From Ruminococcaceae bacterium R-25 (GTDB lineage Bacteria; Bacillota; Clostridia; Saccharofermentanales; Saccharofermentanaceae), in contig QGFZ01000001.1 in NCBI GenBank assembly GCA_003149065.1, positions 496,001-560,000 on the forward strand: a stretch of 64,000 bases of DNA, read 5' to 3'. The position numbers were made by a program, and so were the translations under genes. The notes under the pieces are model-generated. The model was not told where the DNA came from, did not search any database, and was given only the letters and a program-made list of their open reading frames with translations. Below, piece after piece: positions 1 through 64,000 of the stretch. The first letter of the stretch is position 1, and every line of letters starts with the position of its first letter.

Positions 1-89
1 CTTTTTACATGCTGGAAGGTCATAAAAAACTACATTGATAACAATAAGAAGTAACGCTTTACATTCAGTGGACGGTTTTCCGCCTGTTA

Positions 90-117
90 TTGACAACGAT
101 GACTATCTCTATAAAAT
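90..117 (+). promoter_or_regulatory. Probable promoter of the Fur-family gene
   Basis: TTGACA at 90-95, a 16-nt spacer and TAAAAT at 112-117, placed 35 nt before the start codon. The flanks are AT-rich with TGATAAC-like words (35-45 and 118-124) that loosely recall Fur/PerR-type operators, but no clear palindrome is visible. The rest of 1-89 holds no recognisable gene. Confidence 0.55.
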
Positions 118-152
118 GATAACTGTTTTCAAAATGAAGTCGGAGGCTCCTG

Positions 153-581
153 ATGGGCAGAACAAAAAGCGGTTCATATAATACCAAGCAGTCGTGCGAG
201 ATCTTGAATTTCCTTAAAGATAATGAGGGATCCCATTTTACGAGCCAGGAGATATCCGATCATTTCAGGAATCAAGGGATAAATATCGGACAGGCAACGA
301 TTTACAGGCGCTTAGACCGCCTTACTACTGACGGCCTTGTTAATAAGTACATCATCGATGAGAAATCACCTGCATGTTACGAATACATCGGCACTGAGCA
401 CTGCAAGCACGGCAACTGCTATCACATGAAGTGCGAGAAGTGCAATAAGCTCATCCATCTGTCCTGTGATGAGATCAATGAGTTTTTCGAGCATGTTTCA
501 ACAGAGCACGGGTTCCTTTTAGATCCCAAGCGAACTGTTTTCTACGGTGTCTGCGAAGATTGTATTAAGGAAGAATCCTGA
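153..581 (+). CDS. Fur-family metal-responsive transcriptional regulator
   Basis: A 142-residue protein of typical Fur/Zur/PerR length. The N-terminal half (about residues 12-65) is a winged helix with a recognition helix around QATIYRRLDRL. The C-terminal half carries the family's metal-binding arrangement: a His/Cys-rich stretch (HCKHGNCYHMKCEKC, about 85-99) and a second CxxC (CEDC, near 135), which together form the structural zinc site. The start is set by GGAGG at 142-146, 6 nt before ATG. It would be a cytoplasmic DNA-binding repressor sensing iron, zinc or peroxide; the sequence does not let me choose between Fur, Zur and PerR. It is apparently transcribed alone and converges with the carboxypeptidase gene one base downstream of its stop. 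Confidence 0.88.
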   Translation: MGRTKSGSYNTKQSCEILNFLKDNEGSHFTSQEISDHFRNQGINIGQATIYRRLDRLTTDGLVNKYIIDEKSPACYEYIGTEHCKHGNCYHMKCEKCNKLIHLSCDEINEFFEHVSTEHGFLLDPKRTVFYGVCEDCIKEES

Positions 582-582
582 T

Positions 583-2010
583 TTAGAGCATGTTTGCTCT
601 CTTTGTAGCTTCCTCACGTCTGTGCTTGATCACGCGAGCACGGAAGATCAGCAACACGATAACCAGAAGCAGAATAAGTCCTGATAAAACTGCAAAAGTT
701 ACCAGGATGCTCTTAACGTTCGTAAGATTTGTGAGCTTTTCAGGGTTTACCTCAACGACGCCTGCCTTTTTCTCTATTGTGACGACCAGCGTTCCTATAA
801 GGTAGGTCTTATCTGAATAGACTTTGCATAGAGGGAGCTCTAACGTCTGTGTTTCAGCCGAGGTGTCGATGACAGCCTTGGAAAGGTCGATCCTGTTGGA
901 GCTTCCAAGCTGTGCTCTGTAAGAAGTCGTTGTGATGAAAGGATCAAGAACGAGTCTTTGTTCTGACAGATAAAGGTTCGTATCCGCCAGAAGCTCTGAG
1001 ATCTGCTTGTGAGTCTCATCTACCAGAGGTGTGAATTCGTTTTCGGTGATCTCAACAGTGGTAAAGCTTGTGTAACCATACTCGAAAAGCTTGATGAGGT
1101 CAGCGTATCTGACATCTGAATCGGCAGCGTTGAAAACGCAGCCTACGAGTGTTCTGTTGTTTTTCTTGGCAGCGGCACAGAGCGTGTAACCTGCAGAATC
1201 GGTAAATCCGGTCTTGCCGCCGACATAGTATTCGTAACCGTAGTTGGTTGTGCTGACGAATCTGTTTGCATTTGTGAGCTCTCTCTCGCTGCTGTATTTG
1301 TTGGTTGCGCTGATTGTGTAGTTGAGCGTCTTTGCGATCTCTGAATACTTGGTGGTGGTGACCGCTTCGTTAAGGATCAGGGCCATATCGAGAGGTGTTG
1401 TAACGTTATCGGGTGAGGAAACGCCGTATGCTGAGCAAAAATGTGTGCCTGTGCATCCGATATCAGCTGCTCTGGAGTTCATGAGTTCGCAGAAATCAGC
1501 TTCGGTTCCGGCCATATACATGCCGAGAGCAAGGCTTGCGTCATTGGCGGATTTGAGGACTGCGGCATAGATCAGGTCCTTTACGCTGATCTCTTCGCCT
1601 TCCTGAAGGCCGAGCTTTACGTAGTCTCTGTCGATCTTCTTGATCGCATCAGACATCTCTTTGGTGATTGTAACTGTTTCTGTCTCGTTAAGACGCTCCA
1701 AAGCTAAAAGGATCGTCATTACCTTTGTCATTGAGGCAGGCTCTTTCTGGACATTGTAGTCCTTGCCCAAAAGGATCGTGCCGCTCGTTGCATCGTAGAG
1801 AATATAGGAAGCTGCCCTTACATTCGGAGCGTCTTCCAGTTGCTCGTTAAGGAGATCCGTTTTACGTTCATTTGCTGTAATGATGCCGTCGTTGGGGTCA
1901 TCTTGCAGTGTATCAGCGGAGAGATTTCCTCCGGCAAAGGCCCAAAGTGACGTAAAAGCAAGTAAAAAAGCTGCTATAAATGCGGTTACTCTTTTTGAGA
2001 ATAGCTTCAT
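583..2010 (-). CDS. dacA: Serine-type D-Ala-D-Ala carboxypeptidase (PBP5/DacA-like, peptidase S11)
   Basis: A 475-residue low-molecular-weight penicillin-binding protein that trims the terminal D-alanine of peptidoglycan stem peptides outside the membrane. All three catalytic motifs are present: SMTK at 93-96 (nucleophile Ser93, Lys96), SAN at 154-156 and KTG at 266-268. A signal peptide occupies residues 1-27. A C-terminal hydrophobic segment (about 435-458) followed by basic residues replaces the amphipathic anchor of classical PBP5 with a true membrane span. Start ATG has AGGAG about 8 nt upstream. It is convergent with the Fur gene and divergent from miaB. Related family members act in sporulation (DacB/DacF), but nothing here points that way. 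Confidence 0.9.
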   Translation of the reverse strand: MKLFSKRVTAFIAAFLLAFTSLWAFAGGNLSADTLQDDPNDGIITANERKTDLLNEQLEDAPNVRAASYILYDATSGTILLGKDYNVQKEPASMTKVMTILLALERLNETETVTITKEMSDAIKKIDRDYVKLGLQEGEEISVKDLIYAAVLKSANDASLALGMYMAGTEADFCELMNSRAADIGCTGTHFCSAYGVSSPDNVTTPLDMALILNEAVTTTKYSEIAKTLNYTISATNKYSSERELTNANRFVSTTNYGYEYYVGGKTGFTDSAGYTLCAAAKKNNRTLVGCVFNAADSDVRYADLIKLFEYGYTSFTTVEITENEFTPLVDETHKQISELLADTNLYLSEQRLVLDPFITTTSYRAQLGSSNRIDLSKAVIDTSAETQTLELPLCKVYSDKTYLIGTLVVTIEKKAGVVEVNPEKLTNLTNVKSILVTFAVLSGLILLLVIVLLIFRARVIKHRREEATKRANML

Positions 2011-2044
2011 TTAGAATCTCCTGTTTTAGAATTGACCAATACAT

Positions 2045-2050
2045 ATTATA
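2045..2050 (-). promoter_or_regulatory. -10 box for the carboxypeptidase gene
   Basis: Read on the minus strand this is TATAAT, about 35 nt before the start codon. No convincing -35 hexamer is seen at the standard distance. Confidence 0.4.
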
Positions 2051-2120
2051 ACTTTTTGGCCAAAAAACAAATAAATGGCGGACATTCTAATTTTTAATAA
2101 AAATATAAGGGGATTTACTG

Positions 2121-2126
2121 TATAAT
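2121..2126 (+). promoter_or_regulatory. -10 box for the miaB-mutS-mutL-miaA operon
   Basis: A perfect TATAAT lies 40 nt before the miaB start codon; the -35 region is only AT-rich. It is the only promoter-like signal seen before the four-gene operon. Confidence 0.5.
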
Positions 2127-2166
2127 TAGCGAGTAAAAATAGCGCTTCTTAGAAATGAGACAGTAA

Positions 2167-3630
2167 ATGGCAATTATTAAGACAACAGATAATGACAAGC
2201 TCGAATTCGATTCTGCGATATCCGAGCTTCGAGAATATTTTTCCTCTTTGGGAGCCCGGAAAGGCAGAGAATTAACATATAACGTGCTGACTTACGGATG
2301 CCAGCTCAATGAATCTGACTCCGAAAAGCTCTCAGGCATGCTCCTTGCCATGGGCCTTAAGGCTTCTGCCGGCGGGGAACTGGACGATGCTGATGTTATC
2401 GTATTTAACACTTGTTCAATAAGGGAAAATGCAGACAGGCACCTGTTCGGCAATCTTGGTGTATTTAAGACTTTGAAGAAAAATGACCGTGATGTCGTTA
2501 TCGCAGTCGGCGGCTGCATGATGAAGGTCCCTGAGAATGTCGAGAGGATCAGGAAATCTTATCCTTATGTAGATCTCGTTTTCGATCCCCAGCAGATCCA
2601 CAGGTTCCCGGTCCTCATGAGAGATGCCATCCGCAAGAATAAGCAGCTCGTAAATATCGCTGCAGACGATTATATCGCTGAAGATAATTTCTTCCCGATC
2701 GACAGAAAGAGAAAGTTCAGGGCGCTTGTGCCGATCATGTACGGCTGCAACAATTTCTGCACTTACTGTATCGTTCCTTACGCCAGAGGCAGGGAGAGGT
2801 CCAGAAATTTCGATGAGATCGTTAATGAATTGGCGGGCCTTGCTGCTCAAGGGTACAAGGAAGTAATGCTCCTCGGCCAGAACGTCAATTCCTATAAGGG
2901 TGAAAACGGCGAGACATTCGCTGATATCTTAAGGGCTGCATCTGATTTTACAGAGTTTTCGAGAGTGAGATTCATGTCATCGCACCCTAAGGACCTGTCA
3001 GATGAAGTAATAGACATCATGGCTGCAAGGCCCAATGTCGAAAAGCACCTGCACCTTGCAATGCAGTCAGGCTCCAACACGGTCCTTAAGGCAATGAACA
3101 GACCTTATACGATTGAGAGATTCCAGGAGATCGTTGATACGTTCAGAGCAAAGGTCGAGGGCGGCTCGCTTACAACAGACATAATCGTAGGCTTCCCGGG
3201 TGAGACTGAGGAAGACTTCGAAGAGACTCTCGTTGCCGTAGAAAAGGCCAGATTTGATGCCGCATTTACTTTCCAGTATTCGGCAAGACCCGGTACAAAG
3301 GCAGCAGCCTATGAGAATCAGATCCCGCAGGATGTTGTGACAGAGCGCTTTGGAAGACTTACAGAACTTACGAACCGTTGTGCCGAAGAATCAAACGGCA
3401 GGCTTGTCGGAAAGACAATGGAAGTCCTTATAGAAGGTATCAGCAAGGCAGGTGACATGACTTTCTCCGGAAGGACGATCACCAACCATCTTGTTAACTT
3501 CACTATTCCTGAAGAACTCGGCGTTGATGTAGGCCCTGATTATCTTGAGGGCAGGCTCTGCGAGGTCAGGATAGACCGTGCAAGACCTTATTCTGTTGAC
3601 GGTATCCTCGTCAGCTTGAAGGGAGAATAA
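2167..3630 (+). CDS. miaB: tRNA-2-methylthio-N6-dimethylallyladenosine synthase
   Basis: A 487-residue radical-SAM methylthiotransferase that converts i6A37 to ms2i6A37 in tRNAs reading UNN codons. The N-terminal domain carries the three auxiliary-cluster cysteines (Cys45, Cys83, Cys117). The radical-SAM motif CxxxCxxC is at Cys194, Cys198 and Cys201. The C-terminal ~65 residues fit a TRAM RNA-binding domain. The ribosome site is weak (GAGA only). It heads an operon with mutS (2 nt gap), mutL and miaA. Its partner MiaA, which makes the i6A substrate, is the last gene of the same operon, so both steps of A37 hypermodification sit around the mismatch-repair genes. Confidence 0.96.
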   Translation: MAIIKTTDNDKLEFDSAISELREYFSSLGARKGRELTYNVLTYGCQLNESDSEKLSGMLLAMGLKASAGGELDDADVIVFNTCSIRENADRHLFGNLGVFKTLKKNDRDVVIAVGGCMMKVPENVERIRKSYPYVDLVFDPQQIHRFPVLMRDAIRKNKQLVNIAADDYIAEDNFFPIDRKRKFRALVPIMYGCNNFCTYCIVPYARGRERSRNFDEIVNELAGLAAQGYKEVMLLGQNVNSYKGENGETFADILRAASDFTEFSRVRFMSSHPKDLSDEVIDIMAARPNVEKHLHLAMQSGSNTVLKAMNRPYTIERFQEIVDTFRAKVEGGSLTTDIIVGFPGETEEDFEETLVAVEKARFDAAFTFQYSARPGTKAAAYENQIPQDVVTERFGRLTELTNRCAEESNGRLVGKTMEVLIEGISKAGDMTFSGRTITNHLVNFTIPEELGVDVGPDYLEGRLCEVRIDRARPYSVDGILVSLKGE

Positions 3631-3632
3631 GC

Positions 3633-6365
3633 GTGACTGATAACAACGGTTTTGACGAAAATCACGTAAAAGCAGCGGGCCAGTTCCCGATGAGCCTCTC
3701 AGACTTAAAGCCTGAAGAACTCTCTCCCATGATGCAGCACTATGCCGAGATGAAGGAAAAATGCCCTGATTCATTCCTTTTGTACAGACTCGGCGACTTC
3801 TATGAGATGTTCTTTGACGATGCCGTAAAGGCCGCAAAGATATTGGAACTCGCTCTTACGAGAAGAGACTGCGGCTCAGGATACAGGGCACCTATGTGCG
3901 GTATTCCGTTCCATGCATATTCATCTTATGCAAATAAGCTCGTTTCATCAGGCTACAAGGTCGCTATATGTGAGCAGTTAGAGGATCCTTCCGTAGCAAC
4001 AGGACTTGTTAAGCGCGGAATTATTAAGATCTTAACGCCCGGTACGATCACCGAATCAGGCGGCCTTGAAGACCGTAAGAATAACTTCCTCATGAGTATT
4101 TACTGCGTCGGATCCCAGTTCGGCGTTGCCTGCGCAGACATCTCAACGGGTGATTTCGAAGCTACACAGCTGACGCTTACTGATAACGGCGAGCACCTGA
4201 TAAATCTTATAGGCAAATATTCTCCGTCGGAGATCATCTATAACTCGAATTTCGAATCCACGCCTGAAATACAGGCGATAAGGACAGGAACTGACATTGC
4301 GCTTACACGCCGTAATGACAGGGACTTCTCCGAGAGTGTTTTCAAGAACAGCGGCGCGGCAGTTCAGGATGCAAAGCTTTTCACAAATCCGGAGATGATG
4401 TACTGTGCATGTGCAGCTCTGATCCTCTATGCTGAAGAGACCCAGACCGACAAAGTCGCTTATCTGGATGTCGTCAGATGCTACAAGATCTCCGATACGA
4501 TGGAGCTCGACATTGCGACCCGCACCGGCTTGGAGCTCACATCAACTATCAGGACAAAACAGAAGAAGGGTTCATTGCTCTGGGCAATCGACAGGACTAA
4601 GACTTCAATGGGTGCAAGACTTTTGCGCAAGTGGGTCGAAGAACCTCTCATCTCCGTCAAGGCTATCAACAGAAGACTTGATGCAGTTGAAGAAGCAAAA
4701 GAGCGGTATATGGCACGCCAGCAGATAATGGAAGGCTTATCGGGCCTTTACGATATCGAGCGTCTGGCAGGCAAGGTTTCACTCGGCACCTGTAATGCAA
4801 GAGACCTGTTGTCACTTCGTAACTCTCTTCGCAAGATCCCGTTCGTAAGAGAAGGTTTGGAAGAGTTTTCCAAGGGCATGTTCAAAGAGATCAAGATGTC
4901 CATGGACCCTCTGACGGATATCGCAGAGCTTTTGGAAAAGTCCATCAATGAAGATGCTCCTGTCACGGTTAAGGAAGGTGACATAATAAAGCGCGGCTAT
5001 AATGCCGAGTGCGATGAGCTTTACGACCTCGCAAAGAACGCAAAGGAATATATCCTCCAGCTCGAAAATCATGAGCGTGAGAGAACAGGGATCAAGACAC
5101 TGAAGATCGGATATAACAAGGTCTTCGGTTACTTCATCGATATCCCGAGATCACAGTCTGACAAGGTTCCTGAAGAGTATGTAAGAAAGCAGACCCTTGT
5201 AAATAACGAACGTTATATCACTCCCCAGATCAAGGAGCTGGAAGATAAGATCGTAAGCGCTTCTTCGCGCCGTATCGCTCTGGAATATGAGCTTTTCACG
5301 GATGTGCGCGAGAAGGTCTGTGCCGTATCGGATAAGCTTTTCGGCACCGCAAGAGCGATTGCCCAGACAGACGTAATCACTTCTCTTGCTGAACTTGCTG
5401 AAGTCGAGAATTACGTTAAGCCTGTAATCGATGATTCTGAGATCATCGAAATCAAAGGAGGAAGACACCCTGTTGTTGAGCAGATGATGAGGTCTTCTCA
5501 TGAGACATTCGTTCCGAACGATATCACGATGAATGACGAGAAGAGGCTCATGGTCCTTACAGGTCCAAATATGGCCGGTAAATCAACATTCATGAGACAG
5601 ACGGCGCTCATAGTGCTTATGGCACAGATCGGATCTTTCGTTCCTGCAAGAAGCGCAAAGATCGGCCTTGTCGATCACATCTTTACGAGGATCGGCGCAT
5701 CTGACGATATCTCAACCGGCCAGTCAACATTCATGGTCGAGATGAGGGAAGTGTCTTATATCCTTAAGAACGCAACACGTAAGAGTCTCCTGCTCCTCGA
5801 TGAGGTAGGAAGAGGCACGAGCACATACGACGGCCTTTCTATCGCATGGGCTGTAATCGAATATATCATCGATCCGAACATTCTTTATTCGAGAACGATC
5901 TTCGCTACGCATTATCACGAGCTCAACCAGCTCGAGCGCCTTAACAGAGGCGTATATAACAACCACGTTGAAGTAAAGGAAGAAGGCGACAGCGTAACAT
6001 TCCTTCATAAGATCTCAGACGGCGGTACGTCCGACAGCTACGGAATTGAAGTTGCAAGGCTTGCAGGACTTCCTGCTGACGTTTTAAAGCGTTCCAATGC
6101 AATTCTTTCCGAGCTTGAGAGGATCGGAAAATTTAAGGTCAAGGGCAACAGAGAGACGATGGGCAACGATGAAGAGCTCTCTAAAGACGTCATGCCAGGC
6201 CAGGAATCTTTCTTTAATCCCGACAATGTCGTTTACAGAAAAGAAGACAAGATCCGCCAGACTTTAAGGGATCTCGATCCTACGAGATTAACACCTATTG
6301 AAGCCATGAACATACTCTATGAACTGAAGCAGAAGTGCCAGGAGGAAGACATTGGGCAGGATTAA
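3633..6365 (+). CDS. mutS: DNA mismatch repair protein MutS
   Basis: A 910-residue mismatch-recognition ATPase. The mismatch-binding domain includes the Phe-x-Glu region (GDFYEMF, about residues 55-61) that contacts the mispair. The C-terminal ABC-type ATPase has Walker A GPNMAGKS (about 644-651), Walker B LLLDEVGRGTS (about 719-729) and the switch ATHYHEL. The C-terminal helix ending in LYELKQK resembles the usual dimerisation tail. I chose the GTG at 3633 because GGGAGA lies 6 nt upstream; ATG codons further in lack such a site. The ~30-residue N-terminal extension before the usual start (SPMMQHY) is a little longer than in most relatives. Its end overlaps mutL by 14 nt, suggesting translational coupling. 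Confidence 0.97.
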   Translation: MTDNNGFDENHVKAAGQFPMSLSDLKPEELSPMMQHYAEMKEKCPDSFLLYRLGDFYEMFFDDAVKAAKILELALTRRDCGSGYRAPMCGIPFHAYSSYANKLVSSGYKVAICEQLEDPSVATGLVKRGIIKILTPGTITESGGLEDRKNNFLMSIYCVGSQFGVACADISTGDFEATQLTLTDNGEHLINLIGKYSPSEIIYNSNFESTPEIQAIRTGTDIALTRRNDRDFSESVFKNSGAAVQDAKLFTNPEMMYCACAALILYAEETQTDKVAYLDVVRCYKISDTMELDIATRTGLELTSTIRTKQKKGSLLWAIDRTKTSMGARLLRKWVEEPLISVKAINRRLDAVEEAKERYMARQQIMEGLSGLYDIERLAGKVSLGTCNARDLLSLRNSLRKIPFVREGLEEFSKGMFKEIKMSMDPLTDIAELLEKSINEDAPVTVKEGDIIKRGYNAECDELYDLAKNAKEYILQLENHERERTGIKTLKIGYNKVFGYFIDIPRSQSDKVPEEYVRKQTLVNNERYITPQIKELEDKIVSASSRRIALEYELFTDVREKVCAVSDKLFGTARAIAQTDVITSLAELAEVENYVKPVIDDSEIIEIKGGRHPVVEQMMRSSHETFVPNDITMNDEKRLMVLTGPNMAGKSTFMRQTALIVLMAQIGSFVPARSAKIGLVDHIFTRIGASDDISTGQSTFMVEMREVSYILKNATRKSLLLLDEVGRGTSTYDGLSIAWAVIEYIIDPNILYSRTIFATHYHELNQLERLNRGVYNNHVEVKEEGDSVTFLHKISDGGTSDSYGIEVARLAGLPADVLKRSNAILSELERIGKFKVKGNRETMGNDEELSKDVMPGQESFFNPDNVVYRKEDKIRQTLRDLDPTRLTPIEAMNILYELKQKCQEEDIGQD

Positions 6366-8286
6366 TATTCTTGATACTAAGACCGCCAATGCCATCAAGG
6401 CCGGCGAAGTCATAGAAAGGCCTGTATCGGTCGTAAAAGAACTTATCGACAACGCAATAGACAGCGGTGCAACAAGGATCACAGTTGAATTTGCAGGCGG
6501 CGGAATCTCGCTTATCCGCGTGACCGATGACGGCTGCGGAATGGACAGGGAAGACGCGGAGAAGGCTTTTCTTATCCATGCGACATCAAAGCTCCATTCA
6601 ATTGAAGAGATCTATTCTCTCTCGACAATGGGATTCAGAGGAGAGGCTCTGGCTTCCATTGCAGCGTGCTCTGATGTAACTCTTACGACCTGTATAAAGG
6701 GTGAGAAAACAGGAACAAAAGTCGAATATGAAGACGGCACGCTTAAAGGCGTTTACGATAATCCTGAGTGTGTCGGAACCACCATCGAAGTAAGGAATCT
6801 TTTTAAGAATCTTCCTGCAAGATATAAGTTCCTTAAAAAGGATTCCACCGAAGGAATGTATATTACAGGCCTTATCGAAAAGCTGGCTGTTATAGCTCCT
6901 GAGATATCGATAAAGCTTATCAAGGACGGCGCTGCGCTGTTCACAACACCGGGCAACGGTTCGTCTCTGGATGCCGTTTATGCTGTATACGGTAAAGAGA
7001 CAGCCAAAGCTCTCGTGCCTGTCAGCTTCAAATATGAAGGCGGCAGGATCGAAGGTTTTACAGGTCTTACATCTTTTGTAAGAGGCAACAGGGGTCTTCA
7101 GGTCGTATTCGTTAACGGCAGGCTCATCCACAGCAAGACAGTTTCTGCTGCGATCGACGAAGCCTACAAGAATGCGGTAATGAAGAATAAGTTTCCGATT
7201 TGCTTCCTCATGATCTACTGCGAACCGGGAACTGTTGACGTTAATGTCCATCCTCAGAAGAGTGAAGTTAAGTTCAGCAATGACGGCGATATCTTCAGGC
7301 TCGTATATCACGGAATCAAGGACGCTCTGACGAAGAGTGGCGAAGCCGGTCAGACATTTAACGGGATTGCCGAAAAGGTCGAAGAGGAGGCTAATTCCGG
7401 AACTCAGCTCCGCTACGATTTCTCGACAACCTCAGCTGCGCCCAAGTCTGCTTCGAGATATTCGGCAGGCCCTGCGGCTTCCCATAAGCTCGGTCAGCAG
7501 GGAGATCCTGCACAGGCCAATAAACTTCTGCAGATCTTATCTGAATTTAAGCCTGATATTGAAGCGTTAAAAGAAGATTCTGCTGAGCCTTCCGTAAAAC
7601 AGGAAACAGTAACAGAACCTGAACCTTTTGAAGCAGAGCCCGTTGTTCCTGCTGCTCCTGCCATAATAGATGATGTTCAGGAAAACAGGACTATTACGGA
7701 TATCGACAGGCTCAAAGCTGCAGATTTTGTCGGCATTATCTTTTCGACTTATATAATCCTTCAGAATGAAGATGTTTGCTTCATTGTTGACCAGCATGCA
7801 GCACATGAGCGCGTTCTTTACGAGGAGTTCATGGTAAAGAAAAAGCCCGGAGCAGCTGCAGCAGTTGAACAGGTTTTAACTCCGCAGATACTTACTCTTT
7901 CATGGGAAGACTACAGCTTCGTTGAAGATAATATCGGGAGATTTAAGGAAAACGGATTTGAACTTGAGCTTTTAGGCGACAGGCAGATTGCAGTAAGGAC
8001 CGTTCCTTTAGGAAAAGCCGGTAAACAGTCCGAAGTCTTCAGTGCGATCTTGACTGATTTAAAGCGCGATGTTCCTGCCAAATCTGACATCTGGTACCAG
8101 CTTATCCAGACGACTGCCTGCAAGGCTGCTGTAAGGGCAGGAGACAAGCTTACCCAGCAGGAAGCTATGAGGCTTGTAGAAGAGCTATCCGCTTGTGAAG
8201 ATCCTTATCACTGCGCTCACGGAAGACCGACATTCTTTACTGTCTCCAAGAAAGATTACGAGAAAAATTTTAAGAGAATAGTCTGA
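6352..8286 (+). CDS. mutL: DNA mismatch repair protein MutL (endonuclease type)
   Basis: A 644-residue GHKL ATPase that couples mismatch recognition to strand incision. N-terminal ATPase motifs: KELIDNAIDSGA (Mg-binding Asn), DDGCGM, and GFRGEALASIA in the ATP lid. The C-terminal domain keeps the metal-dependent nicking motif DQHAAHERVLYE (about residue 480 on), plus ACKAAVRAGD and CAHGRPT. This is therefore the latent-endonuclease form found in bacteria lacking MutH. The linker (about 340-440) is low-complexity. The TTG start lies inside mutS and has GGAGGA just upstream. Its stop overlaps the miaA start by one base. Confidence 0.96.
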   Translation: MGRINILDTKTANAIKAGEVIERPVSVVKELIDNAIDSGATRITVEFAGGGISLIRVTDDGCGMDREDAEKAFLIHATSKLHSIEEIYSLSTMGFRGEALASIAACSDVTLTTCIKGEKTGTKVEYEDGTLKGVYDNPECVGTTIEVRNLFKNLPARYKFLKKDSTEGMYITGLIEKLAVIAPEISIKLIKDGAALFTTPGNGSSLDAVYAVYGKETAKALVPVSFKYEGGRIEGFTGLTSFVRGNRGLQVVFVNGRLIHSKTVSAAIDEAYKNAVMKNKFPICFLMIYCEPGTVDVNVHPQKSEVKFSNDGDIFRLVYHGIKDALTKSGEAGQTFNGIAEKVEEEANSGTQLRYDFSTTSAAPKSASRYSAGPAASHKLGQQGDPAQANKLLQILSEFKPDIEALKEDSAEPSVKQETVTEPEPFEAEPVVPAAPAIIDDVQENRTITDIDRLKAADFVGIIFSTYIILQNEDVCFIVDQHAAHERVLYEEFMVKKKPGAAAAVEQVLTPQILTLSWEDYSFVEDNIGRFKENGFELELLGDRQIAVRTVPLGKAGKQSEVFSAILTDLKRDVPAKSDIWYQLIQTTACKAAVRAGDKLTQQEAMRLVEELSACEDPYHCAHGRPTFFTVSKKDYEKNFKRIV

Positions 8287-9242
8287 TGAATACATCTTTT
8301 CCCATATTCGAAAAGTATTCTTATATACCGATAATCGCAGGACCTACTGCGAGCGGAAAGAGTGCGCTTGCTCTTGAAATCTGCAGGGCAGCAGACGGCG
8401 AATTGGTCTGCGCTGATTCGATGCAGATCTATAAATATCTCGACGTCGGAACTGCAAAGGATACCAAAGAGGAAATTGGAGATGTACCGCACTATATGAC
8501 GGATATTGTTGAGCCTGGTGCAAACTTCTCTGTCTACGATTATGTAAGTTGCGCGATACCGATCATCAGGGATATCCTTGAGCGCGGAAAACTGCCCGTC
8601 GTATGCGGTGGTACAGGTCAATATATATCTTCGCTTCTTTACGGACTTGATTATGGTACAGGTGATGAGGAAGCTGAGGCAGAAGCTACTGCAAAACTCA
8701 CGGAAGAGTTCGAAAGGAACGGAATAGATCCTTTATATTCAAAACTTAAGAATATCGATCCTGAAGCAGCAGAGAAGATCGATCCTCAGAACACAAGGCG
8801 TGTGATAAGAGCGCTTGCTGTTTATGATGCCTTGGGTATCACTTTTACAGAGAAGAATAAGCAGTCAAAGGTTAACGGACCTGAATTCCCGTTCAAAGTC
8901 TTCATGATCGACTGGGACAGGGAAGTGCTCTATGACAGGATAAACAGAAGAGTAGGCGTAATGCTTGATAACGGCCTTGCCTCTGAAGCAAAGATGCTTT
9001 TGGAAAAGAATGTTGACAGGAAATCCACCTGCTGGCAGGCAATAGGTTATAAAGAGATGCTTAAGTTTTTAGAAGGCGAAGAGACTTTGGATCAGGCTGC
9101 CGACAGGATCAGGATAGGCACGAGGCATTATGCTAAAAGGCAGCTCACATGGCTCAGGAGTATGGGAGACGATGTTACATTGATCAAGCCTGGAGATCCA
9201 CGTAAAAATGCCGGAATTGTATTGGGCCTTTGTAAGAAATAA
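8286..9242 (+). CDS. miaA: tRNA dimethylallyltransferase
   Basis: A 318-residue enzyme that transfers dimethylallyl from DMAPP to N6 of A37 in tRNAs reading UNN codons, the step before MiaB. Visible motifs are the P-loop GPTASGKS (19-26), DSMQIYKYLDVGTAK, CGGTGQYISSLLYG and the later NTRRVIRALAVY. The length is normal. The start overlaps the mutL stop (TGATG). In many Clostridia hfq follows miaA; here a terminator and convergent lexA follow instead, and no hfq is seen. Confidence 0.96.
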   Translation: MNTSFPIFEKYSYIPIIAGPTASGKSALALEICRAADGELVCADSMQIYKYLDVGTAKDTKEEIGDVPHYMTDIVEPGANFSVYDYVSCAIPIIRDILERGKLPVVCGGTGQYISSLLYGLDYGTGDEEAEAEATAKLTEEFERNGIDPLYSKLKNIDPEAAEKIDPQNTRRVIRALAVYDALGITFTEKNKQSKVNGPEFPFKVFMIDWDREVLYDRINRRVGVMLDNGLASEAKMLLEKNVDRKSTCWQAIGYKEMLKFLEGEETLDQAADRIRIGTRHYAKRQLTWLRSMGDDVTLIKPGDPRKNAGIVLGLCKK

Positions 9243-9337
9243 TCCCTATATGTCAAATCCGGACTCGGTTTTAGATTTTTCCGTTTGACAATTTCCGGGA
9301 GCAAAATCAGGTTAAAACCGCTCAAATGCTTATAAAT

Positions 9338-9363
9338 AAGCCGTTTCGAGGTCGAAACGGCTT
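9338..9363. terminator. Bidirectional hairpin terminator between miaA and lexA
   Basis: A perfect 12-bp inverted repeat (AAGCCGTTTCGA, 2-nt centre, TCGAAACGGCTT) lies between the convergent miaA and lexA genes. The T-rich side is better on the minus strand (TTATTTATAAG follows), so it may mainly end lexA transcription. The remaining bases of 9243-9505 show nothing else I can name. Confidence 0.7.
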
Positions 9364-9505
9364 TGTCAATAAAAAACGAACTAATCAAAAAGAACTTAGA
9401 AACAGTCTCATAATTGTCAAATTTGTTAATTTCTACTTGAAAATCGTTCTCAAGCCCCCATAATTTAAGTACATAACACGTGTTGAGACGCAAGGAAGGA
9501 GGTAG

Positions 9506-10162
9506 TTAATCAATTGAATATCTGTGTAACCCTACTACCTTGCCTAAGATCCTGCAGCCTTCTGTGTTGAAGGGGATTGGTGAGTAGTCATCATTCTCGG
9601 GGAAGAGATATGGGACACCATTCTTTTTTCCGAATCTTTTAACCGTAGCTTCCTCTTCGATAAGTGCAGCAACAATATCACCCTCTTCACAGGTGTTCTG
9701 TTTACGTACTATGATTAAATCTCCATCCAGGATATGAGCATTGATCATACTGTTTCCGCGGACCTTGAGCATAAAGGCTTCGGAATCACCAATAAGAGAT
9801 TTGCTTACAAGAAATGAATCGCTATAGTCTTCGTGAGCTAAGATCGGAATACCGGCAGTTATCTTACCAACTACAGGTACCTTTCTGTATCCGGTCAATT
9901 CAGTAACATTAGACGCAGCTGAAAAGTCCTGATTGTTGTCAGAAGCCCCTTGTTTGATAACGATAGCTCTTCGAAGTCCCGGCCGGTATTCGATTCTGCC
10001 CTGGCTGTCGAGTTGTTTAAGATAAGTATGTACAGAAGAAGTGGACTTAAGTCCCACTCCTGCGCAGATATCCCGTACAGAAGGTGAGATCTGGTGGTTA
10101 TTTATGTAATTGCAAATGTAATTGTATACTCGTTCAATAGTCTTTTTATCGTTGGACTGCAT
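9506..10162 (-). CDS. lexA: SOS repressor LexA
   Basis: A 218-residue LexA. The N-terminal winged helix (about 1-65) binds SOS operators. The C-terminal S24 peptidase domain has the Ala103-Gly104 self-cleavage site (TAG), Ser138 in GNSM and Lys175 in TVKRF. RecA-DNA filaments trigger self-cleavage and derepress SOS genes. I place the start at the ATG ending at 10162 because GGAGGG (10169-10174) precedes it by 6 nt; a longer reading frame to 10219 has no ribosome site and would run into the LexA-like operator. It is divergent from an HTH protein gene, with which it shares the 100-nt control region. Confidence 0.95.
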   Translation of the reverse strand: MQSNDKKTIERVYNYICNYINNHQISPSVRDICAGVGLKSTSSVHTYLKQLDSQGRIEYRPGLRRAIVIKQGASDNNQDFSAASNVTELTGYRKVPVVGKITAGIPILAHEDYSDSFLVSKSLIGDSEAFMLKVRGNSMINAHILDGDLIIVRKQNTCEEGDIVAALIEEEATVKRFGKKNGVPYLFPENDDYSPIPFNTEGCRILGKVVGLHRYSID

Positions 10163-10217
10163 AGGTAACCCTCCAAACATATTTTCTATTATATTAAACA
10201 TTGTTTGCTTTTTAGTC

Positions 10218-10229
10218 AAACATTTGTTT
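10218..10229. promoter_or_regulatory. Candidate LexA operator
   Basis: AAAC-ATTT-GTTT matches the Gram-positive SOS box layout (GAAC-N4-GTTC/T) with relaxed outer bases. It sits between divergent lexA and the next gene, where an autoregulatory operator is expected. A second, poorer half-match (AAAC-ATT-GTTTG, 10196-10207) lies closer to lexA. Confidence 0.5.
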
Positions 10230-10261
10230 TACGCTTTCGTAACCATAGAAAGGAGAGATTT

Positions 10262-10864
10262 ATGGGAAAGCATAGTTTTGATAATTCTAATTACAAGAAG
10301 TACTTAAGAGACGAAGCTATCGAGAACGCAACGTCTTTTAAAGAGGCAAGGGCTATTATCGTATCCAGACTTAACAATCTTCGTATTGATCTTTCTGATA
10401 ATTCTTCGTCTGAAGATGCTTTAACAAATGAGATCCTCAAAGCACAGGAAGAGAAGATAAATGGTCTTATGGATGTTTATGCCGGATTATATTCTCCTTG
10501 CAAGGTTACGGATCCCGGTCATATCCCCACGGGACAGGCTGACATGAACGACATCATGCTCGACTTTTCTGAAGGCTTTAATGATTTCATCGAATCCTTG
10601 GAAGAAAGATATGTTGAATTGATAATGAGAAGAAGAAAGGCGACGATCCTTCTGAACAGGATGCTATCTTTTAAGCTCCCTTTTTCCCGATTGATGTATT
10701 TGTTTTATTATAAACGGATGCATCGTGATGAGATCATTAAGTTGCTTTATATTAGCAGAGCGACATTTTACAGACTTAAGTCAGATGCGATAAATGCATT
10801 AACCAGAATGTATTATCCTTATAATAATACAGGTGGTGCTGCGGTTAATCTGCCTAATTCCTGA
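10262..10864 (+). CDS. Helix-turn-helix protein divergent from lexA, function unknown
   Basis: A 200-residue protein I do not recognise as a named family. The N-terminal half is charged and predicted helical. The last ~60 residues (MHRDEIIKLLYISRATFYRLKSD region) read as a helix-turn-helix resembling sigma-70 region 4 or phage late-gene activators (RinA/ArpU-like). ATG at 10262 is set by AAGGAGAG at 10249-10256. It shares a control region with lexA that contains a LexA-like box, so SOS control is plausible (inference). It could be a domesticated phage regulator, but no other phage gene is near. Confidence 0.6.
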   Translation: MGKHSFDNSNYKKYLRDEAIENATSFKEARAIIVSRLNNLRIDLSDNSSSEDALTNEILKAQEEKINGLMDVYAGLYSPCKVTDPGHIPTGQADMNDIMLDFSEGFNDFIESLEERYVELIMRRRKATILLNRMLSFKLPFSRLMYLFYYKRMHRDEIIKLLYISRATFYRLKSDAINALTRMYYPYNNTGGAAVNLPNS

Positions 10865-10888
10865 CTTCTTACTTTTCTCAAACAATGC

Positions 10889-10894
10889 TATAAT
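10889..10894 (+). promoter_or_regulatory. -10 box before the small membrane protein gene
   Basis: TATAAT, 20 nt before the start codon at 10915 and just after the stop of the HTH gene; no good -35 is seen. AAGGTGA at 10901-10907 is the ribosome site. Confidence 0.45.
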
Positions 10895-10914
10895 CGCCCT
10901 TAAGGTGAATTTAT

Positions 10915-11394
10915 ATGGCATTGAATCAGGAAGACAGAAATACCGAATCTAATAATTCCACAAGCATTGTTAACGAAGCAGTGCTGGATTTCTTGGGATG
11001 TTCTTGCCGTGCAACGGTAAGACTAATCAAGGGGCTCCCATCCAGATTCGTAGCTTTTGTCAAACGCAAGATCAAAGAATACAAAAACAGGCCGAAGAGA
11101 ACCGACATCAGCCGCGTATATGTAGTAGTTGGCTATACGACCAAGAAACGTGTTGATGAGAAGTTCAATGCAGAGAGACGAATGATGATCATCAGAAGAG
11201 GTCTTTTAATCTTGATATTCCTGTTGATCATTTTCATCGCAGCTGACAGATTTACAGGCGCCATCAACTACGGTGAACTCTCGCAGATCTTCGGTATAGA
11301 TTCTTTTGGCGATGTTGTCGAAAATGACCCGTTTGCCGAGAGGGCTACAGAAAGTTCTTCTGGTATTACGCTGACTGAGGCGACACAATCCTGA
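10915..11394 (+). CDS. Single-pass membrane protein, function unknown
   Basis: A 159-residue protein with no family I recognise. Residues 1-85 are hydrophilic and very basic around 40-75, so probably cytoplasmic. A single hydrophobic span (about 93-112, rich in Leu/Ile/Phe) follows, then a ~45-residue acidic, Ser/Thr-rich tail that would lie outside. There is no signal peptide or catalytic motif. A strong terminator follows directly, so it forms a short unit of its own or with the HTH gene. Confidence 0.6.
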   Translation: MALNQEDRNTESNNSTSIVNEAVLDFLGCSCRATVRLIKGLPSRFVAFVKRKIKEYKNRPKRTDISRVYVVVGYTTKKRVDEKFNAERRMMIIRRGLLILIFLLIIFIAADRFTGAINYGELSQIFGIDSFGDVVENDPFAERATESSSGITLTEATQS

Positions 11395-11427
11395 CTCCTG
11401 ATACAAAAAGATAAGTAAAAGTTGATG

Positions 11428-11463
11428 AAATGAAAGTTTGCGTTTGCAAACTTTCATTTTTTA
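11428..11463 (+). terminator. Rho-independent terminator
   Basis: A perfect 14-bp stem (AAATGAAAGTTTGC / GCAAACTTTCATTT) with GTTT loop and a T run from 11457. It ends the upstream membrane-protein gene. Confidence 0.88.
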
Positions 11464-11471
11464 ATTGCCTA

Positions 11472-11500
11472 TTGAAATTGAGAAAGTCTTGTAATACTAT
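11472..11500 (+). promoter_or_regulatory. Probable gdhA promoter
   Basis: TTGAAA (11472-11477), 17-nt spacer, TACTAT (11495-11500). The ~115-nt leader after it contains a small hairpin (AGGTT/AACCT, about 11523-11536); no known riboswitch fold is recognised there. Confidence 0.5.
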
Positions 11501-11537
11501 ACATAACGATTGGTTTAAACTAGGTTGGTAAACCTAA

Positions 11538-12980
<1,443 letters not shown>

Positions 12981-13005
12981 TAGAGACAGTTTTAAAAGAT
13001 CAAAT

Positions 13006-13040
13006 AAAGGGGTTGCGGCTTAAGGTTGCAGCCCCTTTTC
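13006..13040 (+). terminator. Terminator of gdhA
   Basis: An 11-bp stem with one G-T pair (AAAGGGGTTGC / GCAGCCCCTTT) and a TTTT run, starting 26 nt after the gdhA stop. Confidence 0.85.
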
Positions 13041-13118
13041 TTATGCGGGTTACACTAAACATCTGCAAATTGCCACAGTATTCTTCTAATATCTGTTATT
13101 AGGAATTTGACAGTCTGA

Positions 13119-13127
13119 TGATATAAT
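13119..13127 (+). promoter_or_regulatory. Extended -10 promoter
   Basis: TGA-TATAAT is an extended -10 element. A TTGACA at 13107-13112 is too close (9 nt) to be its -35. The ~118-nt leader holds a doubled TTTATCCGG (about 13170-13186), with no riboswitch I recognise. Confidence 0.5.
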
Positions 13128-13245
13128 TGTTTGGATAAAGTGGACAACTACGGATCCCTGACGGGGGATTTATCCGGTTTATCCGGGGATATATTGATTT
13201 GCTAAGAAGGCAATGAAGTAAAGACAAAATGTGGAGCGATAAAAG

Positions 13246-15081
13246 ATGAGTAAGACTGTAGCAACTTGTATTGCCGAGACTAACCTGGTCCCGGGAGAGC
13301 CTCAGGAGAATGTATTCTTTCTTACACTTTCCCGTAAGACTGAAGACTTCCCGAATGAGTTCCTGAGAACTGCCAGATCGACATCACCTATCCAGATCTG
13401 CGCAATTTTCTCAACGATCGGTCCTGATAACCTTTCTGCAGTATTGAACCTTGAGCTCAATGCAGAGTTGGAGAGAATCGCATCCGTTTGCGCTAATCAG
13501 GCTGTTCTTGATTTTGACGGTTTCGCAAACCAGGTAATCAATAATCTTAATGTTAAGGTCTGCAACTTTGCAGCAAATAAAGGAATACAGTTCAAGACTT
13601 CAATGTCTATGTTCGTAATCGAAGGTGATATCCTTCGAGTAATCCATGTAGGTATCACAAAGGCTGTCCTTTATAGAAACAAGCGCATCATGCTCCTTAC
13701 TGAAGAGCAGACCGTAGCACACAGATATGCTCAGATGGGCGCTATCCAGCCTTCAGAAGAGTTAACACATCCCGAGAACATGAACCTTACCCAGTATCTC
13801 GGAAAGATGCCTCAGGAAGGTCCCGTAAATGCAGACAAGAAGGTTCACATCAAGCTTCAGGATAACGACGAGTTATTCCTCATGGGCGTAGGCCTTTCAA
13901 GAAAGCTTCCTTCACAGATCCGCAATTCCATCATCGCTAAACCCTTAACTACAGAAGTTAAGTCCAAAGATATTATCAATGCAGCAGTAAGCTATGGAAT
14001 CAAGTCCGGTCTTACTCTTATTGATATCAAAGTCGAATCCACATTCCTGCTTCCCGGCGATGCAGTTATCAACAGCAATCTCAGAACTGAAGCACAGCTC
14101 GCAAGGCAGGATGATCATAATAAGGCTGAATCCAATGCGTTCACTGATTTTGAGAATGAGACTGATCTGGATTACGATTCTGATTCTTCAGATACGATCA
14201 ACTATGTGCCCGGTTCTGCAGTAGCTAGCTATGCTGAAAGCGATGAAGAAGAGGTAATAGTAAACGAGAAGAAGGAGAGAGTTAAGACTATCCTTATTCC
14301 TCTTATTATCTTCATTGTCTGTATCCTGCTTGGTTTCGGCGTTACATTCTTCGTATTTAATATGAAGGACCTCATCGACTTAGGTGGTACATCTTCAACC
14401 ACACTTCCGACAGGCGTTGGTTCTGTCCTTTATTCAACCGAAAACATGGTTCCCGTATATTCAAAAGCATCCGAAGATGCAACAGTTATCGGAACTCTTA
14501 ATATCGGTGATCCCGTAACACTCAAGGAGATCACCAATGAGCTGTTCTCAAAGATCGTTACCAAGAATAACGTTACCGGTTATGTTTTGAGCGAGAAGCT
14601 TACAGCAGAAAATCCCATTACCGGCACCAGCGAATACGATCCTTTCGGTGATTCAACTTCAGTCACAACAGGTGAAGTTACATTACCTGACGGAGAGACG
14701 GTTCAGACAACCGGAGTTAAGAAGGATAACATTTACTTCCCGACAAAGGCTTCGCCGACTCCTACAACTACTTACGAGACAGACGAGAACGGTAATCCTA
14801 TTATTCCGACTCCGACACCTGATCCGAATAACCCGACGAAGACACCGGATAATCCGACACCTACACCTAAGCAAGATAATCCGGATAATCCGACACCAAC
14901 ACCTAAACAGGATAATCCGGATAATCCGGATAATCCGACTGATCCGCCGAAGCCGACCGATCCGCCGAAGCCGACTGATCCGCCGAAGCCGACCGACCCG
15001 CCTAAGCCGACAGATCCGCCGAAGCCGACCACTCCTCCGGATAATGGCGGCGGAAACAATAACAACGCTAACGAAGGCTGA
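13246..15081 (+). CDS. Membrane-anchored degenerate PP2C-like protein with SH3-type and proline/threonine-rich extracellular region
   Basis: 611 residues. Residues ~1-265 follow the order of a PPM/PP2C phosphatase: a GITKAVLYRNKR segment where GDSRxYLxR belongs, then LTEEQTV, a HPENMNLTQYLG stretch, DELFLMGVGL in place of DxLLLCSDGL, and a final LTLIDIKVE strand. The metal-binding aspartates are gone: STIGP (56-60) stands for DGMGG, GITK (136-139) for GDSR, GVG (214-216) for SDG. It is probably a pseudophosphatase. An acidic linker, one membrane span (~348-372), an SH3-like domain (~390-455) and a Pro/Thr/Asp/Asn-rich tail (~500-611) follow, so the phosphatase-like part would be cytoplasmic and the rest outside. 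TGGAG precedes ATG by 9 nt. The role is unknown; a signalling or cell-wall sensing scaffold is a guess. Confidence 0.75.
   Translation: MSKTVATCIAETNLVPGEPQENVFFLTLSRKTEDFPNEFLRTARSTSPIQICAIFSTIGPDNLSAVLNLELNAELERIASVCANQAVLDFDGFANQVINNLNVKVCNFAANKGIQFKTSMSMFVIEGDILRVIHVGITKAVLYRNKRIMLLTEEQTVAHRYAQMGAIQPSEELTHPENMNLTQYLGKMPQEGPVNADKKVHIKLQDNDELFLMGVGLSRKLPSQIRNSIIAKPLTTEVKSKDIINAAVSYGIKSGLTLIDIKVESTFLLPGDAVINSNLRTEAQLARQDDHNKAESNAFTDFENETDLDYDSDSSDTINYVPGSAVASYAESDEEEVIVNEKKERVKTILIPLIIFIVCILLGFGVTFFVFNMKDLIDLGGTSSTTLPTGVGSVLYSTENMVPVYSKASEDATVIGTLNIGDPVTLKEITNELFSKIVTKNNVTGYVLSEKLTAENPITGTSEYDPFGDSTSVTTGEVTLPDGETVQTTGVKKDNIYFPTKASPTPTTTYETDENGNPIIPTPTPDPNNPTKTPDNPTPTPKQDNPDNPTPTPKQDNPDNPDNPTDPPKPTDPPKPTDPPKPTDPPKPTDPPKPTTPPDNGGGNNNNANEG
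14941..15030 (+). repeat. Five tandem 18-nt repeats encoding D-P-P-K-P-T
   Basis: Five in-frame copies of GATCCGCCGAAGCCGACC with third-position changes, at 14941, 14959, 14977, 14995 and 15013. They are preceded by looser PDNPTPTPKQDN repeats (about 14815-14940). They encode the proline-rich tail of the host protein, likely an extended wall-spanning stalk. Confidence 0.9.
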
Positions 15082-15109
15082 TAACGTTTTCGAGCAAATT
15101 AAAGACTAC

Positions 15110-15142
15110 AGAGCTGTCTCTATGTGAGGCAGCTCTTTTTTC
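15110..15142 (+). terminator. Terminator of the pseudophosphatase gene
   Basis: An 11-bp stem with one wobble pair (AGAGCTGTCTC / GAGGCAGCTCT), 5-nt loop, then a T6 run. Confidence 0.9.
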
Positions 15143-15198
15143 GAGCTTTTCAATTGATTTATCCTAATTGGTTGTCCCTCTTGGCAAGAAACTGAACA

Positions 15199-15420
15199 TT
15201 TGGGACACGCCTGAAAAATAAGAAATGTCCCGATTCTTAAGAATCCAGGTGTTTGGGACACGAGCAACCTTAAGAATGTGTCCCGTTTAGCGCAACTTTG
15301 AATGTTCGGGACACGTGGAACAAGTGAAACGTGTCCCAACTCGAAAGAAACCGTGTTTTTGGGATAAAAGTGACGCTCGAAACGTGTCCCAACCTTCACA
15401 AATCTGAGCATTTGGGACAC
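15199..15420. repeat. Tandem array (period exactly 53 nt) of alternating inverted arms
   Basis: The word GGGACAC recurs at 15202, 15255, (GGGATAA at 15361) 15308 and 15414, always 53 nt apart. Its reverse complement GTGTCCC recurs at 15225 (as ATGTCCC), 15278, 15331 and 15384, again 53 nt apart. Extended arms are about TTTGGGACACG and CGTGTCCCAA. Between arms the sequence is unconserved: about 12-16 nt inside a pair and about 17-20 nt between pairs. Each unit can form a hairpin and any left arm can pair with any right arm. It lies between the convergent pseudophosphatase gene and lysC. No coding function is seen. Confidence 0.9.
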
Positions 15421-15532
15421 GAAACCCTTGCGATTCGCGTAGGATTTACGAATAATCCGGTCTACGTGAAAATCTCGTAAAAATGCTCATAATTCCTGAA
15501 ATATCCACGAGATTGACTATTATCGTGAATGC

Positions 15533-15643
15533 AGTGTAAAAACAGTGCGTAAAACAGCCGGTTTGTGTACTGGATTTACACTAAAGGCCTTCTAGTGTAA
15601 AAACAGTGCGCAGAACGCAAGATTTATGCACTGGATTTACACT
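15533..15643. repeat. Two copies of a 50-nt palindromic element
   Basis: Copy 1 (15533-15582) and copy 2 (15594-15643) each begin AGTGTAAA and end TTTACACT, with an inner CAGTGC matched by GCACTG (GTACTG in copy 1), so each folds into a nested hairpin. The middle ~14 nt differ. An 11-nt spacer containing the palindrome AAGGCCTT separates them. They resemble REP/BIME-type intergenic palindromes. The 112 bases before them (15421-15532) show nothing I can name. Confidence 0.85.
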
Positions 15644-15648
15644 GGACC

Positions 15649-15680
15649 AATAAAGGGTTGCCGCACGTAACGGCAACCCC
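15649..15680 (-). terminator. Terminator of lysC
   Basis: Perfect 9-bp stem (GGGTTGCCG / CGGCAACCC, 7-nt loop). On the minus strand it is followed by TTTATT, placing it correctly downstream of lysC. Confidence 0.8.
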
Positions 15681-15704
15681 AAAATAAACAAATTCAAACT
15701 GATA

Positions 15705-17057
15705 TTAATAGCGGAAGAGCTCCTTGTAGAGGACCTTTACGGCGTATGAGCAGTAGGACTCGGAAACACCGAACATCATGGAGATCTCGGATGCGCCCTG
15801 GTTAACGATGCGGAGGTTGATACCTGCGTTTGAGAGGGCGGATGCTGCACGGGCCATGATACCTACGGAATTTGCCATAGCTTCGCCGACGATCATGACG
15901 ATTGCGAGGTCTCTTTCAACCTTAACGTCAGCTTCGAGCTCCTTCTGGATCCTGTCAACGATGATGCTTTCCTTTTCTTCAGTGAAATACTTCTTTCTGA
16001 GAACGATAGTAACTGTGTCGATTCCGGAAGGAATGTGGTCGATGGAGATTGCTTCGTCAGAGAAGATCTTGAGGAGCTGGGCGAGGAATCCAACCTGACG
16101 GTTCATCATGTACTTGCTGACTGTAACAGTAGCAAAGCCCTTATCTCCTGCGATACCTGTTACGAGTGAATCGTAGTGTGTACGCTTTGAAACGATCCAT
16201 GTGCCCTTTGCGGAAGGATTGTTTGTATTCTTGATGTTGAGCGGAATGCCGTTTGCGAAAACAGGGTAGATAGCTTCTTCGTGAAGGACTGTAAATCCTG
16301 CATAAGAAAGCTCTCTCATTTCGTCGTATGTGATCTCTGTGATCGGGAAAGGATTCTTTACGAGGTTGGGGTTAACAGCGAAAACGTTGTCTACGTCTGT
16401 CCAGTTCTCGTAAACATCAGCACCGACAGAAGCTGCGAGGATGGAACCTGTGATGTCGGAACCGCCTCTGGAGAATGTGATGATCTTGCCGCTCTTTGAA
16501 TAACCGTAGAAGCCGGGGAAGACGAGGATCTTGTCTGTTTCTTCCTTAAGCTTTGCGAGGTTGGAATATGTCTCGGAAAGGATAACTGCCTTGCCTGCTT
16601 CATCATGTTCAAGGAAGAGACCGCAGACCTGGGGATCACAATACTTAGCTTCGTGACCGGTTGAATTGAGGTAGAAAGCTACGAGCTTTGCGCAGCAGTC
16701 TTCACCCATTGCCTTGACGGAATCAAGGTAAGCGATGTCTTCCGTGTAATCAGCTTTAACGATCTTAAGGAGCTTTTCCTCGATGTCGGGAAGAACTTCC
16801 TTGATGCCTAATTCATCAGCAATCTCTTCGTAACGAGCGAGAACTGCTTCAACTTCTTTATCGTAAGATTCGCCGGCGATCCTGGCCTTTGCAACGGCAA
16901 TAAGAAGATCCGTTACCTTGGTATCGTCCTTGGTACGCTTACCGGGCGCAGATACGACCATGATCTTACGGTCTTCGTCTGCCAAAAGGATGTTGCAGAC
17001 TTTCTGAATCTGAAATGCGTTGGCAAGAGATGATCCGCCGAATTTTGTAACTTTCAT
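15705..17057 (-). CDS. lysC: Aspartate kinase
   Basis: A 450-residue aspartokinase catalysing the first step of Lys/Thr/Met synthesis (and of the diaminopimelate used in peptidoglycan). It starts with the nucleotide/aspartate motif KFGGSSLA, has SAPGKRTKDDTKVTDLL, and the signature FSRGGSDITGSILAASVGAD in mid-protein. The C-terminal third is a pair of ACT domains for amino-acid feedback. The open frame extends upstream to 17324, but AAGGAG at 17068-17073 and the usual N-terminus MKVTKFGGSS fix the start at 17057; the extra stretch would overlap the divergent HAD gene. The long KDDTK insertion is typical of clostridial monofunctional enzymes. Confidence 0.95.
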   Translation of the reverse strand: MKVTKFGGSSLANAFQIQKVCNILLADEDRKIMVVSAPGKRTKDDTKVTDLLIAVAKARIAGESYDKEVEAVLARYEEIADELGIKEVLPDIEEKLLKIVKADYTEDIAYLDSVKAMGEDCCAKLVAFYLNSTGHEAKYCDPQVCGLFLEHDEAGKAVILSETYSNLAKLKEETDKILVFPGFYGYSKSGKIITFSRGGSDITGSILAASVGADVYENWTDVDNVFAVNPNLVKNPFPITEITYDEMRELSYAGFTVLHEEAIYPVFANGIPLNIKNTNNPSAKGTWIVSKRTHYDSLVTGIAGDKGFATVTVSKYMMNRQVGFLAQLLKIFSDEAISIDHIPSGIDTVTIVLRKKYFTEEKESIIVDRIQKELEADVKVERDLAIVMIVGEAMANSVGIMARAASALSNAGINLRIVNQGASEISMMFGVSESYCSYAVKVLYKELFRY

Positions 17058-17192
17058 AGCTTTTGTGCTCCTTGACTTGTCATTTAGCCTTAATATAATA
17101 TCACAAGCGCGAAAATATATATTTATAATAATTTTGTTGCTAAATATTAGTCTGTATGTAACAGTTGCACAGTCGGGAATAGGAGAATTATC

Positions 17193-17690
17193 TTGAATAT
17201 CTTCAGAGCAATGAAACCTGAAAGAGTATATGAGAACCTTACCAAGATGCCTTGGCAGGAGCTCTATAACGAAGGTATCAGGACAGCGCTTTTGGATTTT
17301 GATAACACTTTGGGACCTGACCATGCGACAGAGCCGGAAGAATACAGCTACAAGTGCATTAAGATGATCGAGGAAACAGGAATCAGGTGCTGCCTCGTAT
17401 CAAACGCTAAATCCGGAAGATCTGCAAAGATCGCCGAGATGCTTAAGATCCCTGTGGTTACTTATGCGAATAAGCCGGGCACATCAGGTGTCTTAAAGGC
17501 CATTAAACTCATGGAGTCTACTCCGGAAAAGTCTCTGATGGTCGGAGATCAGGTCTTTACAGATGTCATTGCAGGCAACAGGTCAGGCGTCAGAACGTTT
17601 ATGGTAGAGAAACTTTATAAGTCAGAGATATGGTATGTTCTTTTGAAAAGACCTTTCGAAAAACTTGTAAGAGTTGTAGGAAAATTTTGA
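17193..17690 (+). CDS. YqeG family HAD phosphatase
   Basis: A 165-residue HAD-IIIA-type protein. Motif I is DFDNTLGPD (about 32-40), motif II is the Ser/Thr of LVSNAKSGR, and motif III/IV is GDQVFTDVIAGNRSG. These match the YqeG family, cytoplasmic putative phosphatases whose substrate is not firmly known (phosphatidylglycerophosphate phosphatase in cyanobacterial and plant relatives). The TTG start at 17193 is preferred because AGGAG (17181-17185) lies 7 nt before it. It is divergent from lysC across an AT-rich 135-nt region with no clear promoter, and followed by efp, which has its own promoter. Confidence 0.88.
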   Translation: MNIFRAMKPERVYENLTKMPWQELYNEGIRTALLDFDNTLGPDHATEPEEYSYKCIKMIEETGIRCCLVSNAKSGRSAKIAEMLKIPVVTYANKPGTSGVLKAIKLMESTPEKSLMVGDQVFTDVIAGNRSGVRTFMVEKLYKSEIWYVLLKRPFEKLVRVVGKF

Positions 17691-17705
17691 TTGTATTTGT
17701 AACAC

Positions 17706-17734
17706 TTGCATAGAAACACGCTTTCAAGTAAAAT
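17706..17734 (+). promoter_or_regulatory. efp promoter
   Basis: TTGCAT (17706-17711), 17-nt spacer, TAAAAT (17729-17734), 45 nt before the efp start. Confidence 0.65.
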
Positions 17735-17778
17735 TATTCAGTTAAACGCTTATTTATTTAAAAAAAGGAGACATAGTT

Positions 17779-18336
17779 ATGATCAGCGCAGGAGATTTCA
17801 GAAACGGTTTATGTTTTGAGATGGACGACCAGGTATATCAGGTCGTTGAATTCCAGCACGTTAAGCCCGGCAAGGGAGCAGCATTCGTAAGAACTAAGTA
17901 TAAGAACGTTAAGACAGGATCCGTTGTTGAAAGATCCTTCAACCCTAACGAGAAGTTTGAGCAGGCTCAGCTTACAAGACAGGACATGCAGTTCATCTAT
18001 GCTGACGGCGATCTCTACTACTTCATGGATCAGGATACATATGAGCAGACACCTATTCACCAGGATAAGATCGGTGATGGCATCAAGTTCCTTAAAGAAG
18101 AGATGGTTTGCAAGGTTGTATCTTACAAGGGCGATATCTTCCAGGTTGAGCTTCCTATCACAGTTGTCCTCGAGATCACAGAGTGCGAGCCCGGCGTAAA
18201 GGGTGATACAGCAAACAACGCTTCCAAGTACGCTACACTTGAGACAGGCGCTGTTGTTAAGGTACCTCTCTTCGTTAACCAGGGTGAGAAGATCAAGGTT
18301 GACACAAGAACTGGCGAATACTTAGAGAGAGCTTAA
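17779..18336 (+). CDS. efp: Translation elongation factor P
   Basis: A 185-residue three-domain EF-P that relieves ribosome stalling at polyproline. The N-terminal KOW-like domain carries the acceptor loop PGKG with Lys32. The OB domains follow, with the signature near [18 protein letters not shown] and the typical C-terminal [18 protein letters not shown] precedes ATG by ~9 nt. It has its own promoter and strong terminator. No EpmA/YmfI-type modification gene is nearby. Polyproline clients include the proline-rich tail of the pseudophosphatase at 13.2-15.1 kb (inference). Confidence 0.97.
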
Positions 18337-18351
18337 TTATTGTTACTTAAT

Positions 18352-18391
18352 CTGCCGCAAGCGGAGTAATATCCGCTTACGGCAGTTTTTA
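18352..18391 (+). terminator. Terminator of efp
   Basis: A 14-bp stem with one mismatch (CTGCCGCAAGCGGA / TCCGCTTACGGCAG) followed by T5. Confidence 0.93.
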
Positions 18392-18429
18392 TCCGCACCT
18401 TTAAAGTTTAGATCATTTAAGGAACCGAT

Positions 18430-18798
18430 ATGGAAGACAATACTAACATCGAATCCATAAAAGGCGATCGTTCAATGACACAGGGCTTTGTAGCCCAGTA
18501 CGCATCTGAAGCAGCGCTCCAGATAAACGGTGTTTTGTCATTGGTTCCTTCATTTGCGGTTGCACTTAAGGAGAAAGCGGGTGTAGTCCACGAGGGCAAA
18601 GGGGTTAGAGTAGTTTTCGGCGACGCTGCCGAAGGTACTGTATCTATCACCGTATATCCTATTGTTAAATACGGAATGATCATTCCCGAGATTGCCTGGA
18701 TGATTCAGGAAAAGGTTAAAAATGACGTCGAGCGCTTTACTGGACTTACGGTAGAGAGTGTCGACGTTTATGTTTGCGGGGTTGAGGAGGTGTCATGA
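18430..18798 (+). CDS. Asp23/Gls24 family envelope stress protein (YqhY-like)
   Basis: A 122-residue Asp23/Gls24-family protein. The core alternates hydrophobic strands (GKGVRVVFGDAAEGTVSITVYPIVKYG) with a C-terminal helix (IQEKVKNDVERFTGLTVESVDVYV). Members are cytoplasmic and dock at the membrane through AmaP, affecting cell-wall stress and, for YqhY, fatty-acid synthesis. Neighbour order asp23-amaP-small membrane protein-nusB is the common Firmicute layout. Its stop overlaps the next start by 4 nt. Confidence 0.88.
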   Translation: MEDNTNIESIKGDRSMTQGFVAQYASEAALQINGVLSLVPSFAVALKEKAGVVHEGKGVRVVFGDAAEGTVSITVYPIVKYGMIIPEIAWMIQEKVKNDVERFTGLTVESVDVYVCGVEEVS

Positions 18799-19349
18799 AT
18801 TCCTTTATTAGAGCATTGATGTTCATTTATTCCGTTGTAATAGCCGTTATTTCAGTCGTGCTGTTATATGCGCTCGTTGATGACGGTATCTTTGCGGATA
18901 TCCTGTCACCTTTGTCATCTATCGTTACAGGCCCTGTAAGCAGATATATCTATCTGGGCGTTCTGATGCTCTTGTTCATCACGTCCATCGTATCAATTAC
19001 AAACATCATTACATCAGGAAGACTAAACCGTACAAGATTAAGAAAGAACGATATCGGTACAGTTGATATCGGACCTGATGCTATCGAGAGTATTGCCCTC
19101 AATGCAGCAAAGTCTGCACAGGTAGGCATCAAGAGTGCGAGATGTCACGTTGCCCCCGCAAAGAACCAGTCTTTGAAGGTAACCGTATCTTGCGAACTTT
19201 ATTCCAATGTTGAGATCCCTTCTTCAATGGCTAAGGTACAGGAAAAGGTAAAGAAGGATATCGAGCGTTTTACCGGTATCGCAGTTGAGCAGGTTGTTGT
19301 CAGAGTCTCCAAGGTTGAGCAAGCTCAGACAAGGGTAGAGAGCAGATAA
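18795..19349 (+). CDS. amaP: Alkaline shock response membrane anchor protein (AmaP-like)
   Basis: 184 residues. Two membrane spans (about 5-28 and 50-72) form a hairpin, followed by a cytoplasmic domain. The C-terminal ~40 residues (VQEKVKKDIERFTGIAVEQVVVRVSKVEQ) closely mirror the tail of the preceding Asp23 protein, as in known AmaP proteins that recruit Asp23 to the membrane. The start overlaps the upstream stop (ATGA). Confidence 0.85.
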   Translation: MNSFIRALMFIYSVVIAVISVVLLYALVDDGIFADILSPLSSIVTGPVSRYIYLGVLMLLFITSIVSITNIITSGRLNRTRLRKNDIGTVDIGPDAIESIALNAAKSAQVGIKSARCHVAPAKNQSLKVTVSCELYSNVEIPSSMAKVQEKVKKDIERFTGIAVEQVVVRVSKVEQAQTRVESR

Positions 19350-19351
19350 GA

Positions 19352-19588
19352 ATGGAAAGGTTTTTATCCAGACTTTTCGAGAAACTTCGTAACACCAAAG
19401 CAGGTGTTATATTTGCTGTCCTGTTTTTTATCATTGGACTATTACTTTGTATATTCGGGTTCTTTAAGACCCTATTTATCATATTAATGACGGCGGTTGG
19501 CTTCTTTGTAGGTTCGTTCCTGTTTTCCGATACGAGCAGGTTCAAGAGATTTCTTGACAGGATTTTGCCACCGGGGAGGTTTAGATGA
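19352..19588 (+). CDS. Small membrane protein of the Asp23/AmaP module (DUF2273-like)
   Basis: 78 residues with two hydrophobic stretches (about 18-40 and 43-58) around a Gly/Phe-rich turn, flanked by basic ends. Size, topology and position 2 nt after amaP match the DUF2273 protein usually found in this module. Its stop overlaps the nusB start by 4 nt. Confidence 0.7.
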   Translation: MERFLSRLFEKLRNTKAGVIFAVLFFIIGLLLCIFGFFKTLFIILMTAVGFFVGSFLFSDTSRFKRFLDRILPPGRFR

Positions 19589-19983
19589 GCAGAATCGAAA
19601 CAAGAGAACACGCTATGGAGTTTTTATTCCAGACAGGATTTAGAAATGACCCTGTCAGCGACCAGATCGAATTATTCAGGGAGACATATCCTGATATCAC
19701 TGAAGATGAACCGTATTTTCTCGACATAGTATACGGCGTTATCAACAGCAGAGACGAGCTTGACGAAAAGTTCGTTCCGTTCCTCAAGAGATGGAAATTA
19801 GAGCGTCTTCCTCAGACAGACCGTATCATATTGGAGATCGCTGTTTATGAGATCCTCACAGTCGAGGATATCCCGACATCTGTTTCTATCAACGAAGCTG
19901 TTAAGCTCGCTAAAAAATACGGAACAGAGAGTTCCTCATCTTATATCAACGGCGTTTTGAGCAATTTCGTTAAGAGCCTTTGA
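19585..19983 (+). CDS. nusB: Transcription antitermination factor NusB
   Basis: A 132-residue all-helical protein that with NusE (S10) binds boxA RNA for rRNA antitermination. Recognisable segments are the N-terminal REHAMEFLFQ, the DRIILEIAVYEIL core and the near-terminal SVSINEAVKLAKKYG...YINGVLSNF. GGAGG overlaps the preceding gene end (19574-19578). Confidence 0.95.
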   Translation: MSRIETREHAMEFLFQTGFRNDPVSDQIELFRETYPDITEDEPYFLDIVYGVINSRDELDEKFVPFLKRWKLERLPQTDRIILEIAVYEILTVEDIPTSVSINEAVKLAKKYGTESSSSYINGVLSNFVKSL

Positions 19984-19987
19984 ACTC

Positions 19988-21214
19988 ATGTTCGATTTTG
20001 AAAGCGTAAGCCATTTAAACGGCTACATAAAGCAATCTCTGCAGGACAATCCTTATCTTGCAGAGTTTTCTGTTGTTGGTGAGATTTCCCAATATACAGT
20101 TTCTGCAAGAGACCATGCCTATTTCAGCATTAAGGATGATCAGTCGGTAATTAACTGCGTTATCTTTTCGAGAAACAGGTCAGCTCTTAAGATCGATCCG
20201 CAGATAGGAATGAAGGTAAAGGTCACAGGCGGCCTGGATTACTATTCTGCCGGCGGAAAGCTCCAGATGATCGCCACAAATATCGAAGATAAAGGCGCAG
20301 GAGACCTTCACGAACAGTTTAATAAGCTTTTCAAAAAGCTTCAGGATGAGGGCCTTTTCGACGGCTCGCATAAAAAGGCCATTCCGATACTTCCGAGAAG
20401 GATCGGCGTAGTTACTTCACAGTCAGGAAAAGTAATCTCCGATATCGTTAACACGATAAGGAAAAGAAATCCTCATCACGATATCCTTTTATATCCCGCG
20501 AGCGTTCAAGGCGAACTCTGTCCGCCGGAAGTAATCAGCGGTATTAAGTATTTCAACGAAAACAAAAATGTTGATGTCATCATTGTCGCAAGAGGCGGCG
20601 GTTCTTACGAAGAACTTTTTTGCTTCAACGATGAGGGCATCGCAAGAGCTGTTTATGCCAGCGAGATTCCCGTTATCTCTGCGATAGGCCATGAACCTGA
20701 TTACACTATCATCGATTATGTTGCAGATGTCAGGGCAGCTACACCTACGGCAGCAGGAGAGATGGTCATTGCGTCTTATGCCGACCAGACAAAAGAGATC
20801 GACAATCTCGCGTTAAATCTCGATATAGCGATTAACCAATTTATCGATTCCAGGCGCAAGGCTCTGGACGTTTATAAGAACCACAAAGCGCTCCATTCTC
20901 CTGCGTTTTACGCTAGAGAACAATTGGCTGTAGTAAACGGATTAAAGAACCAGCTCGATGCTTTGTCTTCAAGATTCGTTAAGCAGGCGCAGTCTGAAGT
21001 AAATGAAGTTAAGGTCAGGCTTGATGCACTTAATCCCAATAATGTTCTTAACCGCGGCTATTCTTATGTCTGCAACAGCAAGGGAAAAGCAGTTGAGTCA
21101 GCCAAGTCGGTTAAAAAGGGCGATAACGTCAGCATCGTTTTGGCTGACGGTACATTATTAACTGAGATAAAAGATATTTCGATAAAAACAGATGGAGGAT
21201 CTGAAGATGCCTGA
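19988..21214 (+). CDS. xseA: Exodeoxyribonuclease VII large subunit
   Basis: A 408-residue nuclease subunit. The N-terminal OB fold (about 20-100) binds ssDNA. The catalytic domain has the family motif GVVTSQSGKVISDI, ARGGGSYEELFCFNDE and AIGHEPDYTIIDYVADVRAATPTAA. A helical C-terminal region docks XseB, which follows. The ribosome site is weak and the gene starts 4 nt after nusB, suggesting coupling. ExoVII degrades ssDNA to oligonucleotides in repair. Confidence 0.95.
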   Translation: MFDFESVSHLNGYIKQSLQDNPYLAEFSVVGEISQYTVSARDHAYFSIKDDQSVINCVIFSRNRSALKIDPQIGMKVKVTGGLDYYSAGGKLQMIATNIEDKGAGDLHEQFNKLFKKLQDEGLFDGSHKKAIPILPRRIGVVTSQSGKVISDIVNTIRKRNPHHDILLYPASVQGELCPPEVISGIKYFNENKNVDVIIVARGGGSYEELFCFNDEGIARAVYASEIPVISAIGHEPDYTIIDYVADVRAATPTAAGEMVIASYADQTKEIDNLALNLDIAINQFIDSRRKALDVYKNHKALHSPAFYAREQLAVVNGLKNQLDALSSRFVKQAQSEVNEVKVRLDALNPNNVLNRGYSYVCNSKGKAVESAKSVKKGDNVSIVLADGTLLTEIKDISIKTDGGSEDA

Positions 21215-21449
21215 GTCTAAGGATAAAGAGATGACATATGAAGCAGCCATGACTGAGCTCCGTCAGACAGTTGCCAAGCTCTCTGAGGGAAAAGCTACAC
21301 TCGATGAGTCTTTAAAGCTCTATGAGCGCGGCGTTGAGCTCGTCGGAATCTGCGAAAACAAGCTCAATGAAGTAACAGCCAGGATCGAAGCCGTCAACAA
21401 AGAAAACGGCACGACAGATCCTCTTAACATTAGCGAGACCGGAGTTTGA
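21207..21449 (+). CDS. xseB: Exodeoxyribonuclease VII small subunit
   Basis: About 80 residues, a helical hairpin with the family pattern (YEAAMTELRQTVAKLSEGKATLDESLKLYERG). I prefer ATG 21207 over the in-frame ATG at 21192 because GGAGGAT (21194-21200) precedes 21207 by the right distance. It overlaps xseA by 8 nt. Confidence 0.92.
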   Translation: MPESKDKEMTYEAAMTELRQTVAKLSEGKATLDESLKLYERGVELVGICENKLNEVTARIEAVNKENGTTDPLNISETGV

Positions 21450-22375
21450 TGATGGAAAGAGATAATATTAACGCTCTGATGGAAAAGACAGAGCAATGGA
21501 TATTACCTGAACTTGAAACTGTCTTTACCAGCGAGGAGGCAGAAGACATTACTGTAAAGGCTGCGCTTTACAGCCTTTATGCAGGCGGTAAGAGATTAAG
21601 GCCGCTCATGATGTACCTTACTTCCGATATGTTAAAGCTCGATTTTGACATCGATGCTGATGTTAAGTATTTTGCTGCCACATTAGAAATGCTCCATACA
21701 TATTCACTTATCCATGACGACCTTCCGGCTCTGGATAACGATGACTTGAGAAGAGGCAAGCCCACATGCCATAAGGCATTTGGCGAGGGTATTGCCGTTC
21801 TCGCAGGAGACCTTTTGCTCAACAAGGCTATGGAGAGGTTGTTCCTCATGTGCGAAAAGCACCCGGGATATATCTATGCAGCATCTGCCATGGCTGAGAA
21901 TTCAGGCATCAGCGGCATGCTCGGAGGACAGAGCATCGATATAGCATCTGAAGATAAAGAGATCTCTTTAGATCTCCTTACTGAACTTCAGAGGAAGAAG
22001 ACCGGCGCGTTCATTGAAGCTGCTGTCGTTACCCCTTACTATCTTTCGACGCTTATGAAAAGAAGCGACAGTATTAAGGATGAGACTGCATCAGATTTAC
22101 GAAAACTTGCCGAACATATAGGTCTCGCCTTCCAGATCAAAGATGATATCCTTGACGTAACATCCGACAGCAAGACTCTGGGCAAGAGCACCGGCAAGGA
22201 CGCGAGGGATTCAAAGGCAACATTTGTTACTCTTTTGGGCCTTAAGGGCGCGAAAAAGAGACTGGAAGATGAATCAGATTGCATTAAGGTGATCCTTGAT
22301 AAGTTTGACAATAACGGTTTTGATACGACTGACTACAGGACACTAACGGATTTTCTTGTTAACAGGAACAGATAA
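21449..22375 (+). CDS. ispA: Polyprenyl (farnesyl/geranyl) diphosphate synthase
   Basis: About 308 residues, trans-prenyl synthase fold. First Asp-rich motif DDLPALDNDDLRRG (about 93-106), second motif KDDILD (about 234) and the SxxLGK-type stretch TLGKSTGKDARDSKAT. It condenses DMAPP and IPP to FPP for undecaprenyl and quinone-type lipids. Two adjacent ATGs (21449, 21452) follow GGAG at 21441-21444; the second has the better spacing. Dxs, which feeds the MEP pathway, overlaps its stop by one base. Confidence 0.95.
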   Translation: MMERDNINALMEKTEQWILPELETVFTSEEAEDITVKAALYSLYAGGKRLRPLMMYLTSDMLKLDFDIDADVKYFAATLEMLHTYSLIHDDLPALDNDDLRRGKPTCHKAFGEGIAVLAGDLLLNKAMERLFLMCEKHPGYIYAASAMAENSGISGMLGGQSIDIASEDKEISLDLLTELQRKKTGAFIEAAVVTPYYLSTLMKRSDSIKDETASDLRKLAEHIGLAFQIKDDILDVTSDSKTLGKSTGKDARDSKATFVTLLGLKGAKKRLEDESDCIKVILDKFDNNGFDTTDYRTLTDFLVNRNR

Positions 22376-24255
22376 TGGACTATAAATACTTAGGAAAGGA
22401 TACGACACCTGAGACTCTTAAGGCAATGAAGCCTGAAGAGCGTGAACAGCTGTGCCTTGAACTAAGAGATAAGATACTTAATACCGTATCTTCAAACGGC
22501 GGACACCTTGCAAGTAACCTGGGTGCAGTAGAGCTTACTGTAGCTCTTCTTTCCGTTTTCGATTACAAGCAGGATAAGATCGTTTTCGACGTAGGTCACC
22601 AGGCTTATTCATATAAGCTCCTGACGGGCAGATTTGACAGGTTCAATACATTAAGGCAGAAGGACGGTATCTCCGGATTCCCGAGAATTACCGAATCTCC
22701 TTACGATGCTTTCGATACAGGTCACAGTTCGACTTCCATATCCGCTGCAATGGGTATTGCGAGGGCAAGAGATCTCGAAGGCAAGAAATTTAATGTCGTT
22801 TCAATAATCGGCGACGGCGCTCTTACGGGCGGACTTGCTTATGAAGCTATAAACGACTTAGGTCACAGCAAGACCAGGATGATAATCATCCTTAACGATA
22901 ACGAGATGAGTATCGACAAGAATGTCGGAGGTCTTTCAAAGCACTTATCGAAGCTCAGAATCTCTTCAGGATATATCTCGGCTAAGCAGACGACGGAATC
23001 TTTCCTTAAAAAGCTGGGCTTTGTAGGCCGCGGACTTATCAAGATCATCCTCGCGATCAAGGACTTTTTCAGGTTCCTCTTGTACCGCAAAACGCCTTCA
23101 ATGTTCGATGACTTAGGACTTAACTATTACGGTCCTGTTGACGGACATAACATGAGAGACCTTATCAAGGCTTTTGACGGTGCGAAAGAGATCAGGGGCC
23201 CGGTTTTGATCCATGTAATCACCAAAAAGGGTAAGGGTTACGAGCCTGCTGAGACAAATCCTTCCGATTACCACGGCGTAGGTCCGTTTAATCTTGAGAC
23301 TGGTGTCGGTGCTTCGAAAACGAGCTATACGACTGTGTTTGCCAACACAATGACCGAACTTGCAGCTAAGAATCCCAAGATTGTTGCCATATCTGCTGCA
23401 ATGACTTTAGGAACCGGACTTGATAATTTCCAGATGAAATATCCTGCAAGATTCTTTGACTGCGGTATCGCCGAAGAACACAGCGTTACTATGGCAGGCG
23501 GCCTTGCAGTTTCAGGTTATATTCCGGTTGTTGCGATCTATTCCTCATTCCTGCAGAGAGCTTATGACGAGATGATCACAGACTGCTGCTTCATGAACAG
23601 CCATGTTGTTTTCGCAATCGACAGAGCAGGCTTTGTCGGAAACGACGGACATACGCATCACGGACTTTTGGATATCTCGTATCTTAATTCGATGGTCAAC
23701 ATGACCGTCTTATCGCCAAGAGATTATACGGACCTTAAGAGGTGCCTTACATATGCCGTTGAAACGGTAAAAGGACCTGTTGCAATAAGATATCCCAGAG
23801 GAGCATCTCCTTTTGAGGCAAACGGACCGTTATATACCGAGTTGGAAGATATTACGAAGCCTCATGTCGTATGTGATTACGGCAATGATTTTGCGCTCAT
23901 ATCAACAGGTAAGATCTGCGAAGAAGCTGACCTTGCGATGGAGCTCTTAAAAGAGCAGGGAATAATGGGCAAGCATATAAATCTCACGCTAATAAAGCCC
24001 CTTCCTGCTAAAGAGATATGGGATCTTCTGGTTGGTATCAAGTATGTTTTCAGCCTTGAAGAAGGCATCATCAGCGGCGGTTTCGGAGAATCGTTAGAGC
24101 GCGAACTCCAGATATTGGGCTTTGAAAAGGACGTAACCGTATTCGGTGTAAGAAATCCTATAGTCAGGGCAATGACACAGAAAGACCAGCTCAAATACTG
24201 CGGTCTTGACGGCGTCACAGTGGCATCTTCGATTAAATCTGCTCTGTTACGCTGA
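22375..24255 (+). CDS. dxs: 1-deoxy-D-xylulose-5-phosphate synthase
   Basis: A 626-residue thiamine-diphosphate enzyme making DXP from pyruvate and glyceraldehyde-3-phosphate, the entry step of the MEP isoprenoid pathway. ThDP/Mg motif GDGALTGGLAYEAIND...ILNDNEMSI is near residues 142-180. The transketolase Pyr domain has the catalytic Glu in GIAEEHSVTMAGGLA, and DRAGFVGNDGHTHHG. Length is normal. The gene overlaps ispA by one base. In many Clostridia tlyA sits between dxs and nadK; here a promoter for nadK follows instead. Confidence 0.97.
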   Translation: MDYKYLGKDTTPETLKAMKPEEREQLCLELRDKILNTVSSNGGHLASNLGAVELTVALLSVFDYKQDKIVFDVGHQAYSYKLLTGRFDRFNTLRQKDGISGFPRITESPYDAFDTGHSSTSISAAMGIARARDLEGKKFNVVSIIGDGALTGGLAYEAINDLGHSKTRMIIILNDNEMSIDKNVGGLSKHLSKLRISSGYISAKQTTESFLKKLGFVGRGLIKIILAIKDFFRFLLYRKTPSMFDDLGLNYYGPVDGHNMRDLIKAFDGAKEIRGPVLIHVITKKGKGYEPAETNPSDYHGVGPFNLETGVGASKTSYTTVFANTMTELAAKNPKIVAISAAMTLGTGLDNFQMKYPARFFDCGIAEEHSVTMAGGLAVSGYIPVVAIYSSFLQRAYDEMITDCCFMNSHVVFAIDRAGFVGNDGHTHHGLLDISYLNSMVNMTVLSPRDYTDLKRCLTYAVETVKGPVAIRYPRGASPFEANGPLYTELEDITKPHVVCDYGNDFALISTGKICEEADLAMELLKEQGIMGKHINLTLIKPLPAKEIWDLLVGIKYVFSLEEGIISGGFGESLERELQILGFEKDVTVFGVRNPIVRAMTQKDQLKYCGLDGVTVASSIKSALLR

Positions 24256-24261
24256 TCTAAT

Positions 24262-24290
24262 TTGCCTGTTGTATATTTATTCATTATAAT
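24262..24290 (+). promoter_or_regulatory. Promoter of nadK-argR-recN
   Basis: TTGCCT (24262-24267), 17-nt spacer, TATAAT (24285-24290), 40 nt before the nadK start. Confidence 0.78.
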
Positions 24291-24329
24291 GTTTAAATAC
24301 CTATAGCTTCTTGCAGGAGGTTTGTCTTT

Positions 24330-25211
24330 ATGAATTACGGAATATGTTCCAACAGTTCAAGAGATAACGGATATGAGACAGCGAAAAAGACAGCTGAGAT
24401 AATCAGCCGTTTAGGAGCTACTCCGGTTTTTGAGATCGGCATGGATGATGTCTGCCCGAAGCTCAAAGAGGTTCCCGGTGTTCTTTTTGAAGACTTTTCC
24501 GACATAGATATCAAGACGATCATTTCCATTGGCGGCGACGGAACATTCCTCTCAAAGGTAGCTAAATACAGAGACCTCGACACTGAATTCGTAGGTGTTA
24601 ACTTAGGATCTATCGGTTTTCTTAACGAGATCCTTCACGAAGATCTCGAAAAAGACCTCGCTCAGCTTATTTCAGGCGACTATAAGACAATAGACAGAAC
24701 ACAGCTTAAGTGCGAAGTATATAACAAGAACGGCAAGCTCAAGGGTTCGAGCGTCTGCCTTAACGACATCATCATCGTAAGAGGCGCTAAACCCCACATC
24801 ACGACGCTCATTCTCTCAATAGACGGACAGATAATCGAAAGATTCAGAGGAGACGGTCTTGTAGTATCAACTGCAACAGGTTCATCCGCATATTCTCTTT
24901 CCGCAGGCGGCCCGATCCTTATGCCCGGCATGAAAGACATCATCGTAACACCGATCTGCTCGCATACATTAAACGGCTATACATACGTTGCAACTCCCGA
25001 GAGTGAGATCAAGATAACGCTGGAGTCAATTGAGTCTGCGCCCCTGATCTGCCCGGACGGAAGAGATTTCGTTGATCTCGAGAGCTTCGATGAGATCGTG
25101 ATCAAAAAATATGACAAAGTCCTTAAGACTGTCTGCCTGAAGCCGGACAGCTTCTTTGCCAACGTAAGAAAGAAGATTGTACAGAGAGGTTATTTCTATG
25201 AAAACCGCTAA
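24330..25211 (+). CDS. nadK: NAD kinase
   Basis: A 293-residue kinase phosphorylating NAD to NADP. The GGDGTFL motif (about 69-75), the NLGSIGFLNE motif and the Gly-rich STATGSSAYSLSAGGPI are all present. AGGAGG lies about 9 nt before ATG. The gene overlaps argR by 14 nt. Confidence 0.95.
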   Translation: MNYGICSNSSRDNGYETAKKTAEIISRLGATPVFEIGMDDVCPKLKEVPGVLFEDFSDIDIKTIISIGGDGTFLSKVAKYRDLDTEFVGVNLGSIGFLNEILHEDLEKDLAQLISGDYKTIDRTQLKCEVYNKNGKLKGSSVCLNDIIIVRGAKPHITTLILSIDGQIIERFRGDGLVVSTATGSSAYSLSAGGPILMPGMKDIIVTPICSHTLNGYTYVATPESEIKITLESIESAPLICPDGRDFVDLESFDEIVIKKYDKVLKTVCLKPDSFFANVRKKIVQRGYFYENR

Positions 25212-25662
25212 GAATTCAAGACAGGAAAAGATCTTATCACTTATTAGAGATAACGATATCTCGACACAGGAAGACCTTACGGCAAAGGTAAACCAGTCGG
25301 GCTTTGAAGCAACACAGGCAACTATTTCAAGAGATATTAAAGAGCTTGGAATAATCAAGATAACTCTTCCTAACAGAGCTACAAAATACTGCGTGCTCGA
25401 CAGGACAGGCGATACTGCTCCCGGAAGACTTCTTGCCGTATTTTCAAACAGCATCATCTCCGTAAACCAGGCGATGAACATTATCGTTATAAAGACGCTG
25501 CCAGGTATGGCGAGCGCAGCTGCTTCCGCTCTTGATTCAATGCACCTGGAAGACTGCTCAGGAACAATAGCTGGCGATGATACTATCTTTGCAGCATGCC
25601 CGGGAATCGAAGAAGCCAAGGCGCTTCTTACTACAATTCAAGACATGACGGATAAAGGCTGA
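25198..25662 (+). CDS. argR: Arginine repressor ArgR/AhrC
   Basis: A 154-residue regulator. The N-terminal winged helix contains the family motif TQATISRDIKELGIIK. The C-terminal oligomerisation/arginine-binding domain contains PGMASAAASALD and GTIAGDDTIFAA with the ligand Asp pair. The open frame reaches back to a TTG at 25177, but AGAGAGG (25182-25188) and homology favour ATG at 25198. In Bacilli and Clostridia it sits before recN as here, although it controls arginine genes elsewhere. Confidence 0.94.
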   Translation: MKTAKNSRQEKILSLIRDNDISTQEDLTAKVNQSGFEATQATISRDIKELGIIKITLPNRATKYCVLDRTGDTAPGRLLAVFSNSIISVNQAMNIIVIKTLPGMASAAASALDSMHLEDCSGTIAGDDTIFAACPGIEEAKALLTTIQDMTDKG

Positions 25663-25666
25663 CCTG

Positions 25667-27358
25667 ATGCTTGTAAGACTTGAGATCAGAGATTTTGCGG
25701 TCATCAGCAATATCGTTTTCGAGCCCTATAAAGGACTTAACGTAATAAGCGGTGAGACCGGCGCCGGCAAGAGCCTTATCGTTGACGCGATAAGCCTTAT
25801 ATTAGGTGCAAAAGCTTCCAGAAACCTGATCAGAACCGGAAGTCCTTCTGCTTTTGCGGAAGCTGTCTTTGACTGCTCAAATGTAACCGATGAAGAATTC
25901 AAAAAGATCCTTTCAGATAACGGGATAGAAGATGATGACGGAATGCTCATTATAAGCAGGACTGTCTACGATTCAGGCAAGTCCGTTGCAAGAGTAAACG
26001 GCACCGGTGTTACCAACGCTATCTTGAAAGATATCTCTTCCAGGCTTGTTGATATCCACGGCCAGCACGATACACAGGCGATCTTCGATGAATCAACTCA
26101 TGTAAAGCTTTTGGACCGCTTCGCAGGCGAAAAGTGCATAAAGCTTCATAACGACTATGTTAAGAGCCTTCAGGAGTTTAAAGACCTTGTGCTCCGCATT
26201 AAGGAGATATCTTCTTCGCCTGATTATCTGGAAAGGCGCCGCGATTATCTCGAGTTTGCCGTAAATGAGATAGAAGCAGCGGGATTTAAGGACGGTGAAG
26301 AGGAAGAACTCCACGAGACTAAGAAAAAGCTCACACAGAATGAGGTCCTTTTCGAGAGTCTTAAAAATGCAGGCGACCTGCTTAATACCGAAAACAACTA
26401 TCAGAGTCCTGTCCAGTCTGTAAACCAGGCGAGCAGAGAGCTTTTGAAAGCTTCGCAAAGCGATGAGAGCTTAAAAGATATTGCTGAACGCGCGCAGGCA
26501 TTGGCTCTTGATCTTGATGCCCTAGCATCTGATATCGACAAAGTCCTTACTGACAGGAATTACGATGAGGGATTTAAAGAACGCACCGAACAGAGGATCG
26601 GCCTTCTTTATGAACTTAAGGCCAAGTATGGCGCAAGCGTATCTGATATCAATAAGTTTGCAGCTGATTCCAAAGCCGAATTGGATGCAATAGAAAAGAA
26701 TAAAGACATCCTGCAGGAATTAAAAAAGCAGCGCACTATAAAGGAAAAAGAACTCCTGGATCTTGCAGAAAAGCTTTCTTCAGAGCGTAAGGAATATGCG
26801 AAAAAGCTCGAAAAGGCTATCACAAAGGAACTTTCAGACCTTGAGATGCCTGATGCGATCTTCGAAGTAAGCTTTGTAAGAAGAGAGAAGGCCAAGTTCT
26901 TCTCGATGGCAGGCATCGACGACATCAGTTTCCGTTTCAGCGCAAACCCCGGCCAGCAGGTTAGAGCATTGTCTGCGATTGTTTCAGGCGGTGAGGCTTC
27001 AAGGATCATGCTCGCTGTTAAGAATGTGCTTAGCAGGGTGGATCTCATCCCGACACTTATCTTCGACGAGATCGATACGGGAGTATCCGGTAAAGCTTCA
27101 CTTGCGATCGCAAATAAACTCAAGGCAATCGCTTCAGCTCACCAGGTTTTGTGCGTTACCCACACGGCGCAGATCGCTGCTGCATCTGACAAAGGATTCG
27201 TACTTACAAAGAAAGTTTCAAACGGAAATACAGAAACTGTCTGCACAGTGCTTGATGGTGAAGGCAAAACAAAGGAAGTATCAAGACTTCTTTCAGGCAG
27301 CGACACCGAGTCTTCTATAAGGCTTGCTCAAGACCTGATAAAGTCATTCGGAGATTAA
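25667..27358 (+). CDS. recN: DNA repair protein RecN
   Basis: A 563-residue SMC-like ATPase for double-strand break repair. Walker A GETGAGKS (29-36), two long coiled-coil arms (about 150-200 and 300-385) flanking the middle, then the signature VSGGEASRIMLAVKNVL and Walker B LIFDEIDTGVSG. It begins 5 nt after argR with no clear ribosome site. Sporulating Clostridia usually continue with spoIVB and spo0A; neither is present. Confidence 0.96.
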   Translation: MLVRLEIRDFAVISNIVFEPYKGLNVISGETGAGKSLIVDAISLILGAKASRNLIRTGSPSAFAEAVFDCSNVTDEEFKKILSDNGIEDDDGMLIISRTVYDSGKSVARVNGTGVTNAILKDISSRLVDIHGQHDTQAIFDESTHVKLLDRFAGEKCIKLHNDYVKSLQEFKDLVLRIKEISSSPDYLERRRDYLEFAVNEIEAAGFKDGEEEELHETKKKLTQNEVLFESLKNAGDLLNTENNYQSPVQSVNQASRELLKASQSDESLKDIAERAQALALDLDALASDIDKVLTDRNYDEGFKERTEQRIGLLYELKAKYGASVSDINKFAADSKAELDAIEKNKDILQELKKQRTIKEKELLDLAEKLSSERKEYAKKLEKAITKELSDLEMPDAIFEVSFVRREKAKFFSMAGIDDISFRFSANPGQQVRALSAIVSGGEASRIMLAVKNVLSRVDLIPTLIFDEIDTGVSGKASLAIANKLKAIASAHQVLCVTHTAQIAAASDKGFVLTKKVSNGNTETVCTVLDGEGKTKEVSRLLSGSDTESSIRLAQDLIKSFGD

Positions 27359-27385
27359 CAGGGTCTCATCTGAGGAGGGCTGACA

Positions 27386-28813
27386 GTGGCCGACTTTCAT
27401 GTAGTGGTTGTATTTTTTGTTTTAACGGGCCTGCTGTTGCTCGGGACGGGACTTCTTTTATTTAAGCCTTCCAAAAAGCGAGCTGAAGTAAAGAAGAACG
27501 AAGAAGATATTCCCGAACAGAAGAAAATCAGCAAGCTTTGTCTGACAGGTTTGATCATTTCTGCTTCTTATCCTTTAGTGCTTGCCTTAGATTACTTTGG
27601 CCCTTGGAATAATTTCTATTCTTGGGATAGAGTCTGGTGGGACCGAGTCGAATTTTTAATGCCTGTTATCGGAATAATCCTTTCTATTGCAGGACTGGTT
27701 AAGACTAGAAAAAAGGGCATTGCCGGCAGAAAATTTGCCTTAGCGGGATTGCTTTTGCCTTTGGGTTATCTGTCAATAGTATTGTTAATTATATTCGCTA
27801 CTGTTATTGGCCTTATTGTAACTAGCGGTTCGAAATACAGCGCATATAAAGATAGTGAGATATCTGATATGGGGAGTGTTGGATCGACTGTTAATTGGGA
27901 ATATGACGTAAGCATGTATAGGATCCCCGCAGGATTTGATACCGGTGTTTTTAAAGACAAAAAGACAAGCGAAGCAGAACTTCATACATATGCCGAAAGC
28001 AAACTTCAGACGATCGAATATGTGAACGATAAGAGTGCAAAAGGACAGTTTCAGGGATGTCCTTTCATTATTGTCAGAAGCGACTGTTTAAATAAATGGC
28101 TTAAAGCCAATAAGCTGGGCGGTTTTTCTTATACTACCAGGGAGGAATATGCTACTCTCAACTATGAAGTACCATGGGAATTTGCAGCTTCCTATGTTAA
28201 TGCTCTTGCCGTGTATAAGGATCCGTCTGATGAATACATAATCATCACTAACTGCGGTGATTATAAGGTTATTGCCGAGTTTTTCGAAGGTATCGGAAAT
28301 CCGGTGCCGACTGAATTACCTATTGATCTTAGGGAAACAAATGAGACCAAGGATCCCGTAACCCTTAAGAATATGGGACTGGTAAATAACCTGAATAAAA
28401 GTATCAATAAGGATCTGCCTTTGTCCGAGATAATCTATGCTTTCGCAAAAATGTGCGACGAGCCCTTGGACGACAGCACGGTTATCTTCAGATATGGAAT
28501 CGACTACTTTGACGGCCGCGACAATTTATTCAGTGATTACGACAATACAACTGATCCTCGCGTCAGGGGCGAACAGCTTTTCGGCTTTTGCATGGCCAGG
28601 CAGTACAAGGCTGAAGATGGAAAATATTATCAGATCCGTGTGGAAGTAATGTACGGGCTTAATGTCATAAGCAGGAATTATAAGCTTACTCAAATAACCG
28701 ATAGAGATGTGGATGGCGATTTCTTTGATTACATGCGCAATTCGGAAGCATATAAGTATGCCGAAACGGCAGAGATAAAGAGTGTAAACATCTATGTTGT
28801 CGGGCAGCCATGA
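27386..28813 (+). CDS. Polytopic membrane protein with large soluble domain, function unknown
   Basis: 475 residues. Four hydrophobic spans lie in the first ~145 residues (about 3-27, 48-68, 87-105, 113-145), with a DUF4190-like feel in the paired Gly/Leu-rich spans. The remaining ~330 residues are hydrophilic, without a motif I recognise. The GTG start is fixed by AGGAGG (27373-27378), 7 nt upstream. It lies 27 nt after recN and may be read through from that operon. Confidence 0.6.
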   Translation: MADFHVVVVFFVLTGLLLLGTGLLLFKPSKKRAEVKKNEEDIPEQKKISKLCLTGLIISASYPLVLALDYFGPWNNFYSWDRVWWDRVEFLMPVIGIILSIAGLVKTRKKGIAGRKFALAGLLLPLGYLSIVLLIIFATVIGLIVTSGSKYSAYKDSEISDMGSVGSTVNWEYDVSMYRIPAGFDTGVFKDKKTSEAELHTYAESKLQTIEYVNDKSAKGQFQGCPFIIVRSDCLNKWLKANKLGGFSYTTREEYATLNYEVPWEFAASYVNALAVYKDPSDEYIIITNCGDYKVIAEFFEGIGNPVPTELPIDLRETNETKDPVTLKNMGLVNNLNKSINKDLPLSEIIYAFAKMCDEPLDDSTVIFRYGIDYFDGRDNLFSDYDNTTDPRVRGEQLFGFCMARQYKAEDGKYYQIRVEVMYGLNVISRNYKLTQITDRDVDGDFFDYMRNSEAYKYAETAEIKSVNIYVVGQP

Positions 28814-28849
28814 TCCGGGCTTAAGTATTTAAAGGATATGTGGGATTAA

Positions 28850-30247
28850 ATGGGGATTGCTGAAAGGAAGAAAAAACCGGTTGTAATAGATGAGAAGACA
28901 CCGCTGATGATACTGGCGGGGCCTATGTTCCTTGAACTGTTCCTAAACGTAATGGTCAATAATGTCGACACGCTGATGCTGAGTCACTACGATGAATATG
29001 CTGTAGGCGCAGTCGGCAATGCCAATACGATCGTGTTCATGATGAACATACTCTTTAATGTAATCGCAACCGCAACGAGTGTTGTCGTAGCGCAGTATCT
29101 GGGTGCGAAAAGATACGACAAGATGAACATGATCTATACGCTTTCGGTCATCGTAAATCTCATTGTAGGCGTTGTGCTGAGTGCGGCTTTCTGTGCGGCA
29201 AATCCCTTGATCATGAGATTCCTGCAGGTTTCCGATGAGATGCGTCCTTATTCAATGATCTACATCTATATAGTAGGCGGCGGTGGATTCTTTACGGCTG
29301 TATATATGGTCATGCTCCAGATCTTAAGGTGCAACGGTTACCCGAAACTCGGCATGTATGTAACCCTCGCAATGAACGTCATCAACATCGGCGGCAACTA
29401 TCTGTTCCTGTACGGGCCTCTCGCACCTTTGAACATGGGTGTTACAGGTGTGGCGGTCTCAACGGTCGTATCGAGAGCGATTGCCTTTATCGCAGTTTTC
29501 ATATTCTTCTATGTAAAGAAGATCGGTAAGATATCGCTCCGATATATGAAGCCGTTCCCCGGAAAGCTCCTTGGCAAGATGATCAAGATTGGCCTTCCGA
29601 CGGCGGGCGAGAACCTTACATATAACCTCTATCAGACAACACTTCTTTCTTTTGTAAACGCAATGGGTAATGAAGCCGTCTGCGCGAGGTCTTACTGCAA
29701 CACACTGATATCTTTGGCGATCATTTTCTCGAACGCTTGTGCGATGTCGACACAGATAATCACAGGCCACTTAGTCGGCGCAGGCAAAGAGGAAGAGGCA
29801 TATAAGAGAGTTTTTAAGACTCTTAAGACATCGATGCCTATTACGATAGTGCTTGTTTCGATCAATGCGATGCTCTGCAGATATACATTGCAGCTTTTTA
29901 CTCAGAATCAGGAGATTATTGCCCTGGGCCAGATGATCATGATCGCCGATATCTTTGTTGAGATCGGCAGATGTCTCAATATGACCTTTGTCAATAGCCT
30001 AAAAGCTGCCGGGGCCTACATTTTCCCGCTGCTTATGGGACTTTTGTGCAACTGGGGCTTAGGCCTTACGACAGGCTACCTTGTCGGCGTGGTTTGCGGC
30101 ATGGGCGTTGCAGGGATCTTCGTAGGAACTGCTGCGGATGAATGCATAAGAGGTATTATCGTCATGTATTACTGGTATAAGAAAAAATGGATCGGCAAAT
30201 CTGTCGTCGAGAAGCAAAAGAAGAATGTTCTTGCAGATGCCAACTGA
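28850..30247 (+). CDS. MATE family multidrug/cation antiporter
   Basis: 465 residues with about 12 membrane spans in two pseudo-repeats. The first span region (TPLMILAGPMFLELFLNVMVNNVDTLMLSHY) and the VGNANTI turn match MATE/NorM proteins; the second half restarts near IKIGLPTAGENLTYNLYQT. MATE proteins export cationic drugs or metabolites using a Na+ or H+ gradient. The substrate cannot be read from sequence. The ribosome site is poor (GTGGGA). Confidence 0.88.
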   Translation: MGIAERKKKPVVIDEKTPLMILAGPMFLELFLNVMVNNVDTLMLSHYDEYAVGAVGNANTIVFMMNILFNVIATATSVVVAQYLGAKRYDKMNMIYTLSVIVNLIVGVVLSAAFCAANPLIMRFLQVSDEMRPYSMIYIYIVGGGGFFTAVYMVMLQILRCNGYPKLGMYVTLAMNVINIGGNYLFLYGPLAPLNMGVTGVAVSTVVSRAIAFIAVFIFFYVKKIGKISLRYMKPFPGKLLGKMIKIGLPTAGENLTYNLYQTTLLSFVNAMGNEAVCARSYCNTLISLAIIFSNACAMSTQIITGHLVGAGKEEEAYKRVFKTLKTSMPITIVLVSINAMLCRYTLQLFTQNQEIIALGQMIMIADIFVEIGRCLNMTFVNSLKAAGAYIFPLLMGLLCNWGLGLTTGYLVGVVCGMGVAGIFVGTAADECIRGIIVMYYWYKKKWIGKSVVEKQKKNVLADAN

Positions 30248-30260
30248 TTATCTGTATTCT

Positions 30261-30269
30261 TGGTATAAT
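30261..30269 (+). promoter_or_regulatory. Extended -10 promoter
   Basis: TGG-TATAAT, about 42 nt before the start at 30312. Confidence 0.55.
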
Positions 30270-30311
30270 TAGTATCAGATTGGTGTATCAGACATAAGAG
30301 AGGTCAATGTT

Positions 30312-30677
30312 ATGGGAAAAGCATATAAAATAGGCGATACGGTCACATTGTATTTTGGCGATGCGATGCGCGAACTCTTATCGAAACCCCTCCGCAAAAA
30401 GAATATTTATTTTGTTGACTGCAAGATCGTTGCGATCGAAGGAGATAACCTTACTGTTTTTTCAAAAATGAAAAGCTCGAAAGATAATCCGCCGTACAAG
30501 GTTATGGGAATTTGCGTGACAAAGGACGATAACCATATTCTTCCTGAGGGCGCGCTTGAAGAACTGCGTGAGATCGAGAAAGAACAGCTCATAGAATTTG
30601 CTTCCGACCACGGTTTCAATGCAAAAGAGTTTAAAGATGCGCTTAAGCCTTACCGCAAAGGCTACAAGAAAGACTGA
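30312..30677 (+). CDS. Small protein of unknown function
   Basis: 121 residues, not recognised. The N-terminal half is beta-like with alternating hydrophobics (GDTVTLYFGD, IYFVDCKIVAIEGDNLTVFS); the C-terminal third is helical and acidic then Lys-rich. No signal peptide, membrane span or metal motif. It has its own promoter and a terminator, so it is an independent unit. Confidence 0.55.
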   Translation: MGKAYKIGDTVTLYFGDAMRELLSKPLRKKNIYFVDCKIVAIEGDNLTVFSKMKSSKDNPPYKVMGICVTKDDNHILPEGALEELREIEKEQLIEFASDHGFNAKEFKDALKPYRKGYKKD

Positions 30678-30700
30678 TTGCCGTAGAAACCCTTAAAACA

Positions 30701-30724
30701 AGCCGCTTTTCACGGCTGTTTTTT
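30701..30724 (+). terminator. Terminator
   Basis: AGCCG / CGGCT stem with a 7-nt loop and T6 run, about 25 nt after the stop of the small unknown gene. Confidence 0.65.
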
Positions 30725-30794
30725 ATTGGACTGATATTGCCCTGTTAATCGCTTGTTTTTTTTCAGACTTAACGATATAAATAGTTCAGATAAT

Positions 30795-30822
30795 TTGACA
30801 AAGATTATCTGTTAACTTTATT
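30795..30822 (+). promoter_or_regulatory. Candidate promoter of the O-acylation cluster
   Basis: TTGACA at 30795-30800 is a perfect -35; the -10 at 16 nt is weak (TTTATT, 30817-30822) and close to the start at 30837. Confidence 0.4.
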
Positions 30823-30836
30823 CAGGGGACGTTTGT

Positions 30837-31613
30837 GTGAAAAATACATTCAGTAAGGTATTACTGCTTATTTTCGTTGTAACGATTGGGGTTATGTTCA
30901 TTCGTTTACTTACTGTCATCGTTCCCCAAAAACCCGTTTCTATCGATCCTTCAGCCGGCGTATCTTATATTGCAGAGCGTGAGACCGCTGTCTATACCGA
31001 GCCTTCTCCGACACCTGAGCCTACTGAACTGACCGCTGCTCCTGCCGAAACAGGGTTTCTCGAGATAAAGGATAATAACTTCAATGCGGCTTTCAAGGAT
31101 ATCCATATCTGCGGCGACAGCCTTATGGAGGCAATCTATGAATACGGCATCCTTGACGGCAAGTATATTACTGCCGCAGTTGGCGTTAATTCCAATCACA
31201 TCGATAAGAACTACAACTATCTTGTTGCGTTAAAGCCCAAATATCTGGTCCTTCATTATGGTTCCAATACCATCGGTTCGAAAGATGCTGCTGACAGTTT
31301 TATCTCAGACTATAAGGCAAGCATTTTAAGGCTGAAAGAGCAGCTCCCAGATACTGAGATCTATGTCGATTCTATTTTCCCGGTATCTCAAAATGCTGCT
31401 TCAAAGCAGAAAAAATTCAATAATATCCCTTATTACAACGAAAAACTCGCCGAGATGTGCTCTGAGATAGGAGTTCATTTCCTCGACTATACGATACTGT
31501 TTAACGATTTTGAGACGAACTACTATGACAAGGATGGTATTCATCCTTTGAAGAAGTTCTACGAAGAGCAGTATCTGCCATTTGTTTATACGGAGATCAT
31601 GAGGGGAAGATGA
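30837..31613 (+). CDS. SGNH-type hydrolase/esterase, membrane-anchored
   Basis: 258 residues. An N-terminal membrane span (about 7-26) and a Pro/Thr-rich linker precede an SGNH domain: CGDSLME (block I Ser, about 92-98), LHYGSNTIG where the block III Asn belongs, and DKDGIHP (block V Asp/His) near the end. Such proteins act outside the membrane as esterases or acyltransferase partners. It is first in a cluster with a DUF4358-like protein, an MBOAT acyltransferase and a DHHW protein. GTG start, with AGGGGA about 8 nt upstream. It overlaps the next gene by 4 nt. Confidence 0.8.
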   Translation: MKNTFSKVLLLIFVVTIGVMFIRLLTVIVPQKPVSIDPSAGVSYIAERETAVYTEPSPTPEPTELTAAPAETGFLEIKDNNFNAAFKDIHICGDSLMEAIYEYGILDGKYITAAVGVNSNHIDKNYNYLVALKPKYLVLHYGSNTIGSKDAADSFISDYKASILRLKEQLPDTEIYVDSIFPVSQNAASKQKKFNNIPYYNEKLAEMCSEIGVHFLDYTILFNDFETNYYDKDGIHPLKKFYEEQYLPFVYTEIMRGR

Positions 31614-32089
31614 AGTACAAGAACTACATGATCTATGAAGCGCTTTGTGTTGTTGCCCTGATTGCTTTTATCATCTGGGTTTGTGCAACACATAAAGGCG
31701 GCACCCAGAAGAGCGTTGACGAGGTTGCCGCTCCTGTATGCGTTGCAATTGCACAGGATCAGATGGCGAAAAAGACCAATCTCGACGCTTCAAAGGCCTT
31801 CGGCTTTGATATCGATAAGACAGAAGGCATCGTCTACTATGCCAACGATAACGTCATGGATGTTTCCGAGATGCTCATTGTTAAGCTCAATGACGCGGGA
31901 GATGCCGTTGAATTCAAGACAGCCATCCAGAACAGGGTGACTGACCGTGAGAATCTCTATAAGAATTATGCACCTGAGCAATATGCTCTTTTGGAAGACT
32001 GCATCATCAGGACCGACGGAAATATAGTTTTCTATTGCACGGCGGTTAATTCCGATGAGCTCTATGAGGCATATAAGAAGGCATTGTAA
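31610..32089 (+). CDS. DUF4358-like membrane-anchored protein
   Basis: 159 residues with an N-terminal span (about 9-26) and an external domain of ~125 residues. The pattern (AFGFDIDKTEGIVYYANDNVMDVSEMLIVKL) fits DUF4358, a family of unknown function often beside MBOAT/DHHW genes in Clostridia. The family call is from memory of the pattern. The start overlaps the SGNH stop (ATGA). Confidence 0.65.
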   Translation: MKYKNYMIYEALCVVALIAFIIWVCATHKGGTQKSVDEVAAPVCVAIAQDQMAKKTNLDASKAFGFDIDKTEGIVYYANDNVMDVSEMLIVKLNDAGDAVEFKTAIQNRVTDRENLYKNYAPEQYALLEDCIIRTDGNIVFYCTAVNSDELYEAYKKAL

Positions 32090-32098
32090 GGATAAAAG

Positions 32099-33517
32099 AT
32101 GGTATTCAGTTCAGCAACATTCTTAATTGTTTTCCTGCCACTGACGATGGTCTTGTACTATCTGGTGGGTGTTAAGCTGACCAAAAGCACCGCTGTCAAG
32201 AATTTCATCTTGCTCGTTGCGAGCCTTGTTTTCTATGCATGGGGCGAGCCTGTATACATTATCCTGATGCTCTTATCCATATTCTTCAATTTCATTGTAG
32301 GAAAGGATATGGAGCAGGAGAGAAGGAGAAATCACAAGAAGAGACTTAAGTCGCTCTTTATTTTCGCGATCCTGTTTAACATATTCGTATTGGGCTTTTT
32401 CAAATATGCGAATCTTTTCATCGGCACATTTGCAGGCATAACTGGACTTGCTGTAAGGCCCCTTAATCTTCCGCTCCCTGTGGGCATTTCCTTTTATACG
32501 TTCCAGATCATGTCTTACATAATCGATCTTTATAAGGGAAATATCAAAGCCCAGAAAAAGCTCTTTGTTTTCGCGCTTTATGTATCTTTGTTCCCGCAGC
32601 TCATTGCAGGTCCTATCGTCAAATATAAGGACATTCAGGACCAGCTGATGAACCGTAAGGAGACCTGGTTATCTTATTCCAGGGGCCTTAACAGGTTTAT
32701 CTTCGGCCTTTCGAAAAAGCTGATCCTCGCAAACACATTAGGCAGCATCTATGCGCAGGTACAGCAGGCGGGTGTGGATAACATGAGCGTTCTTACAGCC
32801 TGGACCGGCATAATATGCTATACGCTCCAGATCTATTTCGACTTTTCCGGATATTCGGATATGGCGATCGGTTTGGGCGGAGTCTTCGGTTTCGAATTCT
32901 GCGAGAACTTCGATTATCCTTATATAGCCACATCCATTACTGATTTCTGGAGAAGATGGCACATGTCTCTTTCTTCATGGTTTAAGGAATATGTCTATAT
33001 CCCGCTTGGCGGTAATAGGTGCAAGGTGCCGAGAGTTATCTTTAACCTTTTGGTAGTCTGGCTTTTGACCGGATTCTGGCACGGCGCTGCCTGGAATTTC
33101 GTCCTCTGGGGTCTCTATTACGGAATCCTACTTATTCTCGAAAAGTATATCCTTGATAATCTCCTTAAGAAGATCCCGTCTTTCTTCCGCTGGTTGGGAA
33201 CGATGGTCTGTGTCATGGTAGGCTGGGTGTTTTTCTCAGCGTCTTCTATCGGCGAAGCTTTTGCCTATATCGGTGCGATGTTCGGCAGGGCATCATCTTT
33301 TGCGGATTCTTTCGGTTCGTTCCTGCTTTCTACGAATTTCGCTTTGTTAATCATCGGCGGCGTCTGTGCGCTTCCTGTCTATAAGGCTATGTCTTCGAGA
33401 ATGAAGCCCAAGAACAGGAGCAGGCTGATCCTGGCTGCAACGCCGCTGCTTTTTGTCCTCTGCATCATTTTCATGATCAGCGAGACATATAACCCATTCT
33501 TGTATTTCAGGTTCTGA
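32099..33517 (+). CDS. MBOAT family O-acyltransferase (AlgI/DltB-like)
   Basis: A 472-residue polytopic enzyme. Family landmarks are PLPVGISFYTFQIMSYIID, FPQLIAGPIVKY, FDFSGYSDMAIGLG, FWRRWHMSLSSWFKEYVYIPLGGNR and the catalytic GFWHGAAWNF with the His near residue 327. MBOAT proteins move acyl groups across the membrane onto surface polymers. With the SGNH and DHHW proteins on either side, O-acetylation of an exopolysaccharide or wall polymer is likely; the polymer is not identified. No dltA or dltC is nearby, which argues against D-alanylation. Confidence 0.93.
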   Translation: MVFSSATFLIVFLPLTMVLYYLVGVKLTKSTAVKNFILLVASLVFYAWGEPVYIILMLLSIFFNFIVGKDMEQERRRNHKKRLKSLFIFAILFNIFVLGFFKYANLFIGTFAGITGLAVRPLNLPLPVGISFYTFQIMSYIIDLYKGNIKAQKKLFVFALYVSLFPQLIAGPIVKYKDIQDQLMNRKETWLSYSRGLNRFIFGLSKKLILANTLGSIYAQVQQAGVDNMSVLTAWTGIICYTLQIYFDFSGYSDMAIGLGGVFGFEFCENFDYPYIATSITDFWRRWHMSLSSWFKEYVYIPLGGNRCKVPRVIFNLLVVWLLTGFWHGAAWNFVLWGLYYGILLILEKYILDNLLKKIPSFFRWLGTMVCVMVGWVFFSASSIGEAFAYIGAMFGRASSFADSFGSFLLSTNFALLIIGGVCALPVYKAMSSRMKPKNRSRLILAATPLLFVLCIIFMISETYNPFLYFRF

Positions 33518-33521
33518 CGTT

Positions 33522-34703
33522 ATGGAAAAAAGAAAGGTCAACAGCAATATAAAGAAAAAGAGGAAAGTCCAGAAGAAGGACTATTCGAAGTATGAATGCA
33601 TTTCGGCATTCATCGTTACAGTGATTCTTTTTGTTGTAAGTCTTTTGTCTCTTATCGGTAAGGACAGGGAATACAGCGAGAACGAGAACCGTTATCTTAC
33701 GACAAAGCCCGCTTTAAGCTGGTCGTCTTTATTTGACGGCAAGTTCATGGACGATGCTGAAGCCTATCTTTCAGACCAGTTCCTTTTAAGGGACAAGCTC
33801 GTAAGCACGAGAACAAATATCGATGTCTTTTTCGGTAAAAGAGAGATAAATGACGTTTATATCGGCAAGAAGCATTTCCTTTTCGAAAAGCCTTCTACAT
33901 ATAACGATGCCAGGGTCAAAAAGACCACGGATGCAATGAATAACCTGAAGGCAAGAAACGAAGGCGTTAATACCTATATAGCCATCGCGCCGAATTCGTC
34001 AGAGATCTTAAAAGATTATCTGCCCTCAAAGGCACCGGTTCCGGATCAGACAGAACAGATAAAGAAGATATATCAGAGCCTTCCCGGGTATAAGCCTGTT
34101 GATCTCTGCACGCCTTTGAAGAATTCTTCAACCCCGCAGGATCTTTACTATAAGACTGACCATCACTGGACAGCGAGCGCTGTCAGCATCGCTTATAACG
34201 AGATCAAAAGGACCATGGATCTTGAGAGCGGCACCTACGAATACAAGAATCTCCCTGTAACAAACAGCTTCCAGGGAACACTCGCGTCTTCGGCGGGGAT
34301 CTTCAGCGCCAAAGACACCATAAGCATCCCGACATGTCCTTCAGACACTATGTACAGGGTTACATATGTTGAAGAGCAGAGAGTAACGACCACTGTTTTC
34401 GACCAGTCTAAGCTCAATGGAAAGAGCAAATATGAGGTCTTCTTCGGCGGTAACTATGCCCAGGTAGTGATTGAAACGAATTCTTCCAGCGAACGTGTGC
34501 TTATGGTCGTTAAGGATTCATACGCCAACAGCCTGATCCCGCTACTGATTCCGCATTTTAAGAAGATAATCGTCGTTGACCCCAGATACTATAACGACAA
34601 TATCCAGAACATAATCGACAGCGAAGGCGTAACAGACTGCCTGTGGCTTTATAACTGCAACACGTTCTTAAACGACACTTCTATTGCAGGTAAGTTATCG
34701 TAA
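33522..34703 (+). CDS. DHHW family (AlgJ/AlgX-like) surface acetylation protein
   Basis: 393 residues. A basic N-terminus and one membrane span (about 28-48) are followed by an SGNH-like external domain with the TDHHW motif (about 212-216) and a C-terminal VKDSYANS (the Ser of the family) with DPRYY. It matches DHHW proteins, relatives of alginate O-acetyltransferases AlgJ/AlgX that accept acyl groups from the MBOAT partner 5 nt upstream. Confidence 0.88.
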   Translation: MEKRKVNSNIKKKRKVQKKDYSKYECISAFIVTVILFVVSLLSLIGKDREYSENENRYLTTKPALSWSSLFDGKFMDDAEAYLSDQFLLRDKLVSTRTNIDVFFGKREINDVYIGKKHFLFEKPSTYNDARVKKTTDAMNNLKARNEGVNTYIAIAPNSSEILKDYLPSKAPVPDQTEQIKKIYQSLPGYKPVDLCTPLKNSSTPQDLYYKTDHHWTASAVSIAYNEIKRTMDLESGTYEYKNLPVTNSFQGTLASSAGIFSAKDTISIPTCPSDTMYRVTYVEEQRVTTTVFDQSKLNGKSKYEVFFGGNYAQVVIETNSSSERVLMVVKDSYANSLIPLLIPHFKKIIVVDPRYYNDNIQNIIDSEGVTDCLWLYNCNTFLNDTSIAGKLS

Positions 34704-34710
34704 TTAGGTA

Positions 34711-35610
34711 TCAGCTGATCTCATCTATCAGCTTTTGCATGTCAGATGGTAGTTCTGCCTCAAAAACTTTGGCGTTTCCCGAATCAAAAGGATCATTATA
34801 TTCGATCCTGAATGCGTGAAGGGCGACTCTGCCGACCTTTCCGTCGTATATAAGAGCCTGTTCTTTCAATTCTTCCTTTGGATTATCGTCAGACAAAGGC
34901 CCGTAGAGCCCGTCACTTAAAAGCGGATGTCCCACATGGCAGCAATGAGTCCTGATCTGGTGGCATCTTCCGGTCTCAAGCTCGAATTCGACTAAAGATA
35001 TGTCAGCCTTTTCGAAATAAGCGACAGTCTTGTAATGCGTGATTGAAGGCTTGCCGTCAGGAACGCAGTCCCTGATCATGACGGAGTTTTGGCGCCTTGC
35101 GATAGGGAAGGCCATAGTGCCTTCAGATGGTTCGAACCGGCCGTAGCAAAGGGCCTTGTAGCTTTTCTTGATATCGGCATTTGCGAGCATATTATGGGCA
35201 TAGCCGTCCTTTGCAACGATAAGAAGACCTGAAGTCTCTCTGTCCAGACGCATTACGGGGTGGAGGGTCTTATCAGACAGACAAGTGAGGAGCGAATCTT
35301 CCAGATGACCGTGGGAAGGGTGGGTAACCATTCCGGCGGGCTTATTTACGACGGCATAGTGCTCATTTTCGTATACGATGCCGACATTTGGCGGAGGAGT
35401 CAGTGAAGCTGAGTTATCCTCGTACTCGAAAAAGAGTCTGTCGCCGGTCTTTACAGGGTCTTTGACTCTGGCATGAACGCCGTTAAGTTCCACTGTTCCG
35501 TAGAGCTTTACGCGCTTGACCCATGTGGAGCTCATCTTGAACTCGCGCCTCATGATCTGCTGTATTTCGCAGCCGTTATATTCACTTTGAACAAAATAAT
35601 CTATTTTCAT
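34711..35610 (-). CDS. RluA-family 23S rRNA pseudouridine synthase
   Basis: 299 residues. The N-terminal S4 RNA-binding domain (about 20-75, MSSTWVKRVKLYGTVELNG) precedes the synthase domain with MRLDRETSGLLIVAK, where the catalytic Asp sits in R-L-D. Later CHQIRTHCCHVGHPLLSDGLYG is typical. A second RluA-type protein lies at 40.3-41.2 kb. The target uridine cannot be set. Its last codons form an inverted repeat (AGCTGAT/ATCAGCT) near the convergent DHHW stop. Confidence 0.88.
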   Translation of the reverse strand: MKIDYFVQSEYNGCEIQQIMRREFKMSSTWVKRVKLYGTVELNGVHARVKDPVKTGDRLFFEYEDNSASLTPPPNVGIVYENEHYAVVNKPAGMVTHPSHGHLEDSLLTCLSDKTLHPVMRLDRETSGLLIVAKDGYAHNMLANADIKKSYKALCYGRFEPSEGTMAFPIARRQNSVMIRDCVPDGKPSITHYKTVAYFEKADISLVEFELETGRCHQIRTHCCHVGHPLLSDGLYGPLSDDNPKEELKEQALIYDGKVGRVALHAFRIEYNDPFDSGNAKVFEAELPSDMQKLIDEIS

Positions 35611-35630
35611 TGTTACATTCTAACAAATTA

Positions 35631-35659
35631 TTGACAGATAGGGCATTTATTTCTACAAT
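35631..35659 (+). promoter_or_regulatory. rny promoter
   Basis: TTGACA (35631-35636), exact 17-nt spacer, TACAAT (35654-35659), followed by a ~65-nt leader. Confidence 0.85.
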
Positions 35660-35663
35660 ATTC

Positions 35664-35685
35664 AATGGCTTGTCAGAGCCATTTT
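35664..35685 (+). promoter_or_regulatory. Hairpin at the 5' end of the rny leader
   Basis: AATGGCT / AGCCATT stem with a 6-nt loop, then TT. It begins where the transcript should start. It could protect the 5' end or act in feedback; the T run is too short for a strong terminator. Confidence 0.45.
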
Positions 35686-35729
35686 ATACGTTCTTTGACA
35701 ACTAAATATTTTTGGAGGTGAGTACCAAC

Positions 35730-37301
35730 GTGCCACAAGTATCGTTATTATTTGTAATAATTGCGGGCGTTGTTGGACTTATTCTGGGTATATTAATTGC
35801 GGCAGTCTATTTTAAATCCGGTATTTCCGGCGAGCAAAAGAGACTTGCGGAGGATATTGCTAAATCTAAGGAGGAAAGCAATGTGCTTCTCGCAAATGCA
35901 CAGAAAGAAGCTGAAAACAACAAGCGTGATTTGCTTTTGCAGGCAAAAGAAGAAGTCTCACTGGTTCGTTCTGAATTGGAGCGTGAAGCCAGAGAGAAGA
36001 AACAGGAGCTTGCAAAAGAGCGCAATAGGCTCGAGCAGAAAGAAGAAAATATCAATCGTATTGAAGCTAATTGCGAGCGCAAGCAGGAGGAGATCGAGAG
36101 ACGTCAGCAGAATATTGCTGAACTCGAGGCAAGGGCGAAGGATTACGAGCAGCGTAAGAAGACTGAACTTGAGAAGGTTTCAGGACTTACGGTTGCAGAT
36201 GCCAGAAGCTTAGTGCTTGACGAAGCAAAGCGTGAATATACACACGATATGGCCTTAATGCTCAAGCAGATGGAAGAGAAAACTAAACAAGATGCTGATA
36301 AGGTCGCCAAAGACATTATCGTTAACGCAATCCAGCGTTATGCATCTGACTATGTTTCCGAAGTCACAGTATCTGTTGTAAATCTCCCCAACGATGAGAT
36401 GAAGGGTAGAATCATCGGTCGTGAAGGCAGAAACATCAGGGCAATCGAGACAATAACGGGCGTCGATCTTATTATCGACGACACTCCCGAAGCAATCGTA
36501 CTTTCATCATTCGATCCTATCAGAAGAGAGATAGCTAGAATGACGATTGAAAGACTTGTTGCAGATGGAAGAATCCATCCGGCCAGAATCGAAGAGATGG
36601 CCGGCAAGGCAAAGAAGGAACTCAATCAGACTATCAAGACAGAGGGCGAGAAGGCAGCCTTTGATACAGGTGTTATGAACCTGCATCCTGAGCTTATTAA
36701 GCTTTTAGGCCGTCTCCGTTACCGCACATCGTACGGACAGAACGTGCTGCAGCATTCGATCGAAGTATCCTGGATCGCTGCAATGATGGCGGACGAACTC
36801 GGACTTGACAGTAATCTTGCAAGGCGCGGCGGCCTTTTGCATGATATCGGTAAGGCAGTAGATTTCGAGCAGGAAGGAACCCATATCCAGCTCGGTGTCG
36901 ATATAGCGAAGAAGTATCATGAGAGCCCCGCAGTCATTAACTGCATCGAGGCGCACCATGGCGATGTTGAGCCTCTGAGCGCAGAAGCTGTATTAGTAGC
37001 AGCAGCCGATGCAATCTCAGCAGCAAGGCCGGGCGCAAGAAGAGAGAATCTCGAGACATACATCAAGAGGATCGAGAAGCTTGAAGAGATAGCAACAAGC
37101 TTCGATGGTGTAGAAAAGAGCTTTGCTATTCAGGCAGGCAGAGAGATTCGTGTTATCGTTTCACCTGATAAGGTTTCAGATGACGAGATGACGCTCAAGG
37201 CCCGTGATATCTGCAAGAAGATTGAGGATGAACTCGATTATCCCGGTCAGATCAAAGTTAATGTGATCAGAGAAACTAGGGCAACTGACGTTGCTAAATA
37301 A
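35730..37301 (+). CDS. rny: Ribonuclease Y
   Basis: A 523-residue membrane-tethered endoribonuclease that starts mRNA decay in Firmicutes. N-terminal span (about 5-28), long charged coiled coil (about 35-165), KH domain ([18 protein letters not shown]) and HD domain with the catalytic HD in LLHDIGKA, plus EAHHGD. I prefer the GTG at 35730 because GGAGGTG (35714-35720) is 9 nt upstream; an in-frame TTG at 35712 overlaps that site. It has a strong promoter and terminator of its own. Confidence 0.96.
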
Positions 37302-37361
37302 TACTTAATCAATTTTTATATATATTATTTAACACGTTAGTATCATCTATCAAAACAAATC

Positions 37362-37399
37362 AAGGACCTTAAGTCATTAATGACTTGAGGTCCTTTTTG
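37362..37399 (+). terminator. Terminator of rny
   Basis: A long, nearly perfect stem (AAGGACCT-T-AAGTCAT / ATGACTT-G-AGGTCCTT) followed by T5. Confidence 0.94.
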
Positions 37400-37400
37400 T

Positions 37401-37430
37401 TTGCTTATGTATTGGAAAATCTGATATATT
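37401..37430 (+). promoter_or_regulatory. Promoter of the duplicated zinc-ribbon gene
   Basis: TTGCTT (37401-37406), 18-nt spacer, extended -10 TGA-TATATT ending at 37430, 44 nt before the start. Confidence 0.6.
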
Positions 37431-37473
37431 TGATTTGTAGGGTTTTGGACTTTGAATATGGGGTAGATGTTCA

Positions 37474-38823
37474 ATGGCAAAGTTAACCAGTTATACGTGT
37501 GCTAAATGCGGCGGTGTCCTGAATATTGACAGCGATCAGGAGCTCTTTGACTGTCCTTTCTGCGGGACAAACTTTGATATGGTGGATTTCCACAGAAAAG
37601 ATATGTTGAGTGAAGCGGAATTGTCTTTAAAGCGGATGGAGTTTCTTTCGGCAAATGAAAGATATACCGAAATGTTCAACAAGAATCCAAATGATTTTGA
37701 AGCTTTGCGAGGACTTGCTCTGTGTGCCGGAAAGATTCCTTCAAAAGATGATCTGACAAATCCAAAGAGGCTGATCAAGCATGATATGGAAAAAACGGAA
37801 AGTTTTATTAAGAAGAATTCAGAGTATTGTTCCGGATATCCTTATTTCAAAAAGTTATTAGAGATAATCAGTTTGTGCAGGAAATATAAGAATCTTCTTA
37901 AGATAAAGGCTGGTGTTAAGTCGGTGACACAGCTCCGTATCAGACGTCTTGGTAATGGTGACGGCCTTTATGAGAAGAACGAATTTGCAAAGATCGCTAA
38001 TTATGAAAGAGTCACTGTGGATAATACAAATAAGAAGCTGATAGATATTGAAGCTGAACTGTCGGAATCATGCCTGGAATTAGAGAATTTGGAACCGTCA
38101 GCTTCCAATTCAGTGCAGTATTCCGTAAACAGCGTTAATAATGAGTCGGCTTCAGTAACTGTATCTAATATTATTTGTATTAAATGCGGCGGTCAGCTTG
38201 TGATGGATGATAAGAGAAAACTTTGCGAATGCAGGTCATGCGGTGTGGCATACGGTACATCTCTTTTCTTTGGCGTACCTAATAGAAAAGCTAAGGAAGC
38301 CCTGTTAAAAAAAGAATTCAACGAAGCGGATCAGAGATATTCGTATATGCTCATGTTGGATCCCCATGATTTCGAAGCACTTCGCGGCCGCGTCAACTGC
38401 GCTGCTAAATGGACATGCGTTAATTACAATGCTGAAGTAACAAGTTTCTGGATCAACAATGTGCGTTCACGTGTGGAATACGCATATGAAAAAGCTTTAG
38501 ATTCCGATAAACCTTATTTCGTGAAATATCGGGAGCTCGTGGAAGCTTACGGCAAGGTCCTTGAGCAAGATAATAGAATAAAGCCCCTCATAAGAAAATC
38601 TAAAGAGCTTAATGTAAAGAAATCCAATATAGTTGCTGATATTGAACCGGACGAAAACGTGTGCTTATATGCCCATAAAACTATTGATAAAACGATTCAT
38701 GATGTGGATAACCAGATAACACCTCTGAAAATGAAGAAAAATGAGTGCTTAGAGTCCGTAAAAGCAATTTGTCATGAAATAAGCGAAATGGACAAAGAGC
38801 GGCTCCTAAAAATGCCGGGTTAA
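37474..38823 (+). CDS. Internally duplicated zinc-ribbon/TPR-like protein, function unknown
   Basis: 449 residues in two homologous halves. Each half starts with a four-cysteine ribbon (C9-x2-C12 ... C27-x2-C30; and IKCGG ... CECRSC, about 235-260) and continues with a helical repeat containing the shared NDFEALRG / HDFEALRG motif about 50 residues later. The C-terminal ~70 residues are coiled-coil-like. No signal peptide or membrane span, so cytoplasmic. It sits between rny and ymdB, which are adjacent in many Firmicutes, so it appears inserted there. I know no named family. Confidence 0.65.
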   Translation: MAKLTSYTCAKCGGVLNIDSDQELFDCPFCGTNFDMVDFHRKDMLSEAELSLKRMEFLSANERYTEMFNKNPNDFEALRGLALCAGKIPSKDDLTNPKRLIKHDMEKTESFIKKNSEYCSGYPYFKKLLEIISLCRKYKNLLKIKAGVKSVTQLRIRRLGNGDGLYEKNEFAKIANYERVTVDNTNKKLIDIEAELSESCLELENLEPSASNSVQYSVNSVNNESASVTVSNIICIKCGGQLVMDDKRKLCECRSCGVAYGTSLFFGVPNRKAKEALLKKEFNEADQRYSYMLMLDPHDFEALRGRVNCAAKWTCVNYNAEVTSFWINNVRSRVEYAYEKALDSDKPYFVKYRELVEAYGKVLEQDNRIKPLIRKSKELNVKKSNIVADIEPDENVCLYAHKTIDKTIHDVDNQITPLKMKKNECLESVKAICHEISEMDKERLLKMPG

Positions 38824-38927
38824 GATGACTGCAATGGAAGAGATAACCGCATTTGACAGAAAATGGTTCATCCGAAACGATCCCAGATTCGGATAATCGC
38901 ATAACTTTCGGAATTAGAGCCCTCATG

Positions 38928-38936
38928 TGTTATAAT
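38928..38936 (+). promoter_or_regulatory. Extended -10 promoter of ymdB-lspA-rluD
   Basis: TGT-TATAAT about 35 nt before the ymdB start; only a weak TTTCGG is seen at the -35 position. Confidence 0.55.
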
Positions 38937-38970
38937 TCTTTAAATAATAAAAAGAATGGGGGTATTGCTC

Positions 38971-39753
38971 TTGAGAGTTTGTTTTGTTGGCGATGTAGTT
39001 GGCAGCGCAGGGCGCCGTGCTTTCAAAACTGTTATGCCTTCATTTTTAAAGAGCAATAACGTTGATTGCTGTATCGTTAATGCAGAGAACAGTGTTCACG
39101 GACTTGGAGCATCGATCAACATGCTAAGGGATCTCGAAGCTTCCGGCGCTGATCTTTTTACCATGGGTAATCACACTTTCTCCAACAGGGAGTTCATAAG
39201 CCAGATATCCAAAGTTAAAAATGTCGCAAGACCTGCAAACTTCAGTCCTTCGTGGCCGGGTAACGATTACTGTATCTTTGAAAAGAACGGCGAGAAGATC
39301 GGCGTATTTAATCTTTTGGGACAGGTTTATGCCAATGTTCTTCCTGATAATCCGTTTTCTTATGCTGACAGGATAGTCGACATTCTAAAGCGCGTTGAGG
39401 GATGTAATACCATTGTTTTGGATTTCCATTGTGATGCCACCTCCGAAAAGTGTGCGATGGGATATTACTTAGACGGCAAGGTCTCAGTTGTCGCAGGTAC
39501 CCATACACATGTCCAGACTGCAGACGACACGATCCTTCCTTATGGAACGGGTTATATAACCGACTGCGGAATGTGCGGCGCCAAGGAATCTGTCCTCGGA
39601 ATGGATATCGAGACTTCGATCAACAGGCTTGCATATAAGTTGCCCGCAAAATATGAGCCCGCAGACGGCCCGGGTTTTGTATGCGGCATTCTTTTCGATA
39701 CTGATAGAAATGGTAGGTGTACCGGGATTAAGCGGTTCTGTGAATATGAGTGA
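38971..39753 (+). CDS. ymdB: YmdB-type metallophosphoesterase (TIGR00282 family)
   Basis: About 260 residues. Metal-binding motifs run in order: FVGDVVGSAGR, NAENSVHGLG, MGNHTFSNRE, LDFHCDATSEK and AGTHTHVQTADD. YmdB is a cyclic-nucleotide phosphodiesterase (2',3'-cNMP) linked to RNase Y in Bacillus. I choose TTG at 38971 (giving MRVCFVGD, the usual N-terminus) with GGGGGT about 8 nt upstream; the in-frame ATG at 38956 lies inside that purine-rich site. rny lies upstream with one unknown gene between. It overlaps lspA. Confidence 0.9.
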   Translation: MRVCFVGDVVGSAGRRAFKTVMPSFLKSNNVDCCIVNAENSVHGLGASINMLRDLEASGADLFTMGNHTFSNREFISQISKVKNVARPANFSPSWPGNDYCIFEKNGEKIGVFNLLGQVYANVLPDNPFSYADRIVDILKRVEGCNTIVLDFHCDATSEKCAMGYYLDGKVSVVAGTHTHVQTADDTILPYGTGYITDCGMCGAKESVLGMDIETSINRLAYKLPAKYEPADGPGFVCGILFDTDRNGRCTGIKRFCEYE

Positions 39754-40309
39754 TAATGTGGTTAAGACAAGGGAGATCCGTCCGGTTTCCTGTGTGATAT
39801 TTTCTGTTATTGCAGTTATTCTTGTAGTTGTTGACCAGCTCCTTAAACGAGCTGTAGTGGCAAATGTGGAAGTTTACGATCAGGTCGATGTGATAAAGGG
39901 ATTCTTTTCCATCTACCACTGCCGTAATACGGGAAGTGCTTTCTCGCTTTTTGCAGATAAGCCGTGGGGTATTTATCTGCTAACAGGTATTTCCGTAGTC
40001 CTGGGCTTAGGCATCTTTTATCTTATGCTCCATGCGGCACTGCACGACATGAGGCTCTTATCTGTTGCTTTCTGCCTTTTGTCTTCAGGCGCTATCGGAA
40101 ACCTCATAGACAGGTTTTCATTAAAGTATGTTGTTGACTATCTGAGATTTGATTTCGGATCTTATACTTTCCCGATCTTTAATTTCGCCGATATCTGTGC
40201 AGTCTTAGGCACCGGTCTTCTGATCTGCATAATCCTTTTCGGCTCGAAGTATTTTGAAGAATTCTGGAATATTCTTATCAAGAAGGGGAAGAATGAAAAT
40301 GCCGGTTGA
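39746..40309 (+). CDS. lspA: Lipoprotein signal peptidase (signal peptidase II)
   Basis: About 187 residues, four membrane spans. Family motifs: VVDQLLKR, RNTGSAFSLF, the catalytic Asp in GNLIDRF and the second in FNFADI. It removes signal peptides from prolipoproteins such as the hydrolase at 50.9 kb and the lipoprotein at 62.1 kb. ATG 39746, overlapping the ymdB stop, gives the expected length; the frame is open further upstream but inside ymdB. Confidence 0.93.
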   Translation: MSDNVVKTREIRPVSCVIFSVIAVILVVVDQLLKRAVVANVEVYDQVDVIKGFFSIYHCRNTGSAFSLFADKPWGIYLLTGISVVLGLGIFYLMLHAALHDMRLLSVAFCLLSSGAIGNLIDRFSLKYVVDYLRFDFGSYTFPIFNFADICAVLGTGLLICIILFGSKYFEEFWNILIKKGKNENAG

Positions 40310-41213
40310 ATCAAAGATTTGCGGAAATGATGGCGTAAGATTAGACAGCTTTGTCACAGAAGCCTTTGATTCAACGTATTCGAGATCTTTTTACAAGCGT
40401 CTTATCGATGACGGAAAGATCAAAGTAAACGGCAAAGTAATTATCAAGGCAGGCACTAAACTTGCAAACGGCGATGTTGTCGAAGCAGATATTCCTGCTC
40501 CGGCTCCTGATGATTCATTTATCGCCCAGGATATCCCTCTTGATATCGTTTATGAGGATTCGGACCTTCTCGTTATCAACAAACCGCAGGGAATGGTCGT
40601 TCATCCTGCTGCAGGTCACAGCGAAGGAACGCTCGTAAATGCGCTTCTTGCTCACTGCAAAGACGACTTATCCGATATCAACGGCGTTTTAAGACCCGGA
40701 ATCGTTCACCGTATCGACAAGGATACGTCAGGTCTCATGCTCGCCTGCAAGAATAATTTCACGCATTTAAAGCTCGCCGACATGCTCTCAAGGCACGAGA
40801 TCGTCAGGGAATACAGGGCTCTTGTATATGGCTATGTAAAAGAAGACAGGGGAATGGTCGATGCGCCCATCGGACGCTCTTCAAATGACAGACGCAAGAT
40901 GGCAGTAAATAAGGACGGAAAGTCCGCTGTTACGCATTTTGAAGTCGTTGAGAGACTTGGCGAGATAACTGATATGAAGCTCGTTTTAGAGACCGGAAGG
41001 ACACACCAGATCAGAGTCCATATGGCTTATATTAATCACCCTGTCGTAGGTGATCCTGTATATGCATCAAGGAGAAAGAACTACGGTCTTGCAGGTCAGG
41101 CCCTGCACAGCCAGGCTATTACTTTCGTTCACCCGAGGACCGGTGAGACTATGCATTTTGAAACAGACCTTCCCGATTACTACAAGAAGGTCATAGAGAG
41201 CTTTAAAGCCTAG
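40293..41213 (+). CDS. RluD-type pseudouridine synthase
   Basis: About 306 residues. The N-terminal S4 domain (RLDSFVTEAF...YKRLIDDGKIKVNG) precedes the synthase core with PGIVHRIDKDTSGLM, catalytic Asp in the HRIDKDT block, and RTHQIRVHMAYINHPVVGDPVY. It follows lspA as in most Firmicutes (lspA-rluD). Two near ATGs (40293, 40299) follow AAGGGG at 40284-40288; I list the first. It overlaps lspA by 17 nt. Confidence 0.93.
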   Translation: MKMPVESKICGNDGVRLDSFVTEAFDSTYSRSFYKRLIDDGKIKVNGKVIIKAGTKLANGDVVEADIPAPAPDDSFIAQDIPLDIVYEDSDLLVINKPQGMVVHPAAGHSEGTLVNALLAHCKDDLSDINGVLRPGIVHRIDKDTSGLMLACKNNFTHLKLADMLSRHEIVREYRALVYGYVKEDRGMVDAPIGRSSNDRRKMAVNKDGKSAVTHFEVVERLGEITDMKLVLETGRTHQIRVHMAYINHPVVGDPVYASRRKNYGLAGQALHSQAITFVHPRTGETMHFETDLPDYYKKVIESFKA

Positions 41214-41217
41214 ATTG

Positions 41218-41245
41218 TTGACGTAATATCTAATTAGCATAATAA
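41218..41245 (+). promoter_or_regulatory. Candidate promoter of the phoH operon
   Basis: TTGACG (41218-41223), 16-nt spacer, TAATAA (41240-41245), in the 54-nt gap before phoH. Confidence 0.45.
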
Positions 41246-41267
41246 TTCTTTATATAGGAGATCTCAT

Positions 41268-42209
41268 TTGGAAGAAAGAATCGAACAGCTTAAGAATTCA
41301 CTGCATTCGGCAGGCGTTTACGCTTCAAGAATTGCCGATTATTTTAGTGTCTCGATAGAGCACGACGGCAAGGGTTTTGTTATAGAAGGCGATGACACCA
41401 ACGATGTCTTAACGGCCAAAGATGTCTTTATTGCGCTTGATAAGCTGTCTTCTGATTCGGAGATCGATGAAACCGATATCTCATATCTTTTGAATATCGC
41501 CAGAGAAGGAAGACTTGAAGAGTTCTTAAAGACCTCAGATGAAGTCTTTTACATGACACCTTCAGGCAGAGCAATCAAGCCGAGGACTTTAGGTCAGAGG
41601 CTTTATGTTGATTCGCTGAAGAAGTCTGAACTCGTGATCTGCTGCGGTCCTGCAGGAACAGGTAAGACTTTCCTTGGCGTGGCAATGGCCGTTAAAGCCT
41701 TAAAGAGCAGGGAAGTATCAAGGATCATCCTTACAAGACCTGCTATTGAAGCCGGTGAGCGCTTAGGCTTTTTGCCCGGCGATATCGAAGAAAAGGTAAA
41801 CCCCTACATGCGTCCTATCTACGATGCTCTCTCGGCGCTTCTGGGCCAAGAGATGTTTGAGCGTTATTACGATAAGGGCGTAATAGAAGTTTCTCCTCTG
41901 GCTTTCATGAGAGGAAGAAACTTGGATGACTGTTTTGTCCTTCTTGATGAAGCGCAGAACACGACTCCCGAACAGATGAAGATGTTCCTTACAAGACTCG
42001 GCGTTAACTGCAGAGCTTGTGTTTGCGGCGATTTTACGCAGATAGACCTCCCCAAGGGAATCTTGAGCGGTCTTAAAGATGCAATAACGGTTTTAGACGG
42101 AGTGGAAGGCATAAAGATCGTAAGCCTTAATGATTCGGACATCGTAAGAAACAGTCTTGTTGCCAGAATCGTAAGAGCTTATGAGAATGCCAGGCAAGGT
42201 GATTTATGA
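41268..42209 (+). CDS. PhoH family ATPase
   Basis: A 313-residue PhoH/PhoL-type P-loop protein. Walker A GPAGTGKTF (about 126-134), then LTRPAIEAGERLGFLPGD, FVLLDEAQNTTPEQMKMFLTRLG (Walker B) and CGDFTQIDLP. The role is RNA-related (helicase-like) and linked to YbeY in ribosome biogenesis; phoH-ybeY neighbourhood is widespread, with a pgpH homologue between them here. TTG start, with AGGAG 7 nt upstream. Confidence 0.93.
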   Translation: MEERIEQLKNSLHSAGVYASRIADYFSVSIEHDGKGFVIEGDDTNDVLTAKDVFIALDKLSSDSEIDETDISYLLNIAREGRLEEFLKTSDEVFYMTPSGRAIKPRTLGQRLYVDSLKKSELVICCGPAGTGKTFLGVAMAVKALKSREVSRIILTRPAIEAGERLGFLPGDIEEKVNPYMRPIYDALSALLGQEMFERYYDKGVIEVSPLAFMRGRNLDDCFVLLDEAQNTTPEQMKMFLTRLGVNCRACVCGDFTQIDLPKGILSGLKDAITVLDGVEGIKIVSLNDSDIVRNSLVARIVRAYENARQGDL

Positions 42210-44275
42210 GCAGTAACAAAAACGCAAAACCTAAGTTCCATCAGATCATTTCCTTAGTTCTCGCAGCGCTGACTATTATTTTCCTTGTATTCTACGGCTC
42301 GCTCCCTGTGAGCTACGATTATGAGGTCGGTTCTATTGCCGGCCAGGATATCTATGCGACCAGAACTTTTGCGGATTCTTATGAGACCCAGAGAAGGGCA
42401 GTAGTCGCAAGAAATACAGTTGCCGATATTTTCGTAAGGTCCGATAAACAGTCTGAAGAATATGTCGACAGGATCGAAGCCTTTTTCGATCAGGCAAACC
42501 AGATAAGAAAGAGTTCACAGTCTGCCGACCTCCAGGCGCCATTATCTCCTTCGTCTTCAGCATATCAGCTGTCCGTAAATATCGAGCAGACGACAGGCAA
42601 GAAAATAGAAGCCGATAGCCTTGTTGTATTTTTCGAGATGAGTAATTCGACTTTTACTTATATCAGCGAAAAGACGACCGGAATCGCTGAACTTGTAATG
42701 CTTGGCGACGTCAATGACGCAGTTCTGCCTACGAAGATCACAGAGCAGCTCAATGCTTTCTGCGAATCAAACCCTTCTTATTCGAAGTTCGCTGATTCAA
42801 TGAATGCAGTGCTTTCAACGCTCCTTGAACCTAACACCGTTTACGATGCCAAGGCTACGGAAGATTCTGCAAACAATGCTTATATCGCTGTTATCAATGA
42901 GCCCGTCATGGTCGAAAAGGGAACAAAGCTCGTTGAAGCCGGCGCGATAATCGATGAACACGCATATAGCAATCTCGTTGAGTTAGAGCTCATCAGAGAC
43001 CAGTCTTTCAACCTCGTAATCTTTGCCAGAGTTGCGATCTATGTATTGATAATGTCGGGAGTTCTTCTCGTATACCTTAATATCGAGCGCAAGAAGATCA
43101 AGGTCGAAATGCCTGTATTCTATCTCATGATAGTCACATTCCTTATCACGATCGGAACATCAGTCTATCTTTCGACTATCTCAACTCTGCTTTGCATCGT
43201 GATTTTCTTTGCTGCAGTATGTTCTACTTATCTTGGAACGCAGAACGGCATCATCTTCTCGGTCTTAAACCTTCTTTTCATATGGCCGATGTATTCGTTT
43301 GACCCTGAAATGTTCTTCATTAATCTCGTCGGCATCATAATGTGTTCGATCTTTGCGGGAAGAACAGACAAGATAATAAACAATGCGGCTCTTATTTTCT
43401 TCCCGACGATCACGACGCTCATTACCAGTGTCGCTTATAACTTCCTTATCGGTAACACGAGAGGTGAGTACTTAAATTCCGTGATCTTTACCTTCGTAAG
43501 CACGATCGCATCACTGGTTGCTGCAATCGGTTTATCTCCTATCTTCGAGCTCGTAAGTAACGCTGCTTCTCCTGTAAAGCTCATCGCTTTGAGCCAGCCC
43601 GGCCAGCATCTGTTAAAGAGGCTGTTCCTTGAAGCATCCGGTACGCACCAGCATTCGATGATGGTCGCAAATCTTGCTGACTCCGCAGCGGAAGCTATCG
43701 GCGCAGACTCACTCCTTTGTAAGGTTGCAGCATATTATCACGATATCGGCAAGCTCGAAAATCCGGAGTATTTTACAGAGAACCAGCACGGCGGCGTCAA
43801 TCCTCACGACCATCTGACCGTTATGGAGAGCGTTGCTATCATCACAAAGCACCCTGAAGACGGTGTTAAGCTCGCGAAAAAGGAGAGACTGCCTAACGCG
43901 ATCATCAAGATCATAGACGAGCACCACGGAACCACTTATCCTTCGTATTTCTACAGAAAGGCTGTAGAAGATGCCAAGGCAAGAGGCTTGGAACCCCCGG
44001 ATGTAGCTAATTTCAAGTACAGGGGCCACATTCCTTCATCAAGGGAATCTGCTATCGTTATGCTCGCAGATACCTGTGAAGCTGCCGTTAGATCAATGAA
44101 GACATCTGATGTTGCAGGCGCAGAGCAGCTCATAAGAGTCCTTATCAAGGATAAGATCGATCAGGACCAGTTAATTAATTCCGGCTTGTCTTTCGACGAT
44201 GTCGAGAAGATCGTAATCGCATTTAAGCAGGTTTATGCCGGCGTTTTCCACGAAAGGATCAAGTACCCTGAATGA
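42206..44275 (+). CDS. 7TM-HD family c-di-AMP phosphodiesterase (PgpH/YqfF-like)
   Basis: 689 residues. One N-terminal span (about 11-33), an external domain (about 35-270), seven membrane spans (about 275-470) and a cytoplasmic HD domain with HQHSMMVANLADSAA, YYHDIGK, HPEDG and IDEHHGTT metal motifs. This order matches PgpH, which hydrolyses c-di-AMP. The start overlaps phoH by 4 nt (ATGA) and the stop overlaps the YbeY-Era gene by 4 nt. Confidence 0.93.
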   Translation: MSSNKNAKPKFHQIISLVLAALTIIFLVFYGSLPVSYDYEVGSIAGQDIYATRTFADSYETQRRAVVARNTVADIFVRSDKQSEEYVDRIEAFFDQANQIRKSSQSADLQAPLSPSSSAYQLSVNIEQTTGKKIEADSLVVFFEMSNSTFTYISEKTTGIAELVMLGDVNDAVLPTKITEQLNAFCESNPSYSKFADSMNAVLSTLLEPNTVYDAKATEDSANNAYIAVINEPVMVEKGTKLVEAGAIIDEHAYSNLVELELIRDQSFNLVIFARVAIYVLIMSGVLLVYLNIERKKIKVEMPVFYLMIVTFLITIGTSVYLSTISTLLCIVIFFAAVCSTYLGTQNGIIFSVLNLLFIWPMYSFDPEMFFINLVGIIMCSIFAGRTDKIINNAALIFFPTITTLITSVAYNFLIGNTRGEYLNSVIFTFVSTIASLVAAIGLSPIFELVSNAASPVKLIALSQPGQHLLKRLFLEASGTHQHSMMVANLADSAAEAIGADSLLCKVAAYYHDIGKLENPEYFTENQHGGVNPHDHLTVMESVAIITKHPEDGVKLAKKERLPNAIIKIIDEHHGTTYPSYFYRKAVEDAKARGLEPPDVANFKYRGHIPSSRESAIVMLADTCEAAVRSMKTSDVAGAEQLIRVLIKDKIDQDQLINSGLSFDDVEKIVIAFKQVYAGVFHERIKYPE

Positions 44276-45810
44276 GAATAGATATTGTAAATAATGCTGA
44301 AGGTTTTTCAGAAGATAAGCTTAACGGGCTTGACGGTTTTATCGTAAGCTTAAGTGAAGCTGTATTGAGCGGCAATTATACATCGCCCCAGGTAACAAGG
44401 TCTTTAAAGGATGCTTATGCAACCTTGACTTTCGTAACTCCTGAAGAGATTAAAGAGATCAATAAAGAGCAAAGAGACATCGATAAAGAGACAGACTGCT
44501 TATCGTTTCCGATGCTCGAATTAAGAGAAGGCGAATTTACGGTTATTCCTGACAGCGGTGATTTTGAGACCGACGAAGACGGCAACCAGGTCCTTTGCTA
44601 CGGCGATATCCTTATCAATCCTAAGGCTTGTGAAGTTCAGGCCGAGAGCTACGGACATTCATTTGAGCGTGAAGCAATGTTCCTTATCGCTCATTCGCTC
44701 CTTCATCTTTTAGGCTACGATCACATTGAATCAGCTGATGAGAAGATCATGATCGATAAGCAAAAGAGGCTCATGAGAGACATCGGGCTTGCTTTCGATG
44801 ACGAGATCGAAGATATCTGTGAGATGGATAACCACAGAGATCTTGTTAAGACTGATGGACTGATCCCTGCAGGAACACCATGTAAGCACTGCGGTACGGT
44901 AGCTTTGCTGGGACGTCCTAATGTAGGAAAATCAACGCTCCTAAACTACATCACGGGCATGAAGATCGCCATCGTATCCCATAAGCCCCAGACAACAAGG
45001 ACTAACATTAAGACTATCTATAATACTGAAGATACGCAGATAATCTTTACCGATACTCCGGGTATCCATAAGCCGACATCAAAGATGGGCGAGTTCATGG
45101 TAGACAGATCATACAAGGCTGCATTGGGCGCTGACTGTGTAGTTCTCATTGCTGACGGCAGATTCCCTGATCCGGGTGCTGTCGAAAAGAAGCTCTTGGA
45201 TCTTTTAAAAGAAGAGAACAAGAAGGTCATCCTCGCTATCAACAAGTATGATGAAGCAGGTCAGGAAAAACTCCTGCCGCTGACACAGAAATATTCTGAA
45301 CTATACACGTTTGAAGACATCGTTCCGATCAGTGCCAAGACCGGCAGGAACGTTGATCTTCTGTTAACCATAATTACGAAAATGCTCCCTGAAGGACCGA
45401 GACTTTATGACAGCGAATATATGACCGACCAGACAGAGAGAGTCATTGCAGCTGAGCTCATCCGCGAACAGGTCCTCCATTACACTGATCAGGAGATCCC
45501 TCACGGAACAGCCGTCATCATTAACGAGTTCAAAGAAAAGAATGACGATGATGAGATCACTTCTGCAGACGACCGTACTATGGTTGTCATCAAGGCTGAC
45601 ATCATCTGCAACAGGGATTCCCATAAGGCGATAATCATCGGCAGGGACGGCCAGATGATCAAGCGCATCGGCACCGCTGCAAGAAGGAGCATCGAGAAGA
45701 TGCTCGATTGCAAAGTCTATCTTGATCTTTATGTAAAGGTCAGAAACGACTGGCAGAATAATGATGCGATGTTAGGTTCAACAGGCCTTAGCAAAGATAT
45801 CGACGAATAA
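44272..45810 (+). CDS. YbeY-Era fusion: rRNA maturation endonuclease joined to Era GTPase
   Basis: A 512-residue single reading frame. Residues 1-175 are YbeY: TLTFVTPEEIKEIN, TDVLSFP-like TDCLSFP, YGDILI and the zinc triad HSLLHLLGYDH (His141, His145, His151; the usual Gly after the first His is Ser). A ~35-residue linker holds CKHC (204-207). Residues ~208-512 are Era: G1 GRPNVGKS (214-221), G2 TTRTNIK, G3 DTPG (261-264), G4 NKYD, G5 SAKTG, and a C-terminal KH domain (IIIGRDGQMIKRIG). Both parts look active. YbeY and Era work together in 16S rRNA/30S maturation and are near neighbours in Firmicutes, usually with dgkA and cdd between; both are missing here. It is followed by recO with a one-base overlap. 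Confidence 0.95.
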   Translation: MRIDIVNNAEGFSEDKLNGLDGFIVSLSEAVLSGNYTSPQVTRSLKDAYATLTFVTPEEIKEINKEQRDIDKETDCLSFPMLELREGEFTVIPDSGDFETDEDGNQVLCYGDILINPKACEVQAESYGHSFEREAMFLIAHSLLHLLGYDHIESADEKIMIDKQKRLMRDIGLAFDDEIEDICEMDNHRDLVKTDGLIPAGTPCKHCGTVALLGRPNVGKSTLLNYITGMKIAIVSHKPQTTRTNIKTIYNTEDTQIIFTDTPGIHKPTSKMGEFMVDRSYKAALGADCVVLIADGRFPDPGAVEKKLLDLLKEENKKVILAINKYDEAGQEKLLPLTQKYSELYTFEDIVPISAKTGRNVDLLLTIITKMLPEGPRLYDSEYMTDQTERVIAAELIREQVLHYTDQEIPHGTAVIINEFKEKNDDDEITSADDRTMVVIKADIICNRDSHKAIIIGRDGQMIKRIGTAARRSIEKMLDCKVYLDLYVKVRNDWQNNDAMLGSTGLSKDIDE

Positions 45811-46538
45811 TGGATCCTTTTAACTGCAGGGGACTTATAATCCGTTCCACAGAATATAAGGAAAAGGACAGGCTCTTATCTGTGCTTACAGCAGACAGGG
45901 GCCTTATAACCATCTGCGCAAAAGGCGTTGCCAAGCCCGGAAGTTCATTAGGATGCTTTTCGATGCCTTATATGCTCTGCGATTTTGTTGTCACGATATC
46001 CCACGGTTACTACTATCTTAAGGATGCTTCGATCATTGAGAGCAATTCGAAGATCATGGATAGCTTAGAGCAGATGACTGTTGCCGCGCACATTTCTTCA
46101 TGCCTCATGGACTGTACGCTCCAGAGCGAGAACTCAAAAGAAGCCTATGAACTTGCTGTTTATGCCTATTACATGCTCGCTAACAACAAGGGCAAGTATC
46201 TGCTCATATATTCGGCTTTTAACTGGCGGTTATTAACAATCGCGGGATTTACGGTCCTTTATGATCTTGATGATTCATTAGGCAGATCCACTCACAAGTA
46301 TCTTCTGAATATCTCAGGCGGCGAGGGCAGTGACGTAAACAACAGGTCTTTTAACAGGATGCTTGAAGAGCCTTCCGTGAAGGCTTTGAATTATTTTGCG
46401 ACCTGTGATCTGAAAAAGCTCTTTACTGCGACTGCGGATAAAAAGACAGAGCTCGAATTAAGGGATTTTACGACAGATTATCTTTCGATGCATTTCGAGA
46501 AGACTTACGACTCGTTATCAGTATTAAACAACTTGTAA
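45810..46538 (+). CDS. recO: DNA repair protein RecO
   Basis: A 242-residue recombination mediator that loads RecA at ssDNA gaps. The N-terminal OB fold opens with GLIIRSTEYKEKDRLLSVLTADRGLITICAKGVAKPGS; the rest is helical. The four-cysteine zinc site of some RecO proteins is not evident. Position after era is the usual one. The start overlaps the upstream stop (TAATGG). Confidence 0.88.
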   Translation: MDPFNCRGLIIRSTEYKEKDRLLSVLTADRGLITICAKGVAKPGSSLGCFSMPYMLCDFVVTISHGYYYLKDASIIESNSKIMDSLEQMTVAAHISSCLMDCTLQSENSKEAYELAVYAYYMLANNKGKYLLIYSAFNWRLLTIAGFTVLYDLDDSLGRSTHKYLLNISGGEGSDVNNRSFNRMLEEPSVKALNYFATCDLKKLFTATADKKTELELRDFTTDYLSMHFEKTYDSLSVLNNL

Positions 46539-46541
46539 ATT

Positions 46542-47084
46542 ATGGACATAAGCTATTACTATCACATATTAGGAAACGGAATAGTTTTCGCAAAGGGCAG
46601 TCAGGAAGGCAGGCGCTGGAAGCCTGGTGAGCAGAACAGGCTTAATGCCGAGATCGTTTTATGGAGTGGAATGATCAGACATATTGAGGCTGAGATTAAA
46701 GGCGAAGACAATGCTGAAGAATTCTTTGAAGAACTTAGAGATGTTACTTACAAGTACCGGTTACCGTACTATCTTAAGATATGTAACATGAAAGACGATC
46801 TGATGATCGCTTATCCTTCAACCGAATGCAAAAAAGAAGACACGGATAAGATAAATGATCTTCTTCGTAATCTCTTATCTGATCTTAGTATTGCCGTTAT
46901 CGATAAGGGCGGAAAGGATCAGGCTTACAGGATCTTAAATGTAATGCATAATCTTCCGAAGGCCTTTTATGGCAAGGATATCTTAGGCGGCACAGGCCGT
47001 ATCACGGTACAGGAGGCCTTAGAATACGCGAGCCTTAGCATGACTCCCGAGATGAAAGAAAAGTATATCGACTCTACATTTTAA
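46542..47084 (+). CDS. Protein of unknown function, last in the recO operon
   Basis: 180 residues starting 3 nt after recO, likely co-transcribed. Mixed helix and strand, with many aromatic residues near the N-terminus; no signal peptide, membrane span or known motif. I do not recognise a family. Confidence 0.6.
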   Translation: MDISYYYHILGNGIVFAKGSQEGRRWKPGEQNRLNAEIVLWSGMIRHIEAEIKGEDNAEEFFEELRDVTYKYRLPYYLKICNMKDDLMIAYPSTECKKEDTDKINDLLRNLLSDLSIAVIDKGGKDQAYRILNVMHNLPKAFYGKDILGGTGRITVQEALEYASLSMTPEMKEKYIDSTF

Positions 47085-47119
47085 AGGGATATATGACATA
47101 GTTATTCGGATGAGTATTC

Positions 47120-47125
47120 TATAAT
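47120..47125 (+). promoter_or_regulatory. -10 box for the xylanase gene
   Basis: TATAAT 35 nt before the start; no good -35 at the standard distance. Confidence 0.45.
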
Positions 47126-47160
47126 CAAACTATTCTGAGGATATAGAAAGGAATAGATCC

Positions 47161-48366
47161 ATGAACATCATGACCACACCTGCTCACCGTATAGGTGAAT
47201 CCCTTGTAAGAGTAGTTGATAAGAACGGCAATCCCGTTGCTGATAAGGAACTGGTATTAAACCAGAAATCACATCAGTTCCTTTTCGGTTCAGGTGCATT
47301 TGATTTCCTTGAATATGAAGGAAAGAAGGGAGACCCCGAAAGGCTCGAAAAGTGGCTCGCGCTCCTTAATTACGGAACACTTCCTTTCTATTGGGGAAGA
47401 TATGAACCTGAAGAAGGCTATCCTGAATATGAGAGCCTCATGGAAGCTGCTAAGATCCTGCGTGCAAATAACGTAACTATTAAAGGACACCCGCTTTGCT
47501 GGCATACGGTATGTGCTGACTGGCTCATGAAGTATCCTGACGAAGTCATCATGGATAAGCAGCTTGCGAGGATCAACAGGGAAGTAACAGCATTTAAGGG
47601 CGTTATCGATATCTGGGATGTTATCAATGAAGTAGTGATCATGCCCGTTTTCGATAAGTACGATAATGCGGTTACAAGACTTTGCAAAAGATACGGTCAG
47701 GTGGAACTCGTAAAAGAGGTTTTCGCTGCTGCCAAAGCTGCAAATCCTGACGGAATGTTCCTTATCAACGATTTCAATACTTCACCCAAATATGAGGAAT
47801 TGCTCGAAAAGTGCTTGGACGCCGGCGTGGAGATCTCTGCTATCGGCATCCAGTCACACCAGCATCAGGGTTACTGGGGCACCGAAAAGCTCTACGATGT
47901 ATTGAAGAGGTTCTCCAGATTCGGACTTCCTATCCATTTTACGGAGAATACGCTAGTTTCAGGTTCTTTGATCCCTGAATATATTGAAGACCTTAACGAC
48001 TGGCAGGTAGAAGACTGGCCGACAACTATTGCAGGTGAAGAAAGACAGGCTAAAGAATGGGAAGAAATGTACAGGATCTTATTTGCTGATCCGAATATCA
48101 AGGCTATCACCGGATGGGACTTTGCTGACGGTGCATGGCTCAATGCTCCGAGCGGCCTTGTTACGGTTGATAACAGATGCAAGCCTGCTTATGACAAGCT
48201 CTTGAGCCTTGTTAAGGGTGAGTGGTGGACAAAGGACCAGCCTGTCACAACCAACAGCGATGGTATCGTAAAGGTTACCGGAACAAAGGGTACTTATGAG
48301 ATCAAAGGCTGTGAGGGCGTTATCACTCTTGGTGATGACCCTTCGACTGCAACGGTGGTTTTGTAA
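47161..48366 (+). CDS. GH10 family endo-1,4-beta-xylanase, no signal peptide
   Basis: 401 residues. A short N-terminal beta stretch precedes the GH10 barrel: FYWGRYEPEEG, KGHPLCWHT, acid/base Glu157 in WDVINEV, IGIQSHQHQGYW and nucleophile Glu262 in IHFTENT, then GWDFADGAW. About 60 residues after the barrel form a small beta-rich tail. No signal peptide or transmembrane span is seen, so the enzyme is probably cytoplasmic and would act on imported xylo-oligosaccharides. It is monocistronic. No transporter or other xylan gene lies beside it. Confidence 0.9.
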   Translation: MNIMTTPAHRIGESLVRVVDKNGNPVADKELVLNQKSHQFLFGSGAFDFLEYEGKKGDPERLEKWLALLNYGTLPFYWGRYEPEEGYPEYESLMEAAKILRANNVTIKGHPLCWHTVCADWLMKYPDEVIMDKQLARINREVTAFKGVIDIWDVINEVVIMPVFDKYDNAVTRLCKRYGQVELVKEVFAAAKAANPDGMFLINDFNTSPKYEELLEKCLDAGVEISAIGIQSHQHQGYWGTEKLYDVLKRFSRFGLPIHFTENTLVSGSLIPEYIEDLNDWQVEDWPTTIAGEERQAKEWEEMYRILFADPNIKAITGWDFADGAWLNAPSGLVTVDNRCKPAYDKLLSLVKGEWWTKDQPVTTNSDGIVKVTGTKGTYEIKGCEGVITLGDDPSTATVVL

Positions 48367-48368
48367 GA

Positions 48369-50738
48369 TCAGATCTTCCAGTGATCAGGATATAACATGA
48401 TATATTCAGGCTTTGCGAGTCTCTCGTCTATGAGGTAAGCAAAGCCTGTATCTGTTTCTGTACGGATAACTCTGCCTACGGCCTGCAGAACTTTCTGCCA
48501 GCCCGGGAACCTGTATGCAAAAGAGAAACCGTCGCCGAACTTTTCCGAATAGTAGTTGCTCAGGATCTGGCGTTCCGGTGTGATCTTCGGAAGTCCGACA
48601 CCGACAATGATTACACCTGTGAGTCTGTCACCGACAAGATCGATTCCTTCGCCGAAGTGTCCGCCCAAAACCGCGGCTCCTATTAGAAGTCCGTCATAAG
48701 GTTCGCTGAAAGCTTTAAGGAAATCTTCTTTTTCCGTGCTCGTCATCTCTGATACCTGGGAGATGATCTTATAGCCGGTTACAGAATCTTTCTTGAGGTT
48801 ATTTTCGATCATGGGCATGATCTGGTTCATATATTCAAAAGACGGGAAGAAGATCATGTGATTTCCCGTCCTGCCGTTAAGACAGTCCGTTATCTTTTGA
48901 GAGAGCTCATCCTGGGTAAGTGCGCGGTTCTTATATGTGGTCGAGATATCCGAATCGATCATGATCTCAAGATTCTCAGGCGGGAACGGCGAAGGGAGTC
49001 TTAAGAAGGACGCATAATCGCAGTCAGGACCTACAAGGCAGTTCCTGTAGTATTCATAGGGCGTAAATGTAGCGGAGAAGAATATTACCGACATCCTGTC
49101 CTTGATTATGTAATCGAGCTTGGAAGCGCAGTCTAAGCAGTCTAAAGTTATCGTTGTGTCGCCGTTGCTTCTTGATGCCGTGGTTATATATGCGGTATCG
49201 AAATAGTGCTCCAATACAGTGAGGAAATATCTGGCTTCAAAGAAGAACTTTACGGCGGTCCTTCTTGTCTGACCCTGTTCGAGATTATCCAATACAGGGG
49301 CGAGGTTTCTAATCGTGAACCAGAGTTTTGCATAGAGCTGTCTCGGAGGCTGCCTCATGGCTTCCCAGTTCTCGGTCATGAGGACTTTGTGTTCATCAGC
49401 CTGTTCCAATAACTTGAAGCATGAGCCTGATGACTCGAAGCATGTGCCGATGTTGGCAAAGTAGTTGCGAAGCTGGTGGAGCATCGTTTCTATCTTGGTG
49501 TTTCTGCCTTTGAAATCAAATATCATCTGGTCGATCAGGCTCAGCGAGAATGATGCTGAGAACATCTCTCTGCCTCTGTCGATCATGTTATGGGCCTCAT
49601 CAACAAGGACTGCTATTCGCTGGTTTCCGGGCTCCATGGAAGTAAGAGATACTCTGGGGCAGAAGACATGATTATAATCGCCGATAATGACGGTGCAGAA
49701 TTCCATCGTGTCTATCATGAACTCATGAGGGCAGATGTTATGTCTTAATGCTATCTCCGTTATCTTTTCGGGAGTTATCTCATCTAATACAAGTGATTCG
49801 GCAAGAGCTGCTTTGAGCTTGCCATAGTAGTCTTTTGCAAGAGGACAGAATTTTGCATCGCACTCGGTGCCGAAAGGACACATCTTTTCCTTTGACCTTA
49901 AAGTGATAGAACGGATAATAAGGCCTGATCTTCTCATTGCATTTAAGGTGGCTTCTGCAACGCCTCTTGTTGCTTCCTTTGCAGTCAGATAAAAGATCTT
50001 GTCATATCTGTTCTTAACAAGTCCTTTGACGGCAGGGTATAAGACCGATACTGTCTTTCCGATACCTGTAGGTGCCTCAACAAAGAAAGCTTCACAGGAA
50101 TTAAGCGCCAGAAGGGCTTTTTTCATGAATTCTTTCTGGCCGGGCCTTATCGTGTCAAAAGGAAATCTTATCTGACTGACAGTATCATATAAACTGTTCT
50201 GGTAATCGAGAAGCGTCTTTGCAAATACGCAGTATTCGGAACAGGTATCTTCCCAGAACTTTTCAGCTTCCTCATAAGACATCTGGTATGTGTTTTCAAA
50301 ACTGTCTAAAGTCGTAATGGAAACATAGCGCAAAGTGAGGGATATATCCAGAACATCGGAGTTCGTAAGAAGATACATGGCTCCATAGAGCTTTAACTGG
50401 GTCACATGCTCAGGACGGACCAAAGCATCGAAACTCTCTTTGGTTGAGTTAAAAGACTTTATTTCAAAGAGCATAGGCGGCTTACCGGGATTCTGGAGCA
50501 TGGCATCGAACCTGCCGTTAACGGAAAGCGTCATGCCGGATTCTGAGATGTAGTCGTAAACCAGGGTTTCCTCGGTGATTACAATGTCTCCATAGGCCTT
50601 TTTAAGGTCTGCAAAGACTCTCTGGTGGAGCCTCGTGCCTTCGACGGCTGATACAGACCCGTAAGATCCGCCCGCAAGATTTCCTTTGCGGGATATATAG
50701 GAAGCAAGGTCTGTAACGGAAACATTTACTTTATTCAT
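48369..50738 (-). CDS. DinG/XPD-class Fe-S helicase with N-terminal PD-(D/E)XK nuclease domain
   Basis: About 789 residues. The first ~150 residues look like a RecB/Cas4-type nuclease: a distal His (RLHQRVF), GRFDAML and FEIKSFN giving the D...ExK triad, then THVTQLKLYGAMYLL. The helicase part has Walker A APTGIGKT, a four-Cys Fe-S region (KMCPFGTECDAKFCPLA and later NICPHE), DEAH box (LVDEAHN) and motif VI QAVGRVIRT. It is a 5'-3' DNA repair helicase with probable nuclease activity. An in-frame TTG at 50756 is possible; I prefer ATG 50738 although neither has a ribosome site. It is convergent with the xylanase gene. Confidence 0.85.
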   Translation of the reverse strand: MNKVNVSVTDLASYISRKGNLAGGSYGSVSAVEGTRLHQRVFADLKKAYGDIVITEETLVYDYISESGMTLSVNGRFDAMLQNPGKPPMLFEIKSFNSTKESFDALVRPEHVTQLKLYGAMYLLTNSDVLDISLTLRYVSITTLDSFENTYQMSYEEAEKFWEDTCSEYCVFAKTLLDYQNSLYDTVSQIRFPFDTIRPGQKEFMKKALLALNSCEAFFVEAPTGIGKTVSVLYPAVKGLVKNRYDKIFYLTAKEATRGVAEATLNAMRRSGLIIRSITLRSKEKMCPFGTECDAKFCPLAKDYYGKLKAALAESLVLDEITPEKITEIALRHNICPHEFMIDTMEFCTVIIGDYNHVFCPRVSLTSMEPGNQRIAVLVDEAHNMIDRGREMFSASFSLSLIDQMIFDFKGRNTKIETMLHQLRNYFANIGTCFESSGSCFKLLEQADEHKVLMTENWEAMRQPPRQLYAKLWFTIRNLAPVLDNLEQGQTRRTAVKFFFEARYFLTVLEHYFDTAYITTASRSNGDTTITLDCLDCASKLDYIIKDRMSVIFFSATFTPYEYYRNCLVGPDCDYASFLRLPSPFPPENLEIMIDSDISTTYKNRALTQDELSQKITDCLNGRTGNHMIFFPSFEYMNQIMPMIENNLKKDSVTGYKIISQVSEMTSTEKEDFLKAFSEPYDGLLIGAAVLGGHFGEGIDLVGDRLTGVIIVGVGLPKITPERQILSNYYSEKFGDGFSFAYRFPGWQKVLQAVGRVIRTETDTGFAYLIDERLAKPEYIMLYPDHWKI

Positions 50739-50744
50739 AAGGTG

Positions 50745-50750
50745 ATTATA
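50745..50750 (-). promoter_or_regulatory. -10 box directly before the helicase start
   Basis: TATAAT on the minus strand, only 6 nt from the ATG at 50738. If used, transcription would begin at or near the A of ATG and give a leaderless message, consistent with the missing ribosome site. Confidence 0.4.
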
Positions 50751-50851
50751 ACCCAAGTTTAGGTAATTAAATTTCAGATTAGATTAATTTAGTGTTATAT
50801 AATGAGTCTGCTTGATAAACTGTCCGCAAATCTGGTTTTTAGAGGTCGTTC

Positions 50852-51799
50852 ATGAAGAAAACGGGATTAAAAAAGCTTTTCGCAATAGTTATGACCGCTG
50901 CCATTTCCTTGGCAGGCATAACTTCATGCAGCGATGTAAATGATATTCCTGTATCTTCGAAGATCGATGCTTCGATATCTTCTTCTGAGACTTCGGTTTC
51001 TTCGGAAGGATCCAGAGCCGATAAAGTCATCGCGAGCGGAATCGAGATTGACGATAACGAAGACAGGGTTAAGGCTTTTAAGGTATACCGCGACGATATA
51101 GAGATCGACGGAGTCTTATATCTGCCTGAAGGGACTGGTCCTTTTCCCGTGTGCTTTTTCGCTCAGGGCTTAGGCGCACCTTATTACGGCTACGAAGATA
51201 TTGCACAGAGCCTCGCAGATAACGGGATTGCTGCAGTGCTGATCAACTACACGGCTGTTGACGGAACATTCTCTGTCCTTACTGAGGCCGTGGACTTAAT
51301 GGCAGTAATAGACGGCATTACTTCGCTCCCTTATATTTACTGCAGGAATACGTTCCTGTGGGGGCACAGCTTCGGAGGACTGGTCGTATCTTATGCCGGA
51401 AGTGAGTATTTTTCGTATTATTCCGAAAAGATAAAGGGCCTTATATTGGTGGAGCCATCTTATGATTTCCAGGAACGTTATAAGAAAACTTATCCTTCGT
51501 TATCTGATATTCCTGAAGATGTCCAGTACGGCAAGATCTTCTATGAAGACCTGTTATCTTTCGATATTTATGAGAAGATGCCGCTGTTCGGAGGGAAAGT
51601 GATCATTTTCGCCGGAACCGAAAAGGGCAGCATCGGCTTTGGGAAGCCGGAGATCTTTGAGAAAGCTAAAACAACTTTTTCAAGTGCTGATATCAGGTAT
51701 ATAGATGGCGCCGATCACTATTTCAATGGGACCGGTAGGGATCAGATGATACAGGGAACCATCGATTTTATAAAGAATAATATGGAGAAAGAGTCCTAA
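50852..51799 (+). CDS. Alpha/beta hydrolase lipoprotein
   Basis: 315 residues. A lipoprotein signal ends at about GITSC (lipid Cys near residue 26), followed by a Ser-rich spacer. The hydrolase fold has the nucleophile elbow WGHSFGG (about 170-176) and a late GADHYFNG with the catalytic His. An oxyanion-type AQGLGAPYYGY lies earlier. It would be a membrane-tethered extracytoplasmic esterase or peptidase-like hydrolase; the substrate is unknown. GAGGT lies about 6 nt before ATG. A TATAAT at 50798-50803 is a likely -10. It is divergent from the helicase gene. Confidence 0.82.
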   Translation: MKKTGLKKLFAIVMTAAISLAGITSCSDVNDIPVSSKIDASISSSETSVSSEGSRADKVIASGIEIDDNEDRVKAFKVYRDDIEIDGVLYLPEGTGPFPVCFFAQGLGAPYYGYEDIAQSLADNGIAAVLINYTAVDGTFSVLTEAVDLMAVIDGITSLPYIYCRNTFLWGHSFGGLVVSYAGSEYFSYYSEKIKGLILVEPSYDFQERYKKTYPSLSDIPEDVQYGKIFYEDLLSFDIYEKMPLFGGKVIIFAGTEKGSIGFGKPEIFEKAKTTFSSADIRYIDGADHYFNGTGRDQMIQGTIDFIKNNMEKES

Positions 51800-51852
51800 A
51801 ACGGCCTGACACAAGTTCTTCACGGAATGCTTTGGGTTGGTTAATAGTTTTC

Positions 51853-51873
51853 TGCTGAAATCAGCATTTTTTT
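51853..51873 (+). terminator. Terminator of the hydrolase gene
   Basis: TGCTGA / TCAGCA stem with a tiny loop and a T7 run, 54 nt after the stop. Confidence 0.82.
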
Positions 51874-51876
51874 CGA

Positions 51877-52041
51877 TTTCAGTTAAGAAAATCAATGATT
51901 TCTTGACTGAAATTTCAATTTATGAATCTTTCGGTTAAGATTTTTCAAAAAACTTAACTGAAATCTCCTTTTTTCAAGATTTCAGTCAAGATTTTGACTT
52001 TAAACTTAACTGAAATCCTGTATTTTAGAAATTTCAGTAGA
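51877..52041. repeat. Second inverted-arm tandem array (period 51-52 nt)
   Basis: Left arms TTTCAGTTAAGA (51877), TTTCGGTTAAGA (51929), TTTCAGTCAAGA (51980) and a truncated TTTCAGTAG (52032) alternate with right arms TCTTGACTGAAA (51901), ACTTAACTGAAA (51952) and ACTTAACTGAAA (52004). Geometry per unit is 12-nt arm, 11-12 nt spacer, 12-nt complementary arm, about 16-nt spacer. Spacers are AT-rich and unconserved. It lies between a terminator and the tRNA-Leu promoter. In 52042-52157 only a separate hairpin (CATTTGGA / TCCAAATG, 52102-52126) is visible. Confidence 0.88.
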
Positions 52042-52157
52042 TCTTTACAAAAAACACAAGACTTCTTGTGTTAATGAAACAGAAAAACGCTTGTGAAACA
52101 TCATTTGGATTGCTGAATTCCAAATGAAAGCCTATTTAGTGCATCTTTCAAGCCTTA

Positions 52158-52186
52158 TTGAAAATTAGTTCCTCTTGATATAAAAT
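52158..52186 (+). promoter_or_regulatory. tRNA-Leu promoter
   Basis: TTGAAA (52158-52163), 17-nt spacer, TAAAAT (52181-52186), 12 nt before the mature tRNA. Confidence 0.7.
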
Positions 52187-52197
52187 TTAACGCGCAC

Positions 52198-52284
52198 GCA
52201 GATGTGGTGGAATTGGCAGACGCGCTAGCTTCAGGTGCTAGTGGGAGCAATCTCGTGCGGGTTCAAGTCCCGCCATCTGCACCA
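52198..52284 (+). tRNA. tRNA-Leu (anticodon CAG)
   Basis: An 87-nt class II tRNA. Acceptor stem GCAGATG / CATCTGC, anticodon stem CTAGC / GCTAG with loop TTCAGGT (anticodon CAG, reads CUG), a long variable arm (GGGAGCAATCTC region), T arm GCGGGTTCAAGTCCCGC and an encoded ACCA end. Confidence 0.97.
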
Positions 52285-52290
52285 AAAAAT

Positions 52291-52325
52291 AACCCCGTAC
52301 ATCGTTTTGAGGTACGGGGGTTTAG
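52291..52325. terminator. Bidirectional terminator between tRNA-Leu and the zinc-ribbon gene
   Basis: AACCCCGTAC / GTACGGGGGTT stem, followed by TTTAGTTTTT on the plus strand and an A-rich flank (T-rich on the minus strand), serving both convergent units. Confidence 0.85.
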
Positions 52326-52328
52326 TTT

Positions 52329-52745
52329 TTAGAATTCAGGATTGAACGGATCTTGTTCTGCCGGTTGTTCCTCTTCCTTCGGCGGTTCGCTGATAAATGT
52401 AGGATAGAACTTTACTACAGTTCCGCAGTAGAGGCATCTTCCGAGAAGAGGTGTGTTCGCGTTCTTTTTGACAGGCTTTCCGCACTTAGGGCAGTCCTTG
52501 ACCTCGTTTTGAGGAATAGGAACCTTTGTGCCTCTTTCTTCCATGATCTCATCGATCTTAGCTTCGAAAAGCGCGGGATCGACACCCTGTTCGACCATGA
52601 CTCTGTACATTGCCTGTAGCTTTATCTCAAGAGCAGCGATCTGGTCATTGACGCCGCCTAAACGCTGGTTAGTATCAGCAAGTGCTTCCGTGGAGCGGTC
52701 ATTAACTACTATCGGTGTCTGATAATTGTGGCTGCTGCTATACAT
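52329..52745 (-). CDS. Small zinc-ribbon protein, function unknown
   Basis: 138 residues. Residues ~20-65 are a helical, heptad-like region (NDQIAALEIKLQAMYRVMVEQ). A four-Cys ribbon follows (CPKC ... CLYC, about 86-108) and a Pro/Glu-rich acidic tail. AAGGAGG precedes ATG. It is cytoplasmic; no known family is recognised. It is divergent from the PASTA gene. Confidence 0.65.
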   Translation of the reverse strand: MYSSSHNYQTPIVVNDRSTEALADTNQRLGGVNDQIAALEIKLQAMYRVMVEQGVDPALFEAKIDEIMEERGTKVPIPQNEVKDCPKCGKPVKKNANTPLLGRCLYCGTVVKFYPTFISEPPKEEEQPAEQDPFNPEF

Positions 52746-52789
52746 AATCTATACCTCCTTAATAAAGGTGCCCTTATTCAACCATATTC

Positions 52790-52818
52790 ATTATAGCATT
52801 TATGCTTAATGGTATAAT
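52790..52818. promoter_or_regulatory. Pair of divergent extended -10 promoters
   Basis: On the minus strand TGC-TATAAT (-10 at 52790-52795) faces the zinc-ribbon gene; on the plus strand TGG-TATAAT (52810-52818) faces the PASTA gene. The two -10 boxes are only 17 nt apart, back to back. Confidence 0.6.
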
Positions 52819-52862
52819 AGAAAACAGGGGAAATAGGAATTTAAATATGGGAGTTTGCAAAT

Positions 52863-53663
52863 ATGGGAACCAGAACCAAAAGAATAGTTATTACTTTTAT
52901 TGCTTTGTTAGTGCTTGTCGGGTGCGTGTTCTTCCTCGTTTATGCGGCGAAATATGCTTCTGCTGAGCTCTTTGACATTGAGGAAGGCGCTTATGTTGAG
53001 GATTCTGAAGCAGTAGATACAACTGATACATCTGAAACCTCAAGAGCTACCGTTTTAATGCCTGATGTTAAAGATTGGAATTATCTTAATGCCCAGGATA
53101 AGTTGAAAGAATTCTTTAATCAGAATTCTCTTGATATCAAGATCGTAATCGAATGGTGTGAGAATACAGATCCTGATAAGGGTTTCTATATTCAGAGTTC
53201 GACACCTGAAGCAGGTGAGCCTCTCACGGATGTCAAAGAGATCGTTCTGATCGTATACGAAGGCTATACTCTTCCTGAGACGACTGAAACGACGCCTGAA
53301 GAGACTACGGCTACAGAAACAACAAAGGCAACGGAACCTTCTAAAACCAAAGAGACCACAAAGGCGACCGAAGCTACACCTGAAACCACCAAAGATGAGC
53401 CTACAAAAGCTCCTCAGAAGACTGTGAAGATGCCTGATGTAACCGGCATGAACTATAAGGATGCCCAGAAAGAACTCGAGAAGTTCTTTAAGGATAATGG
53501 CCTCAATATTACTGTTTCAGTTGGCTGGGGCCACAATTCAAATCCTGACAATAATCTGAAAGTCATCTGCACGACACCGTCTGCCGGAGAGACAATAGAT
53601 TCTTCTACTGAAGTAGTAATCATGATGGTCTATGAAGGTTATAACCCGCCGATAAATAACTGA
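52863..53663 (+). CDS. Membrane-anchored protein with two PASTA domains
   Basis: 266 residues. N-terminal span (about 8-30), then two PASTA-type domains (about 65-140 and 192-262; starts VLMPDVKDWNYLNAQDKL and VKMPDVTGMNYKDAQKEL) separated by a ~50-residue Thr/Glu/Lys-rich linker. PASTA domains bind muropeptides or beta-lactam-like ligands. There is no kinase or transpeptidase domain. It would sit outside the membrane, perhaps as a wall-binding or regulatory partner of a PASTA kinase encoded elsewhere (inference). Confidence 0.82.
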   Translation: MGTRTKRIVITFIALLVLVGCVFFLVYAAKYASAELFDIEEGAYVEDSEAVDTTDTSETSRATVLMPDVKDWNYLNAQDKLKEFFNQNSLDIKIVIEWCENTDPDKGFYIQSSTPEAGEPLTDVKEIVLIVYEGYTLPETTETTPEETTATETTKATEPSKTKETTKATEATPETTKDEPTKAPQKTVKMPDVTGMNYKDAQKELEKFFKDNGLNITVSVGWGHNSNPDNNLKVICTTPSAGETIDSSTEVVIMMVYEGYNPPINN

Positions 53664-53800
53664 GTTTTTCGATGAGCGGAGATCTTTATTTTGAGAATTC
53701 TTAGGTGTATTTGGTTGAAGAAGCTTTTGGTATAAATTCGGAAACAGTCTGATAAGATTGGTGTAGAATAAATTTTCAGATCACTTTCAGGAGAAAGAAT

Positions 53801-54589
53801 ATGGGAAAAGCCGGTAGCAAGCGATTTTTAGTCATATTCTATTCAGTTTGGATACTGATGGCTGTTTTGTGCGGATACATATGGTACCGTATGACGATTA
53901 AGCAGCAGTTGAATCACTACGATTTGCATCCCGGCACCGTTGTTGTTGAACAAACGAATCTGTTTTATATAGATAATGACATGTATGTTTGTGAGCTTTC
54001 AAAAGGCGATACTGTTTGGGAATTTTATACACCTTCAAAAAATGAGGTTTGTGTCGAAACACATTCAATTCCTAACATTGGCGAATATACCAAATACATT
54101 GATCTTGATGCTACTGAAATTTCCAAGCTGGATAAAGATGGCACCAGGCATGAACTTGATAAGAATGAGCTTACTAACTGGTTTAGAAATCTTTCATCTC
54201 TGCGCATTTGGGGAGCAGATGTTTACGTTAACGCCATAACGAGGATTGCTCATGATTCTGAAGATAATGATATCGTTCTTGTTGAGGGATATACCGTTTC
54301 AGGTAACTATGAAGGAACGATCCGTATGCTGGATAGATATCCTTCAATCCCTGTCGAATACACCGATTACGTTGAAAGATATGAAAATGACCTCTCGCTG
54401 ATGCGAAAAGACGGATTGATGAGCATAGGCGTTACTGCAATTGTTTTCCTTGTTCTTACCATACCCGCTGTAATACTTTCGTTGTCACCAAAGTTGAGAC
54501 GCGGACTGATCATTTATGGAATAGGCATTTTTGTTTTCGCATCGTTAATAACGCTGGCATACGACTATCTGTTTTTGCACTGCAGATAG
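53801..54589 (+). CDS. Membrane protein of unknown function
   Basis: 262 residues with one N-terminal span (about 8-28) and two C-terminal spans (about 203-226 and 233-254), enclosing an external domain of ~170 residues. Topology is reminiscent of DUF3592-like proteins, but I cannot confirm a family. AGGAGA precedes ATG. A TGG-TATAAA element near 53729 may be its promoter. Confidence 0.6.
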   Translation: MGKAGSKRFLVIFYSVWILMAVLCGYIWYRMTIKQQLNHYDLHPGTVVVEQTNLFYIDNDMYVCELSKGDTVWEFYTPSKNEVCVETHSIPNIGEYTKYIDLDATEISKLDKDGTRHELDKNELTNWFRNLSSLRIWGADVYVNAITRIAHDSEDNDIVLVEGYTVSGNYEGTIRMLDRYPSIPVEYTDYVERYENDLSLMRKDGLMSIGVTAIVFLVLTIPAVILSLSPKLRRGLIIYGIGIFVFASLITLAYDYLFLHCR

Positions 54590-54689
54590 AGCAATAATAT
54601 ATCAATTGATATAAATGCAATAAAGCATAAATTTGGCTGAAGGCGCTTATGCTAGAATTAAACATCAATAGAAAGCAGGGTATACGCAT

Positions 54690-55814
54690 ATGGAAAAGTC
54701 AAAGGTCTACTTCACTGATTTCAGAACCGGTTTGGGAACTCCGCTTACGGTTAAGCTTCAAAAACTGATCAAGCTGGCTGGCATAGGTTCCATTGATTTC
54801 GATAACAAGTTCGTTGCGATCAAGATGCATTTCGGCGAGCTTGGAAATCTTGCTTATCTTCGTCCGAACTATGCAAAGGCTGTAGCAGATGTGATCAAGG
54901 AATATGGCGGAATGCCTTTCCTTACAGACTGCAATACTCTTTATCCCGGTTCAAGAAAGCACGCGTTGGAACATATGGACTGCGCGAATCTTAACGGATT
55001 TAATACTGTCACGACAGGCTGCCAGATAATTATTGCTGACGGACTTCGCGGCACAGATGATATCTTGGTTCCTGTTCCTAACGGTGAATACTGCAAAGAA
55101 GCCTATATCGGCCGTGCAATTATGGATGCTGATATCTTTATCTCGCTTACACACTTTAAAGGTCATGAGCAGGCCGGCTTCGGCGGAACGATCAAGAATA
55201 TCGGAATGGGCTGTGGAAGCCGTGCCGGCAAGATGCAGCAGCATCAGAGTGGTCATCCGCATGTTATCGAAGATCTGTGCCGTGGCTGCAGAAGGTGCTC
55301 TAAAGAGTGCGGCTCTGATGCAATCAGTTATGAGAATAAGAAGGCGTGGATCGATCCTGATAAGTGCAAAGGCTGCGGCCGCTGCATAGGTGCCTGTGCT
55401 TTTGATGCGATTGAAAACGATAACTGGGATGCTCCCCAGCTTTTAGGCTGCAGAATGGCTGAATATACGGCCGCTGTTGTATCCGGCAGACCTGCTTTCC
55501 ATATCAGCCTTATTACTGATGTATCTCCTAACTGTGACTGCCATGGCGAGAATGATGCGCCGATCCTTCCTGATATCGGAATGCTCGCTTCATTTGATCC
55601 TGTTGCATTGGACCAGGCTTGTGTCGATCTGTGTTCAAAGGCTGAGCCTATCAGGAACAGCCAGTTAGGTGACAACATGGCAGATCCTCATTTTCATGAC
55701 CATGGTGACCATTGGCATAACAATAATCCCAATGTTTCATGGGCAGAGACATTAGAGCATGCTGAAAAGATCGGTATCGGAACGCGCCAGTATGAACTGG
55801 TCAAGATGAAGTGA
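54690..55814 (+). CDS. DUF362 protein with two 4Fe-4S ferredoxin motifs
   Basis: 374 residues. The N-terminal and C-terminal parts fit the DUF362 fold (FTDFRTGLG..., KMHFGELGN, FGGTIKNIGMGCGSRAGK). Inserted around residues 190-235 are two CxxCxxCxxxC motifs (CRGCRRCSKEC and CKGCGRCIGAC), each for a 4Fe-4S cluster. His-rich sequences occur near the C-terminus (FHDHGDHWHNNN). Probably a cytoplasmic electron carrier or Fe-S oxidoreductase; no reaction is established. Monocistronic by spacing. Confidence 0.85.
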   Translation: MEKSKVYFTDFRTGLGTPLTVKLQKLIKLAGIGSIDFDNKFVAIKMHFGELGNLAYLRPNYAKAVADVIKEYGGMPFLTDCNTLYPGSRKHALEHMDCANLNGFNTVTTGCQIIIADGLRGTDDILVPVPNGEYCKEAYIGRAIMDADIFISLTHFKGHEQAGFGGTIKNIGMGCGSRAGKMQQHQSGHPHVIEDLCRGCRRCSKECGSDAISYENKKAWIDPDKCKGCGRCIGACAFDAIENDNWDAPQLLGCRMAEYTAAVVSGRPAFHISLITDVSPNCDCHGENDAPILPDIGMLASFDPVALDQACVDLCSKAEPIRNSQLGDNMADPHFHDHGDHWHNNNPNVSWAETLEHAEKIGIGTRQYELVKMK

Positions 55815-55869
55815 CCTCAGTTGTCTAATCTGACCAAGTAACTTCCTTTATCATTGCTTCCTTTTTAGG

Positions 55870-55897
55870 TTGCTTAAAAGCCCTGCTAATATATAAT
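55870..55897 (+). promoter_or_regulatory. Promoter of the cysteine desulfurase-thiI unit
   Basis: TTGCTT (55870-55875), 16-nt spacer, TATAAT (55892-55897), 29 nt before the start codon. Confidence 0.7.
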
Positions 55898-55925
55898 ACT
55901 TACGTCATTTTAGTAGAGGCGGATC

Positions 55926-57065
55926 ATGATCTATTTCGATAACAGTGCAACCACATTCGTATCTGAAGCTGTAAAGGCAAAGATTATAGAGCTTACCGGA
56001 GACTCAATGTCTGCGAATCCGGGAGCTCTTCATAAGCTTGGAAATAATGCTGCTCAAGTTTATGAGGGCATAAGAAGGGAAACTGCAGATCTCTTAGGAG
56101 CTAAACCTGAGGAGATCTTCTTTACGTCCTGCGCCACTGAGAGTGCAAATACAGCTATCAAGGGATACATGAGCCGCAATAAGAGAGCCGGAAATGCCGT
56201 AATCTCAACAAGAACTGAGCATAAAGCAACACTGGAATGCCTGGAGTATCTTTCCAAATCAGGCTATGAGATCAGATATCTCAAGGTCGGTATGGACGGC
56301 AAGCCTTTAATGGAGAGCCTTGAAGAAGAGCTTGGCAAGGGTGATGTTGCTCTGGCATGTTTCACGCTCGTAAACAATGAGACAGGTTCGGTTCTTCCTT
56401 TCGAGAATATCGCGAAAACGATCAAGGCGGCATCCCCGTCAACAGCAATATATCTTGACTGCGTTCAGGCTCTGGGAAAGATGCCTATAAATCTTATGAA
56501 GCTTGGTGCGGACATGTGTTCTTTCTCAGGCCACAAGATCCATTCGATAAAGGGAAACGGCGTTCTTTATGTCAAAAAGGGCGTAAGGATCGATCCTTTG
56601 ATCTTAGGCGGAGGACAGCAGGAAGGAATGCGTTCAGGTACACAGAGCCCTGTTCTTGCAGGTGCTTTCCTGGCAGCCTTGAAGGAAGTCACGACAGGCA
56701 TAGATGAGGCATATGCAAAGGTAAGTGAGATAAATGCTTATCTGCGCAAGGAACTGAGGGAGAGAGGTGCCGAGATATTATCTCCTGACGATGCGCTTCC
56801 TTATGTTCTTAACGTGTCATTTAAAGGCTTCGAATCTGAGACGATGCTGCATTGTCTAGAGATCTACGATATCTATGTTTCAACTGTTTCTGCATGCTCA
56901 GCCAAGCAGAAGAAGGTCTCATACGTTCTCCTTGAGATGGGCGTGGACAGAAAGACTGCGGCTAATGCCGTAAGACTCAGCTTTTCAAGACACAATACGA
57001 TGGACGAAGCAAAAGAGTTCATTAAATGCGTAGACCAGATCTACGATCAATTTTTGGTGAAGTGA
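55926..57065 (+). CDS. Cysteine desulfurase (NifS/IscS-like)
   Basis: A 379-residue PLP enzyme removing sulfur from cysteine as a persulfide. PLP Lys lies in SFSGHKIHSIKG (about 197-208), GGGQQEGMRSGTQ is the conserved loop, and the catalytic Cys is in the mobile loop VSACSAKQKK (about 325). It is 10 nt before thiI, so its persulfide most likely feeds ThiI for tRNA 4-thiouridine, as NifZ-ThiI pairs do in Bacillus. Confidence 0.93.
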   Translation: MIYFDNSATTFVSEAVKAKIIELTGDSMSANPGALHKLGNNAAQVYEGIRRETADLLGAKPEEIFFTSCATESANTAIKGYMSRNKRAGNAVISTRTEHKATLECLEYLSKSGYEIRYLKVGMDGKPLMESLEEELGKGDVALACFTLVNNETGSVLPFENIAKTIKAASPSTAIYLDCVQALGKMPINLMKLGADMCSFSGHKIHSIKGNGVLYVKKGVRIDPLILGGGQQEGMRSGTQSPVLAGAFLAALKEVTTGIDEAYAKVSEINAYLRKELRERGAEILSPDDALPYVLNVSFKGFESETMLHCLEIYDIYVSTVSACSAKQKKVSYVLLEMGVDRKTAANAVRLSFSRHNTMDEAKEFIKCVDQIYDQFLVK

Positions 57066-57075
57066 GGATATAGAC

Positions 57076-58281
57076 ATGGGAAATGTCCTTTTGGCGAGAA
57101 TGGGTGAGATAACCCTCAAAGGCCTTAACAGAGGATCTTTTGAGATTCAGCTCAAGAGCAACCTTAAGTACAGATTAAAGAAATTCGGCGACCTTAAGAT
57201 CTACCAGAGCCAGAGCAGGATCTGGATCGAACCTAAGGAAGAGAATAATCCGAACTTCGCGAGCCTCGCTTCCGCAGAAGAGATCATGAAGGCTGTATGC
57301 CAGGTTTTCGGCGTCGTATCGGTAAGCCTTGCAAGGAAGTTCGAAGGCGATTTCGAATCGATCAAGGAAAATGCGATCGACTGCGTCAAAGAGCTCCTAG
57401 AAAACAATCCTGACTATAAGACTTTCAAGGTTGAGAGCAAGCGCGGAAATAAGACTTTCCCGATGAATTCGCCTGAGATCTGCGAAGAATTGGGTTATCA
57501 GATCCTTCAGAATTTCCCGGAACTCAAGGTTAAGGTAAAGAATCCCGATTTCATCTTAAATGTCGAGATACGTGAATCGAACTATATCTATTCAGGCAAG
57601 ATGATGGCTCACAGAGGCCTTCCTGTCGGAACATGCGCTAAGGGTATGCTCCTTTTGTCAGGCGGTATCGACAGCCCTGTAGCAGGCTTCATGATGGCAT
57701 CCCGCGGTATGCCTTTGGATGCCGTATATTTCCATTCGTATCCTTATACGAGCGATCTTGCCAAGCAGAAGGTTATAGACCTTGCAAAGATCGTTTCCGG
57801 CTATTCGGGACGCATGACGCTTCATATCGTAAACTTCACTCAGATCCAGTTGGATCTTTATAAGCATTCCCCTCAAGACATGCTTACAGTCACTATGCGC
57901 CGTGTAATGCTCCAGATAGCTGAGCGCCTGGCCCTGAAGAACGACTGCAAGTGCCTTATTACCGGCGAGAGCTTAGGCCAGGTAGCTTCACAGACGATGG
58001 AAGCTATTGCTGCAACAAACGAAGTCGTAAAGATGCCTATCTTAAGACCTCTCATCGGTCTTGATAAGCAGGCTACATGCGATATCTCCAGAGATATCGG
58101 AGCTTTCGAGACATCGATCCTGCCTTATGAGGACTGCTGCACTGTATTTGTTGCAAAACACCCCAAGACACATCCCCATCCTGAGGATATAATCGAAGCT
58201 GAAAAAGACCTTGATATCGAAATGCTCGTCGAATCTGGCGTTGCAGGTACGGAAGATATCGTAATTAATCCTTTTGATTGA
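57076..58281 (+). CDS. thiI: tRNA 4-thiouridine synthase ThiI
   Basis: 401 residues. N-terminal ferredoxin-like and THUMP domains (about 1-165) bind tRNA; the PP-loop LLLSGGIDSPVAG (about 193-205) adenylates U8. The late EDCCTVFVAKHPKTHP block holds the catalytic Cys. The rhodanese domain of E. coli ThiI is absent, as in Bacillus, so sulfur must come straight from the upstream desulfurase. Confidence 0.95.
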   Translation: MGNVLLARMGEITLKGLNRGSFEIQLKSNLKYRLKKFGDLKIYQSQSRIWIEPKEENNPNFASLASAEEIMKAVCQVFGVVSVSLARKFEGDFESIKENAIDCVKELLENNPDYKTFKVESKRGNKTFPMNSPEICEELGYQILQNFPELKVKVKNPDFILNVEIRESNYIYSGKMMAHRGLPVGTCAKGMLLLSGGIDSPVAGFMMASRGMPLDAVYFHSYPYTSDLAKQKVIDLAKIVSGYSGRMTLHIVNFTQIQLDLYKHSPQDMLTVTMRRVMLQIAERLALKNDCKCLITGESLGQVASQTMEAIAATNEVVKMPILRPLIGLDKQATCDISRDIGAFETSILPYEDCCTVFVAKHPKTHPHPEDIIEAEKDLDIEMLVESGVAGTEDIVINPFD

Positions 58282-58306
58282 TCCTTAAGGGGAAGAGGAG
58301 CAAGAT

Positions 58307-59335
58307 TTGAGAATAGGAAAGCTTACAGACGAACAGCTTGAGTCACTGGTTTTATCAAGGCTGCCCAAGTTATCCAGCAAGACCTTATCCGGTGCCGGAA
58401 TAGGTGCTGACTGCGCATGGCTTAAGACCGGTGAGAACCTCCTGGTTACGTCTTCAGATCCTATTACGGCCGGCGGAAGCGAGTCCGGAACCCTTGCTAT
58501 ACATGTATCCTGTAATGATATTGCTGCCTGCGGCGTTAAGCCTACCGGCATACTTATCGTAATAATCGCTCCTCCGTCTGCCACTGAGGATGAGATCGTA
58601 TCCATTGTTGATCAGGCGAGCCGCGAAGCCGGCAAGCTCGGTGTCGATATTGTAGGCGGTCACACGGAAGTTTCTGACTGCGTTAACAGATTTGTTGTCA
58701 TTTCAACGGCTTTCGGAATCGTTGAAAAGGGAACTCCCGTTCCTTTGGGACATGCAAAGCCTGGTGACAAGCTGATCATCACTAAGACTGCAGCCATCGA
58801 AGGCAGCTTTATCGCTGCAAATGAGCACGCTGATAAGCTTGAAGGGAAGATACCGCCTGAATATATCGCCGAAGCTAAAACTTATGGCGAACTGATTTCC
58901 GTAGTTAATGAAGGTTCGGTATTAGGACCTCTTCCTTCTTCCGATACTGCTTCATCTTTTGAGGGCTTCCCCAGATCATGCGTAAATCTCATGCATGACG
59001 TCACTGAGGGCGGTGTAGAGGGTGCTGCTTTTGAAATGGCAGACTTTTCGAAGACCGGAGTAACACTTGACCAGCGTCTTGTTCCGTTTACGGAGTGCTC
59101 CAAGGCTATCTGTGAGGCTCTTAACCTTAACCCGTTCAGGCTCATATCTTCAGGAGCTCTCATGATTGCTTCTTCTGAACCCGACAAGGTGATCGGAGCA
59201 TTGGAAGCAGAGGACATTAAGGCCACCGTTATCGGCGAGTTTACAGATGCTTCAGAAGGCGCAAAGACCATCGGCCTTGACGGTGTGACAAGACCTATGC
59301 CGGCTCCTTCGGCAGATGAGATCTACAAAATCTGA
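58307..59335 (+). CDS. AIR synthase-related protein (HypE/ThiL-like fold)
   Basis: 342 residues with the PurM-type ATP-binding fold. Motifs include GIGADCAWL, TSDPITAG, HVSCNDIAACGVKPTGILI and IVGGHTEVSD, and the late SSGALMIA. Such enzymes phosphorylate or dehydrate small molecules (HypE, ThiL, PurM, SelD); the Cys/Sec motif of SelD and the C-terminal Cys of HypE are not seen. TTG start with AGAGGAG upstream, 25 nt after thiI. A link to thiamine or sulfur metabolism is suggested by context only. Confidence 0.78.
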   Translation: MRIGKLTDEQLESLVLSRLPKLSSKTLSGAGIGADCAWLKTGENLLVTSSDPITAGGSESGTLAIHVSCNDIAACGVKPTGILIVIIAPPSATEDEIVSIVDQASREAGKLGVDIVGGHTEVSDCVNRFVVISTAFGIVEKGTPVPLGHAKPGDKLIITKTAAIEGSFIAANEHADKLEGKIPPEYIAEAKTYGELISVVNEGSVLGPLPSSDTASSFEGFPRSCVNLMHDVTEGGVEGAAFEMADFSKTGVTLDQRLVPFTECSKAICEALNLNPFRLISSGALMIASSEPDKVIGALEAEDIKATVIGEFTDASEGAKTIGLDGVTRPMPAPSADEIYKI

Positions 59336-59431
59336 GACAAAAGATTTTTGAAGTGCTTTTTGCTTAAAAACGGCACCTGAATATAGTCAAAATCTATGCA
59401 CGAAATATACTTCTTTCTATCCTTTTTCGGC

Positions 59432-59460
59432 TTGATTGAAATAGACCCTTATAATAAAAT
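59432..59460 (+). promoter_or_regulatory. glyA promoter
   Basis: TTGATT (59432-59437), 17-nt spacer, TAAAAT (59455-59460), 38 nt before the start. Nothing else is visible in 59336-59431. Confidence 0.55.
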
Positions 59461-59498
59461 ATAGCGCGTGTAAATATTATCCAGGAGGATTTTGATAT

Positions 59499-60740
59499 AT
59501 GTACGACCACATTAAGGCTGAGGATTCTGAAGTCTATTCCGCAATAATGCAGGAGATCGAACGTCAGAGAAACAAGATCGAGCTCATCGCATCTGAGAAC
59601 ATGGTATCTGAGGCTGTTTTAGAAGCTGCAGGTTCACCTCTTACAAACAAGTATGCAGAGGGTTACCCGGGAAAGCGTTATTACGGCGGATGCGAGTATG
59701 TGGATATCGTTGAGCAGCTCGCTATCGACAGAGCAAAGCAGCTCTTCGGCGCTGAGCACGTAAACGTTCAGCCCCACTCAGGTGCACAGGCTAACACAGC
59801 AGTTTACTTTGCTATCCTTGAACCCGGCGATACGATCCTCGGCCTTGACCTCTCACACGGTGGTCACCTTACACACGGTATGAAGATCAACGTTTCCGGC
59901 AGAACATATCATTCTGAGTTCTACCAGGTTGATGAGAAGACACAGATGCTCGATTACGATGCAATCAGAGCTAAGGCTCTTGAGTGCAAGCCTAAGGTAA
60001 TCGTTGCAGGTGCTTCCGCATATCCCAGAATCATTGATTTCAAGAAGTTCAGAGAGATCGCTGATGAAGTTGGCGCTTATCTCTTCGTAGATATGGCTCA
60101 CATTGCAGGACTCGTTGCTGCAGGACTTCACCCGAATCCGGTTCCGTATGCTGATTTCGTTACAACAACAACTCACAAGACACTTAGAGGACCCCGTGGC
60201 GGTATCATCATGTGCAAAGAGGAATATGCAAAGAAGATCAATTCTGCAGTATTCCCCGGACAGCAGGGCGGCCCTCTCATGCACATCATCGCTGCTAAGG
60301 CAGTTGCTTTCAAGGAAGCTCTCTCTCCTGAGTTCAGAGCTTATGCTGAGCAGATCGTAAAGAACGCTAAGGCAATGAGCGAAGCACTCCTCGCAAGAGG
60401 CGTTAACCTCGTTTCCGGCGGTACAGACAATCACCTCATGCTCATCGACTTGAGAGGCACAGGCGTTACAGGCGCTATGCTCCAGGAGCGTTTGGATGAC
60501 GTTAACATCACAGCTAACAAGAATACAATTCCTTTCGATCCTGAAAAGCCGACAGTAACATCAGGCGTACGTGTTGGTACACCTGCTGCTACAGCAAGAG
60601 GCTTCAAGGAAGAGGACTTCGTTGAAGTTGCAAACATCATTGCTGACTGCATCTTCGACTACGATAACAAGAAGGAAGAATCTATCAAGAGAGTTAAGGT
60701 TCTTACGGATAAGTATCCCGTATATCCGGATATCGTATAA
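59499..60740 (+). CDS. glyA: Serine hydroxymethyltransferase
   Basis: A 413-residue PLP enzyme interconverting serine and glycine with tetrahydrofolate. Motifs: [49 protein letters not shown], and the PLP Lys in [14 protein letters not shown] (about 230). Length is standard. AGGAGG precedes ATG. Codon choice is highly biased, like gdhA, indicating strong expression. Confidence 0.97.
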
Positions 60741-60771
60741 TTCCAAGCTTTAAGCTTGATGTTCCTGACTT

Positions 60772-62082
60772 ATGGATAACACTAAACCGTTAGCATACAG
60801 AATGTCTCCGCAGACGTTGGATGACTATGCAGGTCAGGAGCATATCATAGGCAAGGGCAAAATGCTCAGACGAATGATCGAGGCAGACAGACTGTCTTCG
60901 ATCATTTTGTTTGGTCCTCCGGGAGTCGGAAAGACTGCATTGGCGCGCGTTATTGCCAATACGACGAGCTCGAGGTTCGAGCAGTTGAACGCAGTAACTG
61001 CGGGCGTTTCGGACATCAAGAAGATCGTATCTGATGCTGCAAACCCGATCCTTTCAGAAGGCCGCAAGACTGTCCTTTTCATCGATGAGATCCACAGGTT
61101 CAATAAGCTCCAGCAAGATGCTCTTCTGCCGTTTGTGGAAGACGGCACGGTCATCCTTATCGGCGCCACCACGGAAAACCCGTTTTTCGAAGTAAACAAG
61201 GCTTTGGTATCAAGGTCTACCGTATGCCAGTTAAAGCCGCTTGAAGCAACGGACATCGTCAAGATCCTGAAAAATGCCATAACTGACAAGGACAGGGGCT
61301 TTGGCACGATGGATGTTAAGATCTCGGATGAGACTCTGACAAAGATAGCTGAGACATCAAACGGCGATGCCAGAACTGCCTTAAACAGCATAGAACTTGC
61401 AGTTATTACCACTCCGCCTTCAGCTGATGGTTCTGTCATTATCACAGATGAGGTAATGAAGGAGTGCATCCAGACAAAGACCGTTCTTTTCGATAAAGAC
61501 GGCGAATATCACTATGACAACATAAGCGCCATGATCAAGTCCATGAGAGGCTCTGATCCGAATGCTGCAGTGCTTTATCTGGCAAGGGCTCTTGCTGCAG
61601 GTGAGGACATCGAATTCCTTGCAAGACGTATCATGATCTGCGCAGCTGAAGATGTCGGAATGGCAAATCCAAACGCGCTTCTCGTAGCTGTTGCAGCATA
61701 TGAATGCGCAAGGGCAGTAGGTATGCCTGAAGCGCGCATACCGCTTTCTGAGGCGGCTATCATGGTTGCTACATCACCTAAATCCAACTCTGCATATTTA
61801 GCTATCGGAGACGCTCTGAGAGACGTTAATAACACGGATACCGGAGTTGTTCCGATGCACCTTAGAAATGCTCCTGCAAAGGGTATGGAAGATCTGGGCT
61901 ACAGCGTCGGATATAAGTATCCTCATGACTACCCGGGCCACATCACAGGTCAGCAGTATATGACAGATAAGACGCTCGATAAGAAGTACTATCAGCCCAC
62001 TGATATCGGCTATGAACGTAAGGTCTCCGAATACCTGGACTACGTTAAGAAGATGATCGATAAGGAGAATGGCAATGCGTAA
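60772..62082 (+). CDS. rarA: Replication-associated recombination protein A (MgsA/RarA AAA ATPase)
   Basis: 436 residues. AAA+ domain with Walker A GPPGVGKT (about 46-53), Walker B LFIDEIHRFNKLQQDALLP and sensor region ATTENPFFEVNKALVSR. The C-terminal part (FARRIMI-like EFLARRIMICAAEDVGMANP) is the family's tetramerisation domain. Acts at stalled replication forks. A short palindrome (CAAGCT-TTA-AGCTTG) lies between glyA and this gene; the ribosome site is poor. Confidence 0.94.
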   Translation: MDNTKPLAYRMSPQTLDDYAGQEHIIGKGKMLRRMIEADRLSSIILFGPPGVGKTALARVIANTTSSRFEQLNAVTAGVSDIKKIVSDAANPILSEGRKTVLFIDEIHRFNKLQQDALLPFVEDGTVILIGATTENPFFEVNKALVSRSTVCQLKPLEATDIVKILKNAITDKDRGFGTMDVKISDETLTKIAETSNGDARTALNSIELAVITTPPSADGSVIITDEVMKECIQTKTVLFDKDGEYHYDNISAMIKSMRGSDPNAAVLYLARALAAGEDIEFLARRIMICAAEDVGMANPNALLVAVAAYECARAVGMPEARIPLSEAAIMVATSPKSNSAYLAIGDALRDVNNTDTGVVPMHLRNAPAKGMEDLGYSVGYKYPHDYPGHITGQQYMTDKTLDKKYYQPTDIGYERKVSEYLDYVKKMIDKENGNA

Positions 62083-62608
62083 GATATTTGCTGTACTGAT
62101 GACTTGTGTCTTCTTGCTTAGTTTTGCAGGTTGTTCCAAAAACAAAGTTGATTTTGAGTACGAAGATTTCGTAACTATGGAACAGCTCAATACTGAAGGA
62201 AGATTCGTCGCCAGAGGATATATTGAATCGCTGTTTTTAGGTAATAGGGAGATGTTCAATAAGTGTTTCCCTGAAGGATATGTTGAAGAGCTCGGAAAAG
62301 CTGCAGGTATCGATGTTTTCGAACAGATTGCAGCTGCTACTGTAATAAGCGGCACCTATATGGGTGATGCCTGCAGAGAATTTAGGGACGTATCTGTCCA
62401 GAACGGATATGACGCTGCTACGTTCAGGTCCAGGATCTGCAGGGTTGCAAACTGCCAGTATAGCGATATCGGAAATGTCCAGATCCAGAGAGTCCAGGTT
62501 TTATATAAGAACGCAAAGGTTGAAAAAATAGCGGATTTCTATCTGACTGTATATGAAATCGGCGGTACCTGGTATATGTATGAATTGTGGAGCACAGAGG
62601 GTTTCTGA
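62075..62608 (+). CDS. Putative lipoprotein, function unknown
   Basis: 177 residues. Lipoprotein signal with lipobox SFAGC (Cys about residue 19), then an acidic mixed domain with no motif I recognise. ATG 62075 is preferred because AAGGAG (62062-62067) has the right spacing; the in-frame ATG at 62069 is too close. It overlaps rarA by 8 nt and is followed 1 nt later by dtd. Confidence 0.7.
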   Translation: MRKIFAVLMTCVFLLSFAGCSKNKVDFEYEDFVTMEQLNTEGRFVARGYIESLFLGNREMFNKCFPEGYVEELGKAAGIDVFEQIAAATVISGTYMGDACREFRDVSVQNGYDAATFRSRICRVANCQYSDIGNVQIQRVQVLYKNAKVEKIADFYLTVYEIGGTWYMYELWSTEGF

Positions 62609-62609
62609 T

Positions 62610-63056
62610 ATGAGATTTTGTATTCAGGTCGTAAAGCAGGCATCAGTTGATATTGAAGGCAAGAGGATCTCAGAGATAGGTTCCGGTATGCTGGTGCTCG
62701 TAGGCGTCGGCAAAGAAGATGATGAAGCCACAGCCGATAAGATGATCGCAAAACTCCTCAAGATGCGCATATTCTCAGACAGTAACGGCAAGACCAACTT
62801 AAGCCTTGCAGATACGGAAGGAGAGATGCTCCTCGTATCCCAGTTTACTTTGTATGCAGACTGCAGGCACGGCAACAGGCCGTCTTTTACTGACAGTATG
62901 GGTCCTCAAAGAGCAGAGGAACTCTATAATTACATCGCTGATTCCATAAGACCTCAGGTCAAAAAGCTGGGGCTGGGAGTTTTCGGCGCAGACATGCAGG
63001 TGAGCCTTATTAATGACGGCCCTTTTACCGTTATCCTCGATTCTGCGGACATTTAA
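62610..63056 (+). CDS. dtd: D-aminoacyl-tRNA deacylase
   Basis: A 148-residue Dtd protein that hydrolyses D-amino acids from tRNA. Signatures SQFTLYADCRHGNRPSF (with the catalytic-site SQxTL) and GVFGADMQVSLINDGPFT (the Gly/Pro motif) are clear. The open frame extends upstream to 62553, but MRFCIQVVKQASV at 62610 is the normal N-terminus and GAGGG precedes it. Confidence 0.95.
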   Translation: MRFCIQVVKQASVDIEGKRISEIGSGMLVLVGVGKEDDEATADKMIAKLLKMRIFSDSNGKTNLSLADTEGEMLLVSQFTLYADCRHGNRPSFTDSMGPQRAEELYNYIADSIRPQVKKLGLGVFGADMQVSLINDGPFTVILDSADI

Positions 63057-63118
63057 TGCCGTAATTGTCTGATTTAGGCCTATTTATCACCATTTTGAAA
63101 TATTAATATATATATTAT

Positions 63119-63146
63119 TTGTTAAAATGGCAGGTAGTGATAAAAT
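63119..63146 (+). promoter_or_regulatory. clpX promoter
   Basis: TTGTTA (63119-63124), 16-nt spacer, TAAAAT (63141-63146), 37 nt before the start codon. Confidence 0.55.
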
Positions 63147-63182
63147 ACTATGACTAAAAATATTATTTTTAGGAGATTTTGA

Positions 63183-64000
63183 ATGGCTAATTCTAAGAAC
63201 GGCAACTATGGCGGCGGTGATTCAAGAGAAGTCTTGAGTTGTTCTTTCTGCGGAAAGTCCGAATATGAAGTGCCCAGACTCTTTTCCGGTGTTAATTGCT
63301 ACATCTGTATCGATTGCATCAGGACAGCTTACGGTATCGTAGCAGAAGAAGAGAAGGTCAATAAAAAGCGCAAGATGCGCAGCATTAAACCTAAGAAACT
63401 TATCACACCTCGTGAGATCAAGGACAGGCTTGACGATTACATCGTAGGTCAGGATGAAGCAAAGGTTGCTCTTTCTGTTGCAGTTTATAACCACTATAAA
63501 TGCGTTTATGCAGATCTTTCCACTGATGATACAGAGATGGCTGAGAGCAACATCCTTCTTCTCGGACCTACGGGTTCAGGTAAGACTCTTCTTGCTCAGA
63601 CTCTGGCAAGGATCCTCAATGTTCCTTTCGCAGTTGCTGATGCTACGAGCCTTACACAGGCCGGTTACGTCGGTGAAGACGTAGAGAATATCCTCTTAAA
63701 GCTCATCGTCGCTGCTGACTACGATATCGAGAGAGCCCAGACAGGCATTATCTATATCGACGAGATCGATAAGATTGCTAAGAAGTCCGAGAATGTTTCG
63801 ATCACACGTGACGTAAGCGGTGAGGGCGTGCAGCAGGCATTGCTCAAGATCTTGGAGAGCACTGTTGCGAACGTACCTCCCAAGGGCGGCAGAAAGCATC
63901 CTAACGAAGAATGCATCAAGATCGATACGACAAATATCCTCTTCATCTGCGGCGGAGCTTTTGATGGTTTGGATGAGATCATCGCACAGAGAGTCGAGCA
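63183..64000 (+). CDS. clpX: ATP-dependent Clp protease ATP-binding subunit ClpX (cut by window end)
   Basis: The first 272 codons are in the window; the gene continues past 64000. The zinc-binding domain has C20-x2-C23 and C42-x2-C45 with 18 residues between the pairs, as in ClpX. The AAA+ domain has Walker A GPTGSGKT (128-135), the pore-proximal [14 protein letters not shown], and Walker [12 protein letters not shown] followed by [18 protein letters not shown] precedes ATG. It unfolds substrates for ClpP. No clpP or tig lies upstream, unlike the common tig-clpP-clpX order. Confidence 0.96.

Follow-up and report, generated by a model that had tools for sequence, protein, structure and literature searches.

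The question raised by this locus is whether short arrays of alternating inverted arms that share a layout, and no arm sequence, form one class of repeat, and what such arrays could be for. The window, i.e., the whole stretch of DNA that was analysed, comprises 64,000 nucleotides of Ruminococcaceae bacterium R-25 (C1:496001-560000 of a 3.07-Mb genome in 7 contigs); the nearest relatives of its aspartokinase were rumen MAGs labelled Saccharofermentans or Clostridiales, with best identities of 90-97%. A sequence-only reading had described arms alternating with a period of 51-52 nt at positions 51877-52041 and an array with different arms at 15.2 kb, and had proposed a class of element defined by geometry. 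Both the alternation and the second array held. The span was slightly short, the true extent being 51852-52040 with the first of eight arms missed, and a third array was found beside the second. The features are as follows.

51852-52040, no strand: the element in question, 4 hairpins with 8 alternating arms (core CTGAAAT / ATTTCAG), period 51-52; first arm CTGCTGAAAT from 51852, last arm ATTTCAGTAG to 52040, limits based on the alignment with the copies in L031, L254 and L261
51875-51888, minus strand: arm 2, GATTTCAGTTAAGA
51901-51913, plus strand: arm 3, TCTTGACTGAAAT
51928-51940, minus strand: arm 4, CTTTCGGTTAAGA
51953-51965, plus strand: arm 5, CTTAACTGAAATC
51978-51990, minus strand: arm 6, GATTTCAGTCAAG
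52005-52017, plus strand: arm 7, CTTAACTGAAATC
52031-52040, minus strand: arm 8, ATTTCAGTAG
15199-15421, no strand: second array, TTTGGGACACG / CGTGTCCC arms, period 53
15533-15643, no strand: third array, two 50-nt double-stem hairpins with outer arms AGTGTAAA, period 61

The array at 51852-52040 sits in the gap between the end of a hydrolase gene (51799) and a tRNA-Leu gene at 52198, and its arms were spaced 52, 51 and 52 from start to start in a repeat search. The hairpin pattern recurs at C1:318239, C1:1157357 and C2:43466, which gives four genomic copies, and was absent from all 58 congeners under an exact-pattern search. When aligned, the four copies start with CT(A/G)CTGAAAT and end with ATTTCAGTAG, and likeness ceases beyond these points (the L254 excerpt was cut short at its end); the outer arms common to all four, CTACTGAAAT...ATTTCAGTAG, are thus terminal inverted repeats of dispersed copies. 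The array is therefore one copy of a dispersed four-hairpin element.

Regarding the second array, exact TTTGGGACACG arms were found three times within 15199-15421 and only once elsewhere in the genome, outside any array (C1:1458567). The gap that holds the second and third arrays carried no array in five relatives. A separate repeat lies at 14845-15030, where tandem repeats of 9, 18 and 36 nt code for the Pro/Thr/Asp-rich tail of a 611-aa SH3-domain protein (13246-15081); this tail is strongly different in relatives.

Arrays were sought with a scanner that ignores arm sequence and accepts any exact 7-mer which alternates with its complement in at least four copies with gaps up to 45. The window and sampled stretches of the own genome (828,993 bases) yielded 22 arrays after one low-complexity coding repeat had been dropped, three of them within the window, and their arms fall into at least 13 families. 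The same scanner found no array in dinucleotide shuffles (1,282,041, 1,539,441 and 1,322,434 bases) and none when 20 further own-genome stretches were shuffled three times, which excludes chance as the source of the arrays for the scanner used. The TGTATCGA family has 51 hairpins in the own genome and one in congener G019, with none in 22 other congeners or in 16 genomes of the same order. It occupies 17 loci, nine of which keep eight arms spaced 31/22/31/20-21/31-32/22/31; some copies share up to about 415 bp mutually, others only the 196-bp array. For a nested AATGACT family, the own genome gave 12 forward matches and G006 a single match in each direction; 57 other congeners gave none.

Congeners gave 20 arrays with other arms in 1,272,855 bases, in 7 of 29 sampled genomes, and arm families were largely species-specific. 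No array was found among 16 genomes of other families of the same order (229,553 bases), nor in 287,584 bases of the aspartokinase loci of 24 relatives. Congener G012 holds an island of five arrays of three arm types in about 1 kb (L139 7076-8122). Farther away, the arm-blind scan flagged Ligilactobacillus ruminis DSM 20403 (L086), whose genome has 111 hairpins built as TACGGGCA...TGCCCGTA, many of them lined up in units of 52 bp; two further arm types were met in the sampled stretches, TTACGGACA in arrays with units of 51 and 62-64, and GTAGAACA in an array where a spacing of 73 occurs nine times. In this last array (L238 16110-16482) the units are exactly 73 bp and alternate long linkers are almost identical, possibly a hint at a duplicated 146-bp double unit; recent unit duplications are present in L. 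ruminis arrays. Pseudobutyrivibrio sp. YE44 has TTTATCAA arrays with hairpins 73, 94, 94 and 83 bp apart, and Pseudobutyrivibrio ruminis CF1b (G078) has nine single TTTATCAA hairpins, several of them sequence-identical on different contigs and therefore a dispersed element in one-unit form.

The set analysed further comprised 56 arrays (own genome 22, congeners 20, L. ruminis 14). A low-complexity coding repeat (L039:18346) and a short-unit array (L148:972) were left out, and the scanner flags L083 (units 77/35), L089 (28) and L148 (31/16) were not counted as members. Array densities in the relatives are no estimates, because congener sampling was uneven (L149 and L228 were picked around pattern matches, and genomes known to bear arrays were sampled deeper, so that the sample was partly chosen around matches and carriers) and matches had guided the choice of four to five of the eight stretches from L. 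ruminis. An arm-independent covariance model was dropped, as MAFFT did not keep unrelated arms in register (A1, 135 columns). The structure-aware scan that had been suggested as a check was thus run on sampled stretches, and it revealed further arrays with other arms in the own genome and in relatives. Since arm sequences differ between families in the own genome, in 7 of 29 congeners, in L. ruminis and in a Pseudobutyrivibrio, the proposal of a class defined by geometry is supported.

The property held in common by these arrays is the length of the unit. The first unit, measured automatically, was 50-53 bp in 28 of the 56 arrays, 61-63 bp in 18 and 72-74 bp in seven (53 of 56 in total), the remaining three values being 46, 75 and 76 (one array each); longer units of 83 and 94 also occur, so that the full range is roughly 5-9 DNA turns. 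When 36 values representing 32 arm families were listed, 35 of them fell on a ladder near 52, 62.5, 73, 83 and 94. The list was made by hand, with averages or a nested sum (50 or 51 + 12) entered where a family had several spacings. Its one value off the ladder is 68, from L157 5605-5723 in the own genome, where two near-identical 51-nt hairpins lie 68 bp apart, the one clear exception. For this list R(10.5) was 0.85, and none of 20,000 uniform random sets was as strong; the best-fitting period was broad (10.7) and the fitted ladder step was 10.6. Some off-ladder spacings exist (46, 48, 49, 61 within F1, 37, 42 and 44), in part degenerate or extra arm matches.

These statistics treat families as independent, and common descent could keep the 52-bp unit. 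Because independence may fail in this way for the 52-bp rung, the stronger evidence for the ladder is likely to lie in the other rungs and in families that occupy two of them, i.e., ATTGACG (61-62 and 73-74) and TTACGGACA (51 and 62-64). In some units of 62-63 bp, the length is made up of 50 or 51 bp and a further 12 bp to a nested copy of the arm. Families differ in arm length and in how the unit is divided into hairpin and linker, whereas the sum of hairpin and linker, the unit length, is kept in steps of about 10.5 bp. The dimensions first proposed (12-nt arms with spacers of 11-12 and 16 nt) hence held only in part, as one case among several. A unit length near whole DNA turns despite free letters suggests that these arrays of gut and rumen bacteria are read as shaped DNA and not by way of any fixed sequence.

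A second helical signal was found inside single units. Across 56 pooled units, the power of AAA/TTT exceeded that of shuffles at 10.0 bp (z = 12.6) and 10.5 bp (z = 10.3), an excess that vanished below 9 and above 12 bp. Compared with other intergenic DNA, the own 22, the congener 20 and the L. ruminis 14 arrays were higher both in A-tract power and in curvature as predicted by a wedge model. Phasing of A-tracts at about 10-10.5 bp is accordingly met in the pooled set, but only partly by the window's three arrays taken singly: at 51852-52040 A-tract power was high (1 of 200 shuffles as high) and curvature was not (33 of 200), at 15199-15421 curvature was high (4 of 200) and A-tract power was not (25 of 200), and at 15533-15643 neither was high (62 and 31 of 200).

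Regarding gene context, own-genome gaps with arrays, as judged from simple ORF calls, were convergent, tandem and divergent in 9, 8 and 1 cases, compared with 18, 82 and 41 for gaps without arrays; convergent gaps were enriched (Fisher, p = 0.0006) and divergent gaps depleted (p = 0.044). Pooled with congeners and L. ruminis, the counts were 15, 20 and 4 versus 45, 234 and 110, again with enrichment of convergent (p = 5.4e-5) and depletion of divergent gaps (p = 0.013). No ORF that the script retained contained any of the 56 arrays; overlapping ORFs shorter than 160 aa were discarded beforehand, so this count speaks only for longer ORFs. A link to the neighbouring genes was rejected: of some 40 flanking proteins of the own arrays, 20 were scanned, and these were ordinary, e.g., GroEL, trigger factor, ArgJ and aspartokinase. 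Four of these 20 had no Pfam match.

A position at gene ends would also suit an RNA-level element, i.e., hairpins that act at transcript 3' ends as terminators or as protection of the mRNA. This explanation is supported by the 3'-end context, by a terminator-like hairpin that overlaps the first arm of the window element (51853-51866) and by the strong single-strand folding of the window copy (RNA z = -7.27, DNA z = -6.94). Such folding follows from the inverted arms, however, and any array of this kind must fold. Terminator-like sites occurred within 150 bp of only 16 of the 56 arrays (no background was computed), and neither helical-turn units nor phased A-tracts are predicted by an RNA-level element. 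Among 61 distinct hairpins of the TGTATCGA family, 19 changes affected one arm and none was compensated, which points to separate half-sites rather than selected base pairing. The evidence on compensation is mixed: absent in this family, it is present at one arm position in L. ruminis (GGGCA versus GGACA), mostly switched on both arms, with 15 compensated versus 8 single changes and, in a second, overlapping set, 32 versus 10. Two sub-families with concerted arms would give such matching. At gathering score, Rfam matched only tRNA in the window; six array-bearing loci gave no match other than a yjdF riboswitch that lies outside the array. The latter is an azaaromatic (yjdF) riboswitch in congener G047 (L186 1-106, 53.4 bits) and is unrelated to the array there. 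Taken together, the RNA-level explanation is unlikely, and because RNA folding needs neither whole turns nor phased A-tracts, double-stranded DNA is favoured as the thing read.

The main rival is a non-autonomous mobile element, whose arms would be the sites of a trans-acting transposase or recombinase, whose phasing would reflect a synaptic complex and each of whose families would have, or would once have had, an enzyme of its own. In its favour, whole elements with exact outer-arm limits lie at unrelated loci (four for the window family, 17 for the TGTATCGA family), the arms of TGTATCGA hairpins are at least 90% conserved across loci while spacer columns fall to about 30-50%, and arm families are largely species-specific. 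Against it, the Y1 (RAYT) transposase PF01797 had no match in the own genome and none in five of nine other array-bearing genomes; the other four had matches, and with the transposase in only part of the array-bearing genomes it is not required for the arrays. Only 6 tyrosine-recombinase matches were found versus at least 13 arm families; the enzyme search covered Y1 and tyrosine recombinases only and no other transposase families. No transposase, integrase or phage protein occurred among the 20 scanned flanking proteins, no target-site duplication was seen by eye in the flanks inspected (without an empty-site comparison of the same insertion), and no plasmid match to the window element was found. 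The rival remains possible. Two particular vehicles were rejected: a larger mobile element enclosing copies of the TGTATCGA family, as the shared 415 bp leave no room for a transposase, and, on an exact-pattern search alone, carriage by viruses, the exact TGTATCGA hairpin being present in one viral-contig stretch and TTACGGGCA in six, one hairpin each.

Comparison with known systems bears on both the mobile and the structural readings. Like the BIMEs and REP elements of Enterobacteria and Pseudomonas (PMC2817692, PMC3733652), the arrays consist of alternating palindromic intergenic units, multi-copy and dispersed in clusters, in convergent or unidirectional gaps, and this mark of REP/BIME is met. 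The GTAG/CGTC tags are not: they were found at 14 of 56 array ends versus 23% of random places (own genome 9 of 22, above random; congeners 3 of 20; L. ruminis 2 of 14), although the copy at 51852-52040 has GTAG at its end. Identity with REP/RAYT was rejected on the Y1 and tag results. The arrays furthermore differ in having many unrelated arm families per genome and a unit length in helical steps, whereas the spacers of REP dimers are described as varying (20-100 bp). MITEs, including BrickBuilt of P. gingivalis with its internal minisatellite (PMC4596501), are likewise short, dispersed and non-coding, with tandem internal units in the present case, but their arms stand only at the ends instead of recurring through the whole element, and no related transposase was found for the arrays (Y1 and tyrosine recombinase searches only). 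Clusters of helically spaced A-tracts have been linked to bends and nucleoid structure (PMC3940949); the arrays share A-tracts at the helical repeat and differ in that these are gathered into tandem arrays of inverted repeats, each at its own discrete place between genes. CRISPRs are likewise regular in their units, with repeats conserved and spacers free; here the arms alternate in orientation, the spacers are common to dispersed copies, and no cas context occurred in the flanks scanned. attC, res and TIGR-type arrays, though attractive, were rejected as well, by general comparison only. No description of arrays like the present ones was found in the open-access literature searched (subscription papers and preprints were outside its scope): the repeat-related sections of two L. 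ruminis genome papers deal with CRISPR only (PMC3231920, PMC7016997), neither Firmicutes nor lactobacilli are named in the relevant sections of a REP survey (PMC3733652) and those of a REP tool paper contain one Bacillota table (PMC12306157). Neither Rfam nor this literature yielded a known family covering the arm types.

A third explanation is that of a neutral by-product, in which arms are copied by template switching at quasi-palindromes and units by tandem duplication, without function and with inherited phasing. It is in line with homogeneous arms and diverged spacers within arrays, with the recent unit duplications in L. ruminis and with the absence of arrays from the same gap in five relatives. 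It leaves unexplained why unrelated arm families from two Bacillota classes follow the ladder and why single units have phased A-tracts, as well as the avoidance of divergent gaps unless purifying selection alone accounts for it, and is considered unlikely. The related suggestion, that arms diverge between arrays and are homogenised within them, fits the kept arms and diverged spacers but was not shown.

The preferred reading is a non-coding array of double-stranded DNA with dyad-symmetric sites on one face of the helix and a BIME-like use. What is shown comprises the arrays, the freedom of their arms, the unit-length ladder, the pooled A-tract phasing, the gene context and the dispersal of copies; for the reading built on them, the grounds for doubt slightly outweigh those for acceptance. 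Each unit would be an inverted arm pair around a spacer of free sequence, with successive units whole helical turns apart (5, 6, 7 and sometimes 8 or 9), and helix-registered A-tracts would often bend the DNA of the array. A wrapping or bending protein such as DNA gyrase or an HU-type nucleoid protein may then bind the array cooperatively; this step is inferred, and no cognate binding protein was found. A dedicated protein per family is unlikely because one genome holds at least 13 arm families. Binding between genes, mostly where transcription ends or converges, would serve a topological role, again by inference; BIMEs lie between convergent or unidirectional genes, BIME-2 is said to bind DNA gyrase, and BIMEs are thought to act with gyrase and IHF (PMC2817692). 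Copies may spread by tandem duplication of units and dispersal of whole elements, which is likewise inferred. A bolder version, which is less likely than not, is that of a geometry-defined repeat class with arbitrary arms, quantised in whole turns and built on phased A-tracts, which would arise or spread repeatedly with new arms across species of Clostridia and Bacilli as shape-coded docking for a protein that organises the chromosome or manages its topology.

Bacterial repeats are usually found and named by sequence, and a class kept by geometry would escape such searches and be split into small families. The turn-by-turn ladder offers a sign, direct and open to test, that what is read is the double helix itself, and Ligilactobacillus ruminis, which is culturable and carries over a hundred such hairpins, is a place to seek the binding protein.
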